Shown here piece after piece: positions 1-64,000 of a stretch of 64,000 nt of DNA. The stretch spans positions 62,001 through 126,000 of the forward strand of contig JAHAYJ010000042.1 in assembly GCA_018384375.1 (NCBI GenBank), given 5' to 3'. The stretch is from Lachnospiraceae bacterium. GTDB taxonomy: Bacteria > Bacillota > Clostridia > Lachnospirales > Lachnospiraceae. The notes under the pieces are model-generated. The model was not told the DNA's origin. It made no database searches and saw only the letters and a program-made list of their open reading frames with translations. Positions within the stretch are counted from its first letter, which is position 1, and each line of letters opens with the position of its first letter. The position numbers and the translations under genes were made by a program.

Positions 1-333
1 TTGAGCGGCGGTAATGTCCAGAAGGTGCTTCTCGGAAGAGAAATTGAAGCTTCACCAACTGTATTAATAACAGCTTATCCGGTAAGAGGACTTGACATTA
101 ATTCTTCCTATACTGTATACGATCTTTTGAATGAGCAAAAGAAAAAGAATGTAGCAGTAATGTATATTGGAGAGGATCTTGATGTACTTTTGGAGCTATC
201 TGATCGAATCATGGTACTTTGTCACGGCAGGATAACCGGTATTGTTGATGCCAGAAGTACCACAAAAGAAGAGATCGGTATGATGATGACAGGTGAGAAT
301 AATATGATTGATACCGGAAAGGAGGCACTGTGA
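1..333 (+). CDS. Nucleoside (BMP-type) ABC transporter ATPase, C-terminal part only
   Basis: This is the 3' end of a gene cut by the window edge; the first codon here (ttg) is internal and encodes the L of the LSGGN ABC signature. After it come a Walker B/D-loop region (LITAYPVRGLD) and the ED-type switch segment (GEDLDVLLELSDRI) typical of the second nucleotide-binding domain of RbsA/NupO-like duplicated ATPases. It ends with MTG, as this family usually does. The stop overlaps the ATG of the permease gene by one base (TGATG), so it is translationally coupled to the two permeases that follow. The family powers uptake of nucleosides or similar compounds delivered by a BMP lipoprotein. Substrate is inferred from the permeases and from the downstream salvage operon. 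Confidence 0.88.
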   Translation: MSGGNVQKVLLGREIEASPTVLITAYPVRGLDINSSYTVYDLLNEQKKKNVAVMYIGEDLDVLLELSDRIMVLCHGRITGIVDARSTTKEEIGMMMTGENNMIDTGKEAL

Positions 334-1451
334 TGAGCAATTCTACAGAAAATGTACAGAATGAACCCTTCGCAAGAGTAATTAAACGTGCCGAGCTTTC
401 CGCCGGGAAAACAACTCTGCTCCGGTTATCGGCAGTTCTCCTTTCTTTGATTGCCGGTGGTGTATTTATCGCCTGTGTAGGGCAGAATCCTTTTGTTATT
501 TACGGAACAATTTTGTCAGGAGCTTTTCGAAGCATGATGGCATTTCAGGGAACGATCAAACTTATGATCCCGTTGCTGATCAGTTCCCTCGGTGTTACCC
601 TGGCATTTAAAATGAAATTCTGGAACATCGGAGCAGAAGGACAGATTATTTTTGGTGCAACGTGCGCCACCTTTTTTGCATTGTTCTGTTCGGGAATGAA
701 TCATGTACTTTTGATCATTGTTATGTTTCTTGCCGGGTTTATCGGCGGTGGTTTGTGGGGGCTGATTCCGGCAATCTTCAAAGTAAAATATGGTACGAAT
801 GAAACCTTATTCACCCTGATGCTGAACTACATTGCACTTCATATTGTATCCTATTTACGAGACGGTCCGTGGATGGATCCGGAATCCCAGGGATTTCCTA
901 AGATTGCCAGATTTGACAAGAATGCGTCCTTAGACAAGCTTTGCGGAATACAATTTGGTTGGCTGATTGCACTGATCCTGGTTATTTTTGTGTTTGTTTA
1001 TTTAAAGTTCTGTAAACAGGGCTATGAGATCAGCGTAGTCGGGGAAAGTCAGGATACTGCAAGGTATGCAGGAATGAATGTGAAAAAAATAGTACTTCGT
1101 ACCATGTTTTTAAGTGGTGGTATCTGTGGAATGGCAGGTATGATACAGGCAACCGGTTCCGATATCACACTGACCACATCCGTAGCCGGAGGCGTTGGAT
1201 TTACGGCAATTATCGTGGCATGGCTTGCACAACTGAATCCTTTTTCCATTCTGATTGTTTCCTTTCTTTTCAGCGTATTGGAAAAGGGAAGCAGCGTGGT
1301 ACAGTCTAATTTCGGACTTTCTACAGACTGCGCAGATGTATTGCAGGGAATCATTTTGTTTTTTATTTTAGGATGTGAATTCTTTGTAAGATATCGTTTC
1401 GTTTTTCGAAATAAAGTGCCAAAATTCAATAAGAAGGAAATGGAGGGCTAA
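333..1451 (+). CDS. Nucleoside ABC transporter permease (NupP/YufP-like)
   Basis: Multi-pass inner-membrane permease of the BPD_transp_2 family, 372 residues from the ATG at 333. That ATG has GGAGG at 321-325. A GTG at 330 is an in-frame alternative but sits too close to the SD. The conserved block around KFWNIGAEGQIIFGA is the family hallmark, and about eight to nine hydrophobic segments follow. A late EISVVGESQDTARYAGMN loop matches the EAA-like cytoplasmic coupling region (RAVGxNpxAARYAGI in relatives). It lies between the ATPase and the second permease, and the three should form one importer. The BMP substrate-binding lipoprotein gene is not in view and probably lies upstream. Confidence 0.9.
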   Translation: MSNSTENVQNEPFARVIKRAELSAGKTTLLRLSAVLLSLIAGGVFIACVGQNPFVIYGTILSGAFRSMMAFQGTIKLMIPLLISSLGVTLAFKMKFWNIGAEGQIIFGATCATFFALFCSGMNHVLLIIVMFLAGFIGGGLWGLIPAIFKVKYGTNETLFTLMLNYIALHIVSYLRDGPWMDPESQGFPKIARFDKNASLDKLCGIQFGWLIALILVIFVFVYLKFCKQGYEISVVGESQDTARYAGMNVKKIVLRTMFLSGGICGMAGMIQATGSDITLTTSVAGGVGFTAIIVAWLAQLNPFSILIVSFLFSVLEKGSSVVQSNFGLSTDCADVLQGIILFFILGCEFFVRYRFVFRNKVPKFNKKEMEG

Positions 1452-1454
1452 GAA

Positions 1455-2411
1455 ATGGATATCATAATCAAGTTTCTCGTTGCGGCGGTGGGCGCCGGAA
1501 CGCCTCTGTTGTTTGGAACGGTTGGAGAAATCCTTACCGAAAAGACAGGCCATTTGAATCTTGGTGTGGAAGGAATGATGTCGATCGGTGCATGTATTGG
1601 GTTTATGGTAGGGTACTATACGGATAATTTCTTTCTGGCTTTATTATTTGCGGCGATAGCGGGTGCATGCAGCGCATTGATTTATGCGGTACTTACGGTC
1701 ACTTTTATGGCAAACCAGAATGTAACAGGGCTGACACTTACCATTTTCGGAATCGGTTTTGCGAATTTTATCGGAATTTTTGTCTTAAATAAAAGCCCGG
1801 AAGGTACCCTGAAGCTTCCGGAACGGATTACGGCAGCAATGAGGGGGATCCATATACCTGGGCTGAGTGATATACCTGTTATTGGAGAATTGCTGTTTTC
1901 ATACAGCCCGTTTGTCTATATCGGTATCATTATTGCAGTGATCTGTGCTTATTATCTAAACCGGACGAAAGAAGGGCTGAATCTGAAAGCAATCGGAGAG
2001 AATCCCGGAGCTGCGGATGCAGCCGGCATTAAGATTACGAAGGTTAAGTATATCAATATTATTCTGGGAGGTGCTATTTGTGGAATTGGCGGCGTTTACT
2101 GCTCTATGATTATCAATGGTGGCGTGTGGATCAGTGATAATGTGGGTGGACTTGGCTGGATTGCGGTAGCTTTGGTCATCTTTGCAAACTGGCAGCCTTC
2201 CTATGCAATTTTAGGTTCTTTTGTATTTGGTGCCCTTAGGGTATTAAAATACTATATACCACAAAGTGTTTTTCCGTTCCCGATTGCTTTCTATGATATG
2301 TTACCCTTCCTGATGACGGCACTGGTTCTGGTCATCAGTTCCATGCGAAAATCAGGCAGGATCAATCTGCCGGCGGCTTTGGGCCTGAATTATTTCAGGG
2401 AGGAAAGATAA
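1455..2411 (+). CDS. Nucleoside ABC transporter permease (NupQ/YufQ-like)
   Basis: Second permease of the same importer, 318 residues, starting three bases after the upstream stop and preceded by the purine-rich SD GGAGG (1442-1446). It carries the paralogous hallmark block (TEKTGHLNLGVEGMMSIGA) and the cytoplasmic coupling loop LKAIGENPGAADAAGI. Hydrophobic helices span nearly the whole length. NupP and NupQ form the heterodimeric pore for nucleoside entry in BMP-family systems. With purine nucleoside phosphorylase, cytidine deaminase and an amidohydrolase encoded 6.6 kb downstream, nucleoside uptake is the most economical reading. Simple sugars cannot be excluded from sequence alone. Confidence 0.9.
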   Translation: MDIIIKFLVAAVGAGTPLLFGTVGEILTEKTGHLNLGVEGMMSIGACIGFMVGYYTDNFFLALLFAAIAGACSALIYAVLTVTFMANQNVTGLTLTIFGIGFANFIGIFVLNKSPEGTLKLPERITAAMRGIHIPGLSDIPVIGELLFSYSPFVYIGIIIAVICAYYLNRTKEGLNLKAIGENPGAADAAGIKITKVKYINIILGGAICGIGGVYCSMIINGGVWISDNVGGLGWIAVALVIFANWQPSYAILGSFVFGALRVLKYYIPQSVFPFPIAFYDMLPFLMTALVLVISSMRKSGRINLPAALGLNYFREER

Positions 2412-2473
2412 TTCCGGAAATGGTGAAGAATTTGATATAAAAATCAGAAATATAAGACAGAAAGGGATTAGAA

Positions 2474-3697
2474 ATGACAATTTATGATGAATTAAAAGCA
2501 AGAGGTCTTCTGGCACAGCTGACTGACGAAGAAGAGATTAAGGAACTGATCAACAATGGAAAGGCTACTTTTTATATTGGCTTTGATCCTACTGCAGATT
2601 CCCTTCATGTAGGACATTTCATGGCACTTTGTCTGATGAAACGCCTTCAGATGGTGGGAAATAAACCGATTGCCCTGATTGGTGGCGGTACAGCAATGAT
2701 TGGCGACCCTTCCGGCAGAACGGATATGAGAAGCATGATGACAAAGGAAACCATCCAGCATAACTGTGACTGCTTTAAAGAGCAGATGAGCAAATTCATT
2801 GATTTCTCTGAAGGAAAGGCAATGATGGTCAATAATGCGGACTGGCTTCTTGACTTGAATTATGTAGAATTTTTGCGTGAAATCGGCCCTCATTTTTCCG
2901 TTAACAACATGCTTCGTGCAGAATGCTATAAGCAGAGAATGGAAAAGGGCCTGAGCTTCCTTGAATTTAATTATATGCTGATGCAGAGCTATGACTTCTA
3001 TGAATTGTTCCAAAGATATGGCTGCAATATGCAGTTTGGCGGGGATGATCAATGGAGCAATATGCTTGGCGGAACGGAACTGATCAGGAGAAAACTGGGT
3101 AAGGACGCTTATGCCATGACAATTACCCTGCTTCTCAACTCGGAAGGCAAGAAAATGGGAAAAACACAGAAAGGTGCTGTATGGCTTGACCCCAATAAGA
3201 CGACTCCTTTTGAATTCTATCAGTACTGGAGGAATGTTGCAGATGCGGACGTACTGAAATGTCTTCGCATGCTGACCTTCCTGCCGCTTGAACAGATTGA
3301 TGAAATGGACAAGTGGGAGGGAAGCCAGTTGAATCAGGCTAAGGAAATCCTTGCATATGAGCTTACCAAGCTGGTTCACGGCGAAGAAGAGGCAGCAAAA
3401 TCACAGGAAAGTGCAAGAGCCTTATTCAGTTCAGGTGTTGCTGCTGATATGCCAACATCAGAGCTTTCTGAGGACGATTTTGCCGATGGAAGTATTGACC
3501 TGATTTCCGTTCTTTGCAAGGCAGGACTGGTTCAGAGCCGTTCAGAGGGAAGAAGAGCTATTGAACAGGGTGGTGTTACCTTTGGAAATGATAAGATCAC
3601 AGATGTAAAAGCTGCTTTTGGAAAGGATGCCTTTATCGGTGATGGAGTCGTTGTAAAGAGAGGAAAGAAAAATTTCCGTAAAGTTGTATTGAAATAG
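2474..3697 (+). CDS. tyrS: Tyrosyl-tRNA synthetase
   Basis: Class I aminoacyl-tRNA synthetase charging tRNA-Tyr, 407 residues, the usual bacterial length. The HIGH-type motif is HVGH at residues 45-48 within [12 protein letters not shown]. The KMSKS-type motif appears as KKMGKT near residue 232, the variant usual in this TyrRS group. Tyrosine-binding residues sit in the YDF and GGDDQWSN segments. The C-terminal 60 residues form an S4 RNA-binding domain ([14 protein letters not shown]). The SD AAAGGG lies 10 bases before the ATG. Only 62 bases separate it from the transporter stop, too little for a T-box leader, so it is probably read through from upstream or expressed constitutively. Confidence 0.97.
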
Positions 3698-3720
3698 AAA
3701 TCTGATATTGGGGGACTAAA

Positions 3721-6087
3721 ATGAAGGAAACAGCATACAGCTATAAAAATCTACCGATTCCCGGTGGTGGATATGTTACCGGTTTTTTATTCCACCCGGA
3801 AAAGGAAAATATTTTATATATCAGGACGGATATCGGCGGCTGTTATCGCTTTGACTATCATGATAAACGGTGGTATTCATTGAGTGAATCGGTCAATATG
3901 TTTGACCTCAGTGAAACCTATCCTATTGCGATTGCTGTGGCTCCTAAAAAACCTGAAAGATTGTATATTGCAAGCGGAACGGATCAAAGCTGTGATGAGA
4001 ATGGACATCCTTGGGGAAAACTTTCGATTTCCGAGGATTTTGGAAGGAACTTTATTCACCGTAAAATCCCTTTTTATGTACATGGAAATATGAATGGAAG
4101 AGGAACCGGCTATCGCCTCATTCAGGATCCGTCTGCGGAAGCTACGTTGTACTTTGCAAGTCAGAAAGACGGCCTCTTAAGAACAGAGGATCTGGGGGTC
4201 TCATGGGAAAAGCTGCAAACAGGTGGTGAAACCTACATGACCTTTGTTTGGTGCTCCGAAAATGGTAAAACGTTGATAGCCGGAAGCGCCGGAGTCACAA
4301 CAGGTAACAAACGGCTTCGCGGGCACAGTCTTTATGTTTCATATGATAAAGGGGAGCATTTTGAAAAGATGCCAATGCCGGAAAGTGTAGAGATTGATGG
4401 TTCTAAATGGAGCGGCTATGTGGCACAGCGCTATGACTATGACGGCCGTTTCTTTTATTGTACGCTTGCGAACACCGGAAGGAATTCCTATGTCACTGAT
4501 ATCGGATACAACTGTGATTCCGGAGATGTTATTGGTGGAAGGGTAATTCGTTATGAATTTGGAGATGACGGTCGTATCTGTGGCTATAAGGATATTACAC
4601 CTGACTGCGCAGCAGATGCCGACGGCATCTATACCATTTCCCAGGCGCAGACTCTTGATTATGGTTTTGGCGGCATTTCCAGTTGCAGATCGATGCCGGG
4701 ATTACTTGCTGTCAGCACGCTCTGTCGTGAGGAGGGTGATATCCTGTATCTATCCCGTGATTACGGAGAAAACTGGGAAGTGACTATGTTTGATTTATCC
4801 ATCGGGAACCTGCATTTTGAGACTTCCTATATGAAACCAGAATATAATGGCGGACATTCACTTCTGCATTGGCTCAGCGACGTAAAGATCAATCCTTTTC
4901 ACCCCGACGAAGTATGGTTTAACAGCGGAACCGGTGTTTTCGTTGGAAATAATTTTACCAGGGCGGACAGGAGCTTTTGTGACTGCTGTCGCGGAATTGA
5001 AGAAACGGTCCATCTGAATGTATACGGTCCGGTGGACGGTCCGGTGCTGGCACTTGATATTGTGGGGGATCTGGGGGGCTTTGCTTTTCAGTCTTTATCC
5101 ACACCCTGCGAGAATTCCTTTGCTGACAGTGAAGGAAACAGATATATTACCTGTATCAATGCAGATTTTTCTGATCTGCATCCGGAGACAGTGGTTGTAA
5201 CCCCTCGTGGTAACTGGAAAGGAAAGACCAGGGGAGGTCTGATCTTATCAAAGGATTATGGTCGTACCTTTGACAGAATCCCGCTTCCTTATGGCATATC
5301 CGATTATCTGGATGAGCGCTTCAAACTGATTGAATGTCCGAATGTCAATTCTGGGTGGGTGGCACTTAGCAGTGATACAAAATCAATCGTATATTGTGTG
5401 GCAGACGGTATTGATCTGTTTGCTAAAGGTGTGATCGTAAGCAATGATTGCGGTAAGAGTTTTCATAAGGTAAAAATATATGATCTGGAAAAGAAGGATA
5501 TTTCAGATTCCGGAGAGCATTTCAAGGTGTATTCTGACAGAGTAAATGCGGATGTTTTCTATGGCTTCGGGGATGGGCTGAAGTTATTTTACAGCTGTGA
5601 CAAGGGTAATGAATTTTATCAGGTTACAGGTACATATTTCTCTGAACAGGAGTTATGTCTTGGTCTGATTGACTGTGCAAACAAAACCGAAATCAGAGGC
5701 GATGGCGGCAAGGAAGGCATTTTTTATCTTGCATTAGGAAAGTTCGGCTTATACAAGCTTGTGTTTACGCAAACGGAATATAAGAAAGCTGAGGTAAAGC
5801 TTCAGAAGCTGGCCGGCAGTAAAGATGCGGCATATCGTGTAGGCCTGGGGCTTCTTTCGGAAAATAGTGATTATCTTGGGTGTGATAAAGCATTGTATAT
5901 CTGTGGAACCCTGGAAGGTGTTTATGGATTCTTCCGCTCCTTTGATGACGGAAGGAGTTGGGAGAAGATTAATAACGAAGAGCAGCAGTTCGGTGATATC
6001 AACAGTATTGACGGTGACAGCAGATGCTTTGGAAGGTTCTATATCGCAACAGGCTCCTTCGGCCTCAAGTATGGCGAACCGGTGTAG
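3721..6087 (+). CDS. GH74-like seven-bladed-propeller glycosidase, intracellular
   Basis: A 788-residue protein resembling GH74 xyloglucanases (oligoxyloglucan-active beta-propellers). Support comes from the opening IPGGGYVTGFLFHPEKEN, the block ILYIRTDIGGCYR, and repeated Asp-box-like turns (SEDFGRNF, TEDLGVSWEK, SRDYGENWEV, SKDYGRTFDR, SFDDGRSWEK). Family alignment suggests Asp37 (in RTDIGG) and Asp387 (in WLSDVKINPF) as the paired catalytic acids; this is by analogy. No signal peptide, membrane segment, CBM or dockerin is present, unlike most secreted GH74 enzymes, so it would act on imported oligosaccharides or do something else. SD GGGGGA precedes the ATG. No transporter or other glycosidase is adjacent to confirm substrate. 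Confidence 0.72.
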   Translation: MKETAYSYKNLPIPGGGYVTGFLFHPEKENILYIRTDIGGCYRFDYHDKRWYSLSESVNMFDLSETYPIAIAVAPKKPERLYIASGTDQSCDENGHPWGKLSISEDFGRNFIHRKIPFYVHGNMNGRGTGYRLIQDPSAEATLYFASQKDGLLRTEDLGVSWEKLQTGGETYMTFVWCSENGKTLIAGSAGVTTGNKRLRGHSLYVSYDKGEHFEKMPMPESVEIDGSKWSGYVAQRYDYDGRFFYCTLANTGRNSYVTDIGYNCDSGDVIGGRVIRYEFGDDGRICGYKDITPDCAADADGIYTISQAQTLDYGFGGISSCRSMPGLLAVSTLCREEGDILYLSRDYGENWEVTMFDLSIGNLHFETSYMKPEYNGGHSLLHWLSDVKINPFHPDEVWFNSGTGVFVGNNFTRADRSFCDCCRGIEETVHLNVYGPVDGPVLALDIVGDLGGFAFQSLSTPCENSFADSEGNRYITCINADFSDLHPETVVVTPRGNWKGKTRGGLILSKDYGRTFDRIPLPYGISDYLDERFKLIECPNVNSGWVALSSDTKSIVYCVADGIDLFAKGVIVSNDCGKSFHKVKIYDLEKKDISDSGEHFKVYSDRVNADVFYGFGDGLKLFYSCDKGNEFYQVTGTYFSEQELCLGLIDCANKTEIRGDGGKEGIFYLALGKFGLYKLVFTQTEYKKAEVKLQKLAGSKDAAYRVGLGLLSENSDYLGCDKALYICGTLEGVYGFFRSFDDGRSWEKINNEEQQFGDINSIDGDSRCFGRFYIATGSFGLKYGEPV

Positions 6088-6091
6088 GAAA

Positions 6092-6784
6092 ATGCAGCAA
6101 TATCAATTAATCAGAAGCAAAAGAAAAACCATTTCCGTTTCTTTCGATCAAAATATCCGTCTGATTGTCAGGGCGCCTATATGGGTGCACAAAAAGGATA
6201 TCGAAGCTTTTCTGACAGAAAAGGAAGAATGGATTAGCGCAACGGAGAAACGTTTAAAGAATGCAAGACAAAAAGAACTCTTAACCCGTCTTCAGCTGGA
6301 AAACGGTGATGAAATAGGGTATCTTGGAGAAAAACTGTCTCTTACAGTGATCAGAGAGGAAAGAACGCGAGCAAAGATAAAACGCTTTGAGAATCGCCTG
6401 CTTTTATGGGTGCCTTATGAAGCAGACTATGATTATCGTCAGAAGCAGTTGGAAAAATGGTACCGTAAGGAAGCTTTTTCTGTGATCAGCAGAAAAGCCG
6501 CGGAATATGCCAAAATGCTGGGTGTGTCCTTTGAAGAAATCCATATTAAGGATCAGAAAAGCCGCTGGGGAAGCTGTAGCGGTATGAAAAATCTGAACTT
6601 TAACTGGCGCATTATTATGGCACCGGAGGAAGTCTGCGATTATGTAATTATTCATGAGCTCTGTCACTTGCAATTTATGGATCATTCGACAAATTTTTGG
6701 AGTCTTGTTTCAGAATTTTGCCCCGAATATCAAAAACAGAAAGCATGGCTGAAGGAGCATGGTAAAGATTTATATGTTTTTTAG
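6092..6784 (+). CDS. YgjP/M48-type zinc metallopeptidase (DUF45)
   Basis: Cytosolic 230-residue member of the YgjP-like metallopeptidase family. The zinc motif HELCH is at residues 188-192 (VIIHELCHLQFMDHS), with the downstream His/Glu environment expected for an HExxH gluzincin, and the family block SRWGSCSG lies upstream. The reading frame stays open back into the GH74 gene. I chose ATG 6092, five bases after that stop, because the homologous N-terminus (QYQLIRSKRKTISVSF) begins there; ATG 6071 is an alternative that overlaps the upstream gene. No signal peptide is seen. The physiological substrate of the family is poorly defined. Confidence 0.85.
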   Translation: MQQYQLIRSKRKTISVSFDQNIRLIVRAPIWVHKKDIEAFLTEKEEWISATEKRLKNARQKELLTRLQLENGDEIGYLGEKLSLTVIREERTRAKIKRFENRLLLWVPYEADYDYRQKQLEKWYRKEAFSVISRKAAEYAKMLGVSFEEIHIKDQKSRWGSCSGMKNLNFNWRIIMAPEEVCDYVIIHELCHLQFMDHSTNFWSLVSEFCPEYQKQKAWLKEHGKDLYVF

Positions 6785-6801
6785 TCATTTCAATTGACGG
6801 A

Positions 6802-7365
6802 ATGAGAGGAAATATGGAGGGATTTGCACCGGGGCCGGAATGTGCCTTATGTCAGGGAAAATGCTGTAAAGAGAAGGGATGCTCCCTTTCCCCAAAGGAT
6901 ATGTTAAGAACCTTACAGGAAAGAAATGGCCTGCAGCAAATTGATGCCGGGAAGCTGCGTGAGTTGCTTCTTGAACTTTTAAATGAAGATGAGATGCAGC
7001 CTCTTTATGCAATTGATTATTTTACTACAGAAAACGGCCCACTTTTTTACTTGAGAATGCGTCATAAATGCTACACCTTTATTGGAGTGGATGCCATGGG
7101 AGAGTGCTGCGCGCTTACCCCTGAGGGGTGCAGCCTTTCAGAAGAAAGAAGACCAAAGGGTGGCAGGTTCTTAAAAAGTACACCTGATAAACAGTGTATC
7201 CAGCATTATTCAAGGGAAATGATGATTAATGACTGGGCACCCTATCAGGATGCTCTTTCCACTATCTGGAAGGAATTTGAACCTGAATTTCGCGAAAACG
7301 GAATCTTTGACCGTTGTGATGCAGAATATTTCAAATGGATGCGGATGCAGCGGGAAGGAAAATAG
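6802..7365 (+). CDS. Cysteine-cluster protein, YkgJ/Fe-S-binding-like
   Basis: A 187-residue soluble protein of unknown function. The N-terminus has a dense Cys cluster (CALCQGKCCKEKGC), and further cysteines follow in GECCALTPEGCSL and near CIQH. This spacing is reminiscent of the zinc- or iron-cluster-binding YkgJ family, but conservation is too loose to name it firmly. ATG 6802 has a weak SD. ATG 6814, preceded by GAGAGGA, is equally possible and would remove four residues. It follows the metallopeptidase by 17 bases and sits 64 bases ahead of spoIVA, with no terminator between, so its transcript probably runs into spoIVA. Confidence 0.62.
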   Translation: MRGNMEGFAPGPECALCQGKCCKEKGCSLSPKDMLRTLQERNGLQQIDAGKLRELLLELLNEDEMQPLYAIDYFTTENGPLFYLRMRHKCYTFIGVDAMGECCALTPEGCSLSEERRPKGGRFLKSTPDKQCIQHYSREMMINDWAPYQDALSTIWKEFEPEFRENGIFDRCDAEYFKWMRMQREGK

Positions 7366-7374
7366 CGTACAAAG

Positions 7375-7403
7375 TCATAAATAAATACCCCTTTACATAC
7401 ATT
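7375..7403 (+). promoter_or_regulatory. Candidate sigma-E promoter of spoIVA
   Basis: TCATAAA (7375-7381), a 14-base spacer and CATACATT (7396-7403) fit the sigma-E consensus (KMATATT, N14-15, CATACANT), with an exact -10. spoIVA is a classic mother-cell sigma-E gene in Bacillus, which supports the assignment. The start of transcription would fall near 7409-7412. Confidence 0.75.
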
Positions 7404-7424
7404 AAACTAAGTATGGAAGGGGTA
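7386..7424 (+). promoter_or_regulatory. SD-sequestering inverted repeat before spoIVA
   Basis: TACCCCTT (7386-7393) is perfectly complementary to AAGGGGTA (7417-7424), which contains the spoIVA SD. An inner 5-bp stem pairs CATAC (7396-7400) with GTATG (7411-7415). The sigma-E -10 lies in the inner stem and loop. Only RNA started upstream would contain both arms, so read-through mRNA would hide the SD while sigma-E mRNA would not. The functional reading is inference. Confidence 0.6.
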
Positions 7425-7429
7425 ATTTT

Positions 7430-8917
7430 ATGGATTTGAATACAAAGAAAGAATATGATTTATACAAGGACATCCAGCAAAGATGCGGCGGTGAAATATA
7501 CATAGGTGTTGTGGGCCCCGTAAGAACCGGAAAATCCACTTTTATCAAGCGCTTTATGGATATAATGGTGCTCCCTAATATGCTTGATGTCTATGAAAAA
7601 GAGCGTGCGGTAGATGAACTTCCTCAAAGTGCAGGAGGAAAAACCGTCACTACAACAGAGCCCAAATTCATCCCTAAAGAAGCTGCCAAGCTGACATTAG
7701 GAGAGGGAATGGAAGCAAAGGTAAGATTAATTGACTGCGTAGGCTATATGGTTGAGGGTGCCGGTGGGCATATGGAAAATGATGCCGAACGTATGGTAAA
7801 AACCCCCTGGTCAGCAGAAGAAATTCCATTTACACAGGCAGCTGAAATCGGAACAAGGAAGGTGATCAACGATCATTCTACAATCGGGATTGTTGTTACC
7901 TGTGATGGGAGCTTCGGTGATATTGAGCGAGCTAGCTATGTCCCCGCAGAGGAGCGTACCATCAAAGAATTAAAGCATCTCCGGAAACCCTTTGTTGTCC
8001 TGATGAATACAGCAAAGCCCTATAGTGATGAGGCTGTGAAGCTTTCAGATGAGCTTTCAAAAAAATATGAAGTTGCTGTGATCCCTGTCAACTGCGAGCA
8101 ACTGAAAAAGGATGATATCAATCAAATTTTTGAAAAAATACTCTGTGAATTTCCTCTTACCATGATTGAATTTTATATGCCGAAATGGGTGGAAATGCTT
8201 CCCGCAAATCATAAAATGAAGGTGGATATTATTGAGCGGGTGAAGGAGATCATGAAGCAGTATAACTGTATTCGTGATGTAAAAAATCAACCGATTTCCG
8301 TAGAAGGTCCATTCGTCAAGAAATGCAAGATGGACAGTATTGATATGGCGGACGGATGCATAAAAGTATGGCTTGAAGTAGATGATGCCTACTATTATGA
8401 AATGCTCAGTGAGATGGTGGGAGAGTCTATAGACAATGAATATCAGCTTCTTTCCGTACTGAAGGAAATGGCAAAAATGAAGAAAGAATATGTAAAGGTA
8501 CTCCATGCCATTGATTCAGTCAGACATAAAGGATATGGGGTGGTAACACCGGAAAGAGATGAAATTCGGCTTGATAAGCCGGAGGTGATCAGACATGGGA
8601 ATAAATTTGGTGTAAAAATCCGAGCAGAGAGCCCCAGCATTCATATGATAAGGGCAAATATCGAGACGGAAATCTCACCAATCGTAGGCTCCGAGGAACA
8701 GGCCCAGGATCTAATTCGCTTTATTACCGATTCCAGTCAGAAGGAAGATGGTATTTGGGAGACTAACATATTTGGTAAATCTGTGGAGCAGCTTGTAAAT
8801 GATGGAATTACCAGCAAACTGACAATGATTGGAGAAGAGAGCCAGTTAAAGCTTCAGGAAACCATGCAGAAAATAGTGAATGATTCTAACGGTGGAATGG
8901 TTTGCATCATTATTTGA
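7430..8917 (+). CDS. spoIVA: Stage IV sporulation protein A (spore coat morphogenetic ATPase)
   Basis: SpoIVA polymerises on the outer forespore membrane using ATP and forms the base on which the coat assembles. The 495-residue length is normal for the family. The opening block with the Walker A motif GPVRTGKST (residues 29-37) is diagnostic, as are the ETTEP-like TTTEPKFIPKEA switch region and the LIDCVGYMVEGAGGH segment (Walker B-like). The C-terminus ends in the short hydrophobic GMVCIII tail that in Bacillus contacts the SpoVM-marked membrane. It is monocistronic between a sigma-E-type promoter and a strong terminator. Confidence 0.97.
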   Translation: MDLNTKKEYDLYKDIQQRCGGEIYIGVVGPVRTGKSTFIKRFMDIMVLPNMLDVYEKERAVDELPQSAGGKTVTTTEPKFIPKEAAKLTLGEGMEAKVRLIDCVGYMVEGAGGHMENDAERMVKTPWSAEEIPFTQAAEIGTRKVINDHSTIGIVVTCDGSFGDIERASYVPAEERTIKELKHLRKPFVVLMNTAKPYSDEAVKLSDELSKKYEVAVIPVNCEQLKKDDINQIFEKILCEFPLTMIEFYMPKWVEMLPANHKMKVDIIERVKEIMKQYNCIRDVKNQPISVEGPFVKKCKMDSIDMADGCIKVWLEVDDAYYYEMLSEMVGESIDNEYQLLSVLKEMAKMKKEYVKVLHAIDSVRHKGYGVVTPERDEIRLDKPEVIRHGNKFGVKIRAESPSIHMIRANIETEISPIVGSEEQAQDLIRFITDSSQKEDGIWETNIFGKSVEQLVNDGITSKLTMIGEESQLKLQETMQKIVNDSNGGMVCIII

Positions 8918-8940
8918 CCATTTCCCCTCCAGATACTTAA

Positions 8941-8980
8941 AAGAGCAGAACACTTTTCAAGAAAGTTTTCTGCTCTTTTT
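8941..8980 (+). terminator. Rho-independent terminator after spoIVA
   Basis: AAGAGCAGAA (8941-8950) pairs with TTCTGCTCTT (8968-8977), further inner pairing is possible, and a T run continues to 8980. It closes the spoIVA transcript. Confidence 0.9.
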
Positions 8981-8989
8981 GCGCCGGCA

Positions 8990-9018
8990 TTGCAGAATGG
9001 CTTGTTTTATGATATAAT
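8990..9018 (+). promoter_or_regulatory. Sigma-A-type promoter for the nucleoside salvage operon
   Basis: TTGCAG (8990-8995), a 17-base spacer and a perfect TATAAT (9013-9018) lie between the spoIVA terminator and the phosphorylase gene. Spacing and position make this a strong vegetative promoter candidate. Confidence 0.75.
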
Positions 9019-9063
9019 TCACGTGGTTTTTATTGATAAAACAGAAAGGTTGGGGTGGAAAAA

Positions 9064-9885
9064 ATGAATCAGGTATACCAAAAGGTTTCAGAATGCTATG
9101 ATAGCATTAAGGATAAGATTCCTTTTGTGCCAAAAGTAGCTTTGGTTCTCGGTTCCGGGCTTGGTAACTATGCAGATACCATGGAAATTAAAGCTGAAAT
9201 TTCATACAGCGAAATTAAGAATTTCCCTGTATCTACCGTCCCGGGGCATGAAGGGAAATTTATTTTCGGTTATGTCAGAAAGGTCCCTGTCGTTTGCATG
9301 AAGGGAAGAGTACATTACTATGAGGGCTATCCGATCACCGATGTTGTATTGCCCGCAAGACTGATGAAAATGATGGGTGCCGAAATCCTGTTTTTGACAA
9401 ACGCATCAGGTGGTATCAATCAGGAATTTGGTGCAGGAAGCTTTATGCTTATTACCGATCATATTTCCTGCTTTGCACCGAATCCGCTTATCGGTCAGAA
9501 TATTGATGAACTGGGATGTCGTTTCCCGGATATGAGTAAAATCTATGATCCGGAACTAAATCAGATTATTCGGGATACAGCAAAGGAGTTCGGAATTCCT
9601 TTAAAGGAAGGCGTTTATGTTCAGTTAACCGGCCCTTCCTTTGAATCACCTGCCGAAATCAGGATGCTGAAAACGCTTGGTGCAGATGCTGTAGGCATGA
9701 GCACTGTAGTGGAGGCAATTGCAGCAAATCATATGGGGATGAGAATATGCGGTATATCCTGTGTTGCAAATCTTGCTGCCGGAATGACGGATCAACCGCT
9801 TACTCATGATGAAGTTCAGGAAGCTGCCAATAAAGCGGCACCTCTTTTTCAAAAATTAATAACAGAATCCATTTCTGCATTCTGA
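9064..9885 (+). CDS. punA: Purine nucleoside phosphorylase (trimeric class)
   Basis: Cleaves purine nucleosides with phosphate to free base and (deoxy)ribose-1-phosphate. The protein has 273 residues from ATG 9064. A GTG at 9055 is in frame and has AAAGG upstream, so the start is uncertain by three codons; ATG fits the family N-terminus (MNQVYQKV). Motifs include VLGSGLGNYAD (phosphate loop), PGHEGKF, the purine-site TNASGGIN, and GADAVGMSTVVEAIAANH. It is the first gene of an operon with cytidine deaminase and an amidohydrolase, behind its own promoter. Together they route nucleosides into bases and sugar phosphates. Confidence 0.93.
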   Translation: MNQVYQKVSECYDSIKDKIPFVPKVALVLGSGLGNYADTMEIKAEISYSEIKNFPVSTVPGHEGKFIFGYVRKVPVVCMKGRVHYYEGYPITDVVLPARLMKMMGAEILFLTNASGGINQEFGAGSFMLITDHISCFAPNPLIGQNIDELGCRFPDMSKIYDPELNQIIRDTAKEFGIPLKEGVYVQLTGPSFESPAEIRMLKTLGADAVGMSTVVEAIAANHMGMRICGISCVANLAAGMTDQPLTHDEVQEAANKAAPLFQKLITESISAF

Positions 9886-9897
9886 GAAAGGAAAACT

Positions 9898-10356
9898 ATG
9901 GAACAAAATGGAGTGCTTCAGGATATTCCGGTTGCCGAAATGATTCATTCCGCCATGGAAGCAAGAAAAAAAGCGTATACGCCTTATTCCGGATATAAGG
10001 TTGGCGCAGCAGTACTGACAAATGAACTGAGAATTTATACAGGCTGTAACATTGAGAATGCTTCCTATACGCCTACCATTTGCGCAGAAAGAACTGCCAT
10101 CAGTAAAGCAGTCAGTGAAGGATGGCGTAAGCTGAAAGCAATTGCAATCGTAGGAAGTCCTGAAGGTGATGAAATCAGTCAGTTTGCCTTCCCATGTGGT
10201 GTATGCAGACAGGTTATGCGGGAATTTGCCAATCCGGAAGAATTTATCGTCATTACCGCAAAAAGCGTGCAGGACTATAAAGCATACAGGCTATGTGATC
10301 TGTTGCCGGAGGGCTTCGGTCCTGAGAATCTGAAAACGCAGGAGATAACCAGATGA
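9898..10356 (+). CDS. cdd: Cytidine deaminase
   Basis: Zinc enzyme converting cytidine and deoxycytidine to uridine forms. At 152 residues it is slightly longer than the usual 130-140 because of its N- and C-terminal extensions. The catalytic CAE motif is in PTICAERTA, and the remaining zinc cysteines are in FPCGVCRQVM. The substrate-binding GCNIENASY is intact. GAAAGGAAAA precedes the ATG, 12 bases after the phosphorylase stop. The 3' end overlaps the next start (ATGA), indicating translational coupling in a salvage operon. Confidence 0.95.
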   Translation: MEQNGVLQDIPVAEMIHSAMEARKKAYTPYSGYKVGAAVLTNELRIYTGCNIENASYTPTICAERTAISKAVSEGWRKLKAIAIVGSPEGDEISQFAFPCGVCRQVMREFANPEEFIVITAKSVQDYKAYRLCDLLPEGFGPENLKTQEITR

Positions 10357-11657
10357 ACATAAGACTTTATAATGCCAGAATTCTTACCATGGAAGAAGGT
10401 AAAGACATTTTTCTGGGAGAAATCTGGATACAAGGTGAAAAGATTATTTACGTCGGGGATGGCAGTGAAACAGATTCTATCTATGAACAGCTTGGAATTC
10501 CTTGTATAATCTGGGATAAGGAAATTGATTGCAATCAGAATCTTCTGATGCCAGGCTTTAAAAATGCACATACTCATTCCGGTATGACTCTGCTCCGTTC
10601 TTATGCAGATGATCTTCCTCTGAATGAATGGCTGAATAAGCAGATCTTTCCTGTGGAAGCAAAACTGACAGCAGAAGATATTTATGTGCTTACAAGGCTT
10701 GCTATTCTGGAATATCTGACAAGTGGGATTACAGCAGCATTTGACATGTATCTGACGCCGTTATCGATTGCGGATGCTTTTGATGATATGGGAATGCGGT
10801 GTGTACAGGTTGGAGCAGTCAACAATTTCAGTCAGTCACTTGAACTGGTAGAGGAAATGTACGAAGCTCTTAATCACAAAAGTTCTTTGCAATCCTACAT
10901 GCTTGGATTTCATGCGGAATATACTTGTTCCAAGGAACTTCTTACCGGTATTTCCGGGCTGGCGCATAAATATCATGCACCTGTGTTTACCCACCTTGCA
11001 GAGACGGAAGCTGAGGTGGCAGGATGTGTCGAACGGTACGGAATGACTCCTATGGCGTTTTTAAATTGTCTTGGGATTTTTGATTACGGTGGTGGTGGCT
11101 ACCATTGTGTGCATATGACTTCGGAGGACATTGCCTTAATGAAAATGCGTGGCCTGTATGCAGTGACAAATCCGGCTTCCAACGCTAAGCTTGCAAGCGG
11201 CATTGCACCGATCTCCGATTTCCTGAAAGCAGGAGTACCTGTAGCAATCGGTACAGATGGACCGGCAAGCAATAACTGTCTTGATATGTTTCGGGAAATG
11301 TTTCTGGTTACGGGACTTGCAAAGCTACGGGAAAAAGATGCTTCCGCAGTAGATGCAATGGAGGTCCTTAAAATGGCAACAGTGAATGGGGCTCTTGCCA
11401 TGGGACTTAAGGATGCAGATGTTCTTGCATCAGGAAAACTGGCAGATTTGATCATGATTGATCTAAATCAACCCAATATGCAGCCGATAAACAACATTCC
11501 TAAGAATCTTGTTTACAGCGGCAGTAAACAGAATGTGGTCATGACGATGATAAACGGAAAAATACTTTATGAGAAAGGAACGTTTTCTGTTTCAGAAACT
11601 CCCGAAACCATTTATCGGGAAGCAGCTGCCGTTATCGAACGCATTAGAAAAGCTTAA
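10353..11657 (+). CDS. mtaD: Amidohydrolase, MTA/S-adenosylhomocysteine deaminase-like
   Basis: A 434-residue metal-dependent amidohydrolase of the MtaD/TrzN-like group. The metal ligands are visible as NAHTHSGM (HxH), HLAETEAE, HCVHM and IGTDGPASNN, and the long SsnA/MtaD loop LPLNEWLNKQIFP is present. The family deaminates 5'-methylthioadenosine, S-adenosylhomocysteine or adenosine. In this operon (phosphorylase, cytidine deaminase) an adenine-nucleoside substrate makes sense, because deamination gives the inosine-type substrate that trimeric phosphorylases prefer. Exact specificity cannot be read from sequence. It overlaps the cdd stop by four bases and has GGAG upstream. Confidence 0.82.
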   Translation: MNIRLYNARILTMEEGKDIFLGEIWIQGEKIIYVGDGSETDSIYEQLGIPCIIWDKEIDCNQNLLMPGFKNAHTHSGMTLLRSYADDLPLNEWLNKQIFPVEAKLTAEDIYVLTRLAILEYLTSGITAAFDMYLTPLSIADAFDDMGMRCVQVGAVNNFSQSLELVEEMYEALNHKSSLQSYMLGFHAEYTCSKELLTGISGLAHKYHAPVFTHLAETEAEVAGCVERYGMTPMAFLNCLGIFDYGGGGYHCVHMTSEDIALMKMRGLYAVTNPASNAKLASGIAPISDFLKAGVPVAIGTDGPASNNCLDMFREMFLVTGLAKLREKDASAVDAMEVLKMATVNGALAMGLKDADVLASGKLADLIMIDLNQPNMQPINNIPKNLVYSGSKQNVVMTMINGKILYEKGTFSVSETPETIYREAAAVIERIRKA

Positions 11658-11693
11658 AACGAAATAATGTACAAAGGAGAGGAAAAAATTAAA

Positions 11694-13418
11694 ATGGGGA
11701 AGGTAGACAATAAGAATCAGAACAAGGTTTCACTTTTGCATTCTATCAAAACAAAAATCGTATTACTTGTCATCGTTGTTATTATTGCAACGGCAGGTAT
11801 CAATCTACTCGTCAGCGTACCGTTGATTAAAAAGAATTTTACCACATTGACACAAAACTATATGAAGGATATGGCTACCCTGGTCGGTGAGACCATTGAA
11901 ACCGAAATCGGTTATCTGGGTGCAGAGGCGGTTTTGACTCCCGAAGAACTGGCAAAGGTTGCAAAGGATATTAAGGTTTCCGGTATGGATTCCAGCTATG
12001 CATACATTGTATCAGCAGACGGTACCATGATGTATCACCCGACGCCTGAAAAAATAGGTCAACCGGTCGAAAATGATGCCGTGAAATCTTTGCTTGCAGA
12101 AATCGCAAAAGGTAATCGTCCGGAGCCGGATGTGATAACCTATTTATTTAAGGGTGTTGCCAAATATGCATCCTACTATATCGGCTCGAATATGGATTAT
12201 ATTGTGATTGTCACTGCAGATGAAAGTGAAGCTCTTTCAAGCGTCAGCATGATGATGCAGAGAACGCTTGGTGGTTCTGCGGCAGCACTTGTATTTTACA
12301 GCATTATTGGATTCCTGATTGCGGCTATTATTGTTAAACCCATTGAAAAGGCAACAAAAATGATCGTAAAGATCAGCGAGCTTGATTTTACAGATCGGGA
12401 AAATCTGCAGGCTTCACTCAACAGAAGAAAAGATGAAACCGGTGTTATGGCTAAGGCAATCGGTACGTTGAGAAAAGAATTAGCAGATGTGATCAGAAGT
12501 ATCACCGGGCAAAGTGTTGAATTGCATGATGCATCAAACGCAATGAACAATAGCGCTTATGAGACAAGCCAGTCCGTAGATCAGTTCGAAAAGGCAATCA
12601 ATGAAATTGCACAGGGTGCAACCTCCCAGGCACAGGAGACACAGACGGCAACCGAAAATGTGATTCTTATGGGCAATATGATCGAAGAAACCAACAATGA
12701 GGTGGAAAAACTTCGAAATAATGCGAGATCTATGCGTGATTCCGGTGATAAAGCACTGAATATCCTGGCAGAACTGAATAACATCAATCAAAAGACCAAA
12801 GAAGCCATTCAGACCATATACGAACAGACCAATATGACCAATGAATCTGCTCTAAAGATTAAGGAAGCAACTGATATTATCACAGATATTGCGGAAGAGA
12901 CCAATCTTTTGTCATTAAATGCTTCCATCGAAGCGGCAAGAGCAGGAGAGCAAGGAAGAGGCTTCGCCGTTGTTGCTTCCCAGATTCAGAAGCTTGCAGA
13001 GCAGTCCAATGATTCCGCAAGACAGATTGCAGATATCATTAATCTTTTGATTACTGACTCTGAAAAGACAGTCGAAACAATGGAAGATGTAAAGGCTGTC
13101 ATTGAACAGCAAAACGAGCATGTGATTAATACAGGAAAGGCTTTCATGGAAGTCAAAACGGGAATTGACAGTTCTGTTGAAAGTGTACGTGAAATTACTG
13201 CTAAGACAAAACAGCTTGATGATGCCAGAGTAAAGGTGGTTGATGTTGTCCAGAATCTGACGGCAATTGCCGAGGAAAATGCGGCAAGTACCGAGGAAAC
13301 CTCCGCATCCGCTTCTGAGGTTGGTGCAATCATGGGGACGATTTCTGACAATGCGCAGCAGCTTAACACTATTGCAGATGAGCTGAAAAACAGCATTAAA
13401 CAATTTATCACCGATTAA
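11694..13418 (+). CDS. Methyl-accepting chemotaxis protein with Cache-type sensor
   Basis: Transmembrane chemoreceptor, 574 residues from ATG 11694. AAAGGAGAGG lies 11 bases upstream of it, whereas an earlier ATG at 11667 has no SD. TM1 is near residues 25-45 and TM2 near 195-220. Between them is a roughly 150-residue extracellular Cache-like domain (AYIVSADGTMMYHPTPEKIG). A HAMP linker and a long coiled coil follow. The kinase-contact tip is NLLSLNASIEAARAGEQGRG, a normal MCP signalling hairpin. The ligand is unknown, though small organic acids or amino acids are typical for such Cache domains. No other chemotaxis gene is in the window. Confidence 0.93.
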   Translation: MGKVDNKNQNKVSLLHSIKTKIVLLVIVVIIATAGINLLVSVPLIKKNFTTLTQNYMKDMATLVGETIETEIGYLGAEAVLTPEELAKVAKDIKVSGMDSSYAYIVSADGTMMYHPTPEKIGQPVENDAVKSLLAEIAKGNRPEPDVITYLFKGVAKYASYYIGSNMDYIVIVTADESEALSSVSMMMQRTLGGSAAALVFYSIIGFLIAAIIVKPIEKATKMIVKISELDFTDRENLQASLNRRKDETGVMAKAIGTLRKELADVIRSITGQSVELHDASNAMNNSAYETSQSVDQFEKAINEIAQGATSQAQETQTATENVILMGNMIEETNNEVEKLRNNARSMRDSGDKALNILAELNNINQKTKEAIQTIYEQTNMTNESALKIKEATDIITDIAEETNLLSLNASIEAARAGEQGRGFAVVASQIQKLAEQSNDSARQIADIINLLITDSEKTVETMEDVKAVIEQQNEHVINTGKAFMEVKTGIDSSVESVREITAKTKQLDDARVKVVDVVQNLTAIAEENAASTEETSASASEVGAIMGTISDNAQQLNTIADELKNSIKQFITD

Positions 13419-13435
13419 AATTCATTGGAGTAAAT

Positions 13436-15136
13436 ATGGAATATCTGATTTTTGCGGCAGCAATGGTATGCTTTATTGTACTAATGATGCTGAAGAGTTT
13501 CTTAGATTATAAGAAGAGTGAAAAGCGTTTTGTTCAAAAATTATATAAAGAATATGGAACGCTGCCGCAAAAAGAGTATAAACCGGAGCAGTTTGAGAAC
13601 ATTTCGCATTACTTTCTGAAGCATAAAGAGGGCTATTATGTGGATGATATCACGTGGAATGATCTCAATATGGATGAAATTTTTAAGCAGCTAAACAATA
13701 CCTTCTCATCAGCTGGTGAGGAATATTTATATCATATCCTCCGAACGCCTTGTCTGGAGGAAGAGGAACTGCTGAAAAGAGAAGGGATTATCAGCTGGTT
13801 TCAGAATCACTCTGATGAAAGGGTATCATATCAATTTATATTTTCCAGGCTTGGAAAATGCGGTAAATTTTCTATTTATGACTATCTGGACTATCTGGAT
13901 CAGCTTGGAGAAAGAAGTAATTTAAAGCATTATCTTGCAATTGCCGGAATTTTGGGTTCCATTTTGCTTTTATTTGTAAATATTCCTATCGGGTTGGTGG
14001 CTCTGGTATGTATTTTAATCTACAATAATCTTTCTTATTTTAAGATTAAAAATAAGATTGATCCCTACATTACCAGTTTTGCCTACGTTTTCCGGTTATT
14101 GGATGCCGTTGGCGAATTGGTAAAAAAACGCGTGGCAATTTTGGAGGAAGAATTTGACGAGCTGATTACCTGTCATAATGCTATGACAGGATTTAGAACC
14201 GGCTCATCCCTTGTCATGTCCGGTTCGCGTATGTCAGGTTCAGGAAATCCGTTGGAAATTCTGGCAGATTTTTTGCGCATGGGTTTTCACATTGATCTGA
14301 TTAAATTTAATCAGATGCTTACGGAAGTCAGAAAACATCTGCCTGAAATTGACAGGATGATCTCTGTTCTTGGAAAGATAGAGGCGATGATTGCAATTGG
14401 ATCATACAGGAAAGCAATGTCCTGTTGTGTCCCGGAATTTACGGATGAACTTTTTATTGAGACAAATGAGATGTATCATCCTTTAATTACTCATCCGGTG
14501 AAAAATGATATCTCGACAGGCAGTAGCGTGCTGATCACCGGATCAAATGCATCCGGCAAATCCACTTTTTTAAAAACCGTGGCAATCAGCGCGATTCTGG
14601 CTCAGACAATCCACACCTGTCCCGCCGCCAGCTATAAAGCTTCTCTGTTTAGAATCTGTTCTTCCATGTCCCTTAGAGATGATGTACAGGGGGGCGACAG
14701 CTACTATATGGTTGAAATCAAGTCTCTGAAACGTATTTTAGCTATGGCCGCAGATGAAGGGGATAATCCTGTGCTTTGCTTTGTTGATGAAGTGCTGCGG
14801 GGAACGAATACGGTTGAGCGAATTGCCGCATCCACTGAAATATTGCGGAGCCTGGATAAAAAGAATTGTATTTGCTTTGCGGCAACACACGATATTGAGC
14901 TGACACATCTTCTTACGAAGAATTATGATAACTATCATTTTGAAGAAGATATAGCAGATAATGATATTTCTTTCAGCTATAAAATTATGTGTGGACGTGC
15001 AACAACCAGAAATGCCATCAGACTTCTCGGTATTATGGGATATGACAAGCAGATCATAGAAGAGGCGGAACAAATGGCAAATCATTTCATGAAAACAGGT
15101 CAGTGGCACGGGCTTGACGAACAAAAGCCAGAATGA
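13436..15136 (+). CDS. Membrane-anchored MutS-family ATPase
   Basis: A 566-residue protein combining a MutS ATPase domain with membrane helices, so not the mismatch-repair MutS encoded at 40127. A hydrophobic N-terminal segment (residues 1-20) and a second pair of helices (about 165-205, LAIAGILGSILLLFVNIPIG) flank a divergent MutS core/lever region. The C-terminal third has a P-loop (GSNASGKSTF), a Walker B (VLCFVDEVLRGTNT) and a MutS-type His loop (FAATHDIELTHLL). Mismatch-recognition and connector domains are absent. Such membrane MutS-like proteins occur in Firmicutes and Bacteroidetes without an agreed role. It follows the chemoreceptor gene by 17 bases (SD TTGGAG). Confidence 0.85.
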   Translation: MEYLIFAAAMVCFIVLMMLKSFLDYKKSEKRFVQKLYKEYGTLPQKEYKPEQFENISHYFLKHKEGYYVDDITWNDLNMDEIFKQLNNTFSSAGEEYLYHILRTPCLEEEELLKREGIISWFQNHSDERVSYQFIFSRLGKCGKFSIYDYLDYLDQLGERSNLKHYLAIAGILGSILLLFVNIPIGLVALVCILIYNNLSYFKIKNKIDPYITSFAYVFRLLDAVGELVKKRVAILEEEFDELITCHNAMTGFRTGSSLVMSGSRMSGSGNPLEILADFLRMGFHIDLIKFNQMLTEVRKHLPEIDRMISVLGKIEAMIAIGSYRKAMSCCVPEFTDELFIETNEMYHPLITHPVKNDISTGSSVLITGSNASGKSTFLKTVAISAILAQTIHTCPAASYKASLFRICSSMSLRDDVQGGDSYYMVEIKSLKRILAMAADEGDNPVLCFVDEVLRGTNTVERIAASTEILRSLDKKNCICFAATHDIELTHLLTKNYDNYHFEEDIADNDISFSYKIMCGRATTRNAIRLLGIMGYDKQIIEEAEQMANHFMKTGQWHGLDEQKPE

Positions 15137-15174
15137 TATGATGATACAAGAAATGTAAAATGTGAGGTTTGGAA

Positions 15175-15351
15175 ATGAACAATCTGATTTCGTTTGTAAA
15201 TTCTTTTTTATCTTATCTTTTAGTAATGGCAGTGATTGTAGTTCTGGCAGGAATAGCAATTTTTATTGGCATTAAACTGAGAAAGAGTAAAAATGCAAAA
15301 GCGGAACAAATGCAGAATGATTCAGAGCAGGAACTGGAGCAGAAGGCATAA
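15175..15351 (+). CDS. Small single-pass membrane protein
   Basis: 58 residues from ATG 15175 (SD GTGAGG with 7-base spacing; a TTG at 15169 is less likely). One hydrophobic helix at about residues 12-34 (LSYLLVMAVIVVLAGIAIFI) is followed by a basic stretch (KLRKSKNAK) and an acidic Gln/Glu-rich tail. The charge pattern suggests N-out, C-in topology. It lies 38 bases after the MutS-like gene and before a strong terminator, so it is probably co-transcribed. Function is unknown; similar short proteins are common in Lachnospiraceae-type genomes. Confidence 0.65.
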   Translation: MNNLISFVNSFLSYLLVMAVIVVLAGIAIFIGIKLRKSKNAKAEQMQNDSEQELEQKA

Positions 15352-15380
15352 TGAATTCTAAATCAAATTGAAGAAGTCCG

Positions 15381-15408
15381 AAAGCGCAAAGATGGCTTTG
15401 CGCTTTTT
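15381..15408 (+). terminator. Rho-independent terminator
   Basis: AAAGCGCAAAG (15381-15391) and CTTTGCGCTTT (15396-15406) form a perfect 11-bp stem with a 4-base loop, followed by T-rich sequence. It ends the chemoreceptor/MutS-like/small protein transcript. Confidence 0.9.
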
Positions 15409-15438
15409 ATATATGTCGGAAATGGAGGAGATTCTTTC

Positions 15439-16431
15439 GTGGCAAAATCTGCAAACCAGAAATTAAAGCTGATTTATCTGATTAAAATTTTAAATGAAAA
15501 GACAGATGAAAACCATTGTCTTTCTGCGCAGGAGTTGATCACGGAGCTTGCTGCTTACGGGATTTGCGCCGAGCGAAAGAGCATTTATGATGACATCGAA
15601 TGTCTGACACAGATAGGCTGTGATATTGTAAATAACAAATCCAGGACAAACGGTGGATATTATCTTGCCAGCCGTGACTTTGAATTACCGGAGTTAAAGC
15701 TTCTGGTGGACGCAGTTCAATCTTCGCGATTTATTACCCAGAAGAAATCAAGAGAACTGATTTCAAAAATCGAAAAGCTTGCAGGGCCATATGACGGGAA
15801 ACAGCTTCAACGTCAGGTATTCGTAGCAGGCAGGGTAAAAACTGAAAATGAAAGTATTTACTATAATGTAGACCGTATTCACCATGCAATCCAGGAAAAT
15901 GCGCCGATTACCTTCACATACCTGGAATGGAACGTTAAAAAGGAAATGCGCCCAAAAAGAGACGGAAAAGCATATCAGGTGAGTCCATGGGCATTAACCT
16001 GGCAGGATGAAAATTACTATCTGATAGCCTATGATGACATGGAAGAGAAAATCAAACATTTTCGCGTAGATAAAATGAATCGGATTACGGAACTGTCTGA
16101 CCAACGACGAAAGGGGATAGAGGCATTCCGCCAGTTTGACATTGCGGAATATACCAATCGTACCTTTGGTATGTTTGGTGGAGAACCGGAAACAGTGACA
16201 TTAAAGCTTCCCGCTAATATGGTTGGAATCATTCTTGATCGCTTTGGACGTGAAACTGATATCCGAATATTGGATGACGAATTTATCAGTGTGCGGGTCA
16301 AAGCAGCGGTGAGCGGTCAGTTTTTTGGTTGGATAACCGGTCTTGGGGAAAAGGTCAGCATTTTAGCACCGGAGCACGTAAAGGAAGATTACATGAAATT
16401 CCTTAAACATATTATTCAGAACTATAACTGA
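15439..16431 (+). CDS. WYL-domain transcriptional regulator (YafY-like)
   Basis: DNA-binding regulator, 330 residues, beginning at GTG 15439 with GGAGGAG upstream. Residues 1-75 form an HTH_11-type winged helix (LKLIYLIKILNEKTDENHCL, then ELAAYGICAERKSIYDDIECL). The WYL domain follows at about residues 140-215, with its signature in PWALTWQDENYYLIAYDDM, and a C-terminal WCX-like extension completes it. WYL regulators sense nucleic-acid-like or nucleotide ligands and often control DNA-damage or defence genes, but others are metabolic. It is flanked by a terminator upstream and an aminotransferase 31 bases downstream, and no target is apparent. Confidence 0.9.
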   Translation: MAKSANQKLKLIYLIKILNEKTDENHCLSAQELITELAAYGICAERKSIYDDIECLTQIGCDIVNNKSRTNGGYYLASRDFELPELKLLVDAVQSSRFITQKKSRELISKIEKLAGPYDGKQLQRQVFVAGRVKTENESIYYNVDRIHHAIQENAPITFTYLEWNVKKEMRPKRDGKAYQVSPWALTWQDENYYLIAYDDMEEKIKHFRVDKMNRITELSDQRRKGIEAFRQFDIAEYTNRTFGMFGGEPETVTLKLPANMVGIILDRFGRETDIRILDDEFISVRVKAAVSGQFFGWITGLGEKVSILAPEHVKEDYMKFLKHIIQNYN

Positions 16432-16462
16432 ATCAGGAAATGCTTCAAAATGGAGGAGAAAA

Positions 16463-17635
16463 ATGAAATTGCAGGTTGCAGACAGAATGAAGGATTATGA
16501 AGAAGGAATATTTCAAATCCTGAACGAAAAAAAGGAAGAAGTCGAGAAGAAAGGGAAAAAAGTATATAATTTATCTGTTGGAACACCTGATTTTCCTACA
16601 GATACGCATATCATGGATGCAGTGGTAAAGGCGGCACAAAATTCCGATAATTACAAATATGCTCTTAAAATGATCCCTGAACTGATGGAAGCTGTTATTG
16701 CACGCTTTCAAAAGCGCTATCATGTTACCTTAACAGATAAAGAGGTTACGGATGTATATGGTTCCCAGGAGGGAATTGCACACATTGGATTATCTTTGTG
16801 TAATCCCGGGGATATTGTTCTAGTACCGAATCCCGGATATCCCATATTTTCCATCGGTCCTTCCCTGGCGCAGGCAGATGTACGCACATATGATCTGGTA
16901 CCCGAAAACAACTATTTACCGGATTTAAATGCATTAGATGATAAGCTTCTTCAAAAAACCAGATTTATGATTGTTTCATACCCATTAAATCCGGTTTGTA
17001 AAATCGCACCTGACAGTTTTTATGAAGAACTGATTCCCTGGGCAAAAGCGCACAATATTATTATTCTTCATGATAATGCCTATTCCGATATTGTTTTTGA
17101 CGGACATATTGGGAAATCGATCCTCCAGTTTCCGGGCGCAAAAGAAGTTTGTATTGAATTTTATTCTCTTTCCAAGAGCTATAACTACACCGGTGCAAGA
17201 GTTGGGTTCCTGGTTGGAAACGAACAGCTGGTGCAGAACTTTAAAAAGCTTCGATCACAGATTGATTACGGAACCTTCCTTCCGGTACAATATGGAGCTG
17301 TTGCAGCATTGAATGGCCCTGATGACGGAATCATAAAAAGATGTGAAGAATATCAGCGGAGAAGAGATGCCCTTTGTGGAGGCTTTAGAAGCATTGGCTG
17401 GAACATTCCGGACAGCCAGGGAAGCATGTTTGCATGGGGTAAAATTCCGGATGGCTATACCGATGATGTTGCGTTTGTTATGGAACTGTTAGAGAAATCC
17501 GGTGTACTTTGTACGCCGGGAAGCAGCTTTGGCAGTCTTGGTAAGGGACATGTTCGATTTGCACTGACAATGCCTGTAGACCAGATTAGAGAGGCTGTGC
17601 AGGCAGTTGCGGAAGCCGGAATCATTAAATCATAA
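16463..17635 (+). CDS. PLP-dependent class I/II aminotransferase (DapL/AspC-like)
   Basis: Fold-type I aminotransferase of 390 residues. PLP is bound at Lys238 in SLSKSYNYTGARVGF, the Asp/Tyr pair lies in LHDNAYSDIVFDG, and the substrate-carboxylate Arg lies in GHVRFALTM. NPGYPIFSIGP is typical of the LL-diaminopimelate/aspartate/alanine aminotransferase cluster. The conserved SYPLNPVCKIA segment has Leu where relatives have Asn (NPTG). Specificity is not resolvable. SD GGAGGAG is 7 bases upstream, and it follows the WYL regulator closely and ends at a terminator, so the two are likely one transcript. Confidence 0.88.
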   Translation: MKLQVADRMKDYEEGIFQILNEKKEEVEKKGKKVYNLSVGTPDFPTDTHIMDAVVKAAQNSDNYKYALKMIPELMEAVIARFQKRYHVTLTDKEVTDVYGSQEGIAHIGLSLCNPGDIVLVPNPGYPIFSIGPSLAQADVRTYDLVPENNYLPDLNALDDKLLQKTRFMIVSYPLNPVCKIAPDSFYEELIPWAKAHNIIILHDNAYSDIVFDGHIGKSILQFPGAKEVCIEFYSLSKSYNYTGARVGFLVGNEQLVQNFKKLRSQIDYGTFLPVQYGAVAALNGPDDGIIKRCEEYQRRRDALCGGFRSIGWNIPDSQGSMFAWGKIPDGYTDDVAFVMELLEKSGVLCTPGSSFGSLGKGHVRFALTMPVDQIREAVQAVAEAGIIKS

Positions 17636-17643
17636 ACGCTTTT

Positions 17644-17686
17644 GGGCAGCACGGGAAATATCTACTAAAACTGAGCTGCCCTTTTT
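17644..17686 (+). terminator. Rho-independent terminator after the aminotransferase gene
   Basis: GGGCAGC (17644-17650) pairs with GCTGCCC (17675-17681), followed by TTTTT. The stem is short, the loop is 24 bases, and the T tract is good. Confidence 0.75.
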
Positions 17687-17710
17687 GTCTATTTTTCTCC
17701 GGATTATGAA

Positions 17711-17739
17711 TTGACATCCAGATGTAGTTTTACTATACT
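17711..17739 (+). promoter_or_regulatory. Sigma-A promoter of nrdD-nrdG-dut
   Basis: A perfect TTGACA (17711-17716), a 17-base spacer and TATACT (17734-17739) precede nrdD by about 90 bases. It is the best -35/-10 match in the window and is overlapped by candidate NrdR boxes. Confidence 0.85.
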
Positions 17740-17757
17740 TAATAATACAACATCTTG
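17718..17757 (+). promoter_or_regulatory. Pair of candidate NrdR boxes
   Basis: Two 10-base elements match the conserved core CwAnATnTwG of NrdR boxes: CCAGATGTAG (17718-17727, in the promoter spacer, one mismatch) and CAACATCTTG (17748-17757, downstream of the -10). Their centres are 30 bases apart, close to three helical turns, as is usual for NrdR tandem sites at ribonucleotide reductase genes. NrdR is an ATP/dATP-sensing repressor; its gene is not in this window. Confidence 0.65.
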
Positions 17758-17827
17758 TAAATCATAATTTCTTTATACCATATTTGGTGTTAAAATCATG
17801 TGAGTGGGGACGAATGGAGGAAATAGA

Positions 17828-20005
17828 ATGAGCAATGAACAGGAAAATGCTGTGATTTACAGCGAGATTTACCAGCCAACACGTAAGGTAATGGTGATTA
17901 AAAAGGACGGCAGTCTGGAAGCTTTTAATGTGCAGAAGGTCATTGATGCTGTCGGCAAAAGTGCTTACAGGGCGCTGACCAAATTTACACCGGAAGAAAA
18001 AAGGCACATTTGCCAATATGTGGTGGATAAGGTAAATGAGCTTGATCAGGATCAGATCCCGATTCCCATTATGCATAATATTGTAGAAAGTGCACTTGAG
18101 GATGTGAAACCGATCGTAGCGAAAAGCTACCGTGATTATCGTAATTATAAGCAGGATTTTGTTCGAATGATGGATGATGTCTATAAAAAGAGTCAGTCCA
18201 TTATGTACGTCGGTGACAAGGAAAATGCCAATACTGACAGTGCTCTTGTTTCTACAAAAAGAAGTCTGATCTTTAATCAGTTTAATAAAGAGCTTTATCA
18301 GAAGTTTTTTATGACTACGGAGGAAATTCAGGCATGTCGCGACGGCTATATCTATGTACATGATATGTCTGCAAGGCGAGACACTATGAACTGTTGCCTT
18401 TTTGATGTGGCAAGTGTTCTGACCGGTGGCTTTGAAATGGGAAATATCTGGTACAACGAGCCTAAAACGCTGGATGTTGCTTTTGATGTCATCGGTGATA
18501 TTGTTTTAAGCGCAGCAAGTCAGCAATATGGTGGATTTACAGTACCGGAGGTCGATAAGATTCTTGAGCCCTATGCTGAAAAGACTTTTCAGAAGAGTCT
18601 CGATAAATATGCCAGACTTGGTATTGATAAAGAAACTGCACAGGCAGAAGCCTTTGCAGATGTAAAGCGTGAATTTGAACAGGGATTTCAGGGATGGGAA
18701 TATAAATTTAATACGGTTGCGTCCAGCCGCGGTGATTATCCCTTCATTACCGTTACAGCAGGAATTGGAACAGGAAGATTTGCCAAGCTTGCAACCATCT
18801 CTCTCTTAAACGTCAGAAGAAAAGGGCAGGGAAAGAAGGACTGTAAAAAGCCTGTTCTTTTCCCTAAAATTGTGTTCCTTTATGACGAAAATCTGCATGG
18901 CCCCGGAAAAGAGCTGGAAGACGTTTTTGAGGCCGGCGTTCAGTGCTCTGCCAAGACCATGTACCCTGACTGGCTTTCCCTAACAGGAAAGGGCTATATT
19001 GCCAGTATGTATAAGCAGTACGGAAAAGTGATTTCCCCGATGGGCTGTCGTGCATTTCTTTCTCCCTGGTATGAAAGAGGCGGTATGCACCCTGCGGATG
19101 ATGATGATGTGCCTGTTTTTGTGGGAAGATTTAATATCGGTGCAGTATCACTGCATCTTCCTATGATTCTTGCCAAGGCAAGACAGGAAAACAAAGATTT
19201 TTATGAGGTTCTTGATTACTATTTAAATTTGATCCGTCAGTTACATATCAGAACTTATGCTTATCTTGGTGAAATGCGTGCTTCTACCAATCCCCTTGCT
19301 TACTGTGAGGGCGGATTCCTCGGAGGACACTTAAAGCTTACCGATAAGATCAAGCCAATCCTGAAAACTGCAACGGCAAGCTTTGGGATCACAGCATTCA
19401 ATGAGCTTCAGGAACTTTATAACGGCAAGTCTCTGGTGGAAGACGGACAGTTCGCATTGGAGGTTTTGGAGCATATCAATCAGAAGATCAATGAATTTAA
19501 GGAAGAGGACGGAAATCTGTATGCAATCTACGGAACACCTGCTGAAAGTCTCTGTGGCTTACAGGTAAAACAGTTCCGTGCAAAATATGGTATTATTGAA
19601 GGGGTTTCCGACCGCGAATATGTATCAAACAGCTTCCACTGTCATGTTACGGAGGATATTACACCGATCCAGAAGCAGGATCTGGAGTACCGCTTCTGGG
19701 AGCTTAGTAACGGTGGAAAAATTCAATATGTAAAATATCCGATAGATTATAATATAGAAGCAATCAAAACTCTGATCAGAAGGGCAATGGACATGGGCTT
19801 TTATGAGGGAGTCAATCTTTCTCTTGCATACTGTGATGACTGTGGTCATCAGGAGCTTGAAATGGATGTATGCCCTGTATGCGGAAGTAAAAATCTGACA
19901 AAGATCGAGCGTATGAACGGATATCTTTCTTATTCACGCGTCCATGGGGATACCAGACTCAATGAAGCAAAAATGGCAGAAATTGCAGAAAGGAAGAGCA
20001 TGTAG
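17828..20005 (+). CDS. nrdD: Anaerobic ribonucleoside-triphosphate reductase (class III)
   Basis: Glycyl-radical enzyme making dNTPs from NTPs without oxygen, 725 residues from ATG 17828 (SD GGAGGA; an upstream GTG at 17804 lacks one). An ATP-cone occupies about residues 20-110 (VIKKDGSLEAFNVQKVIDAV). The catalytic barrel is recognisable from RRDTMNCCLFDV through AYLGEMRASTNPLAYCEGG. The C-terminal zinc ribbon is CDDC...CPVC. The radical Gly is predicted at residue 698 in RMNGYL, where enterobacterial enzymes have CGYLG. It is first in an operon with its activase and dut. Regulation by dATP through NrdR is suggested by the boxes upstream. Confidence 0.96.
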   Translation: MSNEQENAVIYSEIYQPTRKVMVIKKDGSLEAFNVQKVIDAVGKSAYRALTKFTPEEKRHICQYVVDKVNELDQDQIPIPIMHNIVESALEDVKPIVAKSYRDYRNYKQDFVRMMDDVYKKSQSIMYVGDKENANTDSALVSTKRSLIFNQFNKELYQKFFMTTEEIQACRDGYIYVHDMSARRDTMNCCLFDVASVLTGGFEMGNIWYNEPKTLDVAFDVIGDIVLSAASQQYGGFTVPEVDKILEPYAEKTFQKSLDKYARLGIDKETAQAEAFADVKREFEQGFQGWEYKFNTVASSRGDYPFITVTAGIGTGRFAKLATISLLNVRRKGQGKKDCKKPVLFPKIVFLYDENLHGPGKELEDVFEAGVQCSAKTMYPDWLSLTGKGYIASMYKQYGKVISPMGCRAFLSPWYERGGMHPADDDDVPVFVGRFNIGAVSLHLPMILAKARQENKDFYEVLDYYLNLIRQLHIRTYAYLGEMRASTNPLAYCEGGFLGGHLKLTDKIKPILKTATASFGITAFNELQELYNGKSLVEDGQFALEVLEHINQKINEFKEEDGNLYAIYGTPAESLCGLQVKQFRAKYGIIEGVSDREYVSNSFHCHVTEDITPIQKQDLEYRFWELSNGGKIQYVKYPIDYNIEAIKTLIRRAMDMGFYEGVNLSLAYCDDCGHQELEMDVCPVCGSKNLTKIERMNGYLSYSRVHGDTRLNEAKMAEIAERKSM

Positions 20006-20008
20006 GCA

Positions 20009-20518
20009 ATGAGATATCACAATATAACCAAGGATGATATGTTAAACGGTGACGGCCTTCGCGTTGTGTTATGGGTAGCCGGCTGCTCTCATTGCTGCAA
20101 AGAATGTCAGAATCCAATTACCTGGGATCCTGCCGGAGGTCTTCCTTTTGATGAAGCTGCAAAACAGGAAATTTTTGAACAGCTTGATAAATCCTATATT
20201 TCGGGCATTACCTTTTCCGGAGGAGATCCTCTCCATGCAGCAAATCGCCTGGATGTCAGAAACCTGATGGCAGAAATTAAGCAGAAATACCCGGATAAAA
20301 CCATATGGCTCTATACCGGAGATGTATGGGAAAACATCATGCACTATGCAATCATGCAATATGTTGATGTACTTGTAGATGGAGAATTTCAGATTGATAA
20401 AAAGGACAACAAACTTTTATGGAAGGGAAGCAGTAATCAGCGCGTTATTGATGTACAGAAATCCTTAAAACAGACAGATCCTTCCGTACCGATTCTTCAT
20501 TGTGGTGATTATGCATAA
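20009..20518 (+). CDS. nrdG: Anaerobic RNR-activating protein (radical SAM)
   Basis: Radical SAM activase that generates the glycyl radical on NrdD using SAM and a [4Fe-4S] cluster. The protein has 169 residues, typical for NrdG. The cluster ligands are Cys26, Cys30 and Cys33 in [13 protein letters not shown] (CX3CX2C, with an extra Cys29 inside). The GGDP motif is FSGGDPLH. The gene starts three bases after the nrdD stop, as expected for an enzyme and activase produced together. SD is within the nrdD end (GAAAGGAAGAG). Confidence 0.96.
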
Positions 20519-20535
20519 CGGAAAGGAATCTTCGA

Positions 20536-20970
20536 ATGGAAACAATAAAAATCAAATATTTTACCGATAAGATTGACAAATTGACCTATATTGACGGAAA
20601 GTCAGATTGGATCGATTTAAGAGCTGCAGAGGATGTTGATTTAAAGAAGGGAGATTTCAAATTGATTCCACTTGGTGTTGCCATGGAACTGCCAAAGGGC
20701 TATGAAGCCCACATTGTTCCCAGAAGCTCCACCTTTAAGAACTTTGGCATTATTCAGGCAAATCATCATGGAATTGTTGATTGCTCTTATTGCGGTGACA
20801 ATGACCAGTGGTTTATGCCTGTCTATGCAATGAGAGATACCCACATTTCCTGCAATGACAGAATCTGTCAATTCAGAATTGTTGAAAATCAACCTAAAAT
20901 CGTGTTTGATGAAGTTGAAACCTTGGAAGGTAAGGATCGGGGTGGCTTCGGAAGCACCGGTAAGCAGTAA
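20536..20970 (+). CDS. dut: dUTP diphosphatase
   Basis: Hydrolyses dUTP to dUMP, limiting uracil in DNA and feeding dTMP synthesis. At 144 residues it has normal trimeric dUTPase length. Motif 1 is weak (WIDLRAAE). Motif 2 is PRSS (62-65), motif 3 is [10 protein letters not shown] (79-88), motif 4 is RICQFRI (109-115), and motif 5 is RGGFGSTG (135-142). The Tyr in motif 3 favours a dUTPase over a dCTP deaminase. Grouping with nrdDG ties dUTP removal to anaerobic dNTP synthesis. Confidence 0.92.
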
Positions 20971-20979
20971 AGAAAACTT

Positions 20980-21009
20980 GTATAAAAAAGCTCCTTTTGC
21001 AACATAATG
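20980..21009 (+). promoter_or_regulatory. Candidate sigma-G (or sigma-F) promoter of the spoVAF-like gene
   Basis: GTATA (20980-20984), an 18-base spacer and CATAATG (21003-21009) match the forespore consensus GHATR, N18, CATNHTA at every defined position but the last. A transcription start near 21015-21018 is predicted. SpoVAF-type genes are forespore-expressed in Bacillus, which agrees. Confidence 0.6.
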
Positions 21010-21041
21010 CTATTAAATGCATTGTGTGCGGAAGGAGCTTT
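20987..21041 (+). promoter_or_regulatory. Long inverted repeat hiding the SD of the spoVAF-like gene
   Basis: AAAGCTCCTT (20987-20996) pairs perfectly with AAGGAGCTTT (21032-21041), whose AAGGAG is the SD. An inner stem pairs GCAACATAATGC (20999-21010) with GCATTGTGTGC (21019-21029) almost completely, leaving an 8-base loop. It may also attenuate dut transcription, although the T tract is weak. The predicted forespore start site lies in the loop, so only read-through RNA would carry both arms. Confidence 0.7.
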
Positions 21042-21045
21042 CTTT

Positions 21046-22464
21046 ATGAATTCAAATAAAATGAGTACATCTCTTTCAGAAAATATGAAGTACTTAGGTA
21101 ATAAACTCTCAGTCGATACCAATTTTGATATTGTTTACCGGGTGATTAAGGTAGGTGGAAGAAATGCCTGTATCTATTTTATAGATGGTTTCTGTAAGGA
21201 TGAGTTGATGCAGAAAATGCTTCAGTACTTTATGGACATCAAAGAGGAGGAAATGCCAAAGGACGCGCATGAAATGTCAAAAACCAGTATGCCATACGTG
21301 GAAGTAGACTTACAGGATGAATGGGAAAAGATCACTTATTTTATTATGTCAGGTGTCTTCGCTTTATTTATCGACGGATATGACAAATGTATTTTGATCG
21401 ATTCCAGAACCTATCCGGCACGAAATGTTTCCGAGCCGGAGAAGGATAAGGTTCTCAGAGGTTCTAAGGATGGTTTTGTAGAAACGATCGTTTTTAATAC
21501 GGCCCTGATCAGGCGCCGTATCCGCAGCACAGAGCTTCGAATGGAAATGCTTCATGCCGGGAACAGTTCAAAGACAGATATTGTGCTATGTTATATGGAA
21601 AGCCGTGTAGATCATGCCTTTCTGACACAGATCAAAGAGCGGATCAAGCAAATCGAAGTGGATGCTCTTACCATGAATCAGGAAAGCCTGGCAGAATGCC
21701 TTTACAAAAAGCGCTGGTACAATCCGTTCCCTAAATTCAAATTTACAGAGCGTCCTGATACGGCTGCCGCCCAGATTCTGGAAGGGGATATTGTCATTCT
21801 GGTAGACAATTCCCCCTCGGCAATGATCACGCCGACCTCCATCTTTGACGTTGTGGAAGAAGCAGATGACTATTATTTCCCGCCGATTACAGGAACCTAT
21901 CTGCGCCTTTCACGATTTATCATAGCAATATTAACCTATTTTGTTACCCCAACCTTTCTCTTGCTGATGCAGCAGCCGGAATGGATTCCGGCAGGATTTG
22001 AATTCATTCAAGTCAAGGACACCCAGAATGTTCCGCTTATCTGGCAGTTCCTGATTCTTGAGCTTGCCCTTGATGGTTTGCGTCTTGCGGCGGTGAATAC
22101 CCCTAATATGCTCAGTACTCCTTTAAGTGTCATGGCCGCATTAGTGCTTGGGGAATTCTCTGTCAACAGTGGGTGGTTTAATTCCGAGGTCATGCTTTAT
22201 ATGGCATTTGTGGCAATTGCCAACTACACACAGGCAAGCTATGAATTGAGCTATGCCATTAAATTTATGCGAATTATCAATCTGATCCTGACGGCAATGT
22301 TCGGCATTTGGGGCTATATTGCAGGAGTTGCCTTGCTGATCCTGGCAATTGTAACAAACAAGACAGTATCCGGAAAGAGCTATATTTATCCGCTGTTTCC
22401 CCTGAATCTGAAGCAATTGTCCAAAAGATTTCTGCGCTACAGACTGCCGGGAGCGAGAGAGTAG
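21046..22464 (+). CDS. spoVAF: GerA-family spore protein, SpoVAF-like
   Basis: Inner-spore-membrane protein of the GerAA/SpoVAF family, 472 residues from ATG 21046 (AAGGAG 9 bases upstream; an earlier in-frame ATG at 21007 lies in the hairpin). A soluble N-terminal half carries YRVIKVGGRNACIYFIDG, VLRGSKDGFVETIVFNTALI and VDALTMNQESLAECL. Next come EGDIVILVDNSPSAMI and about five membrane helices. These blocks resemble SpoVAF more than nutrient-receptor A subunits, and no B or C subunit genes are adjacent. SpoVAF assists germinant response and DPA release in Bacillus. Here it is separated from any spoVA operon. Confidence 0.8.
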   Translation: MNSNKMSTSLSENMKYLGNKLSVDTNFDIVYRVIKVGGRNACIYFIDGFCKDELMQKMLQYFMDIKEEEMPKDAHEMSKTSMPYVEVDLQDEWEKITYFIMSGVFALFIDGYDKCILIDSRTYPARNVSEPEKDKVLRGSKDGFVETIVFNTALIRRRIRSTELRMEMLHAGNSSKTDIVLCYMESRVDHAFLTQIKERIKQIEVDALTMNQESLAECLYKKRWYNPFPKFKFTERPDTAAAQILEGDIVILVDNSPSAMITPTSIFDVVEEADDYYFPPITGTYLRLSRFIIAILTYFVTPTFLLLMQQPEWIPAGFEFIQVKDTQNVPLIWQFLILELALDGLRLAAVNTPNMLSTPLSVMAALVLGEFSVNSGWFNSEVMLYMAFVAIANYTQASYELSYAIKFMRIINLILTAMFGIWGYIAGVALLILAIVTNKTVSGKSYIYPLFPLNLKQLSKRFLRYRLPGARE

Positions 22465-22473
22465 GAAGATAGG

Positions 22474-22500
22474 AAAACCCGGTATATCTACCGGGTTTTT
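22474..22500. terminator. Bidirectional terminator between the spoVAF-like gene and cotJC
   Basis: AAAACCCGGTA (22474-22484) and TACCGGGTTTT (22489-22499) form an 11-bp stem with a 4-base loop. A T run follows on the + strand, and the A-rich left arm supplies T residues on the - strand. It can serve both converging genes. Confidence 0.88.
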
Positions 22501-22528
22501 CATGACATGTATTTTATTTTGTAAAATC

Positions 22529-23137
22529 TTATGATTTACATCTGTCAAATTCCGGATTAAAGGCATAGAAGTTCTTGGAGTCAAGCTTATCCTGTACTAT
22601 TCTCAATGCTTCGCCAAATCTCTGATAATGGACAATCTCACGGGCTCTTAAAAACTTAATCGGTTCATAAACATCCGGGTAATCGCGGACAAGCCTTAAG
22701 ATATTATCATATGTGGATCTGGCTTTTTGCTCAGCAGCCATGTCCTCATGAAGATCCGTAATGGCATCGCCCTTGGATTGAAATTCCGTACTGGAAAATG
22801 GAATACCGCCTGCAGCCATAGGCCAGATGCCCACTGTATGATCCGTATAATAATTTGCGAAACCGGAATTCTCAATTTCTTCCATGGATAGATCTCTGGT
22901 CAACTGATGAACGATGGTAGATACCATTTCAAGATGTGCTAATTCCTCTGTTCCGATATCTGTCAGGACAGCAGAAACTTCTCTGTAGGGCATTGTATAA
23001 CGCTGGGAAATATAGCGCATGGATGCACCAAGCTCTCCATCCGGTCCACCGTACTGACTCATAATCGACTGTGCAAGCTTTGCATTGGGTTCCTTGATAT
23101 TAACAGGGAACTGTAGTCTCTTTTCATAATTCCACAT
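22529..23137 (-). CDS. cotJC: Spore coat protein CotJC (manganese-catalase-like)
   Basis: Ferritin-like four-helix protein of the manganese catalase family that forms part of the inner coat. The 202-residue length is typical. Metal-ligand-like helices are visible in TDIGTEELAHLEMV, EDMAAEQKARSTYD and RAREIVHYQRFGEAL. The N-terminus WNYEKRLQFPVNIKEPN is diagnostic for CotJC. It is the last gene of cotJABC, three bases after cotJB. Catalase activity has been reported for clostridial relatives, and peroxide protection of spores is a plausible role. Confidence 0.95.
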   Translation of the reverse strand: MWNYEKRLQFPVNIKEPNAKLAQSIMSQYGGPDGELGASMRYISQRYTMPYREVSAVLTDIGTEELAHLEMVSTIVHQLTRDLSMEEIENSGFANYYTDHTVGIWPMAAGGIPFSSTEFQSKGDAITDLHEDMAAEQKARSTYDNILRLVRDYPDVYEPIKFLRAREIVHYQRFGEALRIVQDKLDSKNFYAFNPEFDRCKS

Positions 23138-23140
23138 AAA

Positions 23141-23410
23141 CTAGCATTCTCCTTCCCATGGCCATGGCTGCGTTGCCCATTTCCATTCATTCTGGCTGCA
23201 ATTATCTGCATCTGAAATTCTAAGAGGTCCATATTTCATGGCATATTCCTTCATTGCTTGATTTTTCATGCGTACATAATGAGCCAGATAGTCCATAGCA
23301 TTTTTATCCGTAGGATGGGTATCCAGGTATTCGTTCATTTCAACAATCACAAAACCCATAACCCCGATATCATGCAGCATACGCATTCTGTCGTTTCCGG
23401 GTGCCATCAT
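23141..23410 (-). CDS. cotJB: Spore coat protein CotJB
   Basis: Coat component, 89 residues from the ATG at 23410, which overlaps the cotJA stop (ATGA) and has GGAAGGAG nine bases upstream. An ATG three codons earlier (23419) abuts the SD and is less likely. The family block DIGVMGFVIVEMNEYLDTHP and a Trp/Pro-rich C-terminus (WKWATQPWPWEGEC) are present. CotJB is required with CotJC for incorporation into the coat in Bacillus. Confidence 0.93.
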   Translation of the reverse strand: MMAPGNDRMRMLHDIGVMGFVIVEMNEYLDTHPTDKNAMDYLAHYVRMKNQAMKEYAMKYGPLRISDADNCSQNEWKWATQPWPWEGEC

Positions 23411-23577
23411 TTCACGCATCTCCTTCCTGTAAAGGGTTTTTCCAGCTCCGGGAAAATTGTACCTGCTTTATAGGCTTCATCAAGATTTTCAAATATGCTG
23501 GTCAGATGCTGCCAGGGTACATATGCCATTGCAAGCGGAAAACGGTCAAAGTATTCGTTAAAGCTGTAATCCTGCAT
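23407..23577 (-). CDS. cotJA: Spore coat protein CotJA
   Basis: First gene of the cotJ operon, 56 residues from the ATG at 23577 (SD GAGAGGAG). The reading frame extends upstream but without an SD or family similarity. The signature is DRFPLAMAYVPWQHLTSIFE, with a Pro-Phe-Thr-Gly tail. CotJA is a short coat-associated protein expressed in the mother cell. It is divergently oriented from the GldA-like ABC ATPase gene. Confidence 0.92.
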   Translation of the reverse strand: MQDYSFNEYFDRFPLAMAYVPWQHLTSIFENLDEAYKAGTIFPELEKPFTGRRCVK

Positions 23578-23613
23578 AATTCTCCTCTCATAAAAATACA
23601 GTAATTTTAATAG

Positions 23614-23641
23614 TATAGTATGATAAGAGTATTTGTCTGTT
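23614..23641 (-). promoter_or_regulatory. Candidate sigma-K (or sigma-E) promoter of cotJABC
   Basis: On the - strand, AAC (23639-23641), a 16-base spacer and CATACTATA (23614-23622) match the sigma-K pattern AC, N16-17, CATANNNTA exactly. The -10 is also one base from the sigma-E consensus CATACANT. It lies about 40 bases before cotJA. Confidence 0.6.
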
Positions 23642-23744
23642 CCGCCCGAACACACATTTTTCACACTTTTTTATAATTTAGAACACAAATTTAGTATAAA
23701 GTATTCAAAGATGCTTATATAGAAAGAAAAAGGAGGAAAAGATA

Positions 23745-24725
23745 TTGATAGAAGTTGAAAATCTTGTTAAGAGATATGGAGACCATCTGGCTGTCGATCA
23801 TCTATCTTTTCATGTAGAACCGGGGAAAATCTATGGTTTCCTGGGACCTAATGGGGCAGGGAAGAGTACAACCATGAATATTATGACGGGCTACATAGCT
23901 GCCACGGAAGGGACTGTTAAGATTAACGGTCATGACATCATTAAGGATGCCGAAGAAGCTAAAAAGTGTATTGGTTACTTACCCGAAATACCACCTCTTT
24001 ATCAGGACATGACCGTTCGCGAGTATCTTCATTTTGTTGCCGAATTAAAGAAAATACCCAAAAGTGAGCGGGAAACACAGCTGAGAGAGATCATGGATCT
24101 TACGATGATCACCGATATGGAAGGCCGCTTAATTAAAAATCTCTCAAAAGGTTACAAACAGCGTGTCGGACTGGCACAGGCAGTACTTGGATATCCCGAA
24201 GTTATCATATTGGATGAACCTACCGTAGGGCTTGATCCCAAACAGATCATAGAAATCAGGGATCTGATCAAAAAGCTGGGCGAAAAGCACACTGTCATAT
24301 TGAGTTCCCATATTTTGTCTGAGGTTCAGGCTGTCTGTGATGAAATTATGATTATCTCTAAAGGGCATCTTGTTGCATGCGATACTCCTGAAGGACTGAC
24401 CGGCCTTATGAATGGCAATGTACAAATTGAGCTTACTATTCTGGGATCAAAGGAACAAGTGGAAGAAGTTTTATCCGGCATGGAACACCTGCAGGCTTTT
24501 TCCCTTAAGGAAGGTAACGAAGCAGACTGTGTCAAGGCTGTCATTGAATCGGAAGCAGAAGTGGATATCCGAACTAACTTATTTTACACGCTTGCAAAGG
24601 CAAAACTTCCGATCATGTCTATGACACGTCTTGAAAAATCTCTGGAGGACGTTTTCCTTGAGCTGACTGATTCCAATAAAACGGCAGAAGAAAAAGGAGG
24701 AGTGGAAGATGATAGCAATTTATAA
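23745..24725 (+). CDS. ABC transporter ATP-binding protein, GldA-like
   Basis: ATPase subunit of an ABC-2 exporter, 326 residues, starting at TTG 23745 (AAAGGAGG nine bases upstream). Walker A is GPNGAGKST, the Q-loop lies near CIGYLPEIPPLYQDMTVREY, the signature is LSKGYKQRVGLAQ, Walker B is VIILDEPTVGLD, and the H-loop is SSHILSEV. A roughly 90-residue C-terminal extension is usual for this group. It overlaps the fused permease gene by 17 bases, and a DUF4340 gene follows. The three-gene set resembles gliding-type gldA-gldF-gldG loci that are widespread in non-gliding Clostridia. The substrate is unknown. Confidence 0.92.
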   Translation: MIEVENLVKRYGDHLAVDHLSFHVEPGKIYGFLGPNGAGKSTTMNIMTGYIAATEGTVKINGHDIIKDAEEAKKCIGYLPEIPPLYQDMTVREYLHFVAELKKIPKSERETQLREIMDLTMITDMEGRLIKNLSKGYKQRVGLAQAVLGYPEVIILDEPTVGLDPKQIIEIRDLIKKLGEKHTVILSSHILSEVQAVCDEIMIISKGHLVACDTPEGLTGLMNGNVQIELTILGSKEQVEEVLSGMEHLQAFSLKEGNEADCVKAVIESEAEVDIRTNLFYTLAKAKLPIMSMTRLEKSLEDVFLELTDSNKTAEEKGGVEDDSNL

Positions 24726-26817
24726 AAGGGAACTGCAGGCTTATTTTCATTCCTTTATAGGAACTTTATTTATTGGAGCGACCTTGTTCCTGCTTGGTAT
24801 TTATTTCTCTGCATACAATTTGTTTATGGGTTATTCCTATATTGGATATGCCCTTTCTTCCATTGCATTTTTGTTTCTGGTCAGTATTCCTGTTTTGACC
24901 ATGAGAATTCTTGCAGAGGAACGAAAGCAGAAAACAGATCAGCTGATCCTGACCTCTCCTGTAAGTGTTACGGGAATCGTTGTTGGAAAATTTCTTGCAC
25001 TTGCCACGATTTGGGCAATTCCCATCCTGGTTATCAGCATTTACCCTGTGATCTTAAGTTTATTCGGAACGGTATCCTTTAGCGAAAATTATCTTGCCAT
25101 ACTTGGCTTTTTCCTTTACGGGTTAGCCTGTATCGCTATTGGTATTTTTGTTTCTTCCCTAACGGAGAGCCAGGTGATTGCGGCAGTGATAACGTTTGCC
25201 CTTCTGTTTATCGGGTATGTCATGTCATCTCTATGTAATATAATTTCTTCCACGGGTAATCTGTTGACAAAAATATTAAGCGCCTTTGACATGGTGAGCC
25301 GATTTGACGATCTTCTAAATGGTTCACTTCATGTATCAAGCATTATCTACTATTTGTCAGTCGTTACCTTGTTTCTTATCTTTACAGTACAGGCAATTCA
25401 GAAGAGAAGATATCAGATATCGACAGGGAATTTGAGCATGAGTGCTTATAGTACTGCAGTTGTAGCTGCCAGCACAGCAGCTATTGTGATAATCAATCTG
25501 ATTGTGAATCAGCTTCCGTCAAGCTATACCGTTTTTGATGTTACAAGCCAGAAACTGTATTCGCTTACCGATGAGACGAAAGAGTTCATTTCCGATATTT
25601 CAGAGGAAATCAATATTTATGTGATTGTAAACGAAAAGCAGGCGGATCAGACCCTTGACACAACCTTACAAAAGTATGAGGATCTGAACTCCAATATTAA
25701 AGTATCCTATGTGGATCCTGCAGTAAATCCTAAGTTTTTTACGCAATATACAGACAGTTCTATTTCCTCTAACAGTATCATTGTAGAGAGCCAAAAGAGA
25801 AGCAAGGTGATTAATTACAGTGATATTTACCAGACAGAATTTGATTACAGCACTTATTCGCAAAGTGTCACAGGTTATGATGGGGAGGGACAGCTTACCA
25901 GTGCAATAGCGTATGTAACAAGTGATGATATGCCAAGAGCATATATATTGGAAGGTCATGGTGAGAGGACACTGGATGCTTCCTTTCAAAAAGCAGTTGA
26001 AAAAGAAAATGTGGAGTACGAAACAATCAATCTGTTGAATTATGAAGCGGTGCCTGAGGATGCACAGTGTGTCATTATGAATGCTCCTACAGAAGATCTA
26101 TCAGCTGATGATGCGGAAAAGATGCTTGCCTATATGGAAAAAGGGGGCAATGTATTACTTGTTTCCACCTACACCGGAAAGGAACTGGACCATTTCAATC
26201 AATTGCTGGCCTTTTATGGTGTTGAGGTGACGAAAGGATTGATCATCGAGACTGATCAGAACCATTATTATCAGAATCCTTTTTATCTACTCCCGGATAT
26301 TGGCTATGACACAACTACGGATTCTGTTTATAATAATGGAGGATATCTGTTTGCACCATACGCCCAGGGACTTTCCTATACCGATTCGGATGCTGTAACG
26401 GTAACATCATTATTATCTGCTTCTGAGGACTGCTACGTCAGAGACAATATTGAAAAAACAGTCGATTACAGCATGCAGGAGGGAGACATCCCGGGCCCCT
26501 TTGATCTTGGATTAAAATGTATAAAAGCGACGGATAATGAAGATTCTGTTGGTATTATTTTTTCAAGTGAACATATTTTTACAGAGGAAACTGATTCCAT
26601 GGTAGCAGGAAATAATCTGAAATTGTTTAGCGGTGTTCTGGGAGAAATGGTATCCCATGAAAGCAGCATTTCCATTCCTGTTAAGAGCTACCAAATTGAT
26701 TATCTTACAATTTCGCAAAACAATATTGTTTTGCTGGCGTTTATAACGGTAATTCTGATTCCTTTTGTATTCCTTATAGGTGGCTTTGTCATTTGGTTCA
26801 GAAGAAGAAAGCGGTAA
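24709..26817 (+). CDS. Fused ABC-2 permease / GldG-like protein
   Basis: A 702-residue fusion. Residues 1-240 form a GldF-like ABC-2 permease with six membrane helices (from LQAYFHSFIGTLFIGATLFL to YLSVVTLFLIFTVQ). Another helix at about 245-265 leads into a large extracytoplasmic GldG/ABC_transp_aux domain (YTVFDVTSQKLYSLTDETKE, then AYILEGHGERTLDASF). A final helix near 675-695 and a basic tail (FRRRKR) follow. GldF and GldG are separate proteins in Bacteroidetes. SD AAAGGAGG is inside the ATPase gene. It should pair with the GldA-like ATPase. Confidence 0.88.
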   Translation: MIAIYKRELQAYFHSFIGTLFIGATLFLLGIYFSAYNLFMGYSYIGYALSSIAFLFLVSIPVLTMRILAEERKQKTDQLILTSPVSVTGIVVGKFLALATIWAIPILVISIYPVILSLFGTVSFSENYLAILGFFLYGLACIAIGIFVSSLTESQVIAAVITFALLFIGYVMSSLCNIISSTGNLLTKILSAFDMVSRFDDLLNGSLHVSSIIYYLSVVTLFLIFTVQAIQKRRYQISTGNLSMSAYSTAVVAASTAAIVIINLIVNQLPSSYTVFDVTSQKLYSLTDETKEFISDISEEINIYVIVNEKQADQTLDTTLQKYEDLNSNIKVSYVDPAVNPKFFTQYTDSSISSNSIIVESQKRSKVINYSDIYQTEFDYSTYSQSVTGYDGEGQLTSAIAYVTSDDMPRAYILEGHGERTLDASFQKAVEKENVEYETINLLNYEAVPEDAQCVIMNAPTEDLSADDAEKMLAYMEKGGNVLLVSTYTGKELDHFNQLLAFYGVEVTKGLIIETDQNHYYQNPFYLLPDIGYDTTTDSVYNNGGYLFAPYAQGLSYTDSDAVTVTSLLSASEDCYVRDNIEKTVDYSMQEGDIPGPFDLGLKCIKATDNEDSVGIIFSSEHIFTEETDSMVAGNNLKLFSGVLGEMVSHESSISIPVKSYQIDYLTISQNNIVLLAFITVILIPFVFLIGGFVIWFRRRKR

Positions 26818-26834
26818 AGGAGGACAGGTTCCTG

Positions 26835-27401
26835 ATGAATAAAAAGCGAAAAATCAAACTATTGTTGCTCTTAGCTCTTTTGGTCATTATAGTAATAGCA
26901 TATGTAGTACTCCAAAAGAATCCGGTAAAGGATGAAAACGCAGAAGCTGAGGCAGATGCAGAAACCTACCCCGTAACAGAAATTGATACTGCACTGGTTA
27001 CATCAATCGGAATCATTAACAACGGAGAAAGCATTGATTTTACGAAACGTAATGGTATTTGGTATCTTAGTGGCGATGATTCGTTTTCTGTTGATGAAGA
27101 CAAAATCGAGAGTTATCTTGACAATGCAGGAAATATAACATCTGATACTTGCATTGAAAACGTATCGGATCTTTCGGAGTATGGTCTTGATGATCCTGTT
27201 TTGAATCTGACACTTCAATGGGATGATAACATGTATTTAATTAAAGTAGGTGATTACAATTCTGTTATCAGCAGCTATTACGTCAGTGTAAATGATGATG
27301 ATACAATTTATACGATTAACTCATCTCAATACTATTCCTTAAGTAAAGCATTGGAAAATTTTGAGAAAATTGAGTCTGATACTTCAGATTCGGAATCATG
27401 A
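26835..27401 (+). CDS. DUF4340 membrane-anchored protein
   Basis: 188 residues from ATG 26835 (AAAGGAGG 11 bases upstream). An N-terminal anchor (KLLLLLALLVIIVIAYVVL) is followed by an acidic linker and a DUF4340 domain (SIDFTKRNGIWYLSGDD; LSEYGLDDPVLNLTL). DUF4340 proteins regularly follow GldA/GldFG-type transporter genes, and a partnership on the outer face of the membrane is inferred. The length is shorter than many DUF4340 proteins, which contain two or three copies of the unit; only one appears here. It ends at a strong terminator. Confidence 0.85.
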   Translation: MNKKRKIKLLLLLALLVIIVIAYVVLQKNPVKDENAEAEADAETYPVTEIDTALVTSIGIINNGESIDFTKRNGIWYLSGDDSFSVDEDKIESYLDNAGNITSDTCIENVSDLSEYGLDDPVLNLTLQWDDNMYLIKVGDYNSVISSYYVSVNDDDTIYTINSSQYYSLSKALENFEKIESDTSDSES

Positions 27402-27433
27402 TCCGATTTTGGTAAATTTGATTTATGCCTTGA

Positions 27434-27488
27434 TTTCCTTGCAGGTTTGTGTGAAAATAGACACGTAAAACTTGCAAGGAAATTTTTT
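27434..27488 (+). terminator. Rho-independent terminator after the GldA/GldFG/DUF4340 operon
   Basis: TTTCCTTGCAGGTTT (27434-27448) pairs with AAACTTGCAAGGAAA (27468-27482) with one imperfect pair. An additional GTGT/ACAC pairing is inside, and TTTTTT follows. Confidence 0.9.
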
Positions 27489-27516
27489 ATATATAAGGAG
27501 TATAGTCTGAAAAAAT

Positions 27517-29001
27517 ATGAGAGGAATCGATACCCAGGTTCGTAAAAATAGAAGACGCATTTTTAAAGAAGTGGCAGATCTTGCCTATCATTCCCAGAAT
27601 TTGAAAGACGATATGGAGGCTCTGCCATACAAGATTGTTGACTATGATGAGTCAGAATACGAAAGCATTTATCGGGAGCGTGCAATTGTCAGGGAGCAGC
27701 TTCGCCTGGCGATGGGACTTTCTTTGCGTCCGGAAAATGCTCCGGTTCATGTTACTCAGGGAGTGGAGGAAAGTAATATTGATGAAAAATATTATGAACC
27801 ACCGCTCATGCAGGTGATTCCATCAGCTTGTAATGCCTGTCCCGAAAATCGTTATGAAGTGACTAATAAGTGTATGGGCTGCGTGGCTCATCCCTGTAAG
27901 GAAGTTTGTCCTAAAGGGGCTATCTCTATGAAAAATGGTCATTCTGTCATTGATCAGGAAAAGTGTATTAAATGCGGTAAATGTAAATCGGTATGTCCCT
28001 ATGACGCGATTTCCCATCAGGTACGCCCTTGTCTTGCCCATTGCGGGGTGAATGCAATTAAAAGTGATAAGAAGGGCAGAGCCTATATTGATACAGAGCT
28101 TTGTGTTTCCTGCGGCCAGTGTATGGTCAGCTGTCCGTTTGGTGCAATTGCGGATAAATCACAGATTTTTCAATTGATTCGTGCTATGCAGTCAGGAAGA
28201 AAGATCATTGCACAGGTGGCGCCTTCCTTTGTAGGACAGTTTGGTAAGGACGCAACGCCTGACAAAATAAAAGAAGCTTTGAAGGAACTGGGATTCTTTG
28301 AAGTGTATGAAACTGCTATCGGAGCCGACATGGGGGCTATGGCGGAAGCAGAGCATTATGTCAAGGAGGTAGCAACAGGAAAGCTTCCGTTTCTTCTCAC
28401 CTCCTGTTGCCCATCCTGGTCAATGCTGGCTAAGAAATTCTTCCCGGAAACCATTGATAACATTTCCAATGCATTAACTCCTATGGTTGCTACAGCACGT
28501 AAAATTAAGGAGGATCATCCGGATGCAAGCGTCGTCTTTATTGGTCCCTGTGCGTCCAAGAAGCTGGAAGCATCCAGAAGAACGGTACGTTCTGATGTTG
28601 ATTTTGTCATTACCTTTGAAGAGCTTGCGGGAATGTTTGAAGCAAAGGGGCTGCTTCCGGAGTCGGTGGAAGCAGGTGCTAAAATGAATGATGCGACCGG
28701 TGCGGGAAGAGGCTACGGAGTTGCGGGCGGTGTCGCAAGTGCTATTGAAGATTGTATTATGGAGTATTATCCTGACATAGATGTGAATATTGAACATGCG
28801 GAGAGTCTTACTGAGTGTAAGAAAATGCTTATGCTGGCAAAGGCCGGGAAGAAAAACGGCTGTCTGATAGAAGGAATGGCCTGCCCCGGTGGCTGTGTGG
28901 CAGGTGCCGGAACCAATATTCCGATTCCACAGGCAATGAAAGAAGTTGCAGGATTTAAGGCAATGGCCGATAAAAAGATTCCTGATATGGAGGAAAAATA
29001 A
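27517..29001 (+). CDS. Soluble [FeFe]-hydrogenase, group B-like
   Basis: A 494-residue iron-only hydrogenase with an N-terminal ferredoxin region. Cysteine sets CNACPENR...CMGCVAHPCKEVCP, CIKCGKCKSVCP and CVSCGQCMVSCP predict several [4Fe-4S] clusters. The H-cluster motifs are L1 TSCCPSW (295-301), L2 GPCASKK (343-349) and L3 MACPGGC (454-460). Canonical group A has TSCCPGW, MPCTAKK and MACPGGC; the L2 changes fit the poorly studied group B of fermentative anaerobes. The proton-relay Cys298 is kept. It probably disposes of reductant as H2 or senses H2. HydEFG maturases are not in the window. gltX follows directly after the stop. Confidence 0.88.
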   Translation: MRGIDTQVRKNRRRIFKEVADLAYHSQNLKDDMEALPYKIVDYDESEYESIYRERAIVREQLRLAMGLSLRPENAPVHVTQGVEESNIDEKYYEPPLMQVIPSACNACPENRYEVTNKCMGCVAHPCKEVCPKGAISMKNGHSVIDQEKCIKCGKCKSVCPYDAISHQVRPCLAHCGVNAIKSDKKGRAYIDTELCVSCGQCMVSCPFGAIADKSQIFQLIRAMQSGRKIIAQVAPSFVGQFGKDATPDKIKEALKELGFFEVYETAIGADMGAMAEAEHYVKEVATGKLPFLLTSCCPSWSMLAKKFFPETIDNISNALTPMVATARKIKEDHPDASVVFIGPCASKKLEASRRTVRSDVDFVITFEELAGMFEAKGLLPESVEAGAKMNDATGAGRGYGVAGGVASAIEDCIMEYYPDIDVNIEHAESLTECKKMLMLAKAGKKNGCLIEGMACPGGCVAGAGTNIPIPQAMKEVAGFKAMADKKIPDMEEK

Positions 29002-30465
29002 ATGACTAAGATCAGAACAAGATTTGCACCCAGTCCGACAGGAAGGATGCATGTGGGTAACTTAAGAACAGCGCTATATGCTTATCTGATTGCCAAACAT
29101 GAAAACGGAGACTTTATTCTCAGAATTGAGGACACAGACCAGGAGCGTTATGTGGAGGGCGCTGTTGATATTATATACAGAACTCTTGCAAAGACCGGTC
29201 TGATTCATGATGAAGGTCCTGACAAGGATGGGGGAGTAGGTCCTTATGTTCAGTCGGAAAGGCAAAAGGCTGGCATTTATCTTGAATATGCAAAGAAATT
29301 GATTGAAAAAGGAGAGGCTTATTATTGCTTTTGTGATAAGGAACGACTTGCAGGTCTGAAAACCCAGATTGTAGAGGGAAAAGAGATCACTGTATATGAC
29401 AAGCACTGTCTGTCTCTTTCAAAGGAAGAAGTAGAGGAGAAGCTGAATGCGGGAATTCCTTATGTGATCAGGCAGAATAATCCAACAGAAGGAACCACTA
29501 CCTTTCATGACGAGATCTACGGCGATATCACTGTTGATAATGCAGAACTGGATGATATGATCCTGATCAAGTCAGACGGATATCCGACCTACAATTTTGC
29601 AAATGTGGTAGACGATCACCTGATGGGAATTACCCATGTTGTCAGAGGAAATGAATATCTTTCCTCCTCCCCGAAGTATAACAGGCTATATGAAGCCTTT
29701 GGCTGGGAGGTTCCTGTATATGTTCACTGCCCTTTGATCACTGATGAGGAGCATCACAAGCTCAGTAAAAGATGCGGACATTCCTCCTATGAGGATCTAA
29801 TTGATCAGGGATTTCTTACGGAAGCAGTCGTTAATTTTGTAGCTCTTCTTGGCTGGAGTCCATCAGATTCCAATCAGGAAATATTTTCTCTCGAGGAGCT
29901 TTCAAAAACCTTTGATTACCATCATATGTCCAAATCCCCTGCAGTATTTGACTATACTAAGCTGAAATGGATGAATGGTGAGTATATTAAGGCTATGGAT
30001 GATGGTGCCTTTTATGAAAAGGCAGAGCCTTATCTGAAGGATACCATCCACAGAGATATGGATCTTCATAGAATTGCGGCAATGGTGAAAACAAGAATTG
30101 AAATTTTCCCGGATATACCGGAACTGATCGACTTCTTTGAGGAGCTTCCGGAATATGATCCTTCCATGTATGAGCACAAGAAAATGAAGACAAACAAAGA
30201 ATCCTCTCTCTTGGTATTAAAAGAGCTTCTCCCTCTTCTGGAAGGGCAGGAGGATTACTCTAATGATGCACTTTATCAACTCCTTATTACCTATGCGGAG
30301 AATAAGGGCTATAAAAACGGTTATGTACTCTGGCCGGTGAGAACTGCTGTTTCGGGAAAACAGATGACTCCGGCAGGAGCTACAGAAATTATGGAGCTTC
30401 TCGGCAAGGAAGAATCCTTAATTCGGATCAGAAAGGGTATTTCACTTCTTGAACAGCCCCAGTAA
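29002..30465 (+). CDS. gltX: Glutamyl-tRNA synthetase
   Basis: Class I synthetase, 487 residues. HIGH-type motif [15 protein letters not shown] lies near the N-terminus, KLSKR (KMSKS-type) is in [13 protein letters not shown], and the C-terminal anticodon-binding region ends in the [19 protein letters not shown] block. The start codon immediately follows the hydrogenase stop and the SD (GGAGG) is inside that gene, suggesting coupling. Whether it also misacylates tRNA-Gln for GatCAB amidation cannot be settled here. Confidence 0.96.
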
Positions 30466-32269
30466 AATACAAACGCAAGCAATGATGCACCTGCATGGGC
30501 CGGCAGAAATAATTGCCGGTCCCGGCAGTGGCAAAACCTTCACGATTATTCATCGAATTCTGTATCTTATCAATCAATGTCACATTTCACCTGAGAAAAT
30601 TCTAGTTATCACTTATACCCAGTCGGCAGCACGGGAGATGAAAGAGCGCTACAGGCGGGAAATCAAAAATCTGTCAGTTACGTTAAGCAGTTCCGTCATC
30701 TTCGGTACTTTCCACAGTGTATGTTATCACATATTACAACAATCCGGTGTGATAGGTCCTTCGTCACTCATTAAGGAAAACGACAGACGCCGGTTATTGC
30801 AGTCCATTCTTAATCATTATGAATTATCTTCGGCAAATGATTATGATACTGTTTCTCTTTTGTTAGATACGATCAGTAAAAAGAAAAACGGTGTAAAAAC
30901 AGAGGTGACTATCTGTACTGGTATTTCAGAGGAGGATTTCCAAAAAATCAGAAATGCTTATGACAGTTATCTGCACGAGCAAAGAAAAATTGATTTCGAT
31001 GATATGATTACAGAGTGCCTGAAGCTATTAAGGGAAAATACTGCTATCAGAATGAAATATCAGCAACAGTTTTCCTATATTCTTGCCGATGAGTTTCAGG
31101 ACATTAATTTTCCACAATATCAAATTTTAAAGCTTCTTGCTCTTCCCGAAAATAATTTGTTTGTTGTAGGTGATGATGACCAGGCAATCTATGGATTTCG
31201 TGGTGCCACACCCGGAATCATGAAACAGTTTACAGCAGATTTTGATGGGTGCTGTCAAATCATGCTGACGGAAAATTACAGAAGCAAAAGTGAAATTGTC
31301 AATCTCGCAGAAAAAGTCATAAAGGAAAATACAGAACGCTTCGAGAAACAATTCTATCCGATCAATAATGGCGGACAGATTCAGAAGCTTTGTTTTGAAA
31401 ACCGAAAAGAAGAAGAGAGGTATTTGATTCAAACTTTAAAGGCTTTGCCCCAGCAGGAACTGAATCAGACCGCTATTATTCTTAGAACGAATCTGGATGC
31501 TTTCCAGTACCGGGAAGCATGTCATGAGGCGCATATACCGGTTAAAGGAAACGTGTCAGTGCCAAATAAATATCAAAATTTTATCCTTTCTGATTTTATT
31601 GCATTTATTTCTTATCTTTATCTTGGACACAGGCGGTCCGATTTTCTATGTTTTATGAATAAGCCGGACCGTTTCCTGCTTCGGGAAGCTTTTCCATATG
31701 AAACAATTGACAGGAAACAGGTTATGAGTTATTACCGAAAAAATAATTCTATGCTTATCAGCCTGAAATATTTGTTTTCAACGCTGGAACTTGCAGAAAA
31801 AATAAGCCCAAATCTTGCAATAGCTCTGTTCCGGCACAACCTTGGATATGATGACTATTTAATCGGTAAAGCTTCCGGAACGGAAGAGAAAAAAAGATAC
31901 TTAAAACTGGCAGATGATTTACAAGCACTTTTCAAAACCTATATTCCCGGAACTGATCCAAAGGAATTTATGAAAAGCATAACTGAGAAGGAAGCTTGCA
32001 GTAACAAGACCCAGGAATTGAATGGAGTGTCTGTGATTACAATGCATGCATCCAAAGGTCTTGAATTTAACAATGTTTATCTCCCGGACGTAAATGAAGG
32101 AATCATTCCGGGGAAAAAATGCCTTACGATGGAAGCATTAGAGGAAGAAAGAAGGCTCCTGTATGTTGCCATTACAAGAGCCAGAAATACACTTTCTATT
32201 TATTACACGAAGGAACGTGGAAGAAAGCTGTCGCGCTTTCTGGAAGGCATTATTCTTCCTCATCCATAA
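30449..32269 (+). CDS. UvrD/PcrA-family superfamily 1 DNA helicase
   Basis: ATP-dependent 3'-5' helicase, 606 residues, shorter than PcrA (about 720) with a compact C-terminus lacking the PcrA tail. A TTG start at 30449 overlaps gltX by 17 bases; a later ATG would remove the Q-motif. The Walker A is [10 protein letters not shown] (23-32). Other motifs are [12 protein letters not shown] (Ia), LADEFQDIN (II), [14 protein letters not shown] (III), ENYRS (IV), [17 protein letters not shown] (V) and [11 protein letters not shown] (VI). Subdomain 2B is reduced. The role in repair or replication-fork clearing is inferred. Its 3' end overlaps the opposing DUF1292 gene by 20 bases. Confidence 0.92.
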
Positions 32270-32609
32270 CCTCATCAAATTCCACATTGTCAAGATATTC
32301 GTCAAAAGCATCCGAAACGTTTTCGTATTCTTCATCATCCTCAATGTATTCCAGTTCCGGCTCCTCATTGGGATCATTTTCATTTTCGTGATAGCGGTAA
32401 AACCATACCATACCGTCATGATTTTCTCCATCATCTTCAAGGGGAAGAAGTACGATATAATCCTGTCCCTGCACTGTAAGAATCGTTACGATCGCACATG
32501 TAACTTCTGTTCCGTCCTCCAGGTCAAGGGTGACAGTCATTTCCTCATCGTCATCCTCCGGTTTTTGACTAAAGCCGCTTGGATTTTCTCTGTTTTTGTC
32601 TTTGCTCAT
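32250..32609 (-). CDS. DUF1292 acidic protein (YrzB-like)
   Basis: A 119-residue protein on the - strand. The DUF1292 core is EEMTVTLDLEDGTEVTCAIV followed by YIVLLPLEDDGENHDGMVWFYRY. It is flanked by a disordered N-terminus and a strongly acidic C-terminus with many Glu and Asp residues. SD GGAAGGAG is clear. The family is common near alaS/yrrK in Firmicutes but has no known function. It is the only - strand gene apart from cotJ and converges on the helicase gene. Confidence 0.88.
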   Translation of the reverse strand: MSKDKNRENPSGFSQKPEDDDEEMTVTLDLEDGTEVTCAIVTILTVQGQDYIVLLPLEDDGENHDGMVWFYRYHENENDPNEEPELEYIEDDEEYENVSDAFDEYLDNVEFDEVMDEEE

Positions 32610-32709
32610 TGAATTCTCCTTCCTTTTCTCAATCCTATAAGAGAAAATACAATTATAATACTATTCTACTAGCAAGAACTGTTGGATGCAAGATTAAGGT
32701 CAAGTTTTT

Positions 32710-32738
32710 TACACAGACAGCTTAATTTATGTTATGAT
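32710..32738 (+). promoter_or_regulatory. Possible sigma-A promoter for the GH13-like gene
   Basis: TACACA (32710-32715), a 17-base spacer and TATGAT (32733-32738) lie 41 bases before the ATG. The -35 matches four of six positions and the -10 five of six. Confidence 0.4.
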
Positions 32739-32779
32739 ATTTAAGATAATGTAAGGCTGATGCTTTACAGGGAGGACTC

Positions 32780-34720
32780 ATGAGATCAGACTGGAAAATA
32801 ACCTTCTTCAAACCGGATATACCCGGCATTTTTCCAATTCTTAACGGTATCAGATTTGCCGCAGAATTTTCAGGTGATGAAGAGTGTGGTATCATTTTAT
32901 ATGAATCCAACGGAGCAGAAAACAGGCTTCCTTTTTCTAAAGAGGGAAAAAGAGGCTTGCTTTATGGCATGCAGATTGTAGGAGAAGGGGTATTAAAATG
33001 TCGTTATCATTTCTATCAGGGTAATGACATCTATACAGATCCTTATGCAACTGCAGTTTCAGGCCTTGAAAAATGGGGCGAAGCAACAAGGATTCCACGT
33101 AGTAACTACGGGTACTTTGATGCTACCGAATTTGACTGGGAAGATGATGCACCTTTAGAGATTCCTTTTGAGGATTCCATTATCTATGGAGTGAATGTCC
33201 GAGCTTTCACTATGCATAAAAGCTCGGGAGTCAGGCATAAAGGCACTTTTGAAGGAATTGTAGAAAAAATACCCTACTTAAAAGCTTTGGGAATTACGGC
33301 AATCGAACTGATGCCATGCTATGAATATGAGGAATGCATGCCCTGTATTTCCTATGGACAGGTAAATGATTTTTCTCCGGAATGCACTAAAACGGATTCT
33401 GACAAGAAGCGCATTAATTGTTGGGGCTTTCAATCAGGCTGTTATTTCTCGCCTAAAGCATCTTTCAGTGCAGGGAAATCACCACAATATTCTTTTAAAT
33501 CCATGGTAAGAAAACTGCATCAAAATGGTATTGAGGTAATGATGCATTTTTATTTTCCTCCAACCATCAAACAATTGTATATGTTGCAGGTTTTAAAATT
33601 CTGGGTGAATGAATATCATATAGACGGTTTTCGTCTCAGCGGATTTCATATTCCAATACGTTTGTTAGCGGAGGATGCAGCGCTTAGAAGTACCAAAATT
33701 CGAATCAGCTATCTGACTGATGATGAATTGCAGGTGGCAGATAATACCGGCTTTAAGAACTTTGCGATAGACAGCTTACAATTTAAAAATGATATGCGCC
33801 GCTTTCTAAAAGGAGATGAAGGTTTGGCAAACCAAGTGCTGAATCTCCAAAGATTAAATCATGAAGGGATTGCCGTAATTAATTATCTGGCAGATTATGA
33901 CGGTTTTTCATTGTATGACTGCGTTTCCTATGAAAAGAAGCACAACACAGATAATGGAGAAAATAACCGTGACGGCGTAGAGATCAATTATACCTGGAAC
34001 TGCGGGATAGAAGGCGATACACGAAAAAAATCAGTAACAGAGCTTCGACTGAAGCAGCTAAAAAATGCGCTTAGCTTTTTGTTTCTTTCACAGGGAACCC
34101 CTTTCCTTTTTTCAGGAGATGAATTTGCGAATACACGCTTTGGGAATAACAATGTATATTGTCAGGATAATGATACCGGCTGGATCAAATGGAAGGACAA
34201 TCGTTTTTCAAACGAAATATTAACCTATACCAAATTCCTGATATCTCTTCGGAAGGCAAATCGAATCCTGCATTTGAAGGAGCCGTTAAAGGTGATGGAT
34301 TCAAGGGGATTAGGCTATCCGGATATATCCTATCATGGAACAGAAGCCTGGCGACCGGATTTAAGCTATATCAGCCGTATGGTAGGAATTATGTTATGCG
34401 GACAGTATGCCAATGCTTCAGATGCCTCCTTTTACTTTGTATTTAACATGCACTGGGAGCCACATAGGTTTGCACTTCCCAAATTGCCGAAGGGTAGTGC
34501 ATGGATAAAGCTGGCCGATACTTCGCAGCCTTCCGAAAATAAGGAAATGGTTACAGGAGAAACGCATGAAACGGAAACCTTAGTAACACTTGACGGAAGA
34601 ACAGTTGCTATCTATCAGTCGATTCCTTATCTTCCGCCTAAACAGTCAAAAAATAAAAAGAAAAAGCTAAAGCAAGCTAAGGAAAAGAGACAGAACAATG
34701 AAAGTCTGGAAACATTTTAA
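32780..34720 (+). CDS. Catalytically degenerate GH13 debranching-enzyme homologue
   Basis: A 646-residue homologue of isoamylase/GlgX (GH13_11). An N-terminal CBM48-like beta domain is followed by a GH13 barrel. The fold is clear in YLKALGITAIELMPCYEYEE, SYEKKHNTDNGENNRDG and FLSQGTPFLFSGDEFANTRFGNNNVYCQD. Each catalytic region has changed. Region I reads VMMHFYFPP instead of DVVxNH. Region II reads DGFRLSGF with Ser287 at the nucleophile Asp. Region III reads RISYLTD with Ser310 near the acid/base Glu. Region IV reads YDGFSL, keeping Asp but losing His. The loop after region I, about 40 residues in GlgX, is missing. The frame is intact, so this is a pseudoenzyme rather than a decayed gene. 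A glycan-binding or regulatory role is inferred. It overlaps the DUF5662 gene by 23 bases. Confidence 0.85.
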   Translation: MRSDWKITFFKPDIPGIFPILNGIRFAAEFSGDEECGIILYESNGAENRLPFSKEGKRGLLYGMQIVGEGVLKCRYHFYQGNDIYTDPYATAVSGLEKWGEATRIPRSNYGYFDATEFDWEDDAPLEIPFEDSIIYGVNVRAFTMHKSSGVRHKGTFEGIVEKIPYLKALGITAIELMPCYEYEECMPCISYGQVNDFSPECTKTDSDKKRINCWGFQSGCYFSPKASFSAGKSPQYSFKSMVRKLHQNGIEVMMHFYFPPTIKQLYMLQVLKFWVNEYHIDGFRLSGFHIPIRLLAEDAALRSTKIRISYLTDDELQVADNTGFKNFAIDSLQFKNDMRRFLKGDEGLANQVLNLQRLNHEGIAVINYLADYDGFSLYDCVSYEKKHNTDNGENNRDGVEINYTWNCGIEGDTRKKSVTELRLKQLKNALSFLFLSQGTPFLFSGDEFANTRFGNNNVYCQDNDTGWIKWKDNRFSNEILTYTKFLISLRKANRILHLKEPLKVMDSRGLGYPDISYHGTEAWRPDLSYISRMVGIMLCGQYANASDASFYFVFNMHWEPHRFALPKLPKGSAWIKLADTSQPSENKEMVTGETHETETLVTLDGRTVAIYQSIPYLPPKQSKNKKKKLKQAKEKRQNNESLETF

Positions 34721-35231
34721 AACCGTCACCTATCACAGATACCTTGTTATGAAAGGCTGCTTTAAAGTAGGTCTGTATAAACAGGGCTTGTTGCATGACC
34801 TGTCGAAATACAGCCCCAGTGAATTCCTTGTAGGTGCAAAATATTATCAGGGTAACAGAAGTCCCAATAATGCGGAAAGAGAAGCCATTGGTTATTCCTC
34901 TGCATGGCTTCATCATAAGGGCAGAAACCGTCATCACTACGAGTATTGGATCGATTACAGCACAAAAGAAATTGCCGGTGGTATGGCACCGGCACCTATG
35001 CCCGTAAAGTATGTAGCTGAAATGTTGATGGATCGGATTGCTGCCTGTAAAGTCTACAACGGTGCGCAGTACACAGATGCCGCTCCCTTAGCATATTATT
35101 CGAAAGGGCGTGAAAATGCCTTTATTCATCCACAGACGAAGGAACTTCTGGAAAGGCTTCTCAATATGCTGGCAGAAAAGGGAGAGAATGAAACCTTTTC
35201 GTATATTCGAAGAGAACTTCTTCATAAATAA
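34698..35231 (+). CDS. DUF5662 protein, HD-like metal-binding motif
   Basis: A 177-residue soluble protein of a family without assigned function. His-rich blocks KTVTYHRYLVMKGC, LLHDLSKYSPSEF and WLHHKGRNRHHYEYW resemble an HD-type metal site, so a hydrolase or phosphohydrolase activity is possible but unproven. The ATG lies inside the 3' end of the GH13-like gene (SD GGAAAAGAGA), so translation is coupled. No terminator is seen between it and the Cys-rich gene that follows. Confidence 0.75.
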   Translation: MKVWKHFKTVTYHRYLVMKGCFKVGLYKQGLLHDLSKYSPSEFLVGAKYYQGNRSPNNAEREAIGYSSAWLHHKGRNRHHYEYWIDYSTKEIAGGMAPAPMPVKYVAEMLMDRIAACKVYNGAQYTDAAPLAYYSKGRENAFIHPQTKELLERLLNMLAEKGENETFSYIRRELLHK

Positions 35232-35243
35232 TATCGTTACAAT

Positions 35244-35271
35244 AACTCTTTTTTCATTTCTGCATATGATA
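35244..35271 (+). promoter_or_regulatory. Candidate sigma-K promoter of the Cys-rich gene
   Basis: AAC (35244-35246), a 16-base spacer and CATATGATA (35263-35271) match the late mother-cell pattern AC, N16-17, CATANNNTA exactly. This is the same spacing as the cotJ promoter on the other strand. A start site near 35277-35280 would leave a very short leader. Confidence 0.55.
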
Positions 35272-35290
35272 TAGCAGAATAAAAAGGAGT
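35245..35290 (+). promoter_or_regulatory. SD-pairing inverted repeat before the Cys-rich gene
   Basis: ACTCTTTTTT (35245-35254) pairs with AAAAAGGAGT (35281-35290), which is the SD, through nine Watson-Crick pairs and one G-U. An inner stem TTCTGC/GCAGAA (35258-35263 with 35274-35279) encloses most of the candidate sigma-K -10. Only RNA entering from the upstream gene could form it. Confidence 0.5.
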
Positions 35291-35298
35291 GACATAAT

Positions 35299-35646
35299 AT
35301 GAATTGTCTGATTTTAGTGTTATTGCTGCTTTGTTGCGGAAGTAACGGAATGTGGCAGAATGATTGTGACGGCGGATGCGCAGGAAGCGGAAGAGAATGT
35401 GAACGCGACAGAGACTGTGGCTGTTCGAGAAATGGAAGAGAACGTGACAGCAGGGATTGCGGCTGTCAGAGTAGAGAGCGTAATCAGGATTGTGACAGGA
35501 ACAGAGAAAGAGATTGTGACTGCCAGGACCGTGGACGAGAGCGCGAAAGTAGCTGCGGATGCAGAAATGAAGGACGTTTAGAGCCAAGACCATTTCTTTC
35601 TTTTTCAGGATCGACCTGCGGCTGTGAGGATTCCCAGAATAACTAA
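35299..35646 (+). CDS. Cys/Arg/Asp-rich small protein, probable spore-coat component
   Basis: A 115-residue protein with 17 cysteines. A hydrophobic N-terminal stretch (residues 4-11, LILVLLLL, then CCG) is followed by a low-complexity region of imperfect 12-16-residue repeats built around DCGC, DCDC or SCGC with RERD/RNRER spacers. The C-terminal segment after RLEPRPFLSF is different and ends CGCEDSQNN. I recognise no named family. The hydrophobic segment is short for a signal peptide but could anchor it. The strong SD AAAAAGGAG and the candidate sigma-K promoter suggest late mother-cell expression, and Cys-rich composition suits cross-linking or metal binding in the coat. Confidence 0.68.
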   Translation: MNCLILVLLLLCCGSNGMWQNDCDGGCAGSGRECERDRDCGCSRNGRERDSRDCGCQSRERNQDCDRNRERDCDCQDRGRERESSCGCRNEGRLEPRPFLSFSGSTCGCEDSQNN

Positions 35647-35682
35647 AAGACAAGAAAAAAATTTTTGTTGATGAAAAAAGTG

Positions 35683-35716
35683 GAATTGTCATGTATAATA
35701 CACTATGTGGCAATTC
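35683..35716 (+). repeat. Inverted repeat between the Cys-rich gene and gtrA-like gene
   Basis: GAATTG (35683-35688) and CAATTC (35711-35716) are perfect arms, extended inward by C-G, A-T and G-U pairs to about 11 bp of RNA stem. TATAAT (35694-35699) lies in the loop without a good -35. It could be a weak terminator for the Cys-rich gene, an operator, or part of a promoter for the next gene. Confidence 0.4.
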
Positions 35717-35746
35717 TGCTTTTAATTTATATAAGGAGCATATACA

Positions 35747-36172
35747 ATGAAACAATTATTAAATCAAATCATTAAATTTGGAATTGTCGGGGTATTTTGC
35801 TTTTTTATCGACTTTGGCATTACCACCGGATTTACAAATTTTTTGGGAGTACATTATCTGATTTCCAAATTTCTTGGCTTTGTGGTATCTGCAATTGTGA
35901 ATTATCTTTTAAGTATTAAGTTTGTGTTTACTAACAAAAAAGAGATGGACAAGAAGAAGGAGTTTACTGTATTTCTGATTCTTTCGGCATTCGGACTTCT
36001 GATTAATGAGGCAGTCATGTATGCATGCTTTGATGGCGCATATAGACACATTGCTATATTACAGGAATTGATCTCTGAGTCACTTATGGTTTCCTTAAGT
36101 GCAATAATTGCAACGGGCGTTACGATGATCTATAACTTTATTTCCAGGAAGCTGTTTCTTGAAAGGAAATAA
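35747..36172 (+). CDS. GtrA-family membrane protein
   Basis: 141-residue four-helix membrane protein of the GtrA/DPMS-related family, thought to help move polyprenyl-linked sugars across the membrane or assist glycosyltransferases. It opens with FGIVGVFCFFIDFGITTGF and contains the hallmark KFLGFVVSAIVNYLLSIKFVF followed by a charged loop (TNKKEMDKKKEF). The usual partner glycosyltransferase is not adjacent. SD AAGGAG precedes the ATG by ten bases. It ends six bases before the next gene, so both probably share a transcript. Confidence 0.88.
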   Translation: MKQLLNQIIKFGIVGVFCFFIDFGITTGFTNFLGVHYLISKFLGFVVSAIVNYLLSIKFVFTNKKEMDKKKEFTVFLILSAFGLLINEAVMYACFDGAYRHIAILQELISESLMVSLSAIIATGVTMIYNFISRKLFLERK

Positions 36173-36178
36173 TTATCA

Positions 36179-36919
36179 ATGGATGATAAGCGCTTTGAGG
36201 AAATCAGAAACAAGGTGATTGGTGTTGAGAGAGAACGGTATGGGATTGGCACCCTGAAGGAAAAGACACTTCATGCTATCTTAAAGGATTATTATGCGCC
36301 GGATAAGGATATGCAGGAAATACCTATTGACGGATATGTTGCTGATATCTATACTGGAACAGAAATCATAGAAATTCAAACGGCTCAGTTTAATCGCATG
36401 CGTAACAAACTTGATTGTTTTTTACCCAATTATCCGGTAACGATTGTCTATCCTGTTCCGCAAATTAAATATTTATACTGGATCGATGAGGAAACCGGAG
36501 AATGCTCAAAACCAAGAAAAAGTACCGTGAAAGGCTCTGTTTACAGAGCTTTTTATGAGTTGTATAAGATTAAAAACCACCTTTCGGATCCAAACCTTAA
36601 ATTGTGCTTTCCGCTTCTTGAAATAGAAGAATACAGGCTTTTGAACGGATGGAGTCATGACAGAAAAAAAGGCTCCAGCAGATATGACAGGATTCCCAGA
36701 ACGCTTTTGGGAGAAATCAGGTTTGAACGAATTGAAGACTATGTTCAACTGATTCCTTACGATCTGAAGGACCCTTTCACCGCAAAAGATTTTGGGAAGG
36801 CAATCGGAGAGAAAAAGGAAATTGCCTCAAATGTTCTCCATATACTAAATCATCTGCAGGTGGTGGAACGCTGCGGCAAAGCTGGAAATTCCTATCTTTA
36901 TCATGTAGTCGAATTTTGA
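36179..36919 (+). CDS. Uncharacterised protein, possible PD-(D/E)xK nuclease with winged helix
   Basis: 246 residues, no named family recognised with confidence. The N-terminal 80 residues have the order of a restriction-endonuclease fold: Glu28 in a first helix (LKEKTLHAILKDYY), Asp56 in a strand (DGYVADIYTG), then Glu65-x-Gln67 (EIIEIQTAQF), followed by a basic helix (NRMRNKL). This gives a D/ExQ variant of the PD-(D/E)xK core. The C-terminal 55 residues (FTAKDFGKAIGEKKEIASNV) look like a winged helix. DNA binding and cleavage are inferences. It precedes miaB by 24 bases (SD GGAG), and the SD of its own start is weak. Confidence 0.65.
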   Translation: MDDKRFEEIRNKVIGVERERYGIGTLKEKTLHAILKDYYAPDKDMQEIPIDGYVADIYTGTEIIEIQTAQFNRMRNKLDCFLPNYPVTIVYPVPQIKYLYWIDEETGECSKPRKSTVKGSVYRAFYELYKIKNHLSDPNLKLCFPLLEIEEYRLLNGWSHDRKKGSSRYDRIPRTLLGEIRFERIEDYVQLIPYDLKDPFTAKDFGKAIGEKKEIASNVLHILNHLQVVERCGKAGNSYLYHVVEF

Positions 36920-36943
36920 TGGATAAATGGAGAGAATAAATAT

Positions 36944-38371
36944 ATGCAAATAACTGATAAATTCACAGGGACTGAAGAAACAAACCGGCAGTTAGCTTAT
37001 ATCGAAAAAGCAAGAGGTTATGTTTCGCAGCTTGCTGATCGCATCGGACGTAAGCCAACCTGCTGTGTGACAACCTTTGGCTGCCAGATGAATGCCAGAG
37101 ATTCCGAAAAGCTTGCAGGAATTTTGGAGCAGACAGGCTATGAGCTCATCTCTGATGAAGATGCTGATTTTGTTATTTATAATACTTGTACTGTAAGAGA
37201 TAACGCAAACCAGCGTGTATATGGCCGCCTTGGTCATTTAAACAGTCTGAAAAAGAAAAATCCTCACAAAAAAATTGCGCTGTGCGGATGCATGATGCAG
37301 GAGCCCTCTGTGATTGAAAAGATCAAAAAAAGCTATCGCTTTGTGGACTTGATTTTTGGTACACATAATATATATAAATTTGCCGAGCTTCTTACGGCGA
37401 TGTTTGAGTCTGAGGATATGATCATTGATATCTGGGAGGATACGGATGAAATAGTTGAGGATCTTCCTGTAGAACGGAAATATCACTTTAAATCCGGGAT
37501 CAATATTATGTTTGGCTGTAATAATTTTTGCAGCTACTGTATTGTTCCTTATGTAAGAGGTCGTGAAAGAAGCCGGAATCCCGAAGACATCATTCGTGAG
37601 ATTAAGGCACTTGTTGCCGATGGAGTTGTGGAGATCATGCTTCTTGGACAGAATGTAAATTCCTACGGGAAAAATTTAGCACAACCCATGACCTTTGCAC
37701 AACTTTTGCGTGAAATTGAAAAAATTGACGGCCTTGAGAGAATCCGTTTTATGACCTCTCATCCTAAGGATTTATCGGATGAATTAATTCAGGTCATGAA
37801 GGAATCAAAAAAAATATGCAGACATCTGCACCTTCCGCTTCAGTCCGGTTCTACCAGAATCTTAAGTGCTATGAACCGGAGATATACCAAAGAGCAGTAT
37901 CTGGCTCTTGCTTCAAAAATCAGAAGGGAAATTCCTGATATTGCCATAACGACGGATATTATTGTTGGCTTTCCCGGCGAAGAACCCTGTGATGTGGATG
38001 AAACGATCGATGTCGTTAAAAAAGTACAGTATGATAATGCCTTTACCTTTATTTATTCCAAACGTACCGGAACTCCCGCTGCTGCAATGGAGAATCAGGT
38101 GCCGGAAGAGCTTGTAAAAGAAGGGTTTGATCGTCTTCTGAAGGTAGTACAGGATACAGCGAGAGATCGTGTTGCTCTGCTTCAGGGGCAGACACTTGAT
38201 GCTTTGGTGGAAGAGGTAAATGAACAGGACAACAGATTTCTTACCGGAAGGCTTTCCAACAATACCATTGTCCATTTTGAGGGAGATCCTACCTTGATCG
38301 GGAAAATTGTTCCCGTATACTTAAAAGAATGTCATGGTTTTTATTATCTGGGAGAAGCAGTTAAGAGATAA
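36944..38371 (+). CDS. miaB: tRNA-2-methylthio-N6-dimethylallyladenosine synthase
   Basis: Radical SAM methylthiotransferase acting on i6A37 of tRNAs, 475 residues. The N-terminal UPF0004 domain carries TFGCQMNARDSEKLAG, a second Cys in NTCTVRDNA and a third in ALCGCMMQ. The radical SAM motif is CNNFCSYCIVPYVRGRERSR. A C-terminal TRAM domain (about 405-470) ends the protein. The substrate-generating partner MiaA is encoded 6.4 kb downstream after mutS and mutL, a common clostridial arrangement. Confidence 0.96.
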   Translation: MQITDKFTGTEETNRQLAYIEKARGYVSQLADRIGRKPTCCVTTFGCQMNARDSEKLAGILEQTGYELISDEDADFVIYNTCTVRDNANQRVYGRLGHLNSLKKKNPHKKIALCGCMMQEPSVIEKIKKSYRFVDLIFGTHNIYKFAELLTAMFESEDMIIDIWEDTDEIVEDLPVERKYHFKSGINIMFGCNNFCSYCIVPYVRGRERSRNPEDIIREIKALVADGVVEIMLLGQNVNSYGKNLAQPMTFAQLLREIEKIDGLERIRFMTSHPKDLSDELIQVMKESKKICRHLHLPLQSGSTRILSAMNRRYTKEQYLALASKIRREIPDIAITTDIIVGFPGEEPCDVDETIDVVKKVQYDNAFTFIYSKRTGTPAAAMENQVPEELVKEGFDRLLKVVQDTARDRVALLQGQTLDALVEEVNEQDNRFLTGRLSNNTIVHFEGDPTLIGKIVPVYLKECHGFYYLGEAVKR

Positions 38372-38390
38372 TGAATTCTTTGATAAATAA

Positions 38391-38411
38391 AATACTTATG
38401 AGGGAAGTATT
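38391..38411 (+). repeat. Small hairpin with the SD in its loop, before the SulP gene
   Basis: AATACTT (38391-38397) and AAGTATT (38405-38411) are perfectly complementary and end right at the ATG. The 7-base loop ATGAGGG carries the SD core. The AU-rich stem is weak and could be temperature- or protein-sensitive, or incidental. Confidence 0.4.
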
Positions 38412-40097
38412 ATGGAAAAATTAAAACCAAAGTTGTTTTCAGTGATGAAAACCTACACAAAGGAGCAATTCATCAAGGATGTAATTGCTGGTATTATTGT
38501 GGCTATCATAGCCTTGCCTTTATCAATTGCGCTTGCACTTGCATCCGGAGTAGGACCGGAAAAAGGTTTATACACGGCAATCGTAGCTGGCTTTGTTATC
38601 TCATTTCTCGGTGGAAGCCGGGTACAGATTTCCGGTCCAACAGCTGCCTTTGCTACAATTGTTGCCGGTATCGTCGCTACCAGTGGTCTTGAGGGACTTG
38701 CTGTTGCAACAATTATGGCTGGAATTCTGTTAATTATCATGGGGTTATTACGGCTGGGAAGCCTTATCCGTTTTATCCCTTACACAATAACCACCGGCTT
38801 TACCGCAGGCATTGCAGTTACTATTGCCATTGGTCAGATTAAGGATTTTCTGGGGCTGTCCTATCCGAAAGGCACCAGTCCGGTAGAGACTATGGAAAAG
38901 CTGAAGGCGGTGATGCAGAATATTGGAACACTCAATGTACAGGCCCTGATAGTCGGAATACTTTGTCTCGCAGTATTGATTCTCTGGCCCTTACTTGGGA
39001 AAAAGCTTTCCGGCAGGGCCGGTGCAGTCATCATGGCGATACCAGCGTCCCTGTTAGCCGTTATTCTGGGAATTGTTCTGGTTAGTGGCCTGAAGCTTAA
39101 GGTAAATACCATCGGAACGCTTTATGAAATATCCAACAAACCGCCAATGTTCTCCTTACCTGTTATCAGCTTTGATTTGATCCGCTCCCAATTTGGAAAT
39201 GCACTTACCATTGCAATTCTGGCTGCTGTGGAATCCTTATTATCCTGTGTTGTATCCGACAGCATGATCAATTCAAGACACAACTCCAATATGGAGCTTG
39301 TTGCACAGGGAGCGGGTAATATTTTTTCTGCTATGTTTGGAGGCATCCCGGCAACCGGTGCAATAGCAAGAACAGCCGCAAATGTAAAAAATGGAGGACG
39401 TACGCCTGTTTCCGGCATGGTACATGCGGTTGTGCTTCTTTTAATACTGGTTATTTTAATGCCTTATGCAGCATTGATTCCCATGCCTGCCATTGCAGCA
39501 ATCCTTTTCATGGTAGCCTACAATATGTGCGGCTATAAGGAATTCGCTTATCTGATTAAGACTTCACCTAAGAGTGATATTGCTGTTTTACTGGTAACCT
39601 TTTTCCTTACTGTTGTTTTTGATCTAGTAATTGCTATTGAAGTAGGAATTGTTTTTGCTGCGATCCTATTCATGAAGCGTATGAGTGATGTGACGCAGAT
39701 TGAAGGCTGGAAGTATATTGAAGGAGAAAATGATCCTGATTCCATCGAATTAAAGGCAGTTCCCGAAAACACACTGGTTTATGAGATCAGTGGTCCTATG
39801 TTTTTTGCAGCAGCGGAAAAGTTGCTTCGTATCAGTTTTTATGACAATACCAAATGCCTGGTTATCCGCATGAGGAGTGTCAGTGCTATTGATGCGACAG
39901 CTATGCATAATCTTGAGCAGCTCCTTGATTCTTGCAGGAAAGCCAATGTACAGCTTGTGTTATCCCACGTAAACGAGCAGCCCATGAAGGTAATGCAAAA
40001 ATCCGGTTTTTATGATGCTGTTGGTGCTGAAAATTTTTGTGCACATATAGATGATGCACTACTGCGTGCAAAGGAATGCAGTGAACAGATGATCTGA
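38412..40097 (+). CDS. SulP-family anion transporter with STAS domain
   Basis: Membrane transporter of the SulP/SLC26 family, 561 residues. The signature regions are AIIALPLSIALALASGVGPEKGLYTAIVAG (in part) and FLGGSRVQISGPTAAF, followed by about 10-12 helices. The C-terminal STAS domain (about 440-555, ENTLVYEISGPMFFAAAEKLL, then MRSVSAIDATAMHNLEQL) is complete. Members move sulfate, bicarbonate or dicarboxylates, and specificity cannot be read here. It is inserted between miaB and mutS and has a small hairpin spanning its SD. Confidence 0.93.
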   Translation: MEKLKPKLFSVMKTYTKEQFIKDVIAGIIVAIIALPLSIALALASGVGPEKGLYTAIVAGFVISFLGGSRVQISGPTAAFATIVAGIVATSGLEGLAVATIMAGILLIIMGLLRLGSLIRFIPYTITTGFTAGIAVTIAIGQIKDFLGLSYPKGTSPVETMEKLKAVMQNIGTLNVQALIVGILCLAVLILWPLLGKKLSGRAGAVIMAIPASLLAVILGIVLVSGLKLKVNTIGTLYEISNKPPMFSLPVISFDLIRSQFGNALTIAILAAVESLLSCVVSDSMINSRHNSNMELVAQGAGNIFSAMFGGIPATGAIARTAANVKNGGRTPVSGMVHAVVLLLILVILMPYAALIPMPAIAAILFMVAYNMCGYKEFAYLIKTSPKSDIAVLLVTFFLTVVFDLVIAIEVGIVFAAILFMKRMSDVTQIEGWKYIEGENDPDSIELKAVPENTLVYEISGPMFFAAAEKLLRISFYDNTKCLVIRMRSVSAIDATAMHNLEQLLDSCRKANVQLVLSHVNEQPMKVMQKSGFYDAVGAENFCAHIDDALLRAKECSEQMI

Positions 40098-40126
40098 TTT
40101 TTCATACATAAACGGATGGAGAAAAT

Positions 40127-42775
40127 ATGGCTGAAATGACACCCATGATGCAGAAGTATCTGGAAACCAAAAAAGAATATAAGGATTGTATCCTTTTTTA
40201 CCGGCTGGGAGATTTCTATGAAATGTTTTTTGATGATGCTCTTACCGCTTCAAAGGAACTGGAAATCACACTGACCGGCAAAAGCTGTGGTCTCGAAGAA
40301 CGTGCCCCCATGTGTGGAATTCCCTATCATGCTGTGGACAGTTATCTCAATAAGTTAGTTTCCAAGGGCTATAAGGTCGCTATCTGCGAACAGCTTGAAG
40401 ATCCCAAGCTTGCAAAAGGACTTGTCAAACGTGATGTGGTAAGAATTGTAACACCGGGCACGAATCTGAATGTCCAGAACATGGATGAAAGCCGAAACAA
40501 CTTTCTGATGAGTATTGCGTTTTTTCAAGGAAGAACCGGTATTTCCATTGCTGATGTCACAACCGGAGAGTATTACCTGACAGAGGTCGAGGATACGAAA
40601 AAGTTGTTGGATGAAGTTAATAAATATACCCCAAGTGAGATCATCTGTAATGACGCTTTTCTGGTAAGCGGCGTAGATATAGAAGACTTAAAGGGAAGAA
40701 TGCACATTGCAGTTTATCCGTTGGAGCCACATTTCTTTGACGAAGACCGTTGTCGAAAAAGCCTGCTAAAACATTTTCATGTTACAACTTTACAGGGAAT
40801 GGGGATTGAAGATTTTCCATCCGGACTGATCGCAGCAGGTGCGCTGATGCTTTATCTGACAGATACGCAGAAAACTACATCACTCGACCATTTTACTCAT
40901 TTATATCCATATCTCACCAGTAAATATATGCTGCTTGATAGTTCAACCAGAAGAAATCTGGAATTGACGGAAACACTACGAGAAAAGCAGAAAAGAGGTT
41001 CTTTACTCGGTGTACTGGACAAAACCAAGACAGCCATGGGTGCAAGAACACTCAGACAAATGATTGAACAACCACTGATTGACCGACAGCAGATTGAAAA
41101 ACGTCTGGATGCCGTAGAAGCCTTGTCAAAGCAGGCAATCAACCGGGATGAGATCCGGGAATACCTGAATCCGATTTATGATTTGGAACGGCTGCTCGGA
41201 AAGGTAAGCTATAAAACAGCAAATCCTCGTGATCTTATTGCCTTCCGCAATTCCCTTCAGATGCTTCCACACATTAAGACATTGTTGGGTGATTTTGATG
41301 CTGAGCTGTTGACCGATATCAGAGAGGAAATTGATGATCTTTCCGATATTTGTGCCCTTATCGAAAATGCTATTGAGGAGGATCCCCCGATTGCAATCAA
41401 AGAAGGGGGTATCATCAAGAATGGTTTTGACGATACCATTGATAAGCTTAGGAATGCAAAAACAGAGGGCAAGGACTGGCTTGCGAAGCTGGAAGAGGAA
41501 GACAGAGAACGGACAGGAATCAAAAATTTACGAATTCGATATAATAAAGTATTTGGCTATTACTTTGAAGTAACCAACTCCTACAAGGAACTGGTCCCGG
41601 ACGATTATATCAGGAAGCAGACTCTGGCAAATGCAGAGCGGTATACCAACAGTAGGTTAAAAGAGCTTGAGGATACCATTTTAAATGCAGAGGATAAGCT
41701 TTTTACATTGGAATATGATATGTTCGTAAAAATCCGGGATGCGATAGCAGGAGAAATGGAGCGTATCCAGAGAACCGCAAAAGCAGTTGCCAGACTTGAT
41801 GTTTTTGCATCCTTTTCCGTTGTTGCAGAGCGCAATCATTATGTAAGACCGACGATGAACGAAAAGGGTGTTATTGATATCAAAGGCGGAAGGCATCCGG
41901 TGGTGGAACAAATGTTATCCGGTGAAATGTTTATTTCCAATGATACCTATCTTGACAATAACAAATACTGTGTAGCTGTGATCACCGGGCCCAATATGGC
42001 AGGAAAATCTACTTATATGAGACAGGTCGCACTGATCGTTCTGATGGCACAGATCGGCTGTTTTGTCCCGGCTGCCACTGCAAATATCGGGATGGTAGAT
42101 CGCATCTTTACCCGAGTCGGAGCCTCTGACGATCTTGCCAGCGGTCAGAGTACCTTTATGGTAGAAATGAATGAAGTTGCAAATATATTGCGAAATGCCA
42201 CGTCCCAAAGTCTGTTGGTTCTTGATGAAATAGGACGAGGTACTTCAACCTTTGACGGTTTAAGCATTGCATGGGCAGTCATCGAACATATCAGCAACAA
42301 AAAGCTGCTCGGTGCCAAGACCTTATTTGCCACCCATTATCATGAACTGACTGAGCTTGAAGGCAAAATGAGCAATGTTAACAACTATTGTATTGCTGTG
42401 AAGGAAAAGGGTGATGATATCGTATTTTTGCGAAAGATCATCAAAGGCGGTGCAGACAAAAGCTACGGTATTCAAGTCGCAAAGCTTGCCGGTGTACCGG
42501 ATATGGTAATTGATCGTGCAAAAGAAATCGTTGCGCAGCTCTGCGATAATGATATTCTGGAAAAAGTACAAAGTATAGCTATTGATCAGAAGGACACCAG
42601 GCATAAGCCTGTCAAATATGATGAAGTTGACTTAAGTCAAATGTCGCTTTTTGATACTGTGACGGATGAGGATGTCATTAATGAGTTAAAAGAAATTGAT
42701 GTGACCAATCTTACGCCGTTAGATGCCTTAAATACCTTATATCGGCTTCAAAACAAGCTGAAAAACAGGTGGTGA
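40127..42775 (+). CDS. mutS: DNA mismatch repair protein MutS
   Basis: Mismatch-recognition ATPase, 882 residues. The N-terminal mismatch-binding domain contains the Phe-x-Glu element in YRLGDFYEMFFDDA. Connector, core and clamp domains follow. The ATPase domain has Walker A GPNMAGKST (about 620-628), Walker B LLVLDEIGRGTSTFDG and the FATHYHELTELE switch. The C-terminus (LSQMSLFDTVTDED) ends with a beta-clamp-type QMSLF peptide, consistent with DnaN tethering. It forms a block with mutL and miaA. SD TGGAG precedes the ATG. Confidence 0.98.
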   Translation: MAEMTPMMQKYLETKKEYKDCILFYRLGDFYEMFFDDALTASKELEITLTGKSCGLEERAPMCGIPYHAVDSYLNKLVSKGYKVAICEQLEDPKLAKGLVKRDVVRIVTPGTNLNVQNMDESRNNFLMSIAFFQGRTGISIADVTTGEYYLTEVEDTKKLLDEVNKYTPSEIICNDAFLVSGVDIEDLKGRMHIAVYPLEPHFFDEDRCRKSLLKHFHVTTLQGMGIEDFPSGLIAAGALMLYLTDTQKTTSLDHFTHLYPYLTSKYMLLDSSTRRNLELTETLREKQKRGSLLGVLDKTKTAMGARTLRQMIEQPLIDRQQIEKRLDAVEALSKQAINRDEIREYLNPIYDLERLLGKVSYKTANPRDLIAFRNSLQMLPHIKTLLGDFDAELLTDIREEIDDLSDICALIENAIEEDPPIAIKEGGIIKNGFDDTIDKLRNAKTEGKDWLAKLEEEDRERTGIKNLRIRYNKVFGYYFEVTNSYKELVPDDYIRKQTLANAERYTNSRLKELEDTILNAEDKLFTLEYDMFVKIRDAIAGEMERIQRTAKAVARLDVFASFSVVAERNHYVRPTMNEKGVIDIKGGRHPVVEQMLSGEMFISNDTYLDNNKYCVAVITGPNMAGKSTYMRQVALIVLMAQIGCFVPAATANIGMVDRIFTRVGASDDLASGQSTFMVEMNEVANILRNATSQSLLVLDEIGRGTSTFDGLSIAWAVIEHISNKKLLGAKTLFATHYHELTELEGKMSNVNNYCIAVKEKGDDIVFLRKIIKGGADKSYGIQVAKLAGVPDMVIDRAKEIVAQLCDNDILEKVQSIAIDQKDTRHKPVKYDEVDLSQMSLFDTVTDEDVINELKEIDVTNLTPLDALNTLYRLQNKLKNRW

Positions 42776-42809
42776 TTTGCCGCATACATGTGGCAGAAGG
42801 TGAGGAATT

Positions 42810-44741
42810 ATGCCGGAAATAAATCTTTTAAGTCAAAGCACAATTGATAAAATTGCTGCGGGAGAAGTGGTGGAACGCCCTCTAAATGTTGTAAAGGAAC
42901 TGACAGAAAATGCAATAGATGCCGGGGCAAGCGCAATTACCGCCGAAATTAAGGATGGGGGAATTTCGTTGATCCGTGTAACGGATAATGGTTGTGGTAT
43001 TGAAAAGGATCAATTAAAAAAGGCTTTTTTACGTCATGCTACCAGCAAGATCACCTCCATAGAAGATTTAAATCACACAGAAAGCCTTGGCTTTCGTGGC
43101 GAGGCTCTTTCCAGCATTGCAGCGGTTTCCCAGGTAGAAGTCATTACCAAAACGAAGCAGGAGCTTACCGGAATCCGGTATGCCATTTCAGGTGGGCAGG
43201 AAGAGGACCTAGAGGAGATTGGTGCACCGTCCGGTACCACGTTTCTGGTCCGTAATCTTTTTTTCAATACCCCTGTGAGGAAAAAGTTTTTAAAGCAGCC
43301 TCAAACGGAAGGCGGCTATGTTTCTGATATGATGGAACACCTTGCTTTATCACATCCGGACATATCCATTAAATTCATTAACAATGGTCAGGTTCGTTTT
43401 CACACCTCCGGAAATGGTGACTTAAAGGAAATTATCTATAGAATTTACGGAAGAGAGACAACAGATACCCTGATTCCTTTTTCCTTTCAGGATAAGAGCT
43501 TTCAGGTGTCGGGATTTCTCGGAAAACCGCAGTTGAACCGTTCCAACCGCAATTTTGAGACTTATTTTGTCAACGGACGTTATGTCAAAAACGATATCAT
43601 TACCAGAGCTGTAGAAGAGGGCTATAGAGCCTATCTGATGCAACATAAATTTCCATTCTTTGTGTTACATTTTACCATGAGTCCGTCTTCAGTTGATGTC
43701 AATGTCCATCCTGCAAAAATGGAGATTAGAATTCTTCAGGAAAACCGTTTTTTTGATATTCTTTCACTGGCTGTTTCGAAATGTATGAAAGAACAGGAAT
43801 TGATTCCTTCCATTAAGCTGATGGAAGAGTCAGACAGCAGGCCAGTTATCAAAAGCACTCCGGAACCCTTTGAAGTGCAGAGAACTTCCCTGCTCAGAGA
43901 GGAATCAGAAGCTTATGCTGCACATGGCAAAGCAGATAATCAGCCGGTTGCTGCTGCAGACATAGAATTTCCTTCCGAGCCAAAAGTGGCGGATTTTTTG
44001 CAAAAAATGGCATTTAACAGGGTGATTGGTGGTAGCTGTGAGGATTCTGCAGGTGAAAATGAAGGAATTCATGCAAATGTAATCAAAGCAGACCAGCATA
44101 TTCTCGTAGAAAAACCGACACAGCTCAATTTTTTTGAAGAGAAATTTTTATCAGCAAATGCGCGGGAAGAATACCGTATTTTAGGTCAGCTATTTGACAC
44201 TTATTGGCTGATTGCTTTTCGGGATAAGCTTCTTATCATGGATCAGCATGCAGCCCATGAGAAAGTAAAATATGAACGTCTTTTAAAAGAACTCAGGGAA
44301 AAAACAATTTCTTCTCAAATGATAAATCCACCGGTTGTTGTCAGTCTTACCGGAAAGGAAGAAGAACTCCTTGTTGAATTTACAGAATATTTCTCCGCTC
44401 TTGGCTTCGAAATCGAAGAGTTCGGAGGTGGTTCCTATGCAATAAGAAGCATTCCTTCGGATTTATACGGCTGTAATGAAAAGAGCTTTTTTATGGAAAT
44501 ACTGGATGAGCTTTCCGAGAATCCCATAAAGGGAAATCCGGAGGTCATACTGCAAAAGCTTGCCTCCATGGCATGCAAGGCGGCGGTTAAAGGAAACCAG
44601 TTATTAAGCTGTCAGGAGGTGCAGGCGTTAATCGATGAGCTGCTGACACTTGAGAATCCTTATCACTGTCCTCACGGAAGACCAACTATCATTTCCATGA
44701 GTAAATATGAAATTGAAAAAAAATTTAAACGGATTGTCTGA
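42810..44741 (+). CDS. mutL: DNA mismatch repair endonuclease MutL
   Basis: GHKL-family ATPase coupling MutS to strand incision, 643 residues. N-terminal ATPase motifs are ELTENAIDAGAS, RVTDNGCGIEKD and HTESLGFRGEALSSI. The C-terminal dimerisation domain holds the endonuclease motif DQHAAHEKVKYE (DQHAx2Ex4E) and the zinc-site CPHGRP near the end. This MutL therefore nicks DNA itself, as expected in bacteria without MutH. A roughly 100-residue linker between the domains is poorly conserved. It lies 34 bases after mutS. Confidence 0.97.
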   Translation: MPEINLLSQSTIDKIAAGEVVERPLNVVKELTENAIDAGASAITAEIKDGGISLIRVTDNGCGIEKDQLKKAFLRHATSKITSIEDLNHTESLGFRGEALSSIAAVSQVEVITKTKQELTGIRYAISGGQEEDLEEIGAPSGTTFLVRNLFFNTPVRKKFLKQPQTEGGYVSDMMEHLALSHPDISIKFINNGQVRFHTSGNGDLKEIIYRIYGRETTDTLIPFSFQDKSFQVSGFLGKPQLNRSNRNFETYFVNGRYVKNDIITRAVEEGYRAYLMQHKFPFFVLHFTMSPSSVDVNVHPAKMEIRILQENRFFDILSLAVSKCMKEQELIPSIKLMEESDSRPVIKSTPEPFEVQRTSLLREESEAYAAHGKADNQPVAAADIEFPSEPKVADFLQKMAFNRVIGGSCEDSAGENEGIHANVIKADQHILVEKPTQLNFFEEKFLSANAREEYRILGQLFDTYWLIAFRDKLLIMDQHAAHEKVKYERLLKELREKTISSQMINPPVVVSLTGKEEELLVEFTEYFSALGFEIEEFGGGSYAIRSIPSDLYGCNEKSFFMEILDELSENPIKGNPEVILQKLASMACKAAVKGNQLLSCQEVQALIDELLTLENPYHCPHGRPTIISMSKYEIEKKFKRIV

Positions 44742-44756
44742 TGGCAGGAAAAACAT

Positions 44757-45704
44757 ATGAATGAAAAAAAGAAGCTGATTATTCTTACCGGTCCGACTGC
44801 TGTAGGAAAGAGTGCTTTATCGGTAGCGCTTGCAAAGCGTGTTGGCGGAGAAATCATTTCAGCAGATTCCATGCAGATATACCGATATATGGATATCGGT
44901 TCAGCAAAAATCAAGAAAGAAGAAATGCAACAGATTCCCCATCATCTGATTGATGTGCTGATGCCGGATGAAGAATTCAATGTCTTTCGTTTTCAGGAAA
45001 TGGCCAAGGCAGCCATGAATGGCATTTATGACCGGAAACACATCCCAATCGTCGTAGGAGGAACAGGCTTTTACATCCAGGCGCTCTTATATGACATTAA
45101 TTTTTCTGAGGAAAAGGATCACACCGGAATACGAATACGACTAGAGCAGGAAGCAGAACAACATGGAAATGAATTTTTACATGAACGGCTGAAGGCTGTT
45201 GACCCTGAATCAGCCGAAAGCATTCATGCGAATAACAGAAAACGAATGATCCGTGCTCTTGAATTTTATGAGTTAAATGGATATCCTATATCAACGCACA
45301 ACCAAACAGAACGCCAGAAGGAATCCCCTTATGCATTTTGTTATTTTGTGCTGAATGATGATCGGGAAAAGCTTTATCAAAAAATTGATCTGCGCGTGGA
45401 TGCTATGCTTGCGGAGGGTCTTGTGGAAGAGGTAAGAAAGCTTCGTGAAATGGGATACCACAGGCAGATGGTATCCATGCAGGGATTGGGTTATAAGGAA
45501 ATTCTGGATTATCTTGATAACAAATGTTCCCTGGAGGAAGCTGTTTATCTGATCAAACGTGATACCAGACATTTTGCCAAAAGACAACTCACCTGGTTTC
45601 GGAGAGAGCGGAATGTCATATGGGTGAACAAGCCGGAATTTCAGCATGATGATTCCCGTATCCTGAATTTTATGGAAAAACATTTATCAAAAATCAATCT
45701 TTAA
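44757..45704 (+). CDS. miaA: tRNA dimethylallyltransferase
   Basis: Transfers a dimethylallyl group to A37 of tRNAs reading UNN codons, giving the substrate of MiaB. The protein has 315 residues with P-loop GPTAVGKS (12-19), the DSMQIYRYMDIGSAK substrate-binding block, PHHLIDV and VVGGTGFYIQALLY. The C-terminal KRDTRHFAKRQLTWFRRE is typical. It begins 15 bases after mutL. The hfq gene that often follows miaA in Clostridia is absent here. Confidence 0.97.
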   Translation: MNEKKKLIILTGPTAVGKSALSVALAKRVGGEIISADSMQIYRYMDIGSAKIKKEEMQQIPHHLIDVLMPDEEFNVFRFQEMAKAAMNGIYDRKHIPIVVGGTGFYIQALLYDINFSEEKDHTGIRIRLEQEAEQHGNEFLHERLKAVDPESAESIHANNRKRMIRALEFYELNGYPISTHNQTERQKESPYAFCYFVLNDDREKLYQKIDLRVDAMLAEGLVEEVRKLREMGYHRQMVSMQGLGYKEILDYLDNKCSLEEAVYLIKRDTRHFAKRQLTWFRRERNVIWVNKPEFQHDDSRILNFMEKHLSKINL

Positions 45705-45720
45705 GCGGAAAGGAACATTT

Positions 45721-47037
45721 ATGATAAAAGCAGGAAAAGAAAATTGGGAAATATATCAGGAAATGGGAATTTCCAAAGAGGTTTATGATTATTGCGATAA
45801 GATCTGGAATTCTCTGAAGCCAAGATGGGAAGAAATTGATATTCTTTCTGAATATAACCAGTTGAAGGTTATTCACGCCATGCAGAAAAATCAGGTCAGT
45901 GAAGCATGTCTGCTTGGCACAACCGGATATGGATACAGTGATCTGGGGAGAGAAACGCTGGAAAGAGTTTATGCAGACATCTTTCATACCGAAGAGGCAC
46001 TGGTAAGGCCGCAGATCACCTGTGGAACGCATGCCCTTGCCCTTGCCCTGATGAGCAATTTGCGTCCCGGAGATGAATTGCTTTCTCCGGTGGGTAAGCC
46101 CTATGATACTCTTGAAGAAGTGATAGGTATCCGTCCCTCCAAAGGTTCTTTAAAAGAATACGGTATCAGTTACAAACAGGTCGATCTGCTCTCAGACGGA
46201 AACTTTGACTTTGAAAATATCCGCAAAGCGATTAACGAAAAGACTAAGCTTGTAACGATACAGCGTTCAAAAGGCTATCAGACAAGACCTACCTTATCTG
46301 TTGACCGGATCGGTGAATTAATTGCGTTTATCAAAGGAATTAAGCCGGATATCATCTGTATGGTAGATAATTGCTATGGAGAATTCACTGAGATCAAAGA
46401 ACCTTCTGATGTTGGTGCAGACCTTGTAGTCGGTTCTCTGATCAAGAATCCTGGTGGCGGACTGGCACCGATCGGCGGCTATCTTGCAGGGAAAAAAGAC
46501 TGTATCGATAATGCTGCTTATCGTCTTACCTCCCCCGGACTCGGAAAAGAGGTGGGTGCTTCCCTTCAGGCACTTCCTGCATTTTATCAGGGACTTTTTC
46601 TTGCGCCGTCTGTAACTGCAAATGCACTAAAATCAGCAATTTTTGCGGCAAATCTTTATGAAGCGCTTGGATTTTCTGTTGTTCCGAATGGTAAGGAAAG
46701 CAGGCACGATATTATACAGGCTGTCACCTTTGGGAATCCGGACGGAGTGATTGCTTTCTGTCAGGGCATTCAGCAGGCAGCACCGGTAGACGGGCATGTT
46801 ACTCCAGAACCCTGGGACATGCCCGGTTACGACAGCCCGGTTATTATGGCTGCCGGAGCATTTGTATCCGGTTCTTCCATTGAGTTAAGCGCTGACGGTC
46901 CCATAAAGCCTCCTTATGCTGTTTATTTTCAAGGGGGGCTTACCTGGCAGCACGGGAAATTCGGTATTATGAAAAGTATGCAGAAATTAGTGGAAAAAGG
47001 AATTATTACGAAAGATTTTGGCAAACGAAACTTATAA
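45721..47037 (+). CDS. PLP-dependent methionine gamma-lyase-family protein (YnbB-like)
   Basis: Fold-type I PLP protein of the 'aluminum resistance'/YnbB family, 438 residues. ALVRPQITCGTHALALALMSNLRPGDE (in part) forms the cofactor-phosphate region. The Schiff-base Lys is predicted in VGSLIKNPGGGLAPIGGY, with CMVDNCYGEF supplying the ring-binding Asp. The family is annotated as a cystathionine/methionine gamma-lyase relative, but activity is seldom demonstrated. Its place after miaA is conserved in many Firmicutes. SD GGAAAGGA precedes the ATG. Confidence 0.88.
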   Translation: MIKAGKENWEIYQEMGISKEVYDYCDKIWNSLKPRWEEIDILSEYNQLKVIHAMQKNQVSEACLLGTTGYGYSDLGRETLERVYADIFHTEEALVRPQITCGTHALALALMSNLRPGDELLSPVGKPYDTLEEVIGIRPSKGSLKEYGISYKQVDLLSDGNFDFENIRKAINEKTKLVTIQRSKGYQTRPTLSVDRIGELIAFIKGIKPDIICMVDNCYGEFTEIKEPSDVGADLVVGSLIKNPGGGLAPIGGYLAGKKDCIDNAAYRLTSPGLGKEVGASLQALPAFYQGLFLAPSVTANALKSAIFAANLYEALGFSVVPNGKESRHDIIQAVTFGNPDGVIAFCQGIQQAAPVDGHVTPEPWDMPGYDSPVIMAAGAFVSGSSIELSADGPIKPPYAVYFQGGLTWQHGKFGIMKSMQKLVEKGIITKDFGKRNL

Positions 47038-47138
47038 AAAATCCATGAAATCAGTATACATAAATTATCAATTGTGTTAATATAAATGTTGGTTATGGGG
47101 TTAACCCTGTATACAAAAGAATTACGGGAGGGACCTGA

Positions 47139-47375
47139 ATGCGTAAGAATAATTGGGCATGTTTCCTTTTGATTCTAGCCGGTATAGTGATAGGTGGTTT
47201 CATCGGGAATCTGTTCCCAAGTACATGGCTGAATTATGGTCAGACCTTTGGTCTATCCAATCCAATTGTTTTTGATATCGGTATTATGTGTATCACTTTT
47301 GGACTTACCATTAAGATTACCGTTGCAAGTATCATTGGGATTGCAATTGGCATAATCATATATCGTATTATTTAG
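47139..47375 (+). CDS. DUF4321 small membrane protein
   Basis: 78 residues with two or three hydrophobic helices (CFLLILAGIVIGGFIGNLF; ITVASIIGIAIGIIIYRII). GGFIGNLFP, a short Gly/Tyr loop and the SNPIVFDIGIMCITFGLTIK block match the DUF4321 family, usually found just upstream of radC/mreB in Clostridia, as here. SD GGGAGG is strong. A role in the shape or septum apparatus is guilt by association only. Confidence 0.85.
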   Translation: MRKNNWACFLLILAGIVIGGFIGNLFPSTWLNYGQTFGLSNPIVFDIGIMCITFGLTIKITVASIIGIAIGIIIYRII

Positions 47376-47426
47376 ACATTTTTCTTTTGCGCTCCGGTTT
47401 GAGAGAAGGGATCGGAAAGGAAATGA

Positions 47427-48113
47427 ATGACTGCTAAGAATTCATTAAGGCAGGATATGCCTTATGAAAAATTTATAGCTTTAGGCCCTGAGGCTCTTTC
47501 TGATGCTGAGCTTATTGCAATTATTTTAAGGACAGGCACCCGGAGCTTTTCTGCGCTGGAGCTTGCAAAAAGAATTCTCAGAAAAACAAACGGAAGCGAT
47601 AAAGGACTTAATTGCCTGCATCATCTTTCTCTGCAGGAGCTTAAGGAAATTCCCGGAATTGGGGAAGTAAAAGCAGTTAAGCTGAAATGCATGGCAGAAA
47701 TTGCTGTACGCATGTCCAGAGAAAAGGCATCCGGAAAGCTTAAATTTGATTCTCCCCGTTCTGTCGCAGAATATTATATGGAAGAAATGCGGCATCAGGA
47801 AAAAGAAAAAATATTGTTATTGCTTTTGGATAATAAACTGCAATTTATTGAAGAATATATGATATCACTGGGAACTGTCAATTCTTCATTACTTTCCACA
47901 AGGGATGTCTTTATTCGTGCATTAAAAGTCAGAGCGAGCCACATTATGCTTCTGCACAACCATCCAAGCGGCGATCCGAAACCCAGCAGGCAGGATATCC
48001 TGATTACACGTAAGATAAAGGAAGCCGGTGAACTGATGGATATTCCCCTTGTTGATCACATTATATTAGGGGATGGCATTTATACCAGTTTAAAAGAAGA
48101 AGAGTTATTATAG
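47427..48113 (+). CDS. radC: RadC family JAB-domain protein
   Basis: 228-residue protein with an N-terminal helix-hairpin-helix (ELKEIPGIGEVKAVKLK) and a C-terminal JAMM/MPN+ metal site (VRASHIMLLHNHPSGDPKPSR in part, then Asp downstream). Despite the name, a DNA-repair role is doubtful, and the true activity is unknown. The gene sits directly upstream of mreB, its standard position in Firmicutes. SD GGAAAGGAAA precedes the ATG. Confidence 0.94.
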   Translation: MTAKNSLRQDMPYEKFIALGPEALSDAELIAIILRTGTRSFSALELAKRILRKTNGSDKGLNCLHHLSLQELKEIPGIGEVKAVKLKCMAEIAVRMSREKASGKLKFDSPRSVAEYYMEEMRHQEKEKILLLLLDNKLQFIEEYMISLGTVNSSLLSTRDVFIRALKVRASHIMLLHNHPSGDPKPSRQDILITRKIKEAGELMDIPLVDHIILGDGIYTSLKEEELL

Positions 48114-48128
48114 AAAGGGGTACTTATT

Positions 48129-49139
48129 TTGTCCAATAATGCTTTTGGTATTGACCTTGGGACCAGTAACATCAAGATATATAACCGCACAGATGACACC
48201 ATTCTTGTGGAAAAAAACATGATTGCAATCGAGAATAAAAAAACCTTGTTTGCCTATGGTGATTCCGCTTTTGAAATGTATGAAAAGGCACCTGGAAATA
48301 TTCATATTTCTTACCCATTGTCTAACGGGGTAATTGCAGATATTAAAAATATGGAGCTTTTGATCAAATACTTTCTTAATGATCTGACCAGAAGCAATGT
48401 GAAACCTGCCGATTATTATATTGCGGTACCTACAGATGTAACAGAAGTTGAAAAGCGTGCCTTTTATGACTTAATCCGGGATGCCGGGGTGAAAGCAAGG
48501 AGGATACTTGTTGTCGAAAAAGCAGTCGCAGATGGGCTGGGCCTTGACATTGATGTAAAAAACTCTCAGGGAGTTTTGATTGTCAATGTGGGCTTTGACA
48601 CAACTGAAATTTCAATCTTATCACTTGGTGGCATTGTGCTTAGCCGTTTGATTAAAGTAGGCGGTCAGAAATTTGATGAGGCAATCCGGGCTGCTGTAAG
48701 AAAAGAATTCAGTCTGATCATCGGCGGCAAAACTGCTGAAAGTGTAAAAATGGCATCTGCAGACCTTGAAAAAGAAGGTAAGGGAGCTGTTGTCTATGGA
48801 AGAGATATCGTTACAGGTCTTCCGGTAGAGCGTGAACTTCCTACTACACTGATCGATGAGGCACTTGTGGAGCATTTCCATACAATTATTGATAATATTA
48901 AGATCATTCTGGAAAGAACACCACCGGAATTAGCTGCGGATATTTACAGACATGGTGTCTATCTTACCGGTGGAGCCTCTCAGGTAAATCACCTGGCCAA
49001 GCTGGTACAAAAGGGAACCGGTCTAAAGGTAAATATTTCGGAAAATCCGATTACCAGTGTTGCACTGGGGCTTTCCAAGATCATTAAAGATGATAATTAT
49101 AAGTCAGTGGCTTATTCAATTGAAGGAATGAACAAATGA
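48129..49139 (+). CDS. mreB: Rod-shape-determining actin homologue MreB
   Basis: Bacterial actin that guides lateral wall synthesis, 336 residues. The start is TTG 48129 (GAAAGGGG upstream), since no in-frame ATG precedes the phosphate-1 motif FGIDLGTSNIKIY. Other motifs are YYIAVPTDVTEVEKRAFYDL, VVEKAVADGLGLDIDV and YLTGGASQVNHLAKLV (adenosine site). The stop overlaps the mreC ATG (ATGA). With mreC, mreD, PBP2 and rodA it forms the elongasome locus. Confidence 0.95.
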   Translation: MSNNAFGIDLGTSNIKIYNRTDDTILVEKNMIAIENKKTLFAYGDSAFEMYEKAPGNIHISYPLSNGVIADIKNMELLIKYFLNDLTRSNVKPADYYIAVPTDVTEVEKRAFYDLIRDAGVKARRILVVEKAVADGLGLDIDVKNSQGVLIVNVGFDTTEISILSLGGIVLSRLIKVGGQKFDEAIRAAVRKEFSLIIGGKTAESVKMASADLEKEGKGAVVYGRDIVTGLPVERELPTTLIDEALVEHFHTIIDNIKIILERTPPELAADIYRHGVYLTGGASQVNHLAKLVQKGTGLKVNISENPITSVALGLSKIIKDDNYKSVAYSIEGMNK

Positions 49140-50005
49140 GTCCAATTGTAAAGAAAAAAGGAGAGAAGTTTACATTACCCGGTAAATATCTCCTTTTTAT
49201 TTTAACATTATTATGCACGGGTTTAATAGCACTAACTTTCAGCACCAATATATTAAGCGCGCCTATCAGTGCGGTGGGAGGCTTTTTGATTGCACCTCTT
49301 CAGGACGGCATCAGCAAAGCAGGAAGCTGGCTGAATACGCGTTCTGATGAACTTGTCCAGATTCGTTCCCTGATCAGTGAGAATGAACAATTAAAATCAC
49401 AGATAGATGAATTGACTATGGAAAATATAAAGCTTCAACAGGATCGATACGAGCTTACCAACTTGAGGGAGCTTTATGAGCTTGATTCTCAGTATGATGA
49501 ATATGATAAAATCGGCGCACGGATTATTGCAAAAGACTCCGGTAACTGGTTTCATTCTTTTGTCATTAACAAAGGTTCAAACGATGGTCTTATGATTGAT
49601 ATGAATGTTATGGCAGGCAGCGGACTCGTAGGCAGAATTGTAGATGTAGGTCCCAACTGGTCAAAAGTCATGTCTATTATTGATGATAATTCCAATACCA
49701 GCGGGATGGTACTGTCTACCTCTGATAATCTGATCGTCTGTGGTGATCTGGAACTCTATGCAGATGGTGTTATCAGCTTCGAAAAGCTGATCGACAGTGC
49801 AGACCGAGTGGTAGAAGGAGATAAAATAGTCACTTCCAATGTGAGCGACAAATATTTACCGGGCATCCTGATCGGTTACATATCCAGTATCAATGTGGAT
49901 TCCAATAACCTTACCAAGTCAGGATTAATAACGCCCGCTGTGGATTTTGAGCATCTTGAAGAGGTTCTGGTCATTACAGAACTGAAACAGACAGTAGGAG
50001 AGTAA
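49136..50005 (+). CDS. mreC: Rod-shape-determining protein MreC
   Basis: Bitopic elongasome scaffold, 289 residues. It has a short cytoplasmic N-terminus, one membrane helix (about 16-36, LLFILTLLCTGLIALTF), a coiled coil (about 75-110, LISENEQLKSQIDELTMEN) and two beta domains outside. GARIIAKDSGNWFHSFVINKG and GLVGRIVDVGPNWSKV are typical. In other bacteria MreC activates PBP2, encoded two genes on. It is translationally coupled to mreB. Confidence 0.94.
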   Translation: MSPIVKKKGEKFTLPGKYLLFILTLLCTGLIALTFSTNILSAPISAVGGFLIAPLQDGISKAGSWLNTRSDELVQIRSLISENEQLKSQIDELTMENIKLQQDRYELTNLRELYELDSQYDEYDKIGARIIAKDSGNWFHSFVINKGSNDGLMIDMNVMAGSGLVGRIVDVGPNWSKVMSIIDDNSNTSGMVLSTSDNLIVCGDLELYADGVISFEKLIDSADRVVEGDKIVTSNVSDKYLPGILIGYISSINVDSNNLTKSGLITPAVDFEHLEEVLVITELKQTVGE

Positions 50006-50010
50006 CTGAT

Positions 50011-50529
50011 TTGAAAAGATTATTCGTATCTGTTTTATTGATAATATCCTGTTTCCTGTTACAGACTACGGTATTTCAATGGCTGGACTTTGGGGGAATT
50101 GTACCGAATCTGCTGATTATTCTCACAGCCTCCTTTGGCTTTATGCGGGGAGAGAGGACCGGTCTGTTGTTTGGTTTTTTCTGTGGTCTTCTCATTGATA
50201 TTTTTTTTGCCAGTGTTCTTGGACTGAATGCCATGATCTATATGTACATAGGTTATGCAAACGGAAAATTCCACAGCATTTTTTATCCCGAGGATATCAA
50301 GCTTCCTCTGTTTTTGATTCTGATCAGCGATCTTGCTTATGGATTTATCTATTATACTATCTTGTTCTTAATGAGAGGACGCTTTCAGATTGGATACTAT
50401 TTTCTCCATATTATTTTACCGGAAATGGTATATACCATTTTGATTACATTGTTATTGTATCCTCTTATTTTATGGATCAACAAGAAACTGGAGAATTCAG
50501 AAAAAAGGAGTGCACGTAAATTTGTTTGA
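50011..50529 (+). CDS. mreD: Rod-shape-determining protein MreD
   Basis: Integral membrane elongasome component, 172 residues with five or six helices. It starts at TTG 50011, with TAGGAG ten bases upstream and no usable ATG nearby. FDFGGIVPNLL-like text (WLDFGGIVPNLLIILTASFG) and the SVLGLNAMIYMYIGYANG segment identify the family. The 3' end contains the SD for the PBP2 gene and overlaps it slightly. Confidence 0.92.
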   Translation: MKRLFVSVLLIISCFLLQTTVFQWLDFGGIVPNLLIILTASFGFMRGERTGLLFGFFCGLLIDIFFASVLGLNAMIYMYIGYANGKFHSIFYPEDIKLPLFLILISDLAYGFIYYTILFLMRGRFQIGYYFLHIILPEMVYTILITLLLYPLILWINKKLENSEKRSARKFV

Positions 50530-53392
50530 GAATTTTAAAGAAAATTTTATCAATATGGTGACCTCCAGAGTCTTTGTTCTGATTTTAATTCTAATTGCGA
50601 TATGCGGCATTATGATTAACAGAGTTTTTGACCTTCAAATTGTTCACGGCGAAGAGTATCTTGATTCCTTTCAGATGAAAATAATGAAGGAACGCACCAT
50701 CAAAGGGAGTCGTGGCTGTATTTATGACAGAAACGGGAATCTGCTTGCTTATAATGAGCTTGCACACTCAGTTACAATAGAAGATGTTTATGAAAGCGGC
50801 AAGCTGAAAAATCTAAATTTAAACACCACGATTTACAAGCTGATTCAGATGATTGAAAACAATGGAGACAAGATTGTAAGCGATTTTAAGATCGTTCTGG
50901 ACAAGAATGGACGGTATTCTTTTACCGTTGAGGGAACTCAGCTATATCGCTTTCTGGCCGATGTGTACGGACATACTACGATTGATAAGCTGGAAGAAAA
51001 AGAGCGGACTGCCACAGCACAGGAGGTCGTTGATTATCTCTGCGGATGGGACAAGTTTAGAATCGGTCAATATACGGAAGATACATTAAAGGCTGATTTT
51101 GTACCGGGAAACGGCTATACGAAAGATGAGATATTAAAGATTCTTACGATTCGTTATGATATGAGTACTAACAATTACCAGAAATATATTGCCACTACAG
51201 TTGCCACGGATGTCAGTGAAAAAACAGTTGCTGTTGTTATGGAAAATAATGCTGAACTTGAAGGGGTTTCCATTGTTGAGGATACAATCCGTAAATACGT
51301 TGACAGCATTTATTTTTCCCAGATAATCGGTTATACAGGAAAAGTATCCCAGGAGGATCTGGAAGAACTTCAGGTAACTGACACCGCGCACTCTTATGAT
51401 CTGAATGATACCGTTGGGAAGCTTGGAATTGAAAAATCAATGGAAAGCTATCTTCAGGGCACAAAGGGAAGTGAAGTCATTTTTGTAAACAGTGTTGGCA
51501 AGGTTACCGATACAACAAATTATGTGGAACCTATTGCCGGTAATGATGTTTATCTAACCATTGATAAAGACCTGCAGATTGCTGCATATAAGGTTCTTGA
51601 AGAGCATCTTGCAGGTATCTTGTGTACAAACATCATCAATGCCAAAGAATTTGATGCTTCAAAGGTCAGCAGCAGCAAAATTAAAATTCCGATTTATGAT
51701 GTGTATTTTGCGCTGATCAACAACTCTATTATCAATACAGAACATTTCAACTCTGCGGATGCCGGTGAGACAGAAAAGCTTGTTTATGATAAATACCTTT
51801 CCCGGAAAGCTGATGTTTTAGCAGCACTGGAAAAAGAACTGATGGTTTCCCCTACCGCTTATGAAAAGCTGGATATGGAGTATCAGGTTTATGAAAGCTA
51901 TATTGCCGAAATGCTGTATGAAGACGGAATTATTGTATCCGAAAAGGTTGACAGAGATGATCCTACTTATATTGCCTGGACAACTGATGAAGTAATCAGT
52001 TTGAATGAATATCTGAAATACTGTATTGCCATGAACTGGATTGATGTTGTCAAGCTGGAACTGGAAGGACAATATTCTGATTCTGAACAGATTTATGCTA
52101 AAATTGTAGAATATATTTTGGCGCAGCTTGATGATGATTCAGATTTTACAAAAAAAATCTACCGGTTTATGATTAAAAAGGATGTCATATCAGGAACGCA
52201 GATCTGTAAGATCCTGTTAGAGCAGGGCGTTGTGGAAATCACTCAGGCGGAGGAGCAACAGTTCAGTCGCGGTGCAATTTCTGCCTACACATTTATGATG
52301 AATCGTATCAGGAATCTGGACATTACCCCTGCGCAGCTTGCTCTGGATCCTCATTCTGCTTCCATGGTTATCACAGATGTCAATACCGGAGATGTCCTGG
52401 CTCTTGTTTCTTATCCGGGATATGATATAAACAAAATGGCAAATGGTGTTGACGCTGAATACTTTAATCAGTTGCGAAATGATCTTTCGGAGCCAATGAT
52501 TAATTACGCCACATACCAAAAGACCGCTCCCGGATCCACTTTTAAAATGGTATCCTCTACTGCCGGATTAATGGAAGGAATTATCAATACGCAGACAACC
52601 TTCCGGTGTACCGGCCTTTTCGATACTGTCAGTCCCCCTGCCGCATGTTGGATTTATGGGAAAGGCAGTCACGGTTCTCTGAATGTAACAGGTGCGATTC
52701 GTCATTCCTGCAATATGTTCTTTTATGAGCTTGGCTATCGGCTTGGAATGGTTGGCGATACTTATTCTTCAGATGCCGGTTTAAAGAGACTGGAAGCTTA
52801 CGCCGATTTGTATGGTCTTACCGAAACTTCAGGCATAGAAATTGAAGAGTCGACACCGCAGGTATCTACAGAGGATGCAGTTCGTTCTGCAATTGGACAG
52901 GGAACTAACAACTATACAACTGTAGGTTTGGCACGTTATGTAACAACGGTAGCCAACAGCGGAACCTGCTATAACCTTACCCTGATTGACAAAATTACGG
53001 ATCACAGTGGTAATTTACTTGAAGACAGAAGTGCAGAGGTTCGCAATACCATTGAGATGAAAGATTCTTATTGGAATGCCATTCACCTGGGTATGCGTCA
53101 GGTTGTTGAAAATAACGCTTACTACAACGATCTTTCGATTAAGGTTGCCGGAAAAACAGGTACAGCCGAGGAGAACAAAAATCGTGCCAATCATGCCTTG
53201 TTTGTTTGTTATGCCCCTTATGAAGAACCTGAAATTGCAATCACTACGCGAATTGCCTACGGTTATTCTTCAAGCTATGCCGCCCAGACAACAAAGGATA
53301 TTATTAAATATTATTTTGATCTTGCTCAAGAGGATGAGATCATTACCGGAACAGCATCACAGATTACAGCAAGTACAACTGTTACGGATTAA
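50522..53392 (+). CDS. mrdA: Penicillin-binding protein 2 (elongasome transpeptidase) with large insertion
   Basis: Class B PBP, partner of RodA in wall elongation. The start is TTG 50522 (AAGGAG with ten-base spacing); GTG 50510 is in frame but abuts the SD. One N-terminal membrane helix leads to the dimerisation/pedestal domain (RGCIYDRNGNLLAYNE). Numbered from 50510, the active-site motifs are SxxK at Ser676 (PGSTFK), SCN at 733 and KTG at 882. The protein is about 956 residues long, versus 600-700 for most PBP2s. Most of the excess is a roughly 245-residue acidic helical insertion between LEEHLAGI (near 367) and the strand SASMVITDVNTGDVLALVSYP (in part, near 615). Its role is unknown. 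Confidence 0.93.
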   Translation: MFENFKENFINMVTSRVFVLILILIAICGIMINRVFDLQIVHGEEYLDSFQMKIMKERTIKGSRGCIYDRNGNLLAYNELAHSVTIEDVYESGKLKNLNLNTTIYKLIQMIENNGDKIVSDFKIVLDKNGRYSFTVEGTQLYRFLADVYGHTTIDKLEEKERTATAQEVVDYLCGWDKFRIGQYTEDTLKADFVPGNGYTKDEILKILTIRYDMSTNNYQKYIATTVATDVSEKTVAVVMENNAELEGVSIVEDTIRKYVDSIYFSQIIGYTGKVSQEDLEELQVTDTAHSYDLNDTVGKLGIEKSMESYLQGTKGSEVIFVNSVGKVTDTTNYVEPIAGNDVYLTIDKDLQIAAYKVLEEHLAGILCTNIINAKEFDASKVSSSKIKIPIYDVYFALINNSIINTEHFNSADAGETEKLVYDKYLSRKADVLAALEKELMVSPTAYEKLDMEYQVYESYIAEMLYEDGIIVSEKVDRDDPTYIAWTTDEVISLNEYLKYCIAMNWIDVVKLELEGQYSDSEQIYAKIVEYILAQLDDDSDFTKKIYRFMIKKDVISGTQICKILLEQGVVEITQAEEQQFSRGAISAYTFMMNRIRNLDITPAQLALDPHSASMVITDVNTGDVLALVSYPGYDINKMANGVDAEYFNQLRNDLSEPMINYATYQKTAPGSTFKMVSSTAGLMEGIINTQTTFRCTGLFDTVSPPAACWIYGKGSHGSLNVTGAIRHSCNMFFYELGYRLGMVGDTYSSDAGLKRLEAYADLYGLTETSGIEIEESTPQVSTEDAVRSAIGQGTNNYTTVGLARYVTTVANSGTCYNLTLIDKITDHSGNLLEDRSAEVRNTIEMKDSYWNAIHLGMRQVVENNAYYNDLSIKVAGKTGTAEENKNRANHALFVCYAPYEEPEIAITTRIAYGYSSSYAAQTTKDIIKYYFDLAQEDEIITGTASQITASTTVTD

Positions 53393-53414
53393 GAGCTAAA
53401 AGGAGCAAAAAATC

Positions 53415-54098
53415 TTGAAAAATTCAGTAATCATCAAGAGCTTCCCCAATGGAATTATACTATATTTGGATCCGGAGCTTTCCTTCGCATTACTATTGAA
53501 TGATATTGCAGATAAATTCAGAGCGTCAAGCAGTTTTTTTAAGGATGCAAAAATGGCTCTTTCCATAAAAGGGAGAACCCTTACAGATAAAGAAGAACAG
53601 CAGATCCTTGATACGATCTCACAAAATTCCGATCTGAATATCATTTGCCTTGTAGCAGAGGATGAAACCACCAACCAGCATTTTGTCAAGGCACTCCAAC
53701 AGTCGGATCCCTATGCAGCCGGGGCCGATACGGAATCGGGACAATTTTACAAGGGAACTCTAAAAAACGGTCAGATCCTTGAAACAGAATCCAGCATTGT
53801 GATTTTAGGTGATGTATATCCCGGCTCTGCTATAATATCTGCAAAAGATATCATTGTTCTCGGTGGACTTTTTGGTGAAGCCTATGCTGGTGGAAACGGA
53901 AGCAAGGGTCATTTCATCGCAGCGCTTGAAATGTCACCGGAAAATCTAAAAATCGGTGATTTCATATATCAATCGAAAGAGAAAGGGACCAGATGGTCGA
54001 TTAAGCCCAAGGTCCATCCTAAAATTGCATATATCAGGAATAACAGGATCGTAGTTGATCCCATTACAAAAGAATTACTGAGTGAATTGCCCGTTTAA
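53415..54098 (+). CDS. minC: Septum site-determining protein MinC
   Basis: FtsZ antagonist recruited by MinD, 227 residues. It starts at TTG 53415 with AAAAGGAGC upstream. The N-terminal FtsZ-binding domain is divergent. The C-terminal beta-helix has VYPGSAIISAKDIIVLGGLFGEAYAGGNG (in part), the family hallmark. The gene lies between PBP2 and minD, a standard clostridial order. Confidence 0.93.
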   Translation: MKNSVIIKSFPNGIILYLDPELSFALLLNDIADKFRASSSFFKDAKMALSIKGRTLTDKEEQQILDTISQNSDLNIICLVAEDETTNQHFVKALQQSDPYAAGADTESGQFYKGTLKNGQILETESSIVILGDVYPGSAIISAKDIIVLGGLFGEAYAGGNGSKGHFIAALEMSPENLKIGDFIYQSKEKGTRWSIKPKVHPKIAYIRNNRIVVDPITKELLSELPV

Positions 54099-54142
54099 AG
54101 GCTTTCTCAGGGGACGATATTAATTCATTATGGAGGTTATGT

Positions 54143-54934
54143 ATGAGTGAAGTAATTGTCGTCACATCAGGGAAAGGCGGTGTGGGAAAGACCACCACAT
54201 CTGCAAACGTAGGAACAGGTCTTGCTGCCATGGGCAAGCGGGTTGTTATGATCGATACGGATATCGGCCTGCGCAATCTTGATGTTGTTATGGGATTGGA
54301 AAACAGAATCGTTTACAATCTTGTAGATGTCGTAGAAAGTAAATGCAGAGTCAAGCAGGCATTGATCAAAGATAAACGTTATCCAAGCCTCTACTTAATG
54401 CCATCGGCACAGACAAAGGACAAAACAGCAGTGAATCCTGAGCAGATGGTCAAAATGATCAATCAGCTCAGAGAGCAGTTTGACTATATTATTCTCGATT
54501 GTCCTGCTGGCATTGAACAGGGCTTTAAAAATGCAATTGCCGGCGCTGACAGAGCCCTTGTTGTTACCACTCCGGAGGTCTCAGCCATCAGAGATGCTGA
54601 CAGAATTATCGGCCTTCTGGAAGCAAATGAATTTACCCAGATTGATCTGATCATCAACAGGCTGAAGGTTGATATGGTAAAACGCGGGGATATGATGAGT
54701 GCTGCTGATGTAGTGGATATTCTTGCAATTAATCTGATTGGTATCGTGCCGGATGATGAGAACGTTGTCATCGCCACCAATCAAGGAGAACCCTTAGTCG
54801 GAAACTGCACACTGGCAGGGAAAGCGTATCAGAATATATGCTATCGGATTGTCGGAAAGGATATTCCTTTTCTTGAGTTTGAAAAAGGCGTTTCCTTCTG
54901 GACAAAAATGTCAGGAATTTTCCGTAAAAATTAG
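54143..54934 (+). CDS. minD: Septum site-determining ATPase MinD
   Basis: ParA-type membrane ATPase, 263 residues. The deviant Walker A is TSGKGGVGKTT (about 8-18), followed by MIDTDIGLRNLDVVMGLE and LDCPAGIEQGFKNAI (Walker B). The amphipathic C-terminus (FWTKMSGIFRKN) is the membrane-targeting helix. With minC and minE it confines FtsZ rings to mid-cell by pole-to-pole oscillation. SD GGAGG precedes the ATG. Confidence 0.97.
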   Translation: MSEVIVVTSGKGGVGKTTTSANVGTGLAAMGKRVVMIDTDIGLRNLDVVMGLENRIVYNLVDVVESKCRVKQALIKDKRYPSLYLMPSAQTKDKTAVNPEQMVKMINQLREQFDYIILDCPAGIEQGFKNAIAGADRALVVTTPEVSAIRDADRIIGLLEANEFTQIDLIINRLKVDMVKRGDMMSAADVVDILAINLIGIVPDDENVVIATNQGEPLVGNCTLAGKAYQNICYRIVGKDIPFLEFEKGVSFWTKMSGIFRKN

Positions 54935-54945
54935 GGGGTGATCAT

Positions 54946-55218
54946 ATGGGAATCAGAAACTTTTTCAGCCGCAGAAAATCAAGAGAAATTGCAAAGGATC
55001 GATTAAAAATACTCCTTATTTCCGACAGGGTAAATTGTTCTCCGGAAATGATGGAAATGATAAAAACGGACATTGCAAAGGTAATATCAAAATATATGAA
55101 GATCGATACGGAAAGCATGGAAATCCAAATTTCCAAAACAGACAGAAAGGGAAGAGATAAAATTCCCACCTTATATGCCAATATCCCTATTTTGGATCTT
55201 CACAAGAACGTAAACTGA
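54946..55218 (+). CDS. minE: Cell division topological specificity factor MinE
   Basis: 90-residue MinD regulator. The N-terminal membrane-binding residues are MGIRNFFSRRKS. The anti-MinCD segment AKDRLKILLISDR and the topological-specificity domain (KVISKYMKIDTESMEIQIS) follow. Presence of MinE means the Min system oscillates rather than being held by DivIVA. It starts 11 bases after minD, with GGGGGTGAT upstream. Confidence 0.95.
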   Translation: MGIRNFFSRRKSREIAKDRLKILLISDRVNCSPEMMEMIKTDIAKVISKYMKIDTESMEIQISKTDRKGRDKIPTLYANIPILDLHKNVN

Positions 55219-55240
55219 TAAAACCGGAAAGGTAAAAAAT

Positions 55241-56347
55241 ATGTTAAGACGATATCGGATACGACATTACAATTTTAAGCTTGCAATCATGGTAATCCTG
55301 CTTGCAGTAATCGGAATTATCGCCGTTGGCAGCGCTGAGCCTTCGCTTCAGAAACGGCAGCTTGCCGGTTTCGCATTTGGTGTTTTCCTGATGATCGTTA
55401 TATCTCTTTTTGACTATTCGGTGATCCTTAAGCTTTACTGGGTCATGTACTTGTTAAATCTGGCATTACTGATCCTTGTTATCTTTAAAGGGAAAGAAGG
55501 AAATGGTGCACAGCGCTGGGTTTCCATCATGGGAATTCAATTCCAGCCATCAGAGCTGGCAAAGATACTTATTATTCTCTTTTTTGCACAATTTATTTTT
55601 TTGCATAAGGAGAAGCTTAACACTTTTAAATATCTTTCCCTAAGCATTATCCTTTTTGCCATACCGGCAGTTCTTGTATATAAACAGCCGGACTTATCGA
55701 CAACTATAATTATCTGTCTGATTTTCTGTGTGATCTTATTTACAGGAGGGCTGAGCTGGAAAGTAATCGGTGGCTGTTTTGCAATTGCCATTCCTGCAGC
55801 AGTTATCCTTTTTGTTTTAATTATGCAGCCTGATCAGAAGATTATCAGCGATTATCAGAAAAACAGAATTATTGCCTTCCTGAACAAAGAAGAATATTCC
55901 AATGCAGAAGGCTATCAACAAGAATATTCTGTTATGGCGATCGGCTCCGGACAGTTGTCCGGTAAAGGCTACAAAAATAACCAGATCAGCTCCGTTAAAA
56001 ATGCTGATTTTATTGCGGAGCAACAGACTGACTTTATTTTTGCTGTTATAGGAGAGGAGTTCGGTTTTATCGGCACATGCACAGTCATAATTCTTGTTCT
56101 GCTGATCAGCATTGAATGCCTGTTAACTGCAAGGCGTGCCAAGGATATTGCCGGAACCATCATTGCATCCGGGATTGGTGCTATGATCGGATTTCAAGGC
56201 TTTGTAAATATCGGTGTTGTTACTTACCTTCTGCCAAATACAGGCCTTCCTCTTCCTTTTGTCAGTTATGGACTTTCCTCTTTGGTAAGTTCCTTTATTG
56301 GGATTGGATTTGTTTTAAATGTGGGGTTACAATGCAAAGAAAAATGA
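55241..56347 (+). CDS. rodA: Rod-shape-determining glycosyltransferase RodA (SEDS)
   Basis: SEDS-family peptidoglycan polymerase, 368 residues and about ten helices. The key blocks are GAQRWVSIMGIQFQPSELAK, VYKQPDLSTTIII, the large outer loop with GSGQLSGKGYKNNQISSVKNADF (in part) and DFIFAVIGEEFGFIG, and the C-terminal LPNTGLPLPFVSYGLSSLVS (in part). RodA works with PBP2, encoded in the same cluster; it lacks SpoVE-like extensions. SD GGAAAGG precedes the ATG. Confidence 0.93.
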   Translation: MLRRYRIRHYNFKLAIMVILLAVIGIIAVGSAEPSLQKRQLAGFAFGVFLMIVISLFDYSVILKLYWVMYLLNLALLILVIFKGKEGNGAQRWVSIMGIQFQPSELAKILIILFFAQFIFLHKEKLNTFKYLSLSIILFAIPAVLVYKQPDLSTTIIICLIFCVILFTGGLSWKVIGGCFAIAIPAAVILFVLIMQPDQKIISDYQKNRIIAFLNKEEYSNAEGYQQEYSVMAIGSGQLSGKGYKNNQISSVKNADFIAEQQTDFIFAVIGEEFGFIGTCTVIILVLLISIECLLTARRAKDIAGTIIASGIGAMIGFQGFVNIGVVTYLLPNTGLPLPFVSYGLSSLVSSFIGIGFVLNVGLQCKEK

Positions 56348-56408
56348 TGTATAATGATTAAGGTGAGTCTATATAAGGGTATTTTAAAATAGCAGGGAGG
56401 GTTGCAAT

Positions 56409-56804
56409 ATGAATATTGCATTGATAGCGCATGATGCTAAGAAAAAATTAATGCAGAATTTCTGCATTGCTTATCGGGGAATTTTAAGTAAAAATGAATT
56501 ATTTGCGACAGGGACCACCGGAAGGCTGATAGAAGAGGTTACAAATCTGAATGTACACAAGTTCCTTGCCGGACATTTAGGGGGCGAACAGCAGATTGGT
56601 GCCCAGATTGAACACAATCAAATGGATCTCGTCATCTTTCTTCGTGATCCGTTAACCTCCAAAACTCATGAGCCTGATGTCAATAATGTTGTAAGGCTTT
56701 GTGATATGCATAATATTCCACTGGCTACTAATCTTGCGACAGCCGAACTATTAATTAAATCGCTTGACAGAGGAGATTTAGAGTGGCGTGAAATGTACAA
56801 ATAA
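56409..56804 (+). CDS. mgsA: Methylglyoxal synthase
   Basis: Converts dihydroxyacetone phosphate to methylglyoxal, a phosphate-starvation bypass of glycolysis. The 131-residue length is normal. TGTTGRLI (phosphate loop), [12 protein letters not shown] and the catalytic-Asp segment [18 protein letters not shown] are intact. GGGAGGG precedes the ATG. TATAAT at 56350-56355 inside the end of rodA may give it a separate promoter, but the -35 is poor. Confidence 0.96.
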
Positions 56805-57792
56805 TAGGAAATACGGTCTTTTCTCAAAGAGAATGCCTGCCGTGATTCTGCTTTTGTCTGTCTTTTTCTGTACTAGCTGTGGCAGTTCCCAATATGTCAT
56901 GCCCTACACAGTCAGCTCTGAGGTAAGCAGTTTCAGGATTGTCAATCTGGAAGAGAGTAAGGGAACAGCTGAAGCATTTGCGAAGGATCTTTGCGTAGTG
57001 AATTCAGATGTCAATTTGTCTGCTGTTGATATGACAAAGGCTTCCAGTGCAGGACTGTTTGATTTAAATGACTGTAATACCATTTATGCGAAAAACATCC
57101 ATGAGAAATTGTATCCTGCAAGTCTTACAAAAGTAATGACTGCCTTGGTTGCAATGAAATACGGATCAACCGATATGATGCTTACAGCTTCCTCTAATGT
57201 TAAAATTCAGGAATCAGGGGCTCAGGTTTGTGGTATCAAGGAAGGGGATCAGATGACCTTAAATCAGGCGCTGCATCTGCTTCTCATCAATTCTGCCAAC
57301 GATGCTGCCGTTTTGATTGCAGAAGGACTTGCCGGCTCCGTTGATGCCTTTGCGGAAATGATGAATGAGGAAGCCCTTATCCTTGGTGCAACAAATTCTC
57401 ATTTCATTAATCCTCACGGTCTGCCGGACGACAACCATTACACAACAGCTTATGATATGTATCTGATTATGAATGCAGCAGTAAAGTATTCCCTGTTTAA
57501 TGAAATCATACAAATGGATTCTTATACCACTGTTTATCACGATAAAAACGGTGCGGAAAAGGAAGTGTCTGTCAACAACACAAATTATTATATTCAGGGA
57601 ACCGCAACTGCTCCGGGCGGGATTACCGTAATCGGCGGCAAAACCGGTACCACAAATGCTGCAGGACATTGTTTGATTCTGCTTTCCAGAGATACTTCAA
57701 GCAAGCCATATATTTCCATTATTATGCGTGCGGAAGATAAGGATGCTTTATATGGACAGATGACAGATTTGTTAGGGGAAATAAACAATTAA
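56788..57792 (+). CDS. D-alanyl-D-alanine carboxypeptidase (S11, DacF-like)
   Basis: Low-molecular-weight PBP trimming pentapeptides, 334 residues from GTG 56788, overlapping mgsA by 17 bases. Motifs are SLTK (Ser112-Lys115), SAN (169-171) and KTG (285-287). The N-terminus is basic then hydrophobic ([18 protein letters not shown]) and ends near cysteines that could form a lipobox, though the fit is weak. The S11 C-terminal beta domain and amphipathic anchor found in DacA are missing, so attachment, if any, is N-terminal. It sits next to the elongasome cluster. Confidence 0.9.
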
Positions 57793-57795
57793 CAG

Positions 57796-57824
57796 TTGTT
57801 TTTTACCCTGCAATCACTTATAAT
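57796..57824 (+). promoter_or_regulatory. Sigma-A promoter before the P-loop protein gene
   Basis: TTGTTT (57796-57801), a 17-base spacer and TATAAT (57819-57824) lie 60 bases before the ATG at 57884. The -10 is perfect. Confidence 0.7.
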
Positions 57825-57883
57825 AAATTTAGGCCATAGATGTTACTTCATGTGTAGCCAATTTACTTCAGGAGGGATTACCA

Positions 57884-58303
57884 ATGGTTCAATTAATAGT
57901 TGGAAAAAAGGGGAAAGGCAAGACCAAGCATTTGCTGGATAAGGTAAATAGCGAGGTGCAGCAGGTTCCCGGCAGTATCGTCTATCTGGACAAAAGTACG
58001 AAACATATGTATGAATTAAATAATAAGATCAGGTTAATTGATGTATCTTCTTATTTTATCAGTGATTCCAGTGAATTTATCGGTTTTGTTAGTGGAATCA
58101 TTTCACAGGATCATGATTTGCAGCAAATGTATTTTGACAGCTTTTTAAAGATTGCCTGTCTTGAAAACGAAAGCATAGAACCTGTCATAGAAAAACTTGA
58201 AAAGATCGGTGAAGCATTTGGGGTTGACTTTATTTTGAGTGTATCAATGGACGAATCAGAACTTCCGGCTTCCATGAAAGAGAAAATTATTGTATCTTTA
58301 TAA
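57884..58303 (+). CDS. Small protein with Walker A-like motif, unknown function
   Basis: 139 residues. The N-terminus has a P-loop-like GKKGKGKT (7-14) directly after a short beta strand (VQLIV), followed by a strand IVYLD. No Walker B is evident, although VDFILSVSMD near 115-124 could provide an acidic strand end. No membrane segment is seen. SD AGGAGGG is strong, and the gene has its own promoter and terminator. It resembles a minimal nucleotide-binding domain, and I cannot assign a family. It lies between wall genes and the yggS-sepF group. Confidence 0.68.
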   Translation: MVQLIVGKKGKGKTKHLLDKVNSEVQQVPGSIVYLDKSTKHMYELNNKIRLIDVSSYFISDSSEFIGFVSGIISQDHDLQQMYFDSFLKIACLENESIEPVIEKLEKIGEAFGVDFILSVSMDESELPASMKEKIIVSL

Positions 58304-58310
58304 ATTACAT

Positions 58311-58344
58311 AAAAACCCCGGAGATATTTATCCGGGGTTTTTTT
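58311..58344 (+). terminator. Rho-independent terminator
   Basis: AAAAACCCCGGA (58311-58322) and TCCGGGGTTTTT (58331-58342) form a perfect 12-bp stem with an 8-base loop and further T residues. It isolates the P-loop gene from the HlyD-like gene, though the latter starts only about 30 bases on. Confidence 0.92.
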
Positions 58345-58375
58345 GAGCATTGTATTATTTTCAGGAGTTGTTAAA

Positions 58376-59770
58376 TTGGAACAAAAAGGAAGCAATAAGG
58401 TCGTAAAGTACCGAAAACCACTTAATCTGAATATTGGCATGATTATTTTTGCCGTCATATTTATCTATATCATAATTTGTGTGTTTATGTATTTTACCCA
58501 GAAGCATATTGAGGGACATCAGGTGAAAATGGGGTCTCTTTCAACCAATAATATCTACAAGGGGATCGCGCTTCGTGACGAGGAGATCATTACCGCAAAT
58601 CAGGCAGGCTATGTAAATTATTACGCCCGGGAGGGAGAGCGTGTCGGCGTCGGAAATCTGGTCTACACATTAGATCAGTCCGGTAAACTTGCAGAATATC
58701 TAAACAATGAGGTATCTGGCAGCACACTTACCACGAAAGACCTTACTGAACTCAAGACAGAAATTCTTGGCTTTGTTAACACTTTTGATCCTGAGCATTT
58801 TTCTTCCGTTTATGACTTTAAATACAATGTTCAGGGTACCGTTCTCAAGCTTGCAAATGCTAATATTCTTGAAAACATCGAAACCATCAACAAGGCAGGG
58901 ATTTCTGAGTTGATTTCCTTCTGTAATGCCCCTGATACCGGTATCGTTATTTATTCTGTAGACGGCTATGAAGATCTGACTCTGGAGCAATTAACCTCCG
59001 AACAGTTTGATCAGAAAAATTATGAAAAAAAGCAGCTTATCAGCAACGAATTAATTGCAGCCGGGGATCCTGTCTACAAACTCTCCACTAATGAAGACTG
59101 GTCCATCGTCATTATGACCGATCAGGAAAAAGCAGAAGAGCTTCTTGAAGAGGAGTATGTAAAAGTAAAGTTTCTGAAAAACCAGGATACTTCCTGGGGA
59201 AGGGTAGAAAGCTATACCACGCCGGACGGAGACACTTTTGTGAAGCTTACCTTTACCAATTCCATGGTGACCTTCTGTACCGATCGCTTTATAGATATCG
59301 AACTGATCCTTGAAGATGAGGAAGGACTGAAAATTCCCAATTCCTCCATTGTGGAAAAAGAATTTTTTATTGTTCCTAAGGAATATGTGACACAGGGCGG
59401 TAACAGCAACAGTTATGGAGTCATGAAGGAAACCTACCTTGAAGATGGCAGTGCCTCAACAGAGTTTATTGAGACTACCATTTACAATGAAACGGAAACG
59501 GATTATTATCTGGATGATATGGTTCTTAGAATCGGAGATTATATCATAAAACCGGAATCTACCGAGAAATATGCCATCAGCAAGCGCGGGAGTCTTACCG
59601 GAGTATATAATATCAATAAAGGCTATGCTGATTTTAAACAAATCAATATTTTATATCAGAATGATGAATATTCTATTGTGAAGTCCAATACACAATATGG
59701 TCTAAGCGTCTATGACTATATCGTTCTGGATGCATCAACTGTTGAGGATGATGAATTTATTTATAACTAA
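58376..59770 (+). CDS. HlyD-like membrane-anchored protein of the sepF region
   Basis: 464 residues from TTG 58376 (CAGGAG with eight-base spacing). The frame runs back to 58343, but that TTG lies inside the terminator. A basic N-terminus and one membrane helix (about 21-42) are followed by an extracellular lipoyl/HlyD-like half-motif (ITANQAGYVNYYAREGERVGVGNLVY). A helical region and a second beta domain follow (KIPNSSIVEKEFFIVPKEYV, then DYIVLDASTVEDDEF). No transporter partner is encoded nearby. Its place just upstream of yggS and sepF, and not in an efflux operon, suggests an envelope or division role. That is inference. Confidence 0.75.
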   Translation: MEQKGSNKVVKYRKPLNLNIGMIIFAVIFIYIIICVFMYFTQKHIEGHQVKMGSLSTNNIYKGIALRDEEIITANQAGYVNYYAREGERVGVGNLVYTLDQSGKLAEYLNNEVSGSTLTTKDLTELKTEILGFVNTFDPEHFSSVYDFKYNVQGTVLKLANANILENIETINKAGISELISFCNAPDTGIVIYSVDGYEDLTLEQLTSEQFDQKNYEKKQLISNELIAAGDPVYKLSTNEDWSIVIMTDQEKAEELLEEEYVKVKFLKNQDTSWGRVESYTTPDGDTFVKLTFTNSMVTFCTDRFIDIELILEDEEGLKIPNSSIVEKEFFIVPKEYVTQGGNSNSYGVMKETYLEDGSASTEFIETTIYNETETDYYLDDMVLRIGDYIIKPESTEKYAISKRGSLTGVYNINKGYADFKQINILYQNDEYSIVKSNTQYGLSVYDYIVLDASTVEDDEFIYN

Positions 59771-59787
59771 TATGGGAGTGATTGTTC

Positions 59788-60480
59788 ATGATCAGTGAAA
59801 ATCTTGATTTCGTCAAAAAAAATATTGAGAGTTCCTGTAAAAAAGCAGGTAGAAATTCCGACGAGGTTTCCTTAATCGCCGTAAGCAAGACAAAACCGGT
59901 TTCCATGTTAATGGAGGCATATGAACAGGGATGTCGGGATTTTGGTGAAAACAAGGTACAGGAGCTGGTCGAAAAATATGAAGTTATGCCCAAAGATATC
60001 AGATGGCATATGATTGGCCATTTACAGCGAAATAAGGTAAAATATATCGTTGATAAGGTTGCCTTGATCCATAGCGTAGACTCTTTGAAACTTGCGGAAG
60101 AGATCAGTCGTGAGGCCCACAAAAAACAGGTAACTGTTTCTGTTCTTGTGGAAGTAAATATTGCCTGCGAAGAGACGAAATTCGGTGTCACAAAGGAAGC
60201 TGCCGTCTCTCTGGTTCATGACATTGCACAGCTAAAGGGAGTTCATGTAGAAGGTCTTATGACCATAGCTCCTTACACGGCGAATCCGGAAGAAAACAGA
60301 CAATATTTTAGAAAGCTGAAGCAATTAGCTGTTGACATAAGTAGTAAAAACATTGATAATGTTAATATGAATGTTCTGTCGATGGGTATGACAGGTGACT
60401 ATATGGTGGCAATCGAAGAAGGAGCTACTTATGTGCGTGTAGGGACAGGCATTTTTGGAGAACGCGAATATCCAGTGTAA
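59788..60480 (+). CDS. YggS-family PLP homeostasis protein (YlmE)
   Basis: PLP-binding single-domain protein of the PLPBP/YggS family, 230 residues from ATG 59788 (GGGAG nine bases upstream; a TTG at 59782 is also in frame). The PLP Lys lies in LIAVSKTKPV. WHMIGHLQRNKVKYIVD and MNVLSMGMTGDYMVAIEEGAT (in part) are characteristic. It buffers PLP and affects amino-acid pools. Its location before sepF is conserved in Gram-positives. Confidence 0.95.
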   Translation: MISENLDFVKKNIESSCKKAGRNSDEVSLIAVSKTKPVSMLMEAYEQGCRDFGENKVQELVEKYEVMPKDIRWHMIGHLQRNKVKYIVDKVALIHSVDSLKLAEEISREAHKKQVTVSVLVEVNIACEETKFGVTKEAAVSLVHDIAQLKGVHVEGLMTIAPYTANPEENRQYFRKLKQLAVDISSKNIDNVNMNVLSMGMTGDYMVAIEEGATYVRVGTGIFGEREYPV

Positions 60481-60493
60481 GGAGTGCATTAGA

Positions 60494-60994
60494 ATGGGTG
60501 TAATGGATAAGTTTCTTAACTACATGAAACTGAATGAAGAAGATGATGATTTTTACGATGACGATTACTATGACGAAGAAGCGGCAGAAGAGAAGAGTAA
60601 AAAGCAGCCGGTGATAAAGGACGAAACAGCACCAGAAGAGGAAAAATCAATTAAAAAAGCTGCTCCTAAGGTAACTCCAATGCGACAGACTAAAAAGGCC
60701 GGAAATGGTATGGAGGTTTGTGTTATTAAACCAACTTCGATTGAAGATGCCAGAGAAATCACAGAGACTCTTCTTGCAAACAGGACAGTGGTTCTCAACC
60801 TGGAAGGATTGGATGTTGACATTGCACAGAGGATCATTGATTTCACATCAGGTTCCTGTTTTGCAATCAGTGGTAATCTTCAAAAGATTTCACACTACAT
60901 ATTTATTATTACTCCGGCAATTGTAGATATATCAGGTGATTTCCAGGAAATTCTGTCAGGATCTTTTGATGTACCGATTAATAACGGTATCTGA
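60494..60994 (+). CDS. sepF: Cell division protein SepF
   Basis: FtsZ-ring membrane tether, 166 residues from ATG 60494 (AAGGAG nine bases upstream). The N-terminal amphipathic helix is MGVMDKFLNYMKL. An acidic, Asp/Glu/Tyr-rich linker (about 14-70) precedes the globular domain, which has ITETLLANRTVVLNLEGLDVDIAQRIIDF (in part) and a FAISGNLQKISHYIFIITP strand. ylmG, ylmH and divIVA, which usually follow, are missing here; aroB comes next. Confidence 0.93.
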   Translation: MGVMDKFLNYMKLNEEDDDFYDDDYYDEEAAEEKSKKQPVIKDETAPEEEKSIKKAAPKVTPMRQTKKAGNGMEVCVIKPTSIEDAREITETLLANRTVVLNLEGLDVDIAQRIIDFTSGSCFAISGNLQKISHYIFIITPAIVDISGDFQEILSGSFDVPINNGI

Positions 60995-61004
60995 ATATAA
61001 AACG

Positions 61005-61044
61005 AAAGCAAAAACTTCCTGTATCATGCAGGGAGTTTTTGCTT
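61005..61044 (+). terminator. Probable terminator after sepF
   Basis: AGCAAAAACT plus TCC (61008-61020) pairs with GGG plus AGTTTTTGCT (61031-61043), with one G-U pair and two more pairs (TG/CA) toward the loop. No T tract follows beyond the arm itself, so efficiency is uncertain. Confidence 0.6.
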
Positions 61045-61074
61045 CTATCACCGGAATTTTGAAAGGATTAGAAC

Positions 61075-62178
61075 ATGAGTAGCCGAATGAATATTTTATT
61101 TAACAAAAAACCTTGTTATGATATTGTCTTTACCAAGGATTTTGAAGAACTCCCAAACGAACTTATAACGCTCGGAATAAAGGAAAGAAGAGTCTGCATC
61201 ATTACCGATTCCAAGGTCGCTTCCCTTTATGGAGATGAGGTGCTGCAGCTTCTTGATGGGGAATGTCTGAAAAATGTTCTTTTTTCATTTCCTGCCGGAG
61301 AAGAAAACAAAACGCTGGAAACAGTCAAGGATATTTATCGTTTTCTGATACAGGAAGGTTTTGACCGTAAGGATCTTCTTATTGCTCTCGGAGGCGGCGT
61401 AACAGGCGATATTACAGGATATGCTGCGGCAACCTATCTGCGCGGTATAGATTTTGTCCAGATTCCTACCACCTTGCTTTCGCAGGCGGATTCCAGCATT
61501 GGTGGCAAAACAGGCGTAGATTTTGACGGATACAAAAATATGGTAGGCGCTTTCTATATGCCGAAACTGGTTTATATGAACGTCGGTACTTTAAAAACAC
61601 TAGATGACCGCCAGTTCTTCAGTGGATTTGCAGAGGTCATGAAGCATGGATTGATCAAAGACGGTGCTTTTTACGAATGGCTTCTTGAAAATATGTATGA
61701 AATCTGCGACCGTGATCCGGATACGCTGTTGGAAATGGTTCAGAAGAGCTGTCTTGTTAAAAAGCTTGTAGTTGAAAAGGATCCTACAGAGAAGGGGGAT
61801 CGCGCACTTCTTAATTTTGGTCATACCATCGGCCATGCAATTGAAAAATACAAAGGTTTTACGCTTACACACGGAGAGTGTGTTGCTCTTGGCGCTGTCG
61901 CGGCCGCATTTATTTCCTGGAAGCATGAATGGCTTTCTATGGAGGAATACTATGAAATCAGAGATATGTTCGTTCCCTTTCATCTTCCTATTTCCATAGA
62001 GGATATTGATCCACAGGAAATATTAAAATTAACTAAATCAGACAAAAAAATGGAAGGGAATTCCATCAAGTTTATCCTTCTGAAAAAAGTTGGTAAAGCA
62101 GTAATAGACAGAACCGTATCGGATGAAGACATTTTGAATGCCCTTGCGGAAATACATTATATAGAAGACGGTGAATAA
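61075..62178 (+). CDS. aroB: 3-dehydroquinate synthase
   Basis: Second step of the shikimate pathway, 367 residues, NAD- and Zn-dependent. The NAD-binding GGGVTGDITGYAAATYLRG is near 105-123. IPTTLLSQADSSIGGKTGVD (in part) binds substrate. The zinc ligands are in FAEVMKHGLI (Glu), FGHTIGHAIE and LTHGECVALG. It is a lone aromatic-pathway gene between sepF and lspA, not in an aro operon. SD AAAGGA precedes the ATG. Confidence 0.96.
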   Translation: MSSRMNILFNKKPCYDIVFTKDFEELPNELITLGIKERRVCIITDSKVASLYGDEVLQLLDGECLKNVLFSFPAGEENKTLETVKDIYRFLIQEGFDRKDLLIALGGGVTGDITGYAAATYLRGIDFVQIPTTLLSQADSSIGGKTGVDFDGYKNMVGAFYMPKLVYMNVGTLKTLDDRQFFSGFAEVMKHGLIKDGAFYEWLLENMYEICDRDPDTLLEMVQKSCLVKKLVVEKDPTEKGDRALLNFGHTIGHAIEKYKGFTLTHGECVALGAVAAAFISWKHEWLSMEEYYEIRDMFVPFHLPISIEDIDPQEILKLTKSDKKMEGNSIKFILLKKVGKAVIDRTVSDEDILNALAEIHYIEDGE

Positions 62179-62186
62179 AGATAAGT

Positions 62187-62714
62187 ATGAATAAACATAA
62201 ATTAAAATTATTATTACTGGATATTCTATTTTTGATCTTTTTGGTATTTGTAGATCAGTTTACTAAGTATATTGCGGTGCTAAAGCTTAAAAGTAAGCCT
62301 GCATTCAATATCATTGACGGTGTTCTTGAATTCAATTACCTTGAAAACAGAGGCGCTGCTTTTGGCATGCTTCAGAATCAGAAAATCTTTTTTGTTTTTG
62401 TGGCACTCGTATTTTTAGGAGTGATTGCCTATGTTCTGATCAAGGTGCCGGATGAAAAGAAATATAACAAGCTGCACATTCTTCTTGTCTTGATAGCCGG
62501 CGGGGCGATCGGTAATTTATTAGACCGACTGCGGCTTGATTATGTGGTTGATTTCATCTACATTGTACTGATCAATTTCCCCATATTCAATGTGGCAGAT
62601 ATGTATGTAACTTTTTCAACAGTCATTCTGGTGATTCAGGTACTCTTTGTTTATAAAGAGAATGATTTTAATTTTTTAAGCTTTAACCAGAAAAAATTCA
62701 GGGAATTAAAATAA
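62187..62714 (+). CDS. lspA: Lipoprotein signal peptidase (SPase II)
   Basis: Membrane aspartyl protease that removes signal peptides from prolipoproteins, 175 residues with four helices. Catalytic Asp113 is in GNLLDRLRLDYVVDF and Asp138 in FPIFNVADMYVT. LENRGAAFGML is the third conserved block. The extended C-terminal tail (NFLSFNQKKFRELK) is unusual but basic and likely cytoplasmic. It starts eight bases after aroB and stops three bases before the pseudouridine synthase start. Confidence 0.95.
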   Translation: MNKHKLKLLLLDILFLIFLVFVDQFTKYIAVLKLKSKPAFNIIDGVLEFNYLENRGAAFGMLQNQKIFFVFVALVFLGVIAYVLIKVPDEKKYNKLHILLVLIAGGAIGNLLDRLRLDYVVDFIYIVLINFPIFNVADMYVTFSTVILVIQVLFVYKENDFNFLSFNQKKFRELK

Positions 62715-62717
62715 GTT

Positions 62718-63641
62718 ATGGCAGAAGCTTTAAAAGAATTTCATTTTATCATAACCGAAGAAATGGAAGATGAAAGGATCGACAAGTGTCTGAATACACT
62801 TATTGATTCTTTATCACGATCTTACATTCAAAGGCTTCTCACAGACGGCAGTGTTACTGTTAATGGCAAATGTATGAAGCCAAGCTATCGTGTCAAAGCA
62901 GAAGATGAGATTCAACTGATTCTTCCGCCTTCCCTTACACCAGATATCCTTCCTGAAGCGATCCCGCTTTCCATTTTATATGAAGATTCGGATGTCATTG
63001 TGGTTAACAAACCCAAGGGGATGGTTGTTCACCCGGCTCCGGGGCACTATAACGGGACCCTGGTGAATGCATTGTTGTACCACTGCGGTCAGGAACTCAG
63101 CGGCATTAACGGAGTTTTGCGCCCGGGAATCGTTCATCGGATCGACCGTGACACAACCGGTTCTGTGATTGCATGTAAAAATGACAGAGCACATGCAGAA
63201 ATAGCCAGACAATTGAAAGAGCATACGATTGTAAGACGTTATCATGCAATTGTACACGGAAGAATCAAGGAGGAAGAAGGCACTGTCAGGACACTGATCG
63301 GCCGTCATCCTTACGAGCGTAAAAAAATGGCAGTTGTAGGCAATAACGGGAAAGAAGCAGTCACTCATTATAAGGTATTACAGCATTTTGAAAATTATAC
63401 TTATATTGAATGTTGCCTTGAAACCGGAAGGACTCACCAGATTCGTGTGCACATGTCTTATCTTGGGCATCCTCTTCTGGGAGATATTGTTTATGGACCA
63501 AAAAGCTGTCCCTTTTCCCTGGAAGGGCAGACTCTTCATGCGAAAATTCTTGGGTTTCATCATCCTTCTACCGGTGATTATGTGGAAACAGATGCACCCC
63601 TGCCGGATTATTTCCGTAAGCTTTTAAATACTTTACATTGA
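62718..63641 (+). CDS. RluA/RluD-family 23S rRNA pseudouridine synthase
   Basis: Pseudouridine synthase, 307 residues. An N-terminal S4 domain (ERIDKCLNTLIDSLSRSYIQ in part; DGSVTVNGK) precedes the catalytic domain. The catalytic Asp143 is in HRIDRDTTG, and GRTHQIRVHMSYLGHPLLGD is present in full form near 235-254. Presence of S4 and adjacency to lspA match ylyB/rluD of Firmicutes, for which the target is probably 23S rRNA helix 69. Target assignment is inference. Confidence 0.93.
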   Translation: MAEALKEFHFIITEEMEDERIDKCLNTLIDSLSRSYIQRLLTDGSVTVNGKCMKPSYRVKAEDEIQLILPPSLTPDILPEAIPLSILYEDSDVIVVNKPKGMVVHPAPGHYNGTLVNALLYHCGQELSGINGVLRPGIVHRIDRDTTGSVIACKNDRAHAEIARQLKEHTIVRRYHAIVHGRIKEEEGTVRTLIGRHPYERKKMAVVGNNGKEAVTHYKVLQHFENYTYIECCLETGRTHQIRVHMSYLGHPLLGDIVYGPKSCPFSLEGQTLHAKILGFHHPSTGDYVETDAPLPDYFRKLLNTLH

Positions 63642-63685
63642 TATCGAAAAATGTCAGAAAGAGTTGAAATATAAATTATTTCGTG

Positions 63686-63712
63686 CTATCATTTTTGATA
63701 GAATCATTTTTT
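63686..63712 (+). terminator. Weak terminator-like hairpin after the pseudouridine synthase gene
   Basis: CTATCA (63686-63691) pairs with TGATAG (63696-63701) across a TTTT loop. A TTTTTT run is at 63707-63712. The stem is short and AU-rich. Confidence 0.45.
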
Positions 63713-63740
63713 GTTAAGAATATTAATAAAAATTTAATAT
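63711..63740 (+). promoter_or_regulatory. Possible promoter before the last gene
   Basis: TTGTTA (63711-63716), an 18-base spacer and TAATAT (63735-63740) lie in the very AT-rich gap ahead of the ATG at 63776. Such AT-rich sequence matches by chance easily. Confidence 0.3.
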
Positions 63741-63775
63741 ATAAATTCTTATTATATTACAAAGGAGTAGTAATA

Positions 63776-64000
63776 ATGGAGACGGCTGAATATCTTGACA
63801 AGCTCCTTTTGCGTTACTCGGGTAGTTTTGATATTTATCAGCCCTATGTGATAAATGATAAGGAATACCCGGCATATGGGTATTTTTTTTCATGTGTTGA
63901 AAAATATATACTGATCCGTGAACTAAATATGTGGTCAACCCGCAGTTACGAGCATATTCTATTTATAGAAGCAGAAGAGTGCACGGAAAATATTCTCAGT
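63776..64000 (+). CDS. Uncharacterised protein, N-terminal 75 residues (runs off the window)
   Basis: ATG 63776 has a strong SD (AAAGGAG, 63761-63767), and the frame stays open to the window edge, giving METAEYLDKLLLRYSGSFDI and on. The text is soluble, rich in Tyr and aromatic residues, with Cys in FFSCVEKYIL and AEECTENIL. I do not recognise a characterised family; DUF8052-like proteins of Lachnospiraceae-type genomes are a possibility from memory only. The downstream end and any partner genes are outside the window. Confidence 0.7.
   Translation, partial: METAEYLDKLLLRYSGSFDIYQPYVINDKEYPAYGYFFSCVEKYILIRELNMWSTRSYEHILFIEAEECTENILS

Follow-up and report, generated by a model that had tools for sequence, protein, structure and literature searches.

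The ribosome binding site and the start codon of a GerA-family spore germination gene lie in a long predicted RNA hairpin, and the DNA that encodes the 5' arm of this hairpin also holds a sigma-G-type promoter (Table 1). The gene is located in the window, which is the whole stretch of 64,000 nucleotides of DNA that was analysed. We consider it likely that this element is a combined terminator and Shine-Dalgarno (SD) lock against read-through and that it is escaped by forespore RNA that starts in the loop. The growth-phase RNA coming from the upstream gene would hold both arms so that the hairpin folds, polymerase would then probably terminate at the T-run just ahead of the start codon, and in any RNA that escapes termination the SD and the start codon would be paired and translation would be blocked. 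In the forespore, sigma-G polymerase would use the -35 and -10 elements in the 5' arm and initiate in the loop. RNA that starts in the loop is without the 5' arm and therefore neither the terminator nor the lock would form and the SD would be exposed.

The hairpin and the promoter in the window

The germination gene, called spoVAF-like in the first-pass annotation, is the sole GerA match found in the genome, and when it was compared to NCBIfam the best model was GerXA with a score far under the cut-off. The first-pass annotation had placed nrdD, nrdG, and dut upstream of it, and this gene order was confirmed by the models listed in Table 1, in the case of dut through Pfam only. The distance from the end of dut to the ATG of the germination gene is 75 nt.

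Table 1. Features at the germination gene locus, with positions counted from the first base of the window
Feature	Position	Strand	Remarks
nrdD, anaerobic RNR	17804..20005	+	TIGR02487 above cut-off; true start possibly ATG 17828
nrdG, anaerobic RNR activating protein	20009..20518	+	TIGR02491 above cut-off
dut (dUTPase)	20536..20970	+	PF00692; under NCBIfam cut-off; adjoins germination gene
-35-like GTATA, sigma-G-type	20980..20984	+	base of 5' arm
Hairpin	20981..21048	+	29 pairs, 8-base loop; SD and start codon masked in read-through RNA (predicted fold)
Anti-SD segment CTCCTT	20991..20996	+	between -35 and -10; pairs with AAGGAG
-10-like CATAATG	21003..21009	+	inner 5' arm; CATACTA in many relatives
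8-base loop	21011..21018	+	predicted transcription start about 21015-21016, from -10 spacing
Shine-Dalgarno AAGGAG	21032..21037	+	3' arm; paired with CTCCTT 20991-20996
T-rich spacer CTTTCTTT	21038..21045	+	between SD and start; probable terminator U-tract
GerA-family spore germination protein, 472 aa	21046..22464	+	PF03323, E 7.7e-146

When the junction of dut and the germination gene (20960-21070) was folded, the free energy was -39.4 kcal/mol compared to a mean of -17.3 kcal/mol in 200 shuffled sequences, none of which was as stable (z -7.2), and the structure obtained was the long hairpin burying AAGGAG that the first-pass annotation had drawn. The minimum free energy structure has 21 outer pairs and 8 inner pairs with a single unpaired base on each side, and its outer helix reaches the start codon at 21046-21048. 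SD-masking hairpins were also ranked over 61 start candidates in the window, these being ORFs of at least 50 aa on both strands that have an SD of the scanned forms, and the gerA hairpin came first with -34.0 kcal/mol followed by a runner-up with -23.9 kcal/mol. Curated Rfam families gave no match in the window at the gathering score.

The cost of opening, which is the free energy required to free the SD, was calculated for a long RNA with 150 nt of upstream sequence and for a short RNA that begins a few bases past the -10. In the window the opening cost was 16.9 kcal/mol in the read-through RNA compared to 1.4-5.7 kcal/mol in the loop-started RNA, the latter depending on the length of coding sequence included. 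With 40 nt of coding sequence the opening cost of the short RNA was 5.7 kcal/mol and the probability that the SD is unpaired was 0.006, a weak pairing between the SD and CUCUUUC early in the coding sequence being predicted for the short RNA.

The promoter in the 5' arm has the layout GTATA-N18-CATAATG. The consensus of sigma-G promoters is GHATR-N17/18-CATWMTA-like, and the -10 in the window departs from it at the final base. Matches to GTATA-N18-CATAATG with at most one mismatch were found 7 times in the window compared to 9.9 expected. Because such matches are no commoner than expected, the match alone is weak statistically, and the case for the promoter rests instead on its place in the arm and on its conservation.

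Conservation in relatives and the orientation of the upstream gene

A scan of species genomes gave 588 loci, the best 80 of which are 73-94% identical and are mostly labelled Lachnospiraceae or its genera, some being labelled Bacillota or bacterium only and one Muribaculaceae. In these 80 and the window, a strict promoter of the form GHATA-N17/18-CATA[AC]T[AG] within 110 nt of the start was present at 46 of 71 starts labelled gerA and at 5 of 246 starts of other genes. The latter five are gerA starts that were left unlabelled by the script, which corrects the counts to 51 of 76 and 0 of 241, respectively. The best-scoring motif was strict in 55 of the 81 rows formed by the window and the best 80 of 588, and in 75 of them it had the relaxed GHATA and -10-like form. 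Both the layout and this conservation fit the earlier proposal that the 5' arm contains a sigma-G-type promoter whose start falls in the loop, the start being predicted from the -10 spacing.

The order of elements that recurs among the relatives is -35, anti-SD, -10, loop, SD, T-run, and start. A single expression for this order (-35-like, 16-20 nt, -10-like, 8-60 nt, GGAG) matched 57 of the same 81 rows, and many of the remaining 24 were seen by eye to retain the arms and the SD, the -10 being weaker or the loop longer. In the best 80 of 588 and the window, the SD was masked by a hairpin of -18 kcal/mol or lower at 61 of 71 gerA starts compared to 26 of 246 other starts, and at least 6 of these 26 are gerA or antisense to the gerA hairpin. 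When opening costs were examined in the 80 distinct close rows (the window and 79 of the best 80 of 588), the medians were 12.85 kcal/mol in the long RNA and 1.75 kcal/mol in the short RNA. A lock was scored when the opening cost in the long RNA was at least 8.5 kcal/mol and exceeded that in the short RNA by at least 5 kcal/mol, and 70 of the 80 rows had a lock by this measure.

Covariation was examined in 56 of the 57 motif-bearing rows, of which 53 were distinct, at 16 pairs. The 5' arms were aligned from the -10 and the 3' arms from the SD, without any fitting of structure. In the 53 distinct rows changes on both sides of a pair occurred in 60 cells compared to a mean of 20.8 (maximum 34) after shuffling and 7-28 with slid partners, and standard pairs made up 85.6% compared to a mean of 79.8% (maximum 81.7%) and 45-64%, respectively; these counts are inflated by kinship, which the slid-partner control retains. 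These rows had 27 extra pair types, which is no excess over shuffled rows with 24.5 on average and at most 29. The four innermost pairs tested were formed in just 32-37 of the 53 rows. Since the element order recurs and the inner arms covary in relatives, the arrangement of hairpin and promoter is not due to chance. The masking of the SD in read-through RNA that had been put forward from the window sequence is thus upheld by the predicted opening energies, by the inner-arm covariation, and by the close rows.

Two minor features of this set may be mentioned. At L053, L010, and L025 the loop is apparently larger by at least about 40 bases and the arm sequences are still recognisable. L004 and L005 are two contigs of one MAG, each carrying the locus with identical sequence just upstream, and they are either a duplicate or a strain mixture.

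The upstream gene varies from locus to locus and may be dut, a second dUTPase-family type (PF00692), an MCP gene, or others. In the first set (the best 80 of 588 and the window) the lock was retained in 64 of 66 rows where the upstream gene is co-directional and in 2 of 7 where it is divergent. This set was enlarged with the genus of the window, in which the gene is present in 35 of 37 genomes and 20 stretches were taken from the listed gene places, and with a second genus, in which it is present in 73 of 77 genomes and 60 stretches were taken. Of the resulting 160 rows 123 were distinct, and the orientation was known for 116. In the enlarged set the lock was retained in 103 of 106 co-directional loci and in 2 of 10 divergent loci (Fisher 1.1e-8, with kinship ignored), and the median opening costs were 14.1 and 5.95 kcal/mol, respectively. 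The contrast was stable for thresholds of 7-10 kcal/mol, and at 6 kcal/mol the lock was retained in 104 of 106 co-directional loci compared to 5 of 10 divergent loci. For L037, L244, L245, and L295 the divergent orientation was assigned by hand, and that of L054 was set as unknown because its minus-strand ORF is without a Pfam match.

On the gene tree the upstream orientation switched five independent times. With most ways of pairing the loci about four of the switches crossed the lock threshold, one made no difference, and none went in the reverse direction (sign p 0.125). In all five switches the divergent rows had a lower opening cost than the average of the five co-directional rows closest to them, a comparison that cannot reach 0.05, and the divergent values and the co-directional means were 1.8-4.0 and 14.8, 5.9-7.9 and 12.0, 9.4-11.8 and 14.1, 2.1 and 14.4, and 6.0 and 15.4 kcal/mol. 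At the divergent loci the lock is weakened rather than always erased. The hairpin over the SD still folds in L060 and L295, L059 and L063 still have a lock by the above measure, and a DegV-linked divergent group made up of L013, L016, and L234 is the closest to loss of the lock. Good promoter elements persist in the divergent loci L013, L016, L059, L063, L234, and L295, and as the promoter persists where the hairpin is weak the two are separable. The loci provide a natural series in which gene order appears to tune a regulatory RNA, the promoter being retained in several divergent loci.

The co-directional loci that did not reach the lock thresholds are L029, L079, and L298. L298 was scored as lost because an insert in the loop moves the 5' arm outside the 150 nt that were folded, and when it is folded whole the arms pair. 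This insert is about 170 bp long with inverted ends, it has an intact arm on either side, and it looks like a small mobile element.

That the lock is retained behind various co-directional genes and is weaker behind divergent ones argues that the hairpin stops incoming transcription, irrespective of which gene is the neighbour. The purpose suggested in the first-pass annotation, namely that read-through during growth is barred from making a spore protein, is supported by comparison, in the conservation of the promoter and the orientation contrast. The further suggestion that the element may serve as an attenuator for dut is not supported, because it is also found behind the second dUTPase type, the MCP gene, and others when these are co-directional. 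As it is not tied to dut, it is better described as a general block to read-through, and probably the terminator of the upstream genes, than as a dut attenuator.

Probable termination, masking of the SD, and other explanations

The T-run was counted in 174 of 181 loci, those with a usable start and a distinct upstream sequence. At least four of the first five spacer bases were T in 76 of 84 lock-bearing loci compared to 8 of 90 lock-less loci. In the 29 cells with an unpairable T or C as the 5' partner the 3' base remained T in 28, and an A opposite a non-T was never kept (0 of 6 cells). Retention of T where it cannot pair suggests that the U-tract is selected for itself and that the element may be a terminator too. 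The hairpin base CTCC/GGAG and the T-run are present and conserved and the site is missed by consensus terminator scans. Among co-directional loci a separate terminator was found in 6 of the 44 that are lock-less and in none of the 77 that bear the lock, counts that carry little weight because the scan misses the SD hairpin itself as well as terminators that are visible by eye (L196 and L204).

These data bear on an explanation in which the hairpin is an SD lock only, so that translation of read-through RNA is blocked with no termination at the site and the T's serve the stem. We regard this as unlikely, since on this explanation the T should not have stayed unchanged opposite unpairable partners and the T-run should not be absent from most of the lock-less loci. 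The large opening energy and the failure of the consensus scans to recognise the site would agree with it, as would the locks of T4 gene e (PMC3014915) and B. subtilis sigG (PMC5942855), which are presented without a terminator role in the portions of these papers that we draw on.

The converse explanation, that the hairpin is a terminator only which ends the upstream operon and that the SD is in the 3' arm owing to the short intergenic region, is in our judgement quite improbable. It would account for the conservation of the T-run independently of pairing, for the weaker lock behind divergent genes, and for the scan having found no separate terminator in the lock-bearing co-directional loci. 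However, a terminator has no need for its 5' arm to be placed between a -35 and a -10 or for an SD to form its 3' arm, this placement of arm, promoter, and SD recurs with differing upstream genes, and the stems are long and imperfect and not like those of compact terminators. Finally, that the palindrome is an operator bound by a protein over the sigma-G promoter and the RNA fold is incidental is very hard to credit, because although the inverted repeat spans the promoter and is centred near the predicted start, the inner arms vary with compensation and no single word is kept, the conserved T-run and the link to upstream orientation suit RNA instead, and a good promoter persists at loci whose palindrome is weak or has been lost (L013, L016, L234, and L295).

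Known systems and related loci

In the transposase genes of IS10, IS50, and IS200 the ribosome site is covered by a fold in transcripts that enter from outside and not in RNA from the element's own promoter, IS200 adding termination; the likeness to the present case is in the protection from read-through and the difference is that these are mobile elements. In T4 gene e the long early transcripts sequester the SD, and late promoters just ahead of the gene give a shorter RNA without the 5' strand; the structure is predicted in related phages as well and a 100-fold reduction is cited (PMC3014915). The likeness is an SD lock in a long RNA that is escaped by RNA from a start closer to the gene, and the difference is that the promoter is a phage late promoter and no sporulation sigma factor is involved. 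For sigG (spoIIIG) of B. subtilis it has been proposed that a hairpin of 20 or more bp bars translation of read-through RNA and that transcripts starting at the sigG promoter are unable to form it (PMC5942855). As in the present case, a forespore gene lies downstream of a co-directional operon with a hairpin in the read-through RNA, the gene and the promoter being different ones. In both cases the absence of a described terminator role, as far as the portions drawn on extend, is a further difference.

From T4 gene e and B. subtilis sigG it is clear that the principle of a read-through lock is already known. The locus in the window would belong to this kind, in that sequence and folding gave both an SD that is paired in the long RNA and a promoter of a stage-specific type within the DNA of the 5' strand. 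What seems to be new is the likely terminator, the placing of a sigma-G promoter within the arm, and the series of gene orders. In the titles and abstract openings of open-licence PMC articles no prior account of a terminator, an SD, and a sporulation promoter fused in this manner was recognised.

A broader possibility, which we put forward tentatively and with some doubt, is that a single palindrome of 68 nt acts as a terminator, as a ribosome lock, and as a forespore promoter, that this construction recurs at the unrelated forespore genes sigG and gerA, and that it is a general means by which sporulating bacteria insulate developmental genes from their neighbours. If this were true, the choice of start site would set which cell type makes the germination protein, and the palindrome would be maintained downstream of a growth gene that reads into it and would erode once gene order removes the read-through. 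The lock suggests a way for the gene of a spore membrane protein to lie downstream of a growth operon without harm, and it calls for caution in that forespore genes present in growth transcripts may be silent. With the gene-order series, the older proposal on B. subtilis sigG can also be tested by comparison.

When the genome was searched for exact CTCCTT...AAGGAG, 10 sites were found compared to 16 for a backwards control and there was no enrichment. CTCCTT...CATANT...AAGGAG gave 2 sites genome-wide, the hairpin in the window and one that is apparently due to chance, and the control also gave 2. The germination gene hairpin had been described as the strongest case of an arrangement repeated in the window. 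It is indeed the strongest of the 61 candidates, but the repetition was not confirmed, as the sole other candidate examined was without an energetic lock: the opening cost at the hairpin at 35244-35291 was 4.3-8.2 kcal/mol in the long RNA compared to 5.2-6.2 kcal/mol in the supposed short RNA. In this region (35244-35646) the hairpin covers the SD before a Cys-rich ORF at 35299 of about 115 aa that is without a Pfam match, and its 5' arm contains a sigma-K-like AC-N16-CATATGATA.

Among more distant members of the family, for which 100 stretches were taken from family matches, a lock was found by the same measure in 14 of 94 loci. Of 30 sigG loci 29 were measured, L118 not being found, and there was no control set. 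The opening cost in the long RNA ranged from 0.7 to 11.0 kcal/mol over the 29 loci; 4 of them had a lock by the same measure, and in 13 the opening cost was 5 kcal/mol or more and differed from that of the short RNA by 3 kcal/mol or more. The sigG of the window genome itself had 1.0 kcal/mol and was without a lock. As the -35 and -10 of sigG were taken from the best-scoring motif, and such a motif always exists, the sigG result is supportive only. In sigG loci of other families, L096, L094, and L093, the opening cost in the long RNA was 11.0, 9.4, and 6.3 kcal/mol, respectively, and the order in these three loci is GTATA, a C-rich anti-SD-like spacer, a sigma-F-like -10, and GGAGG, as at gerA.
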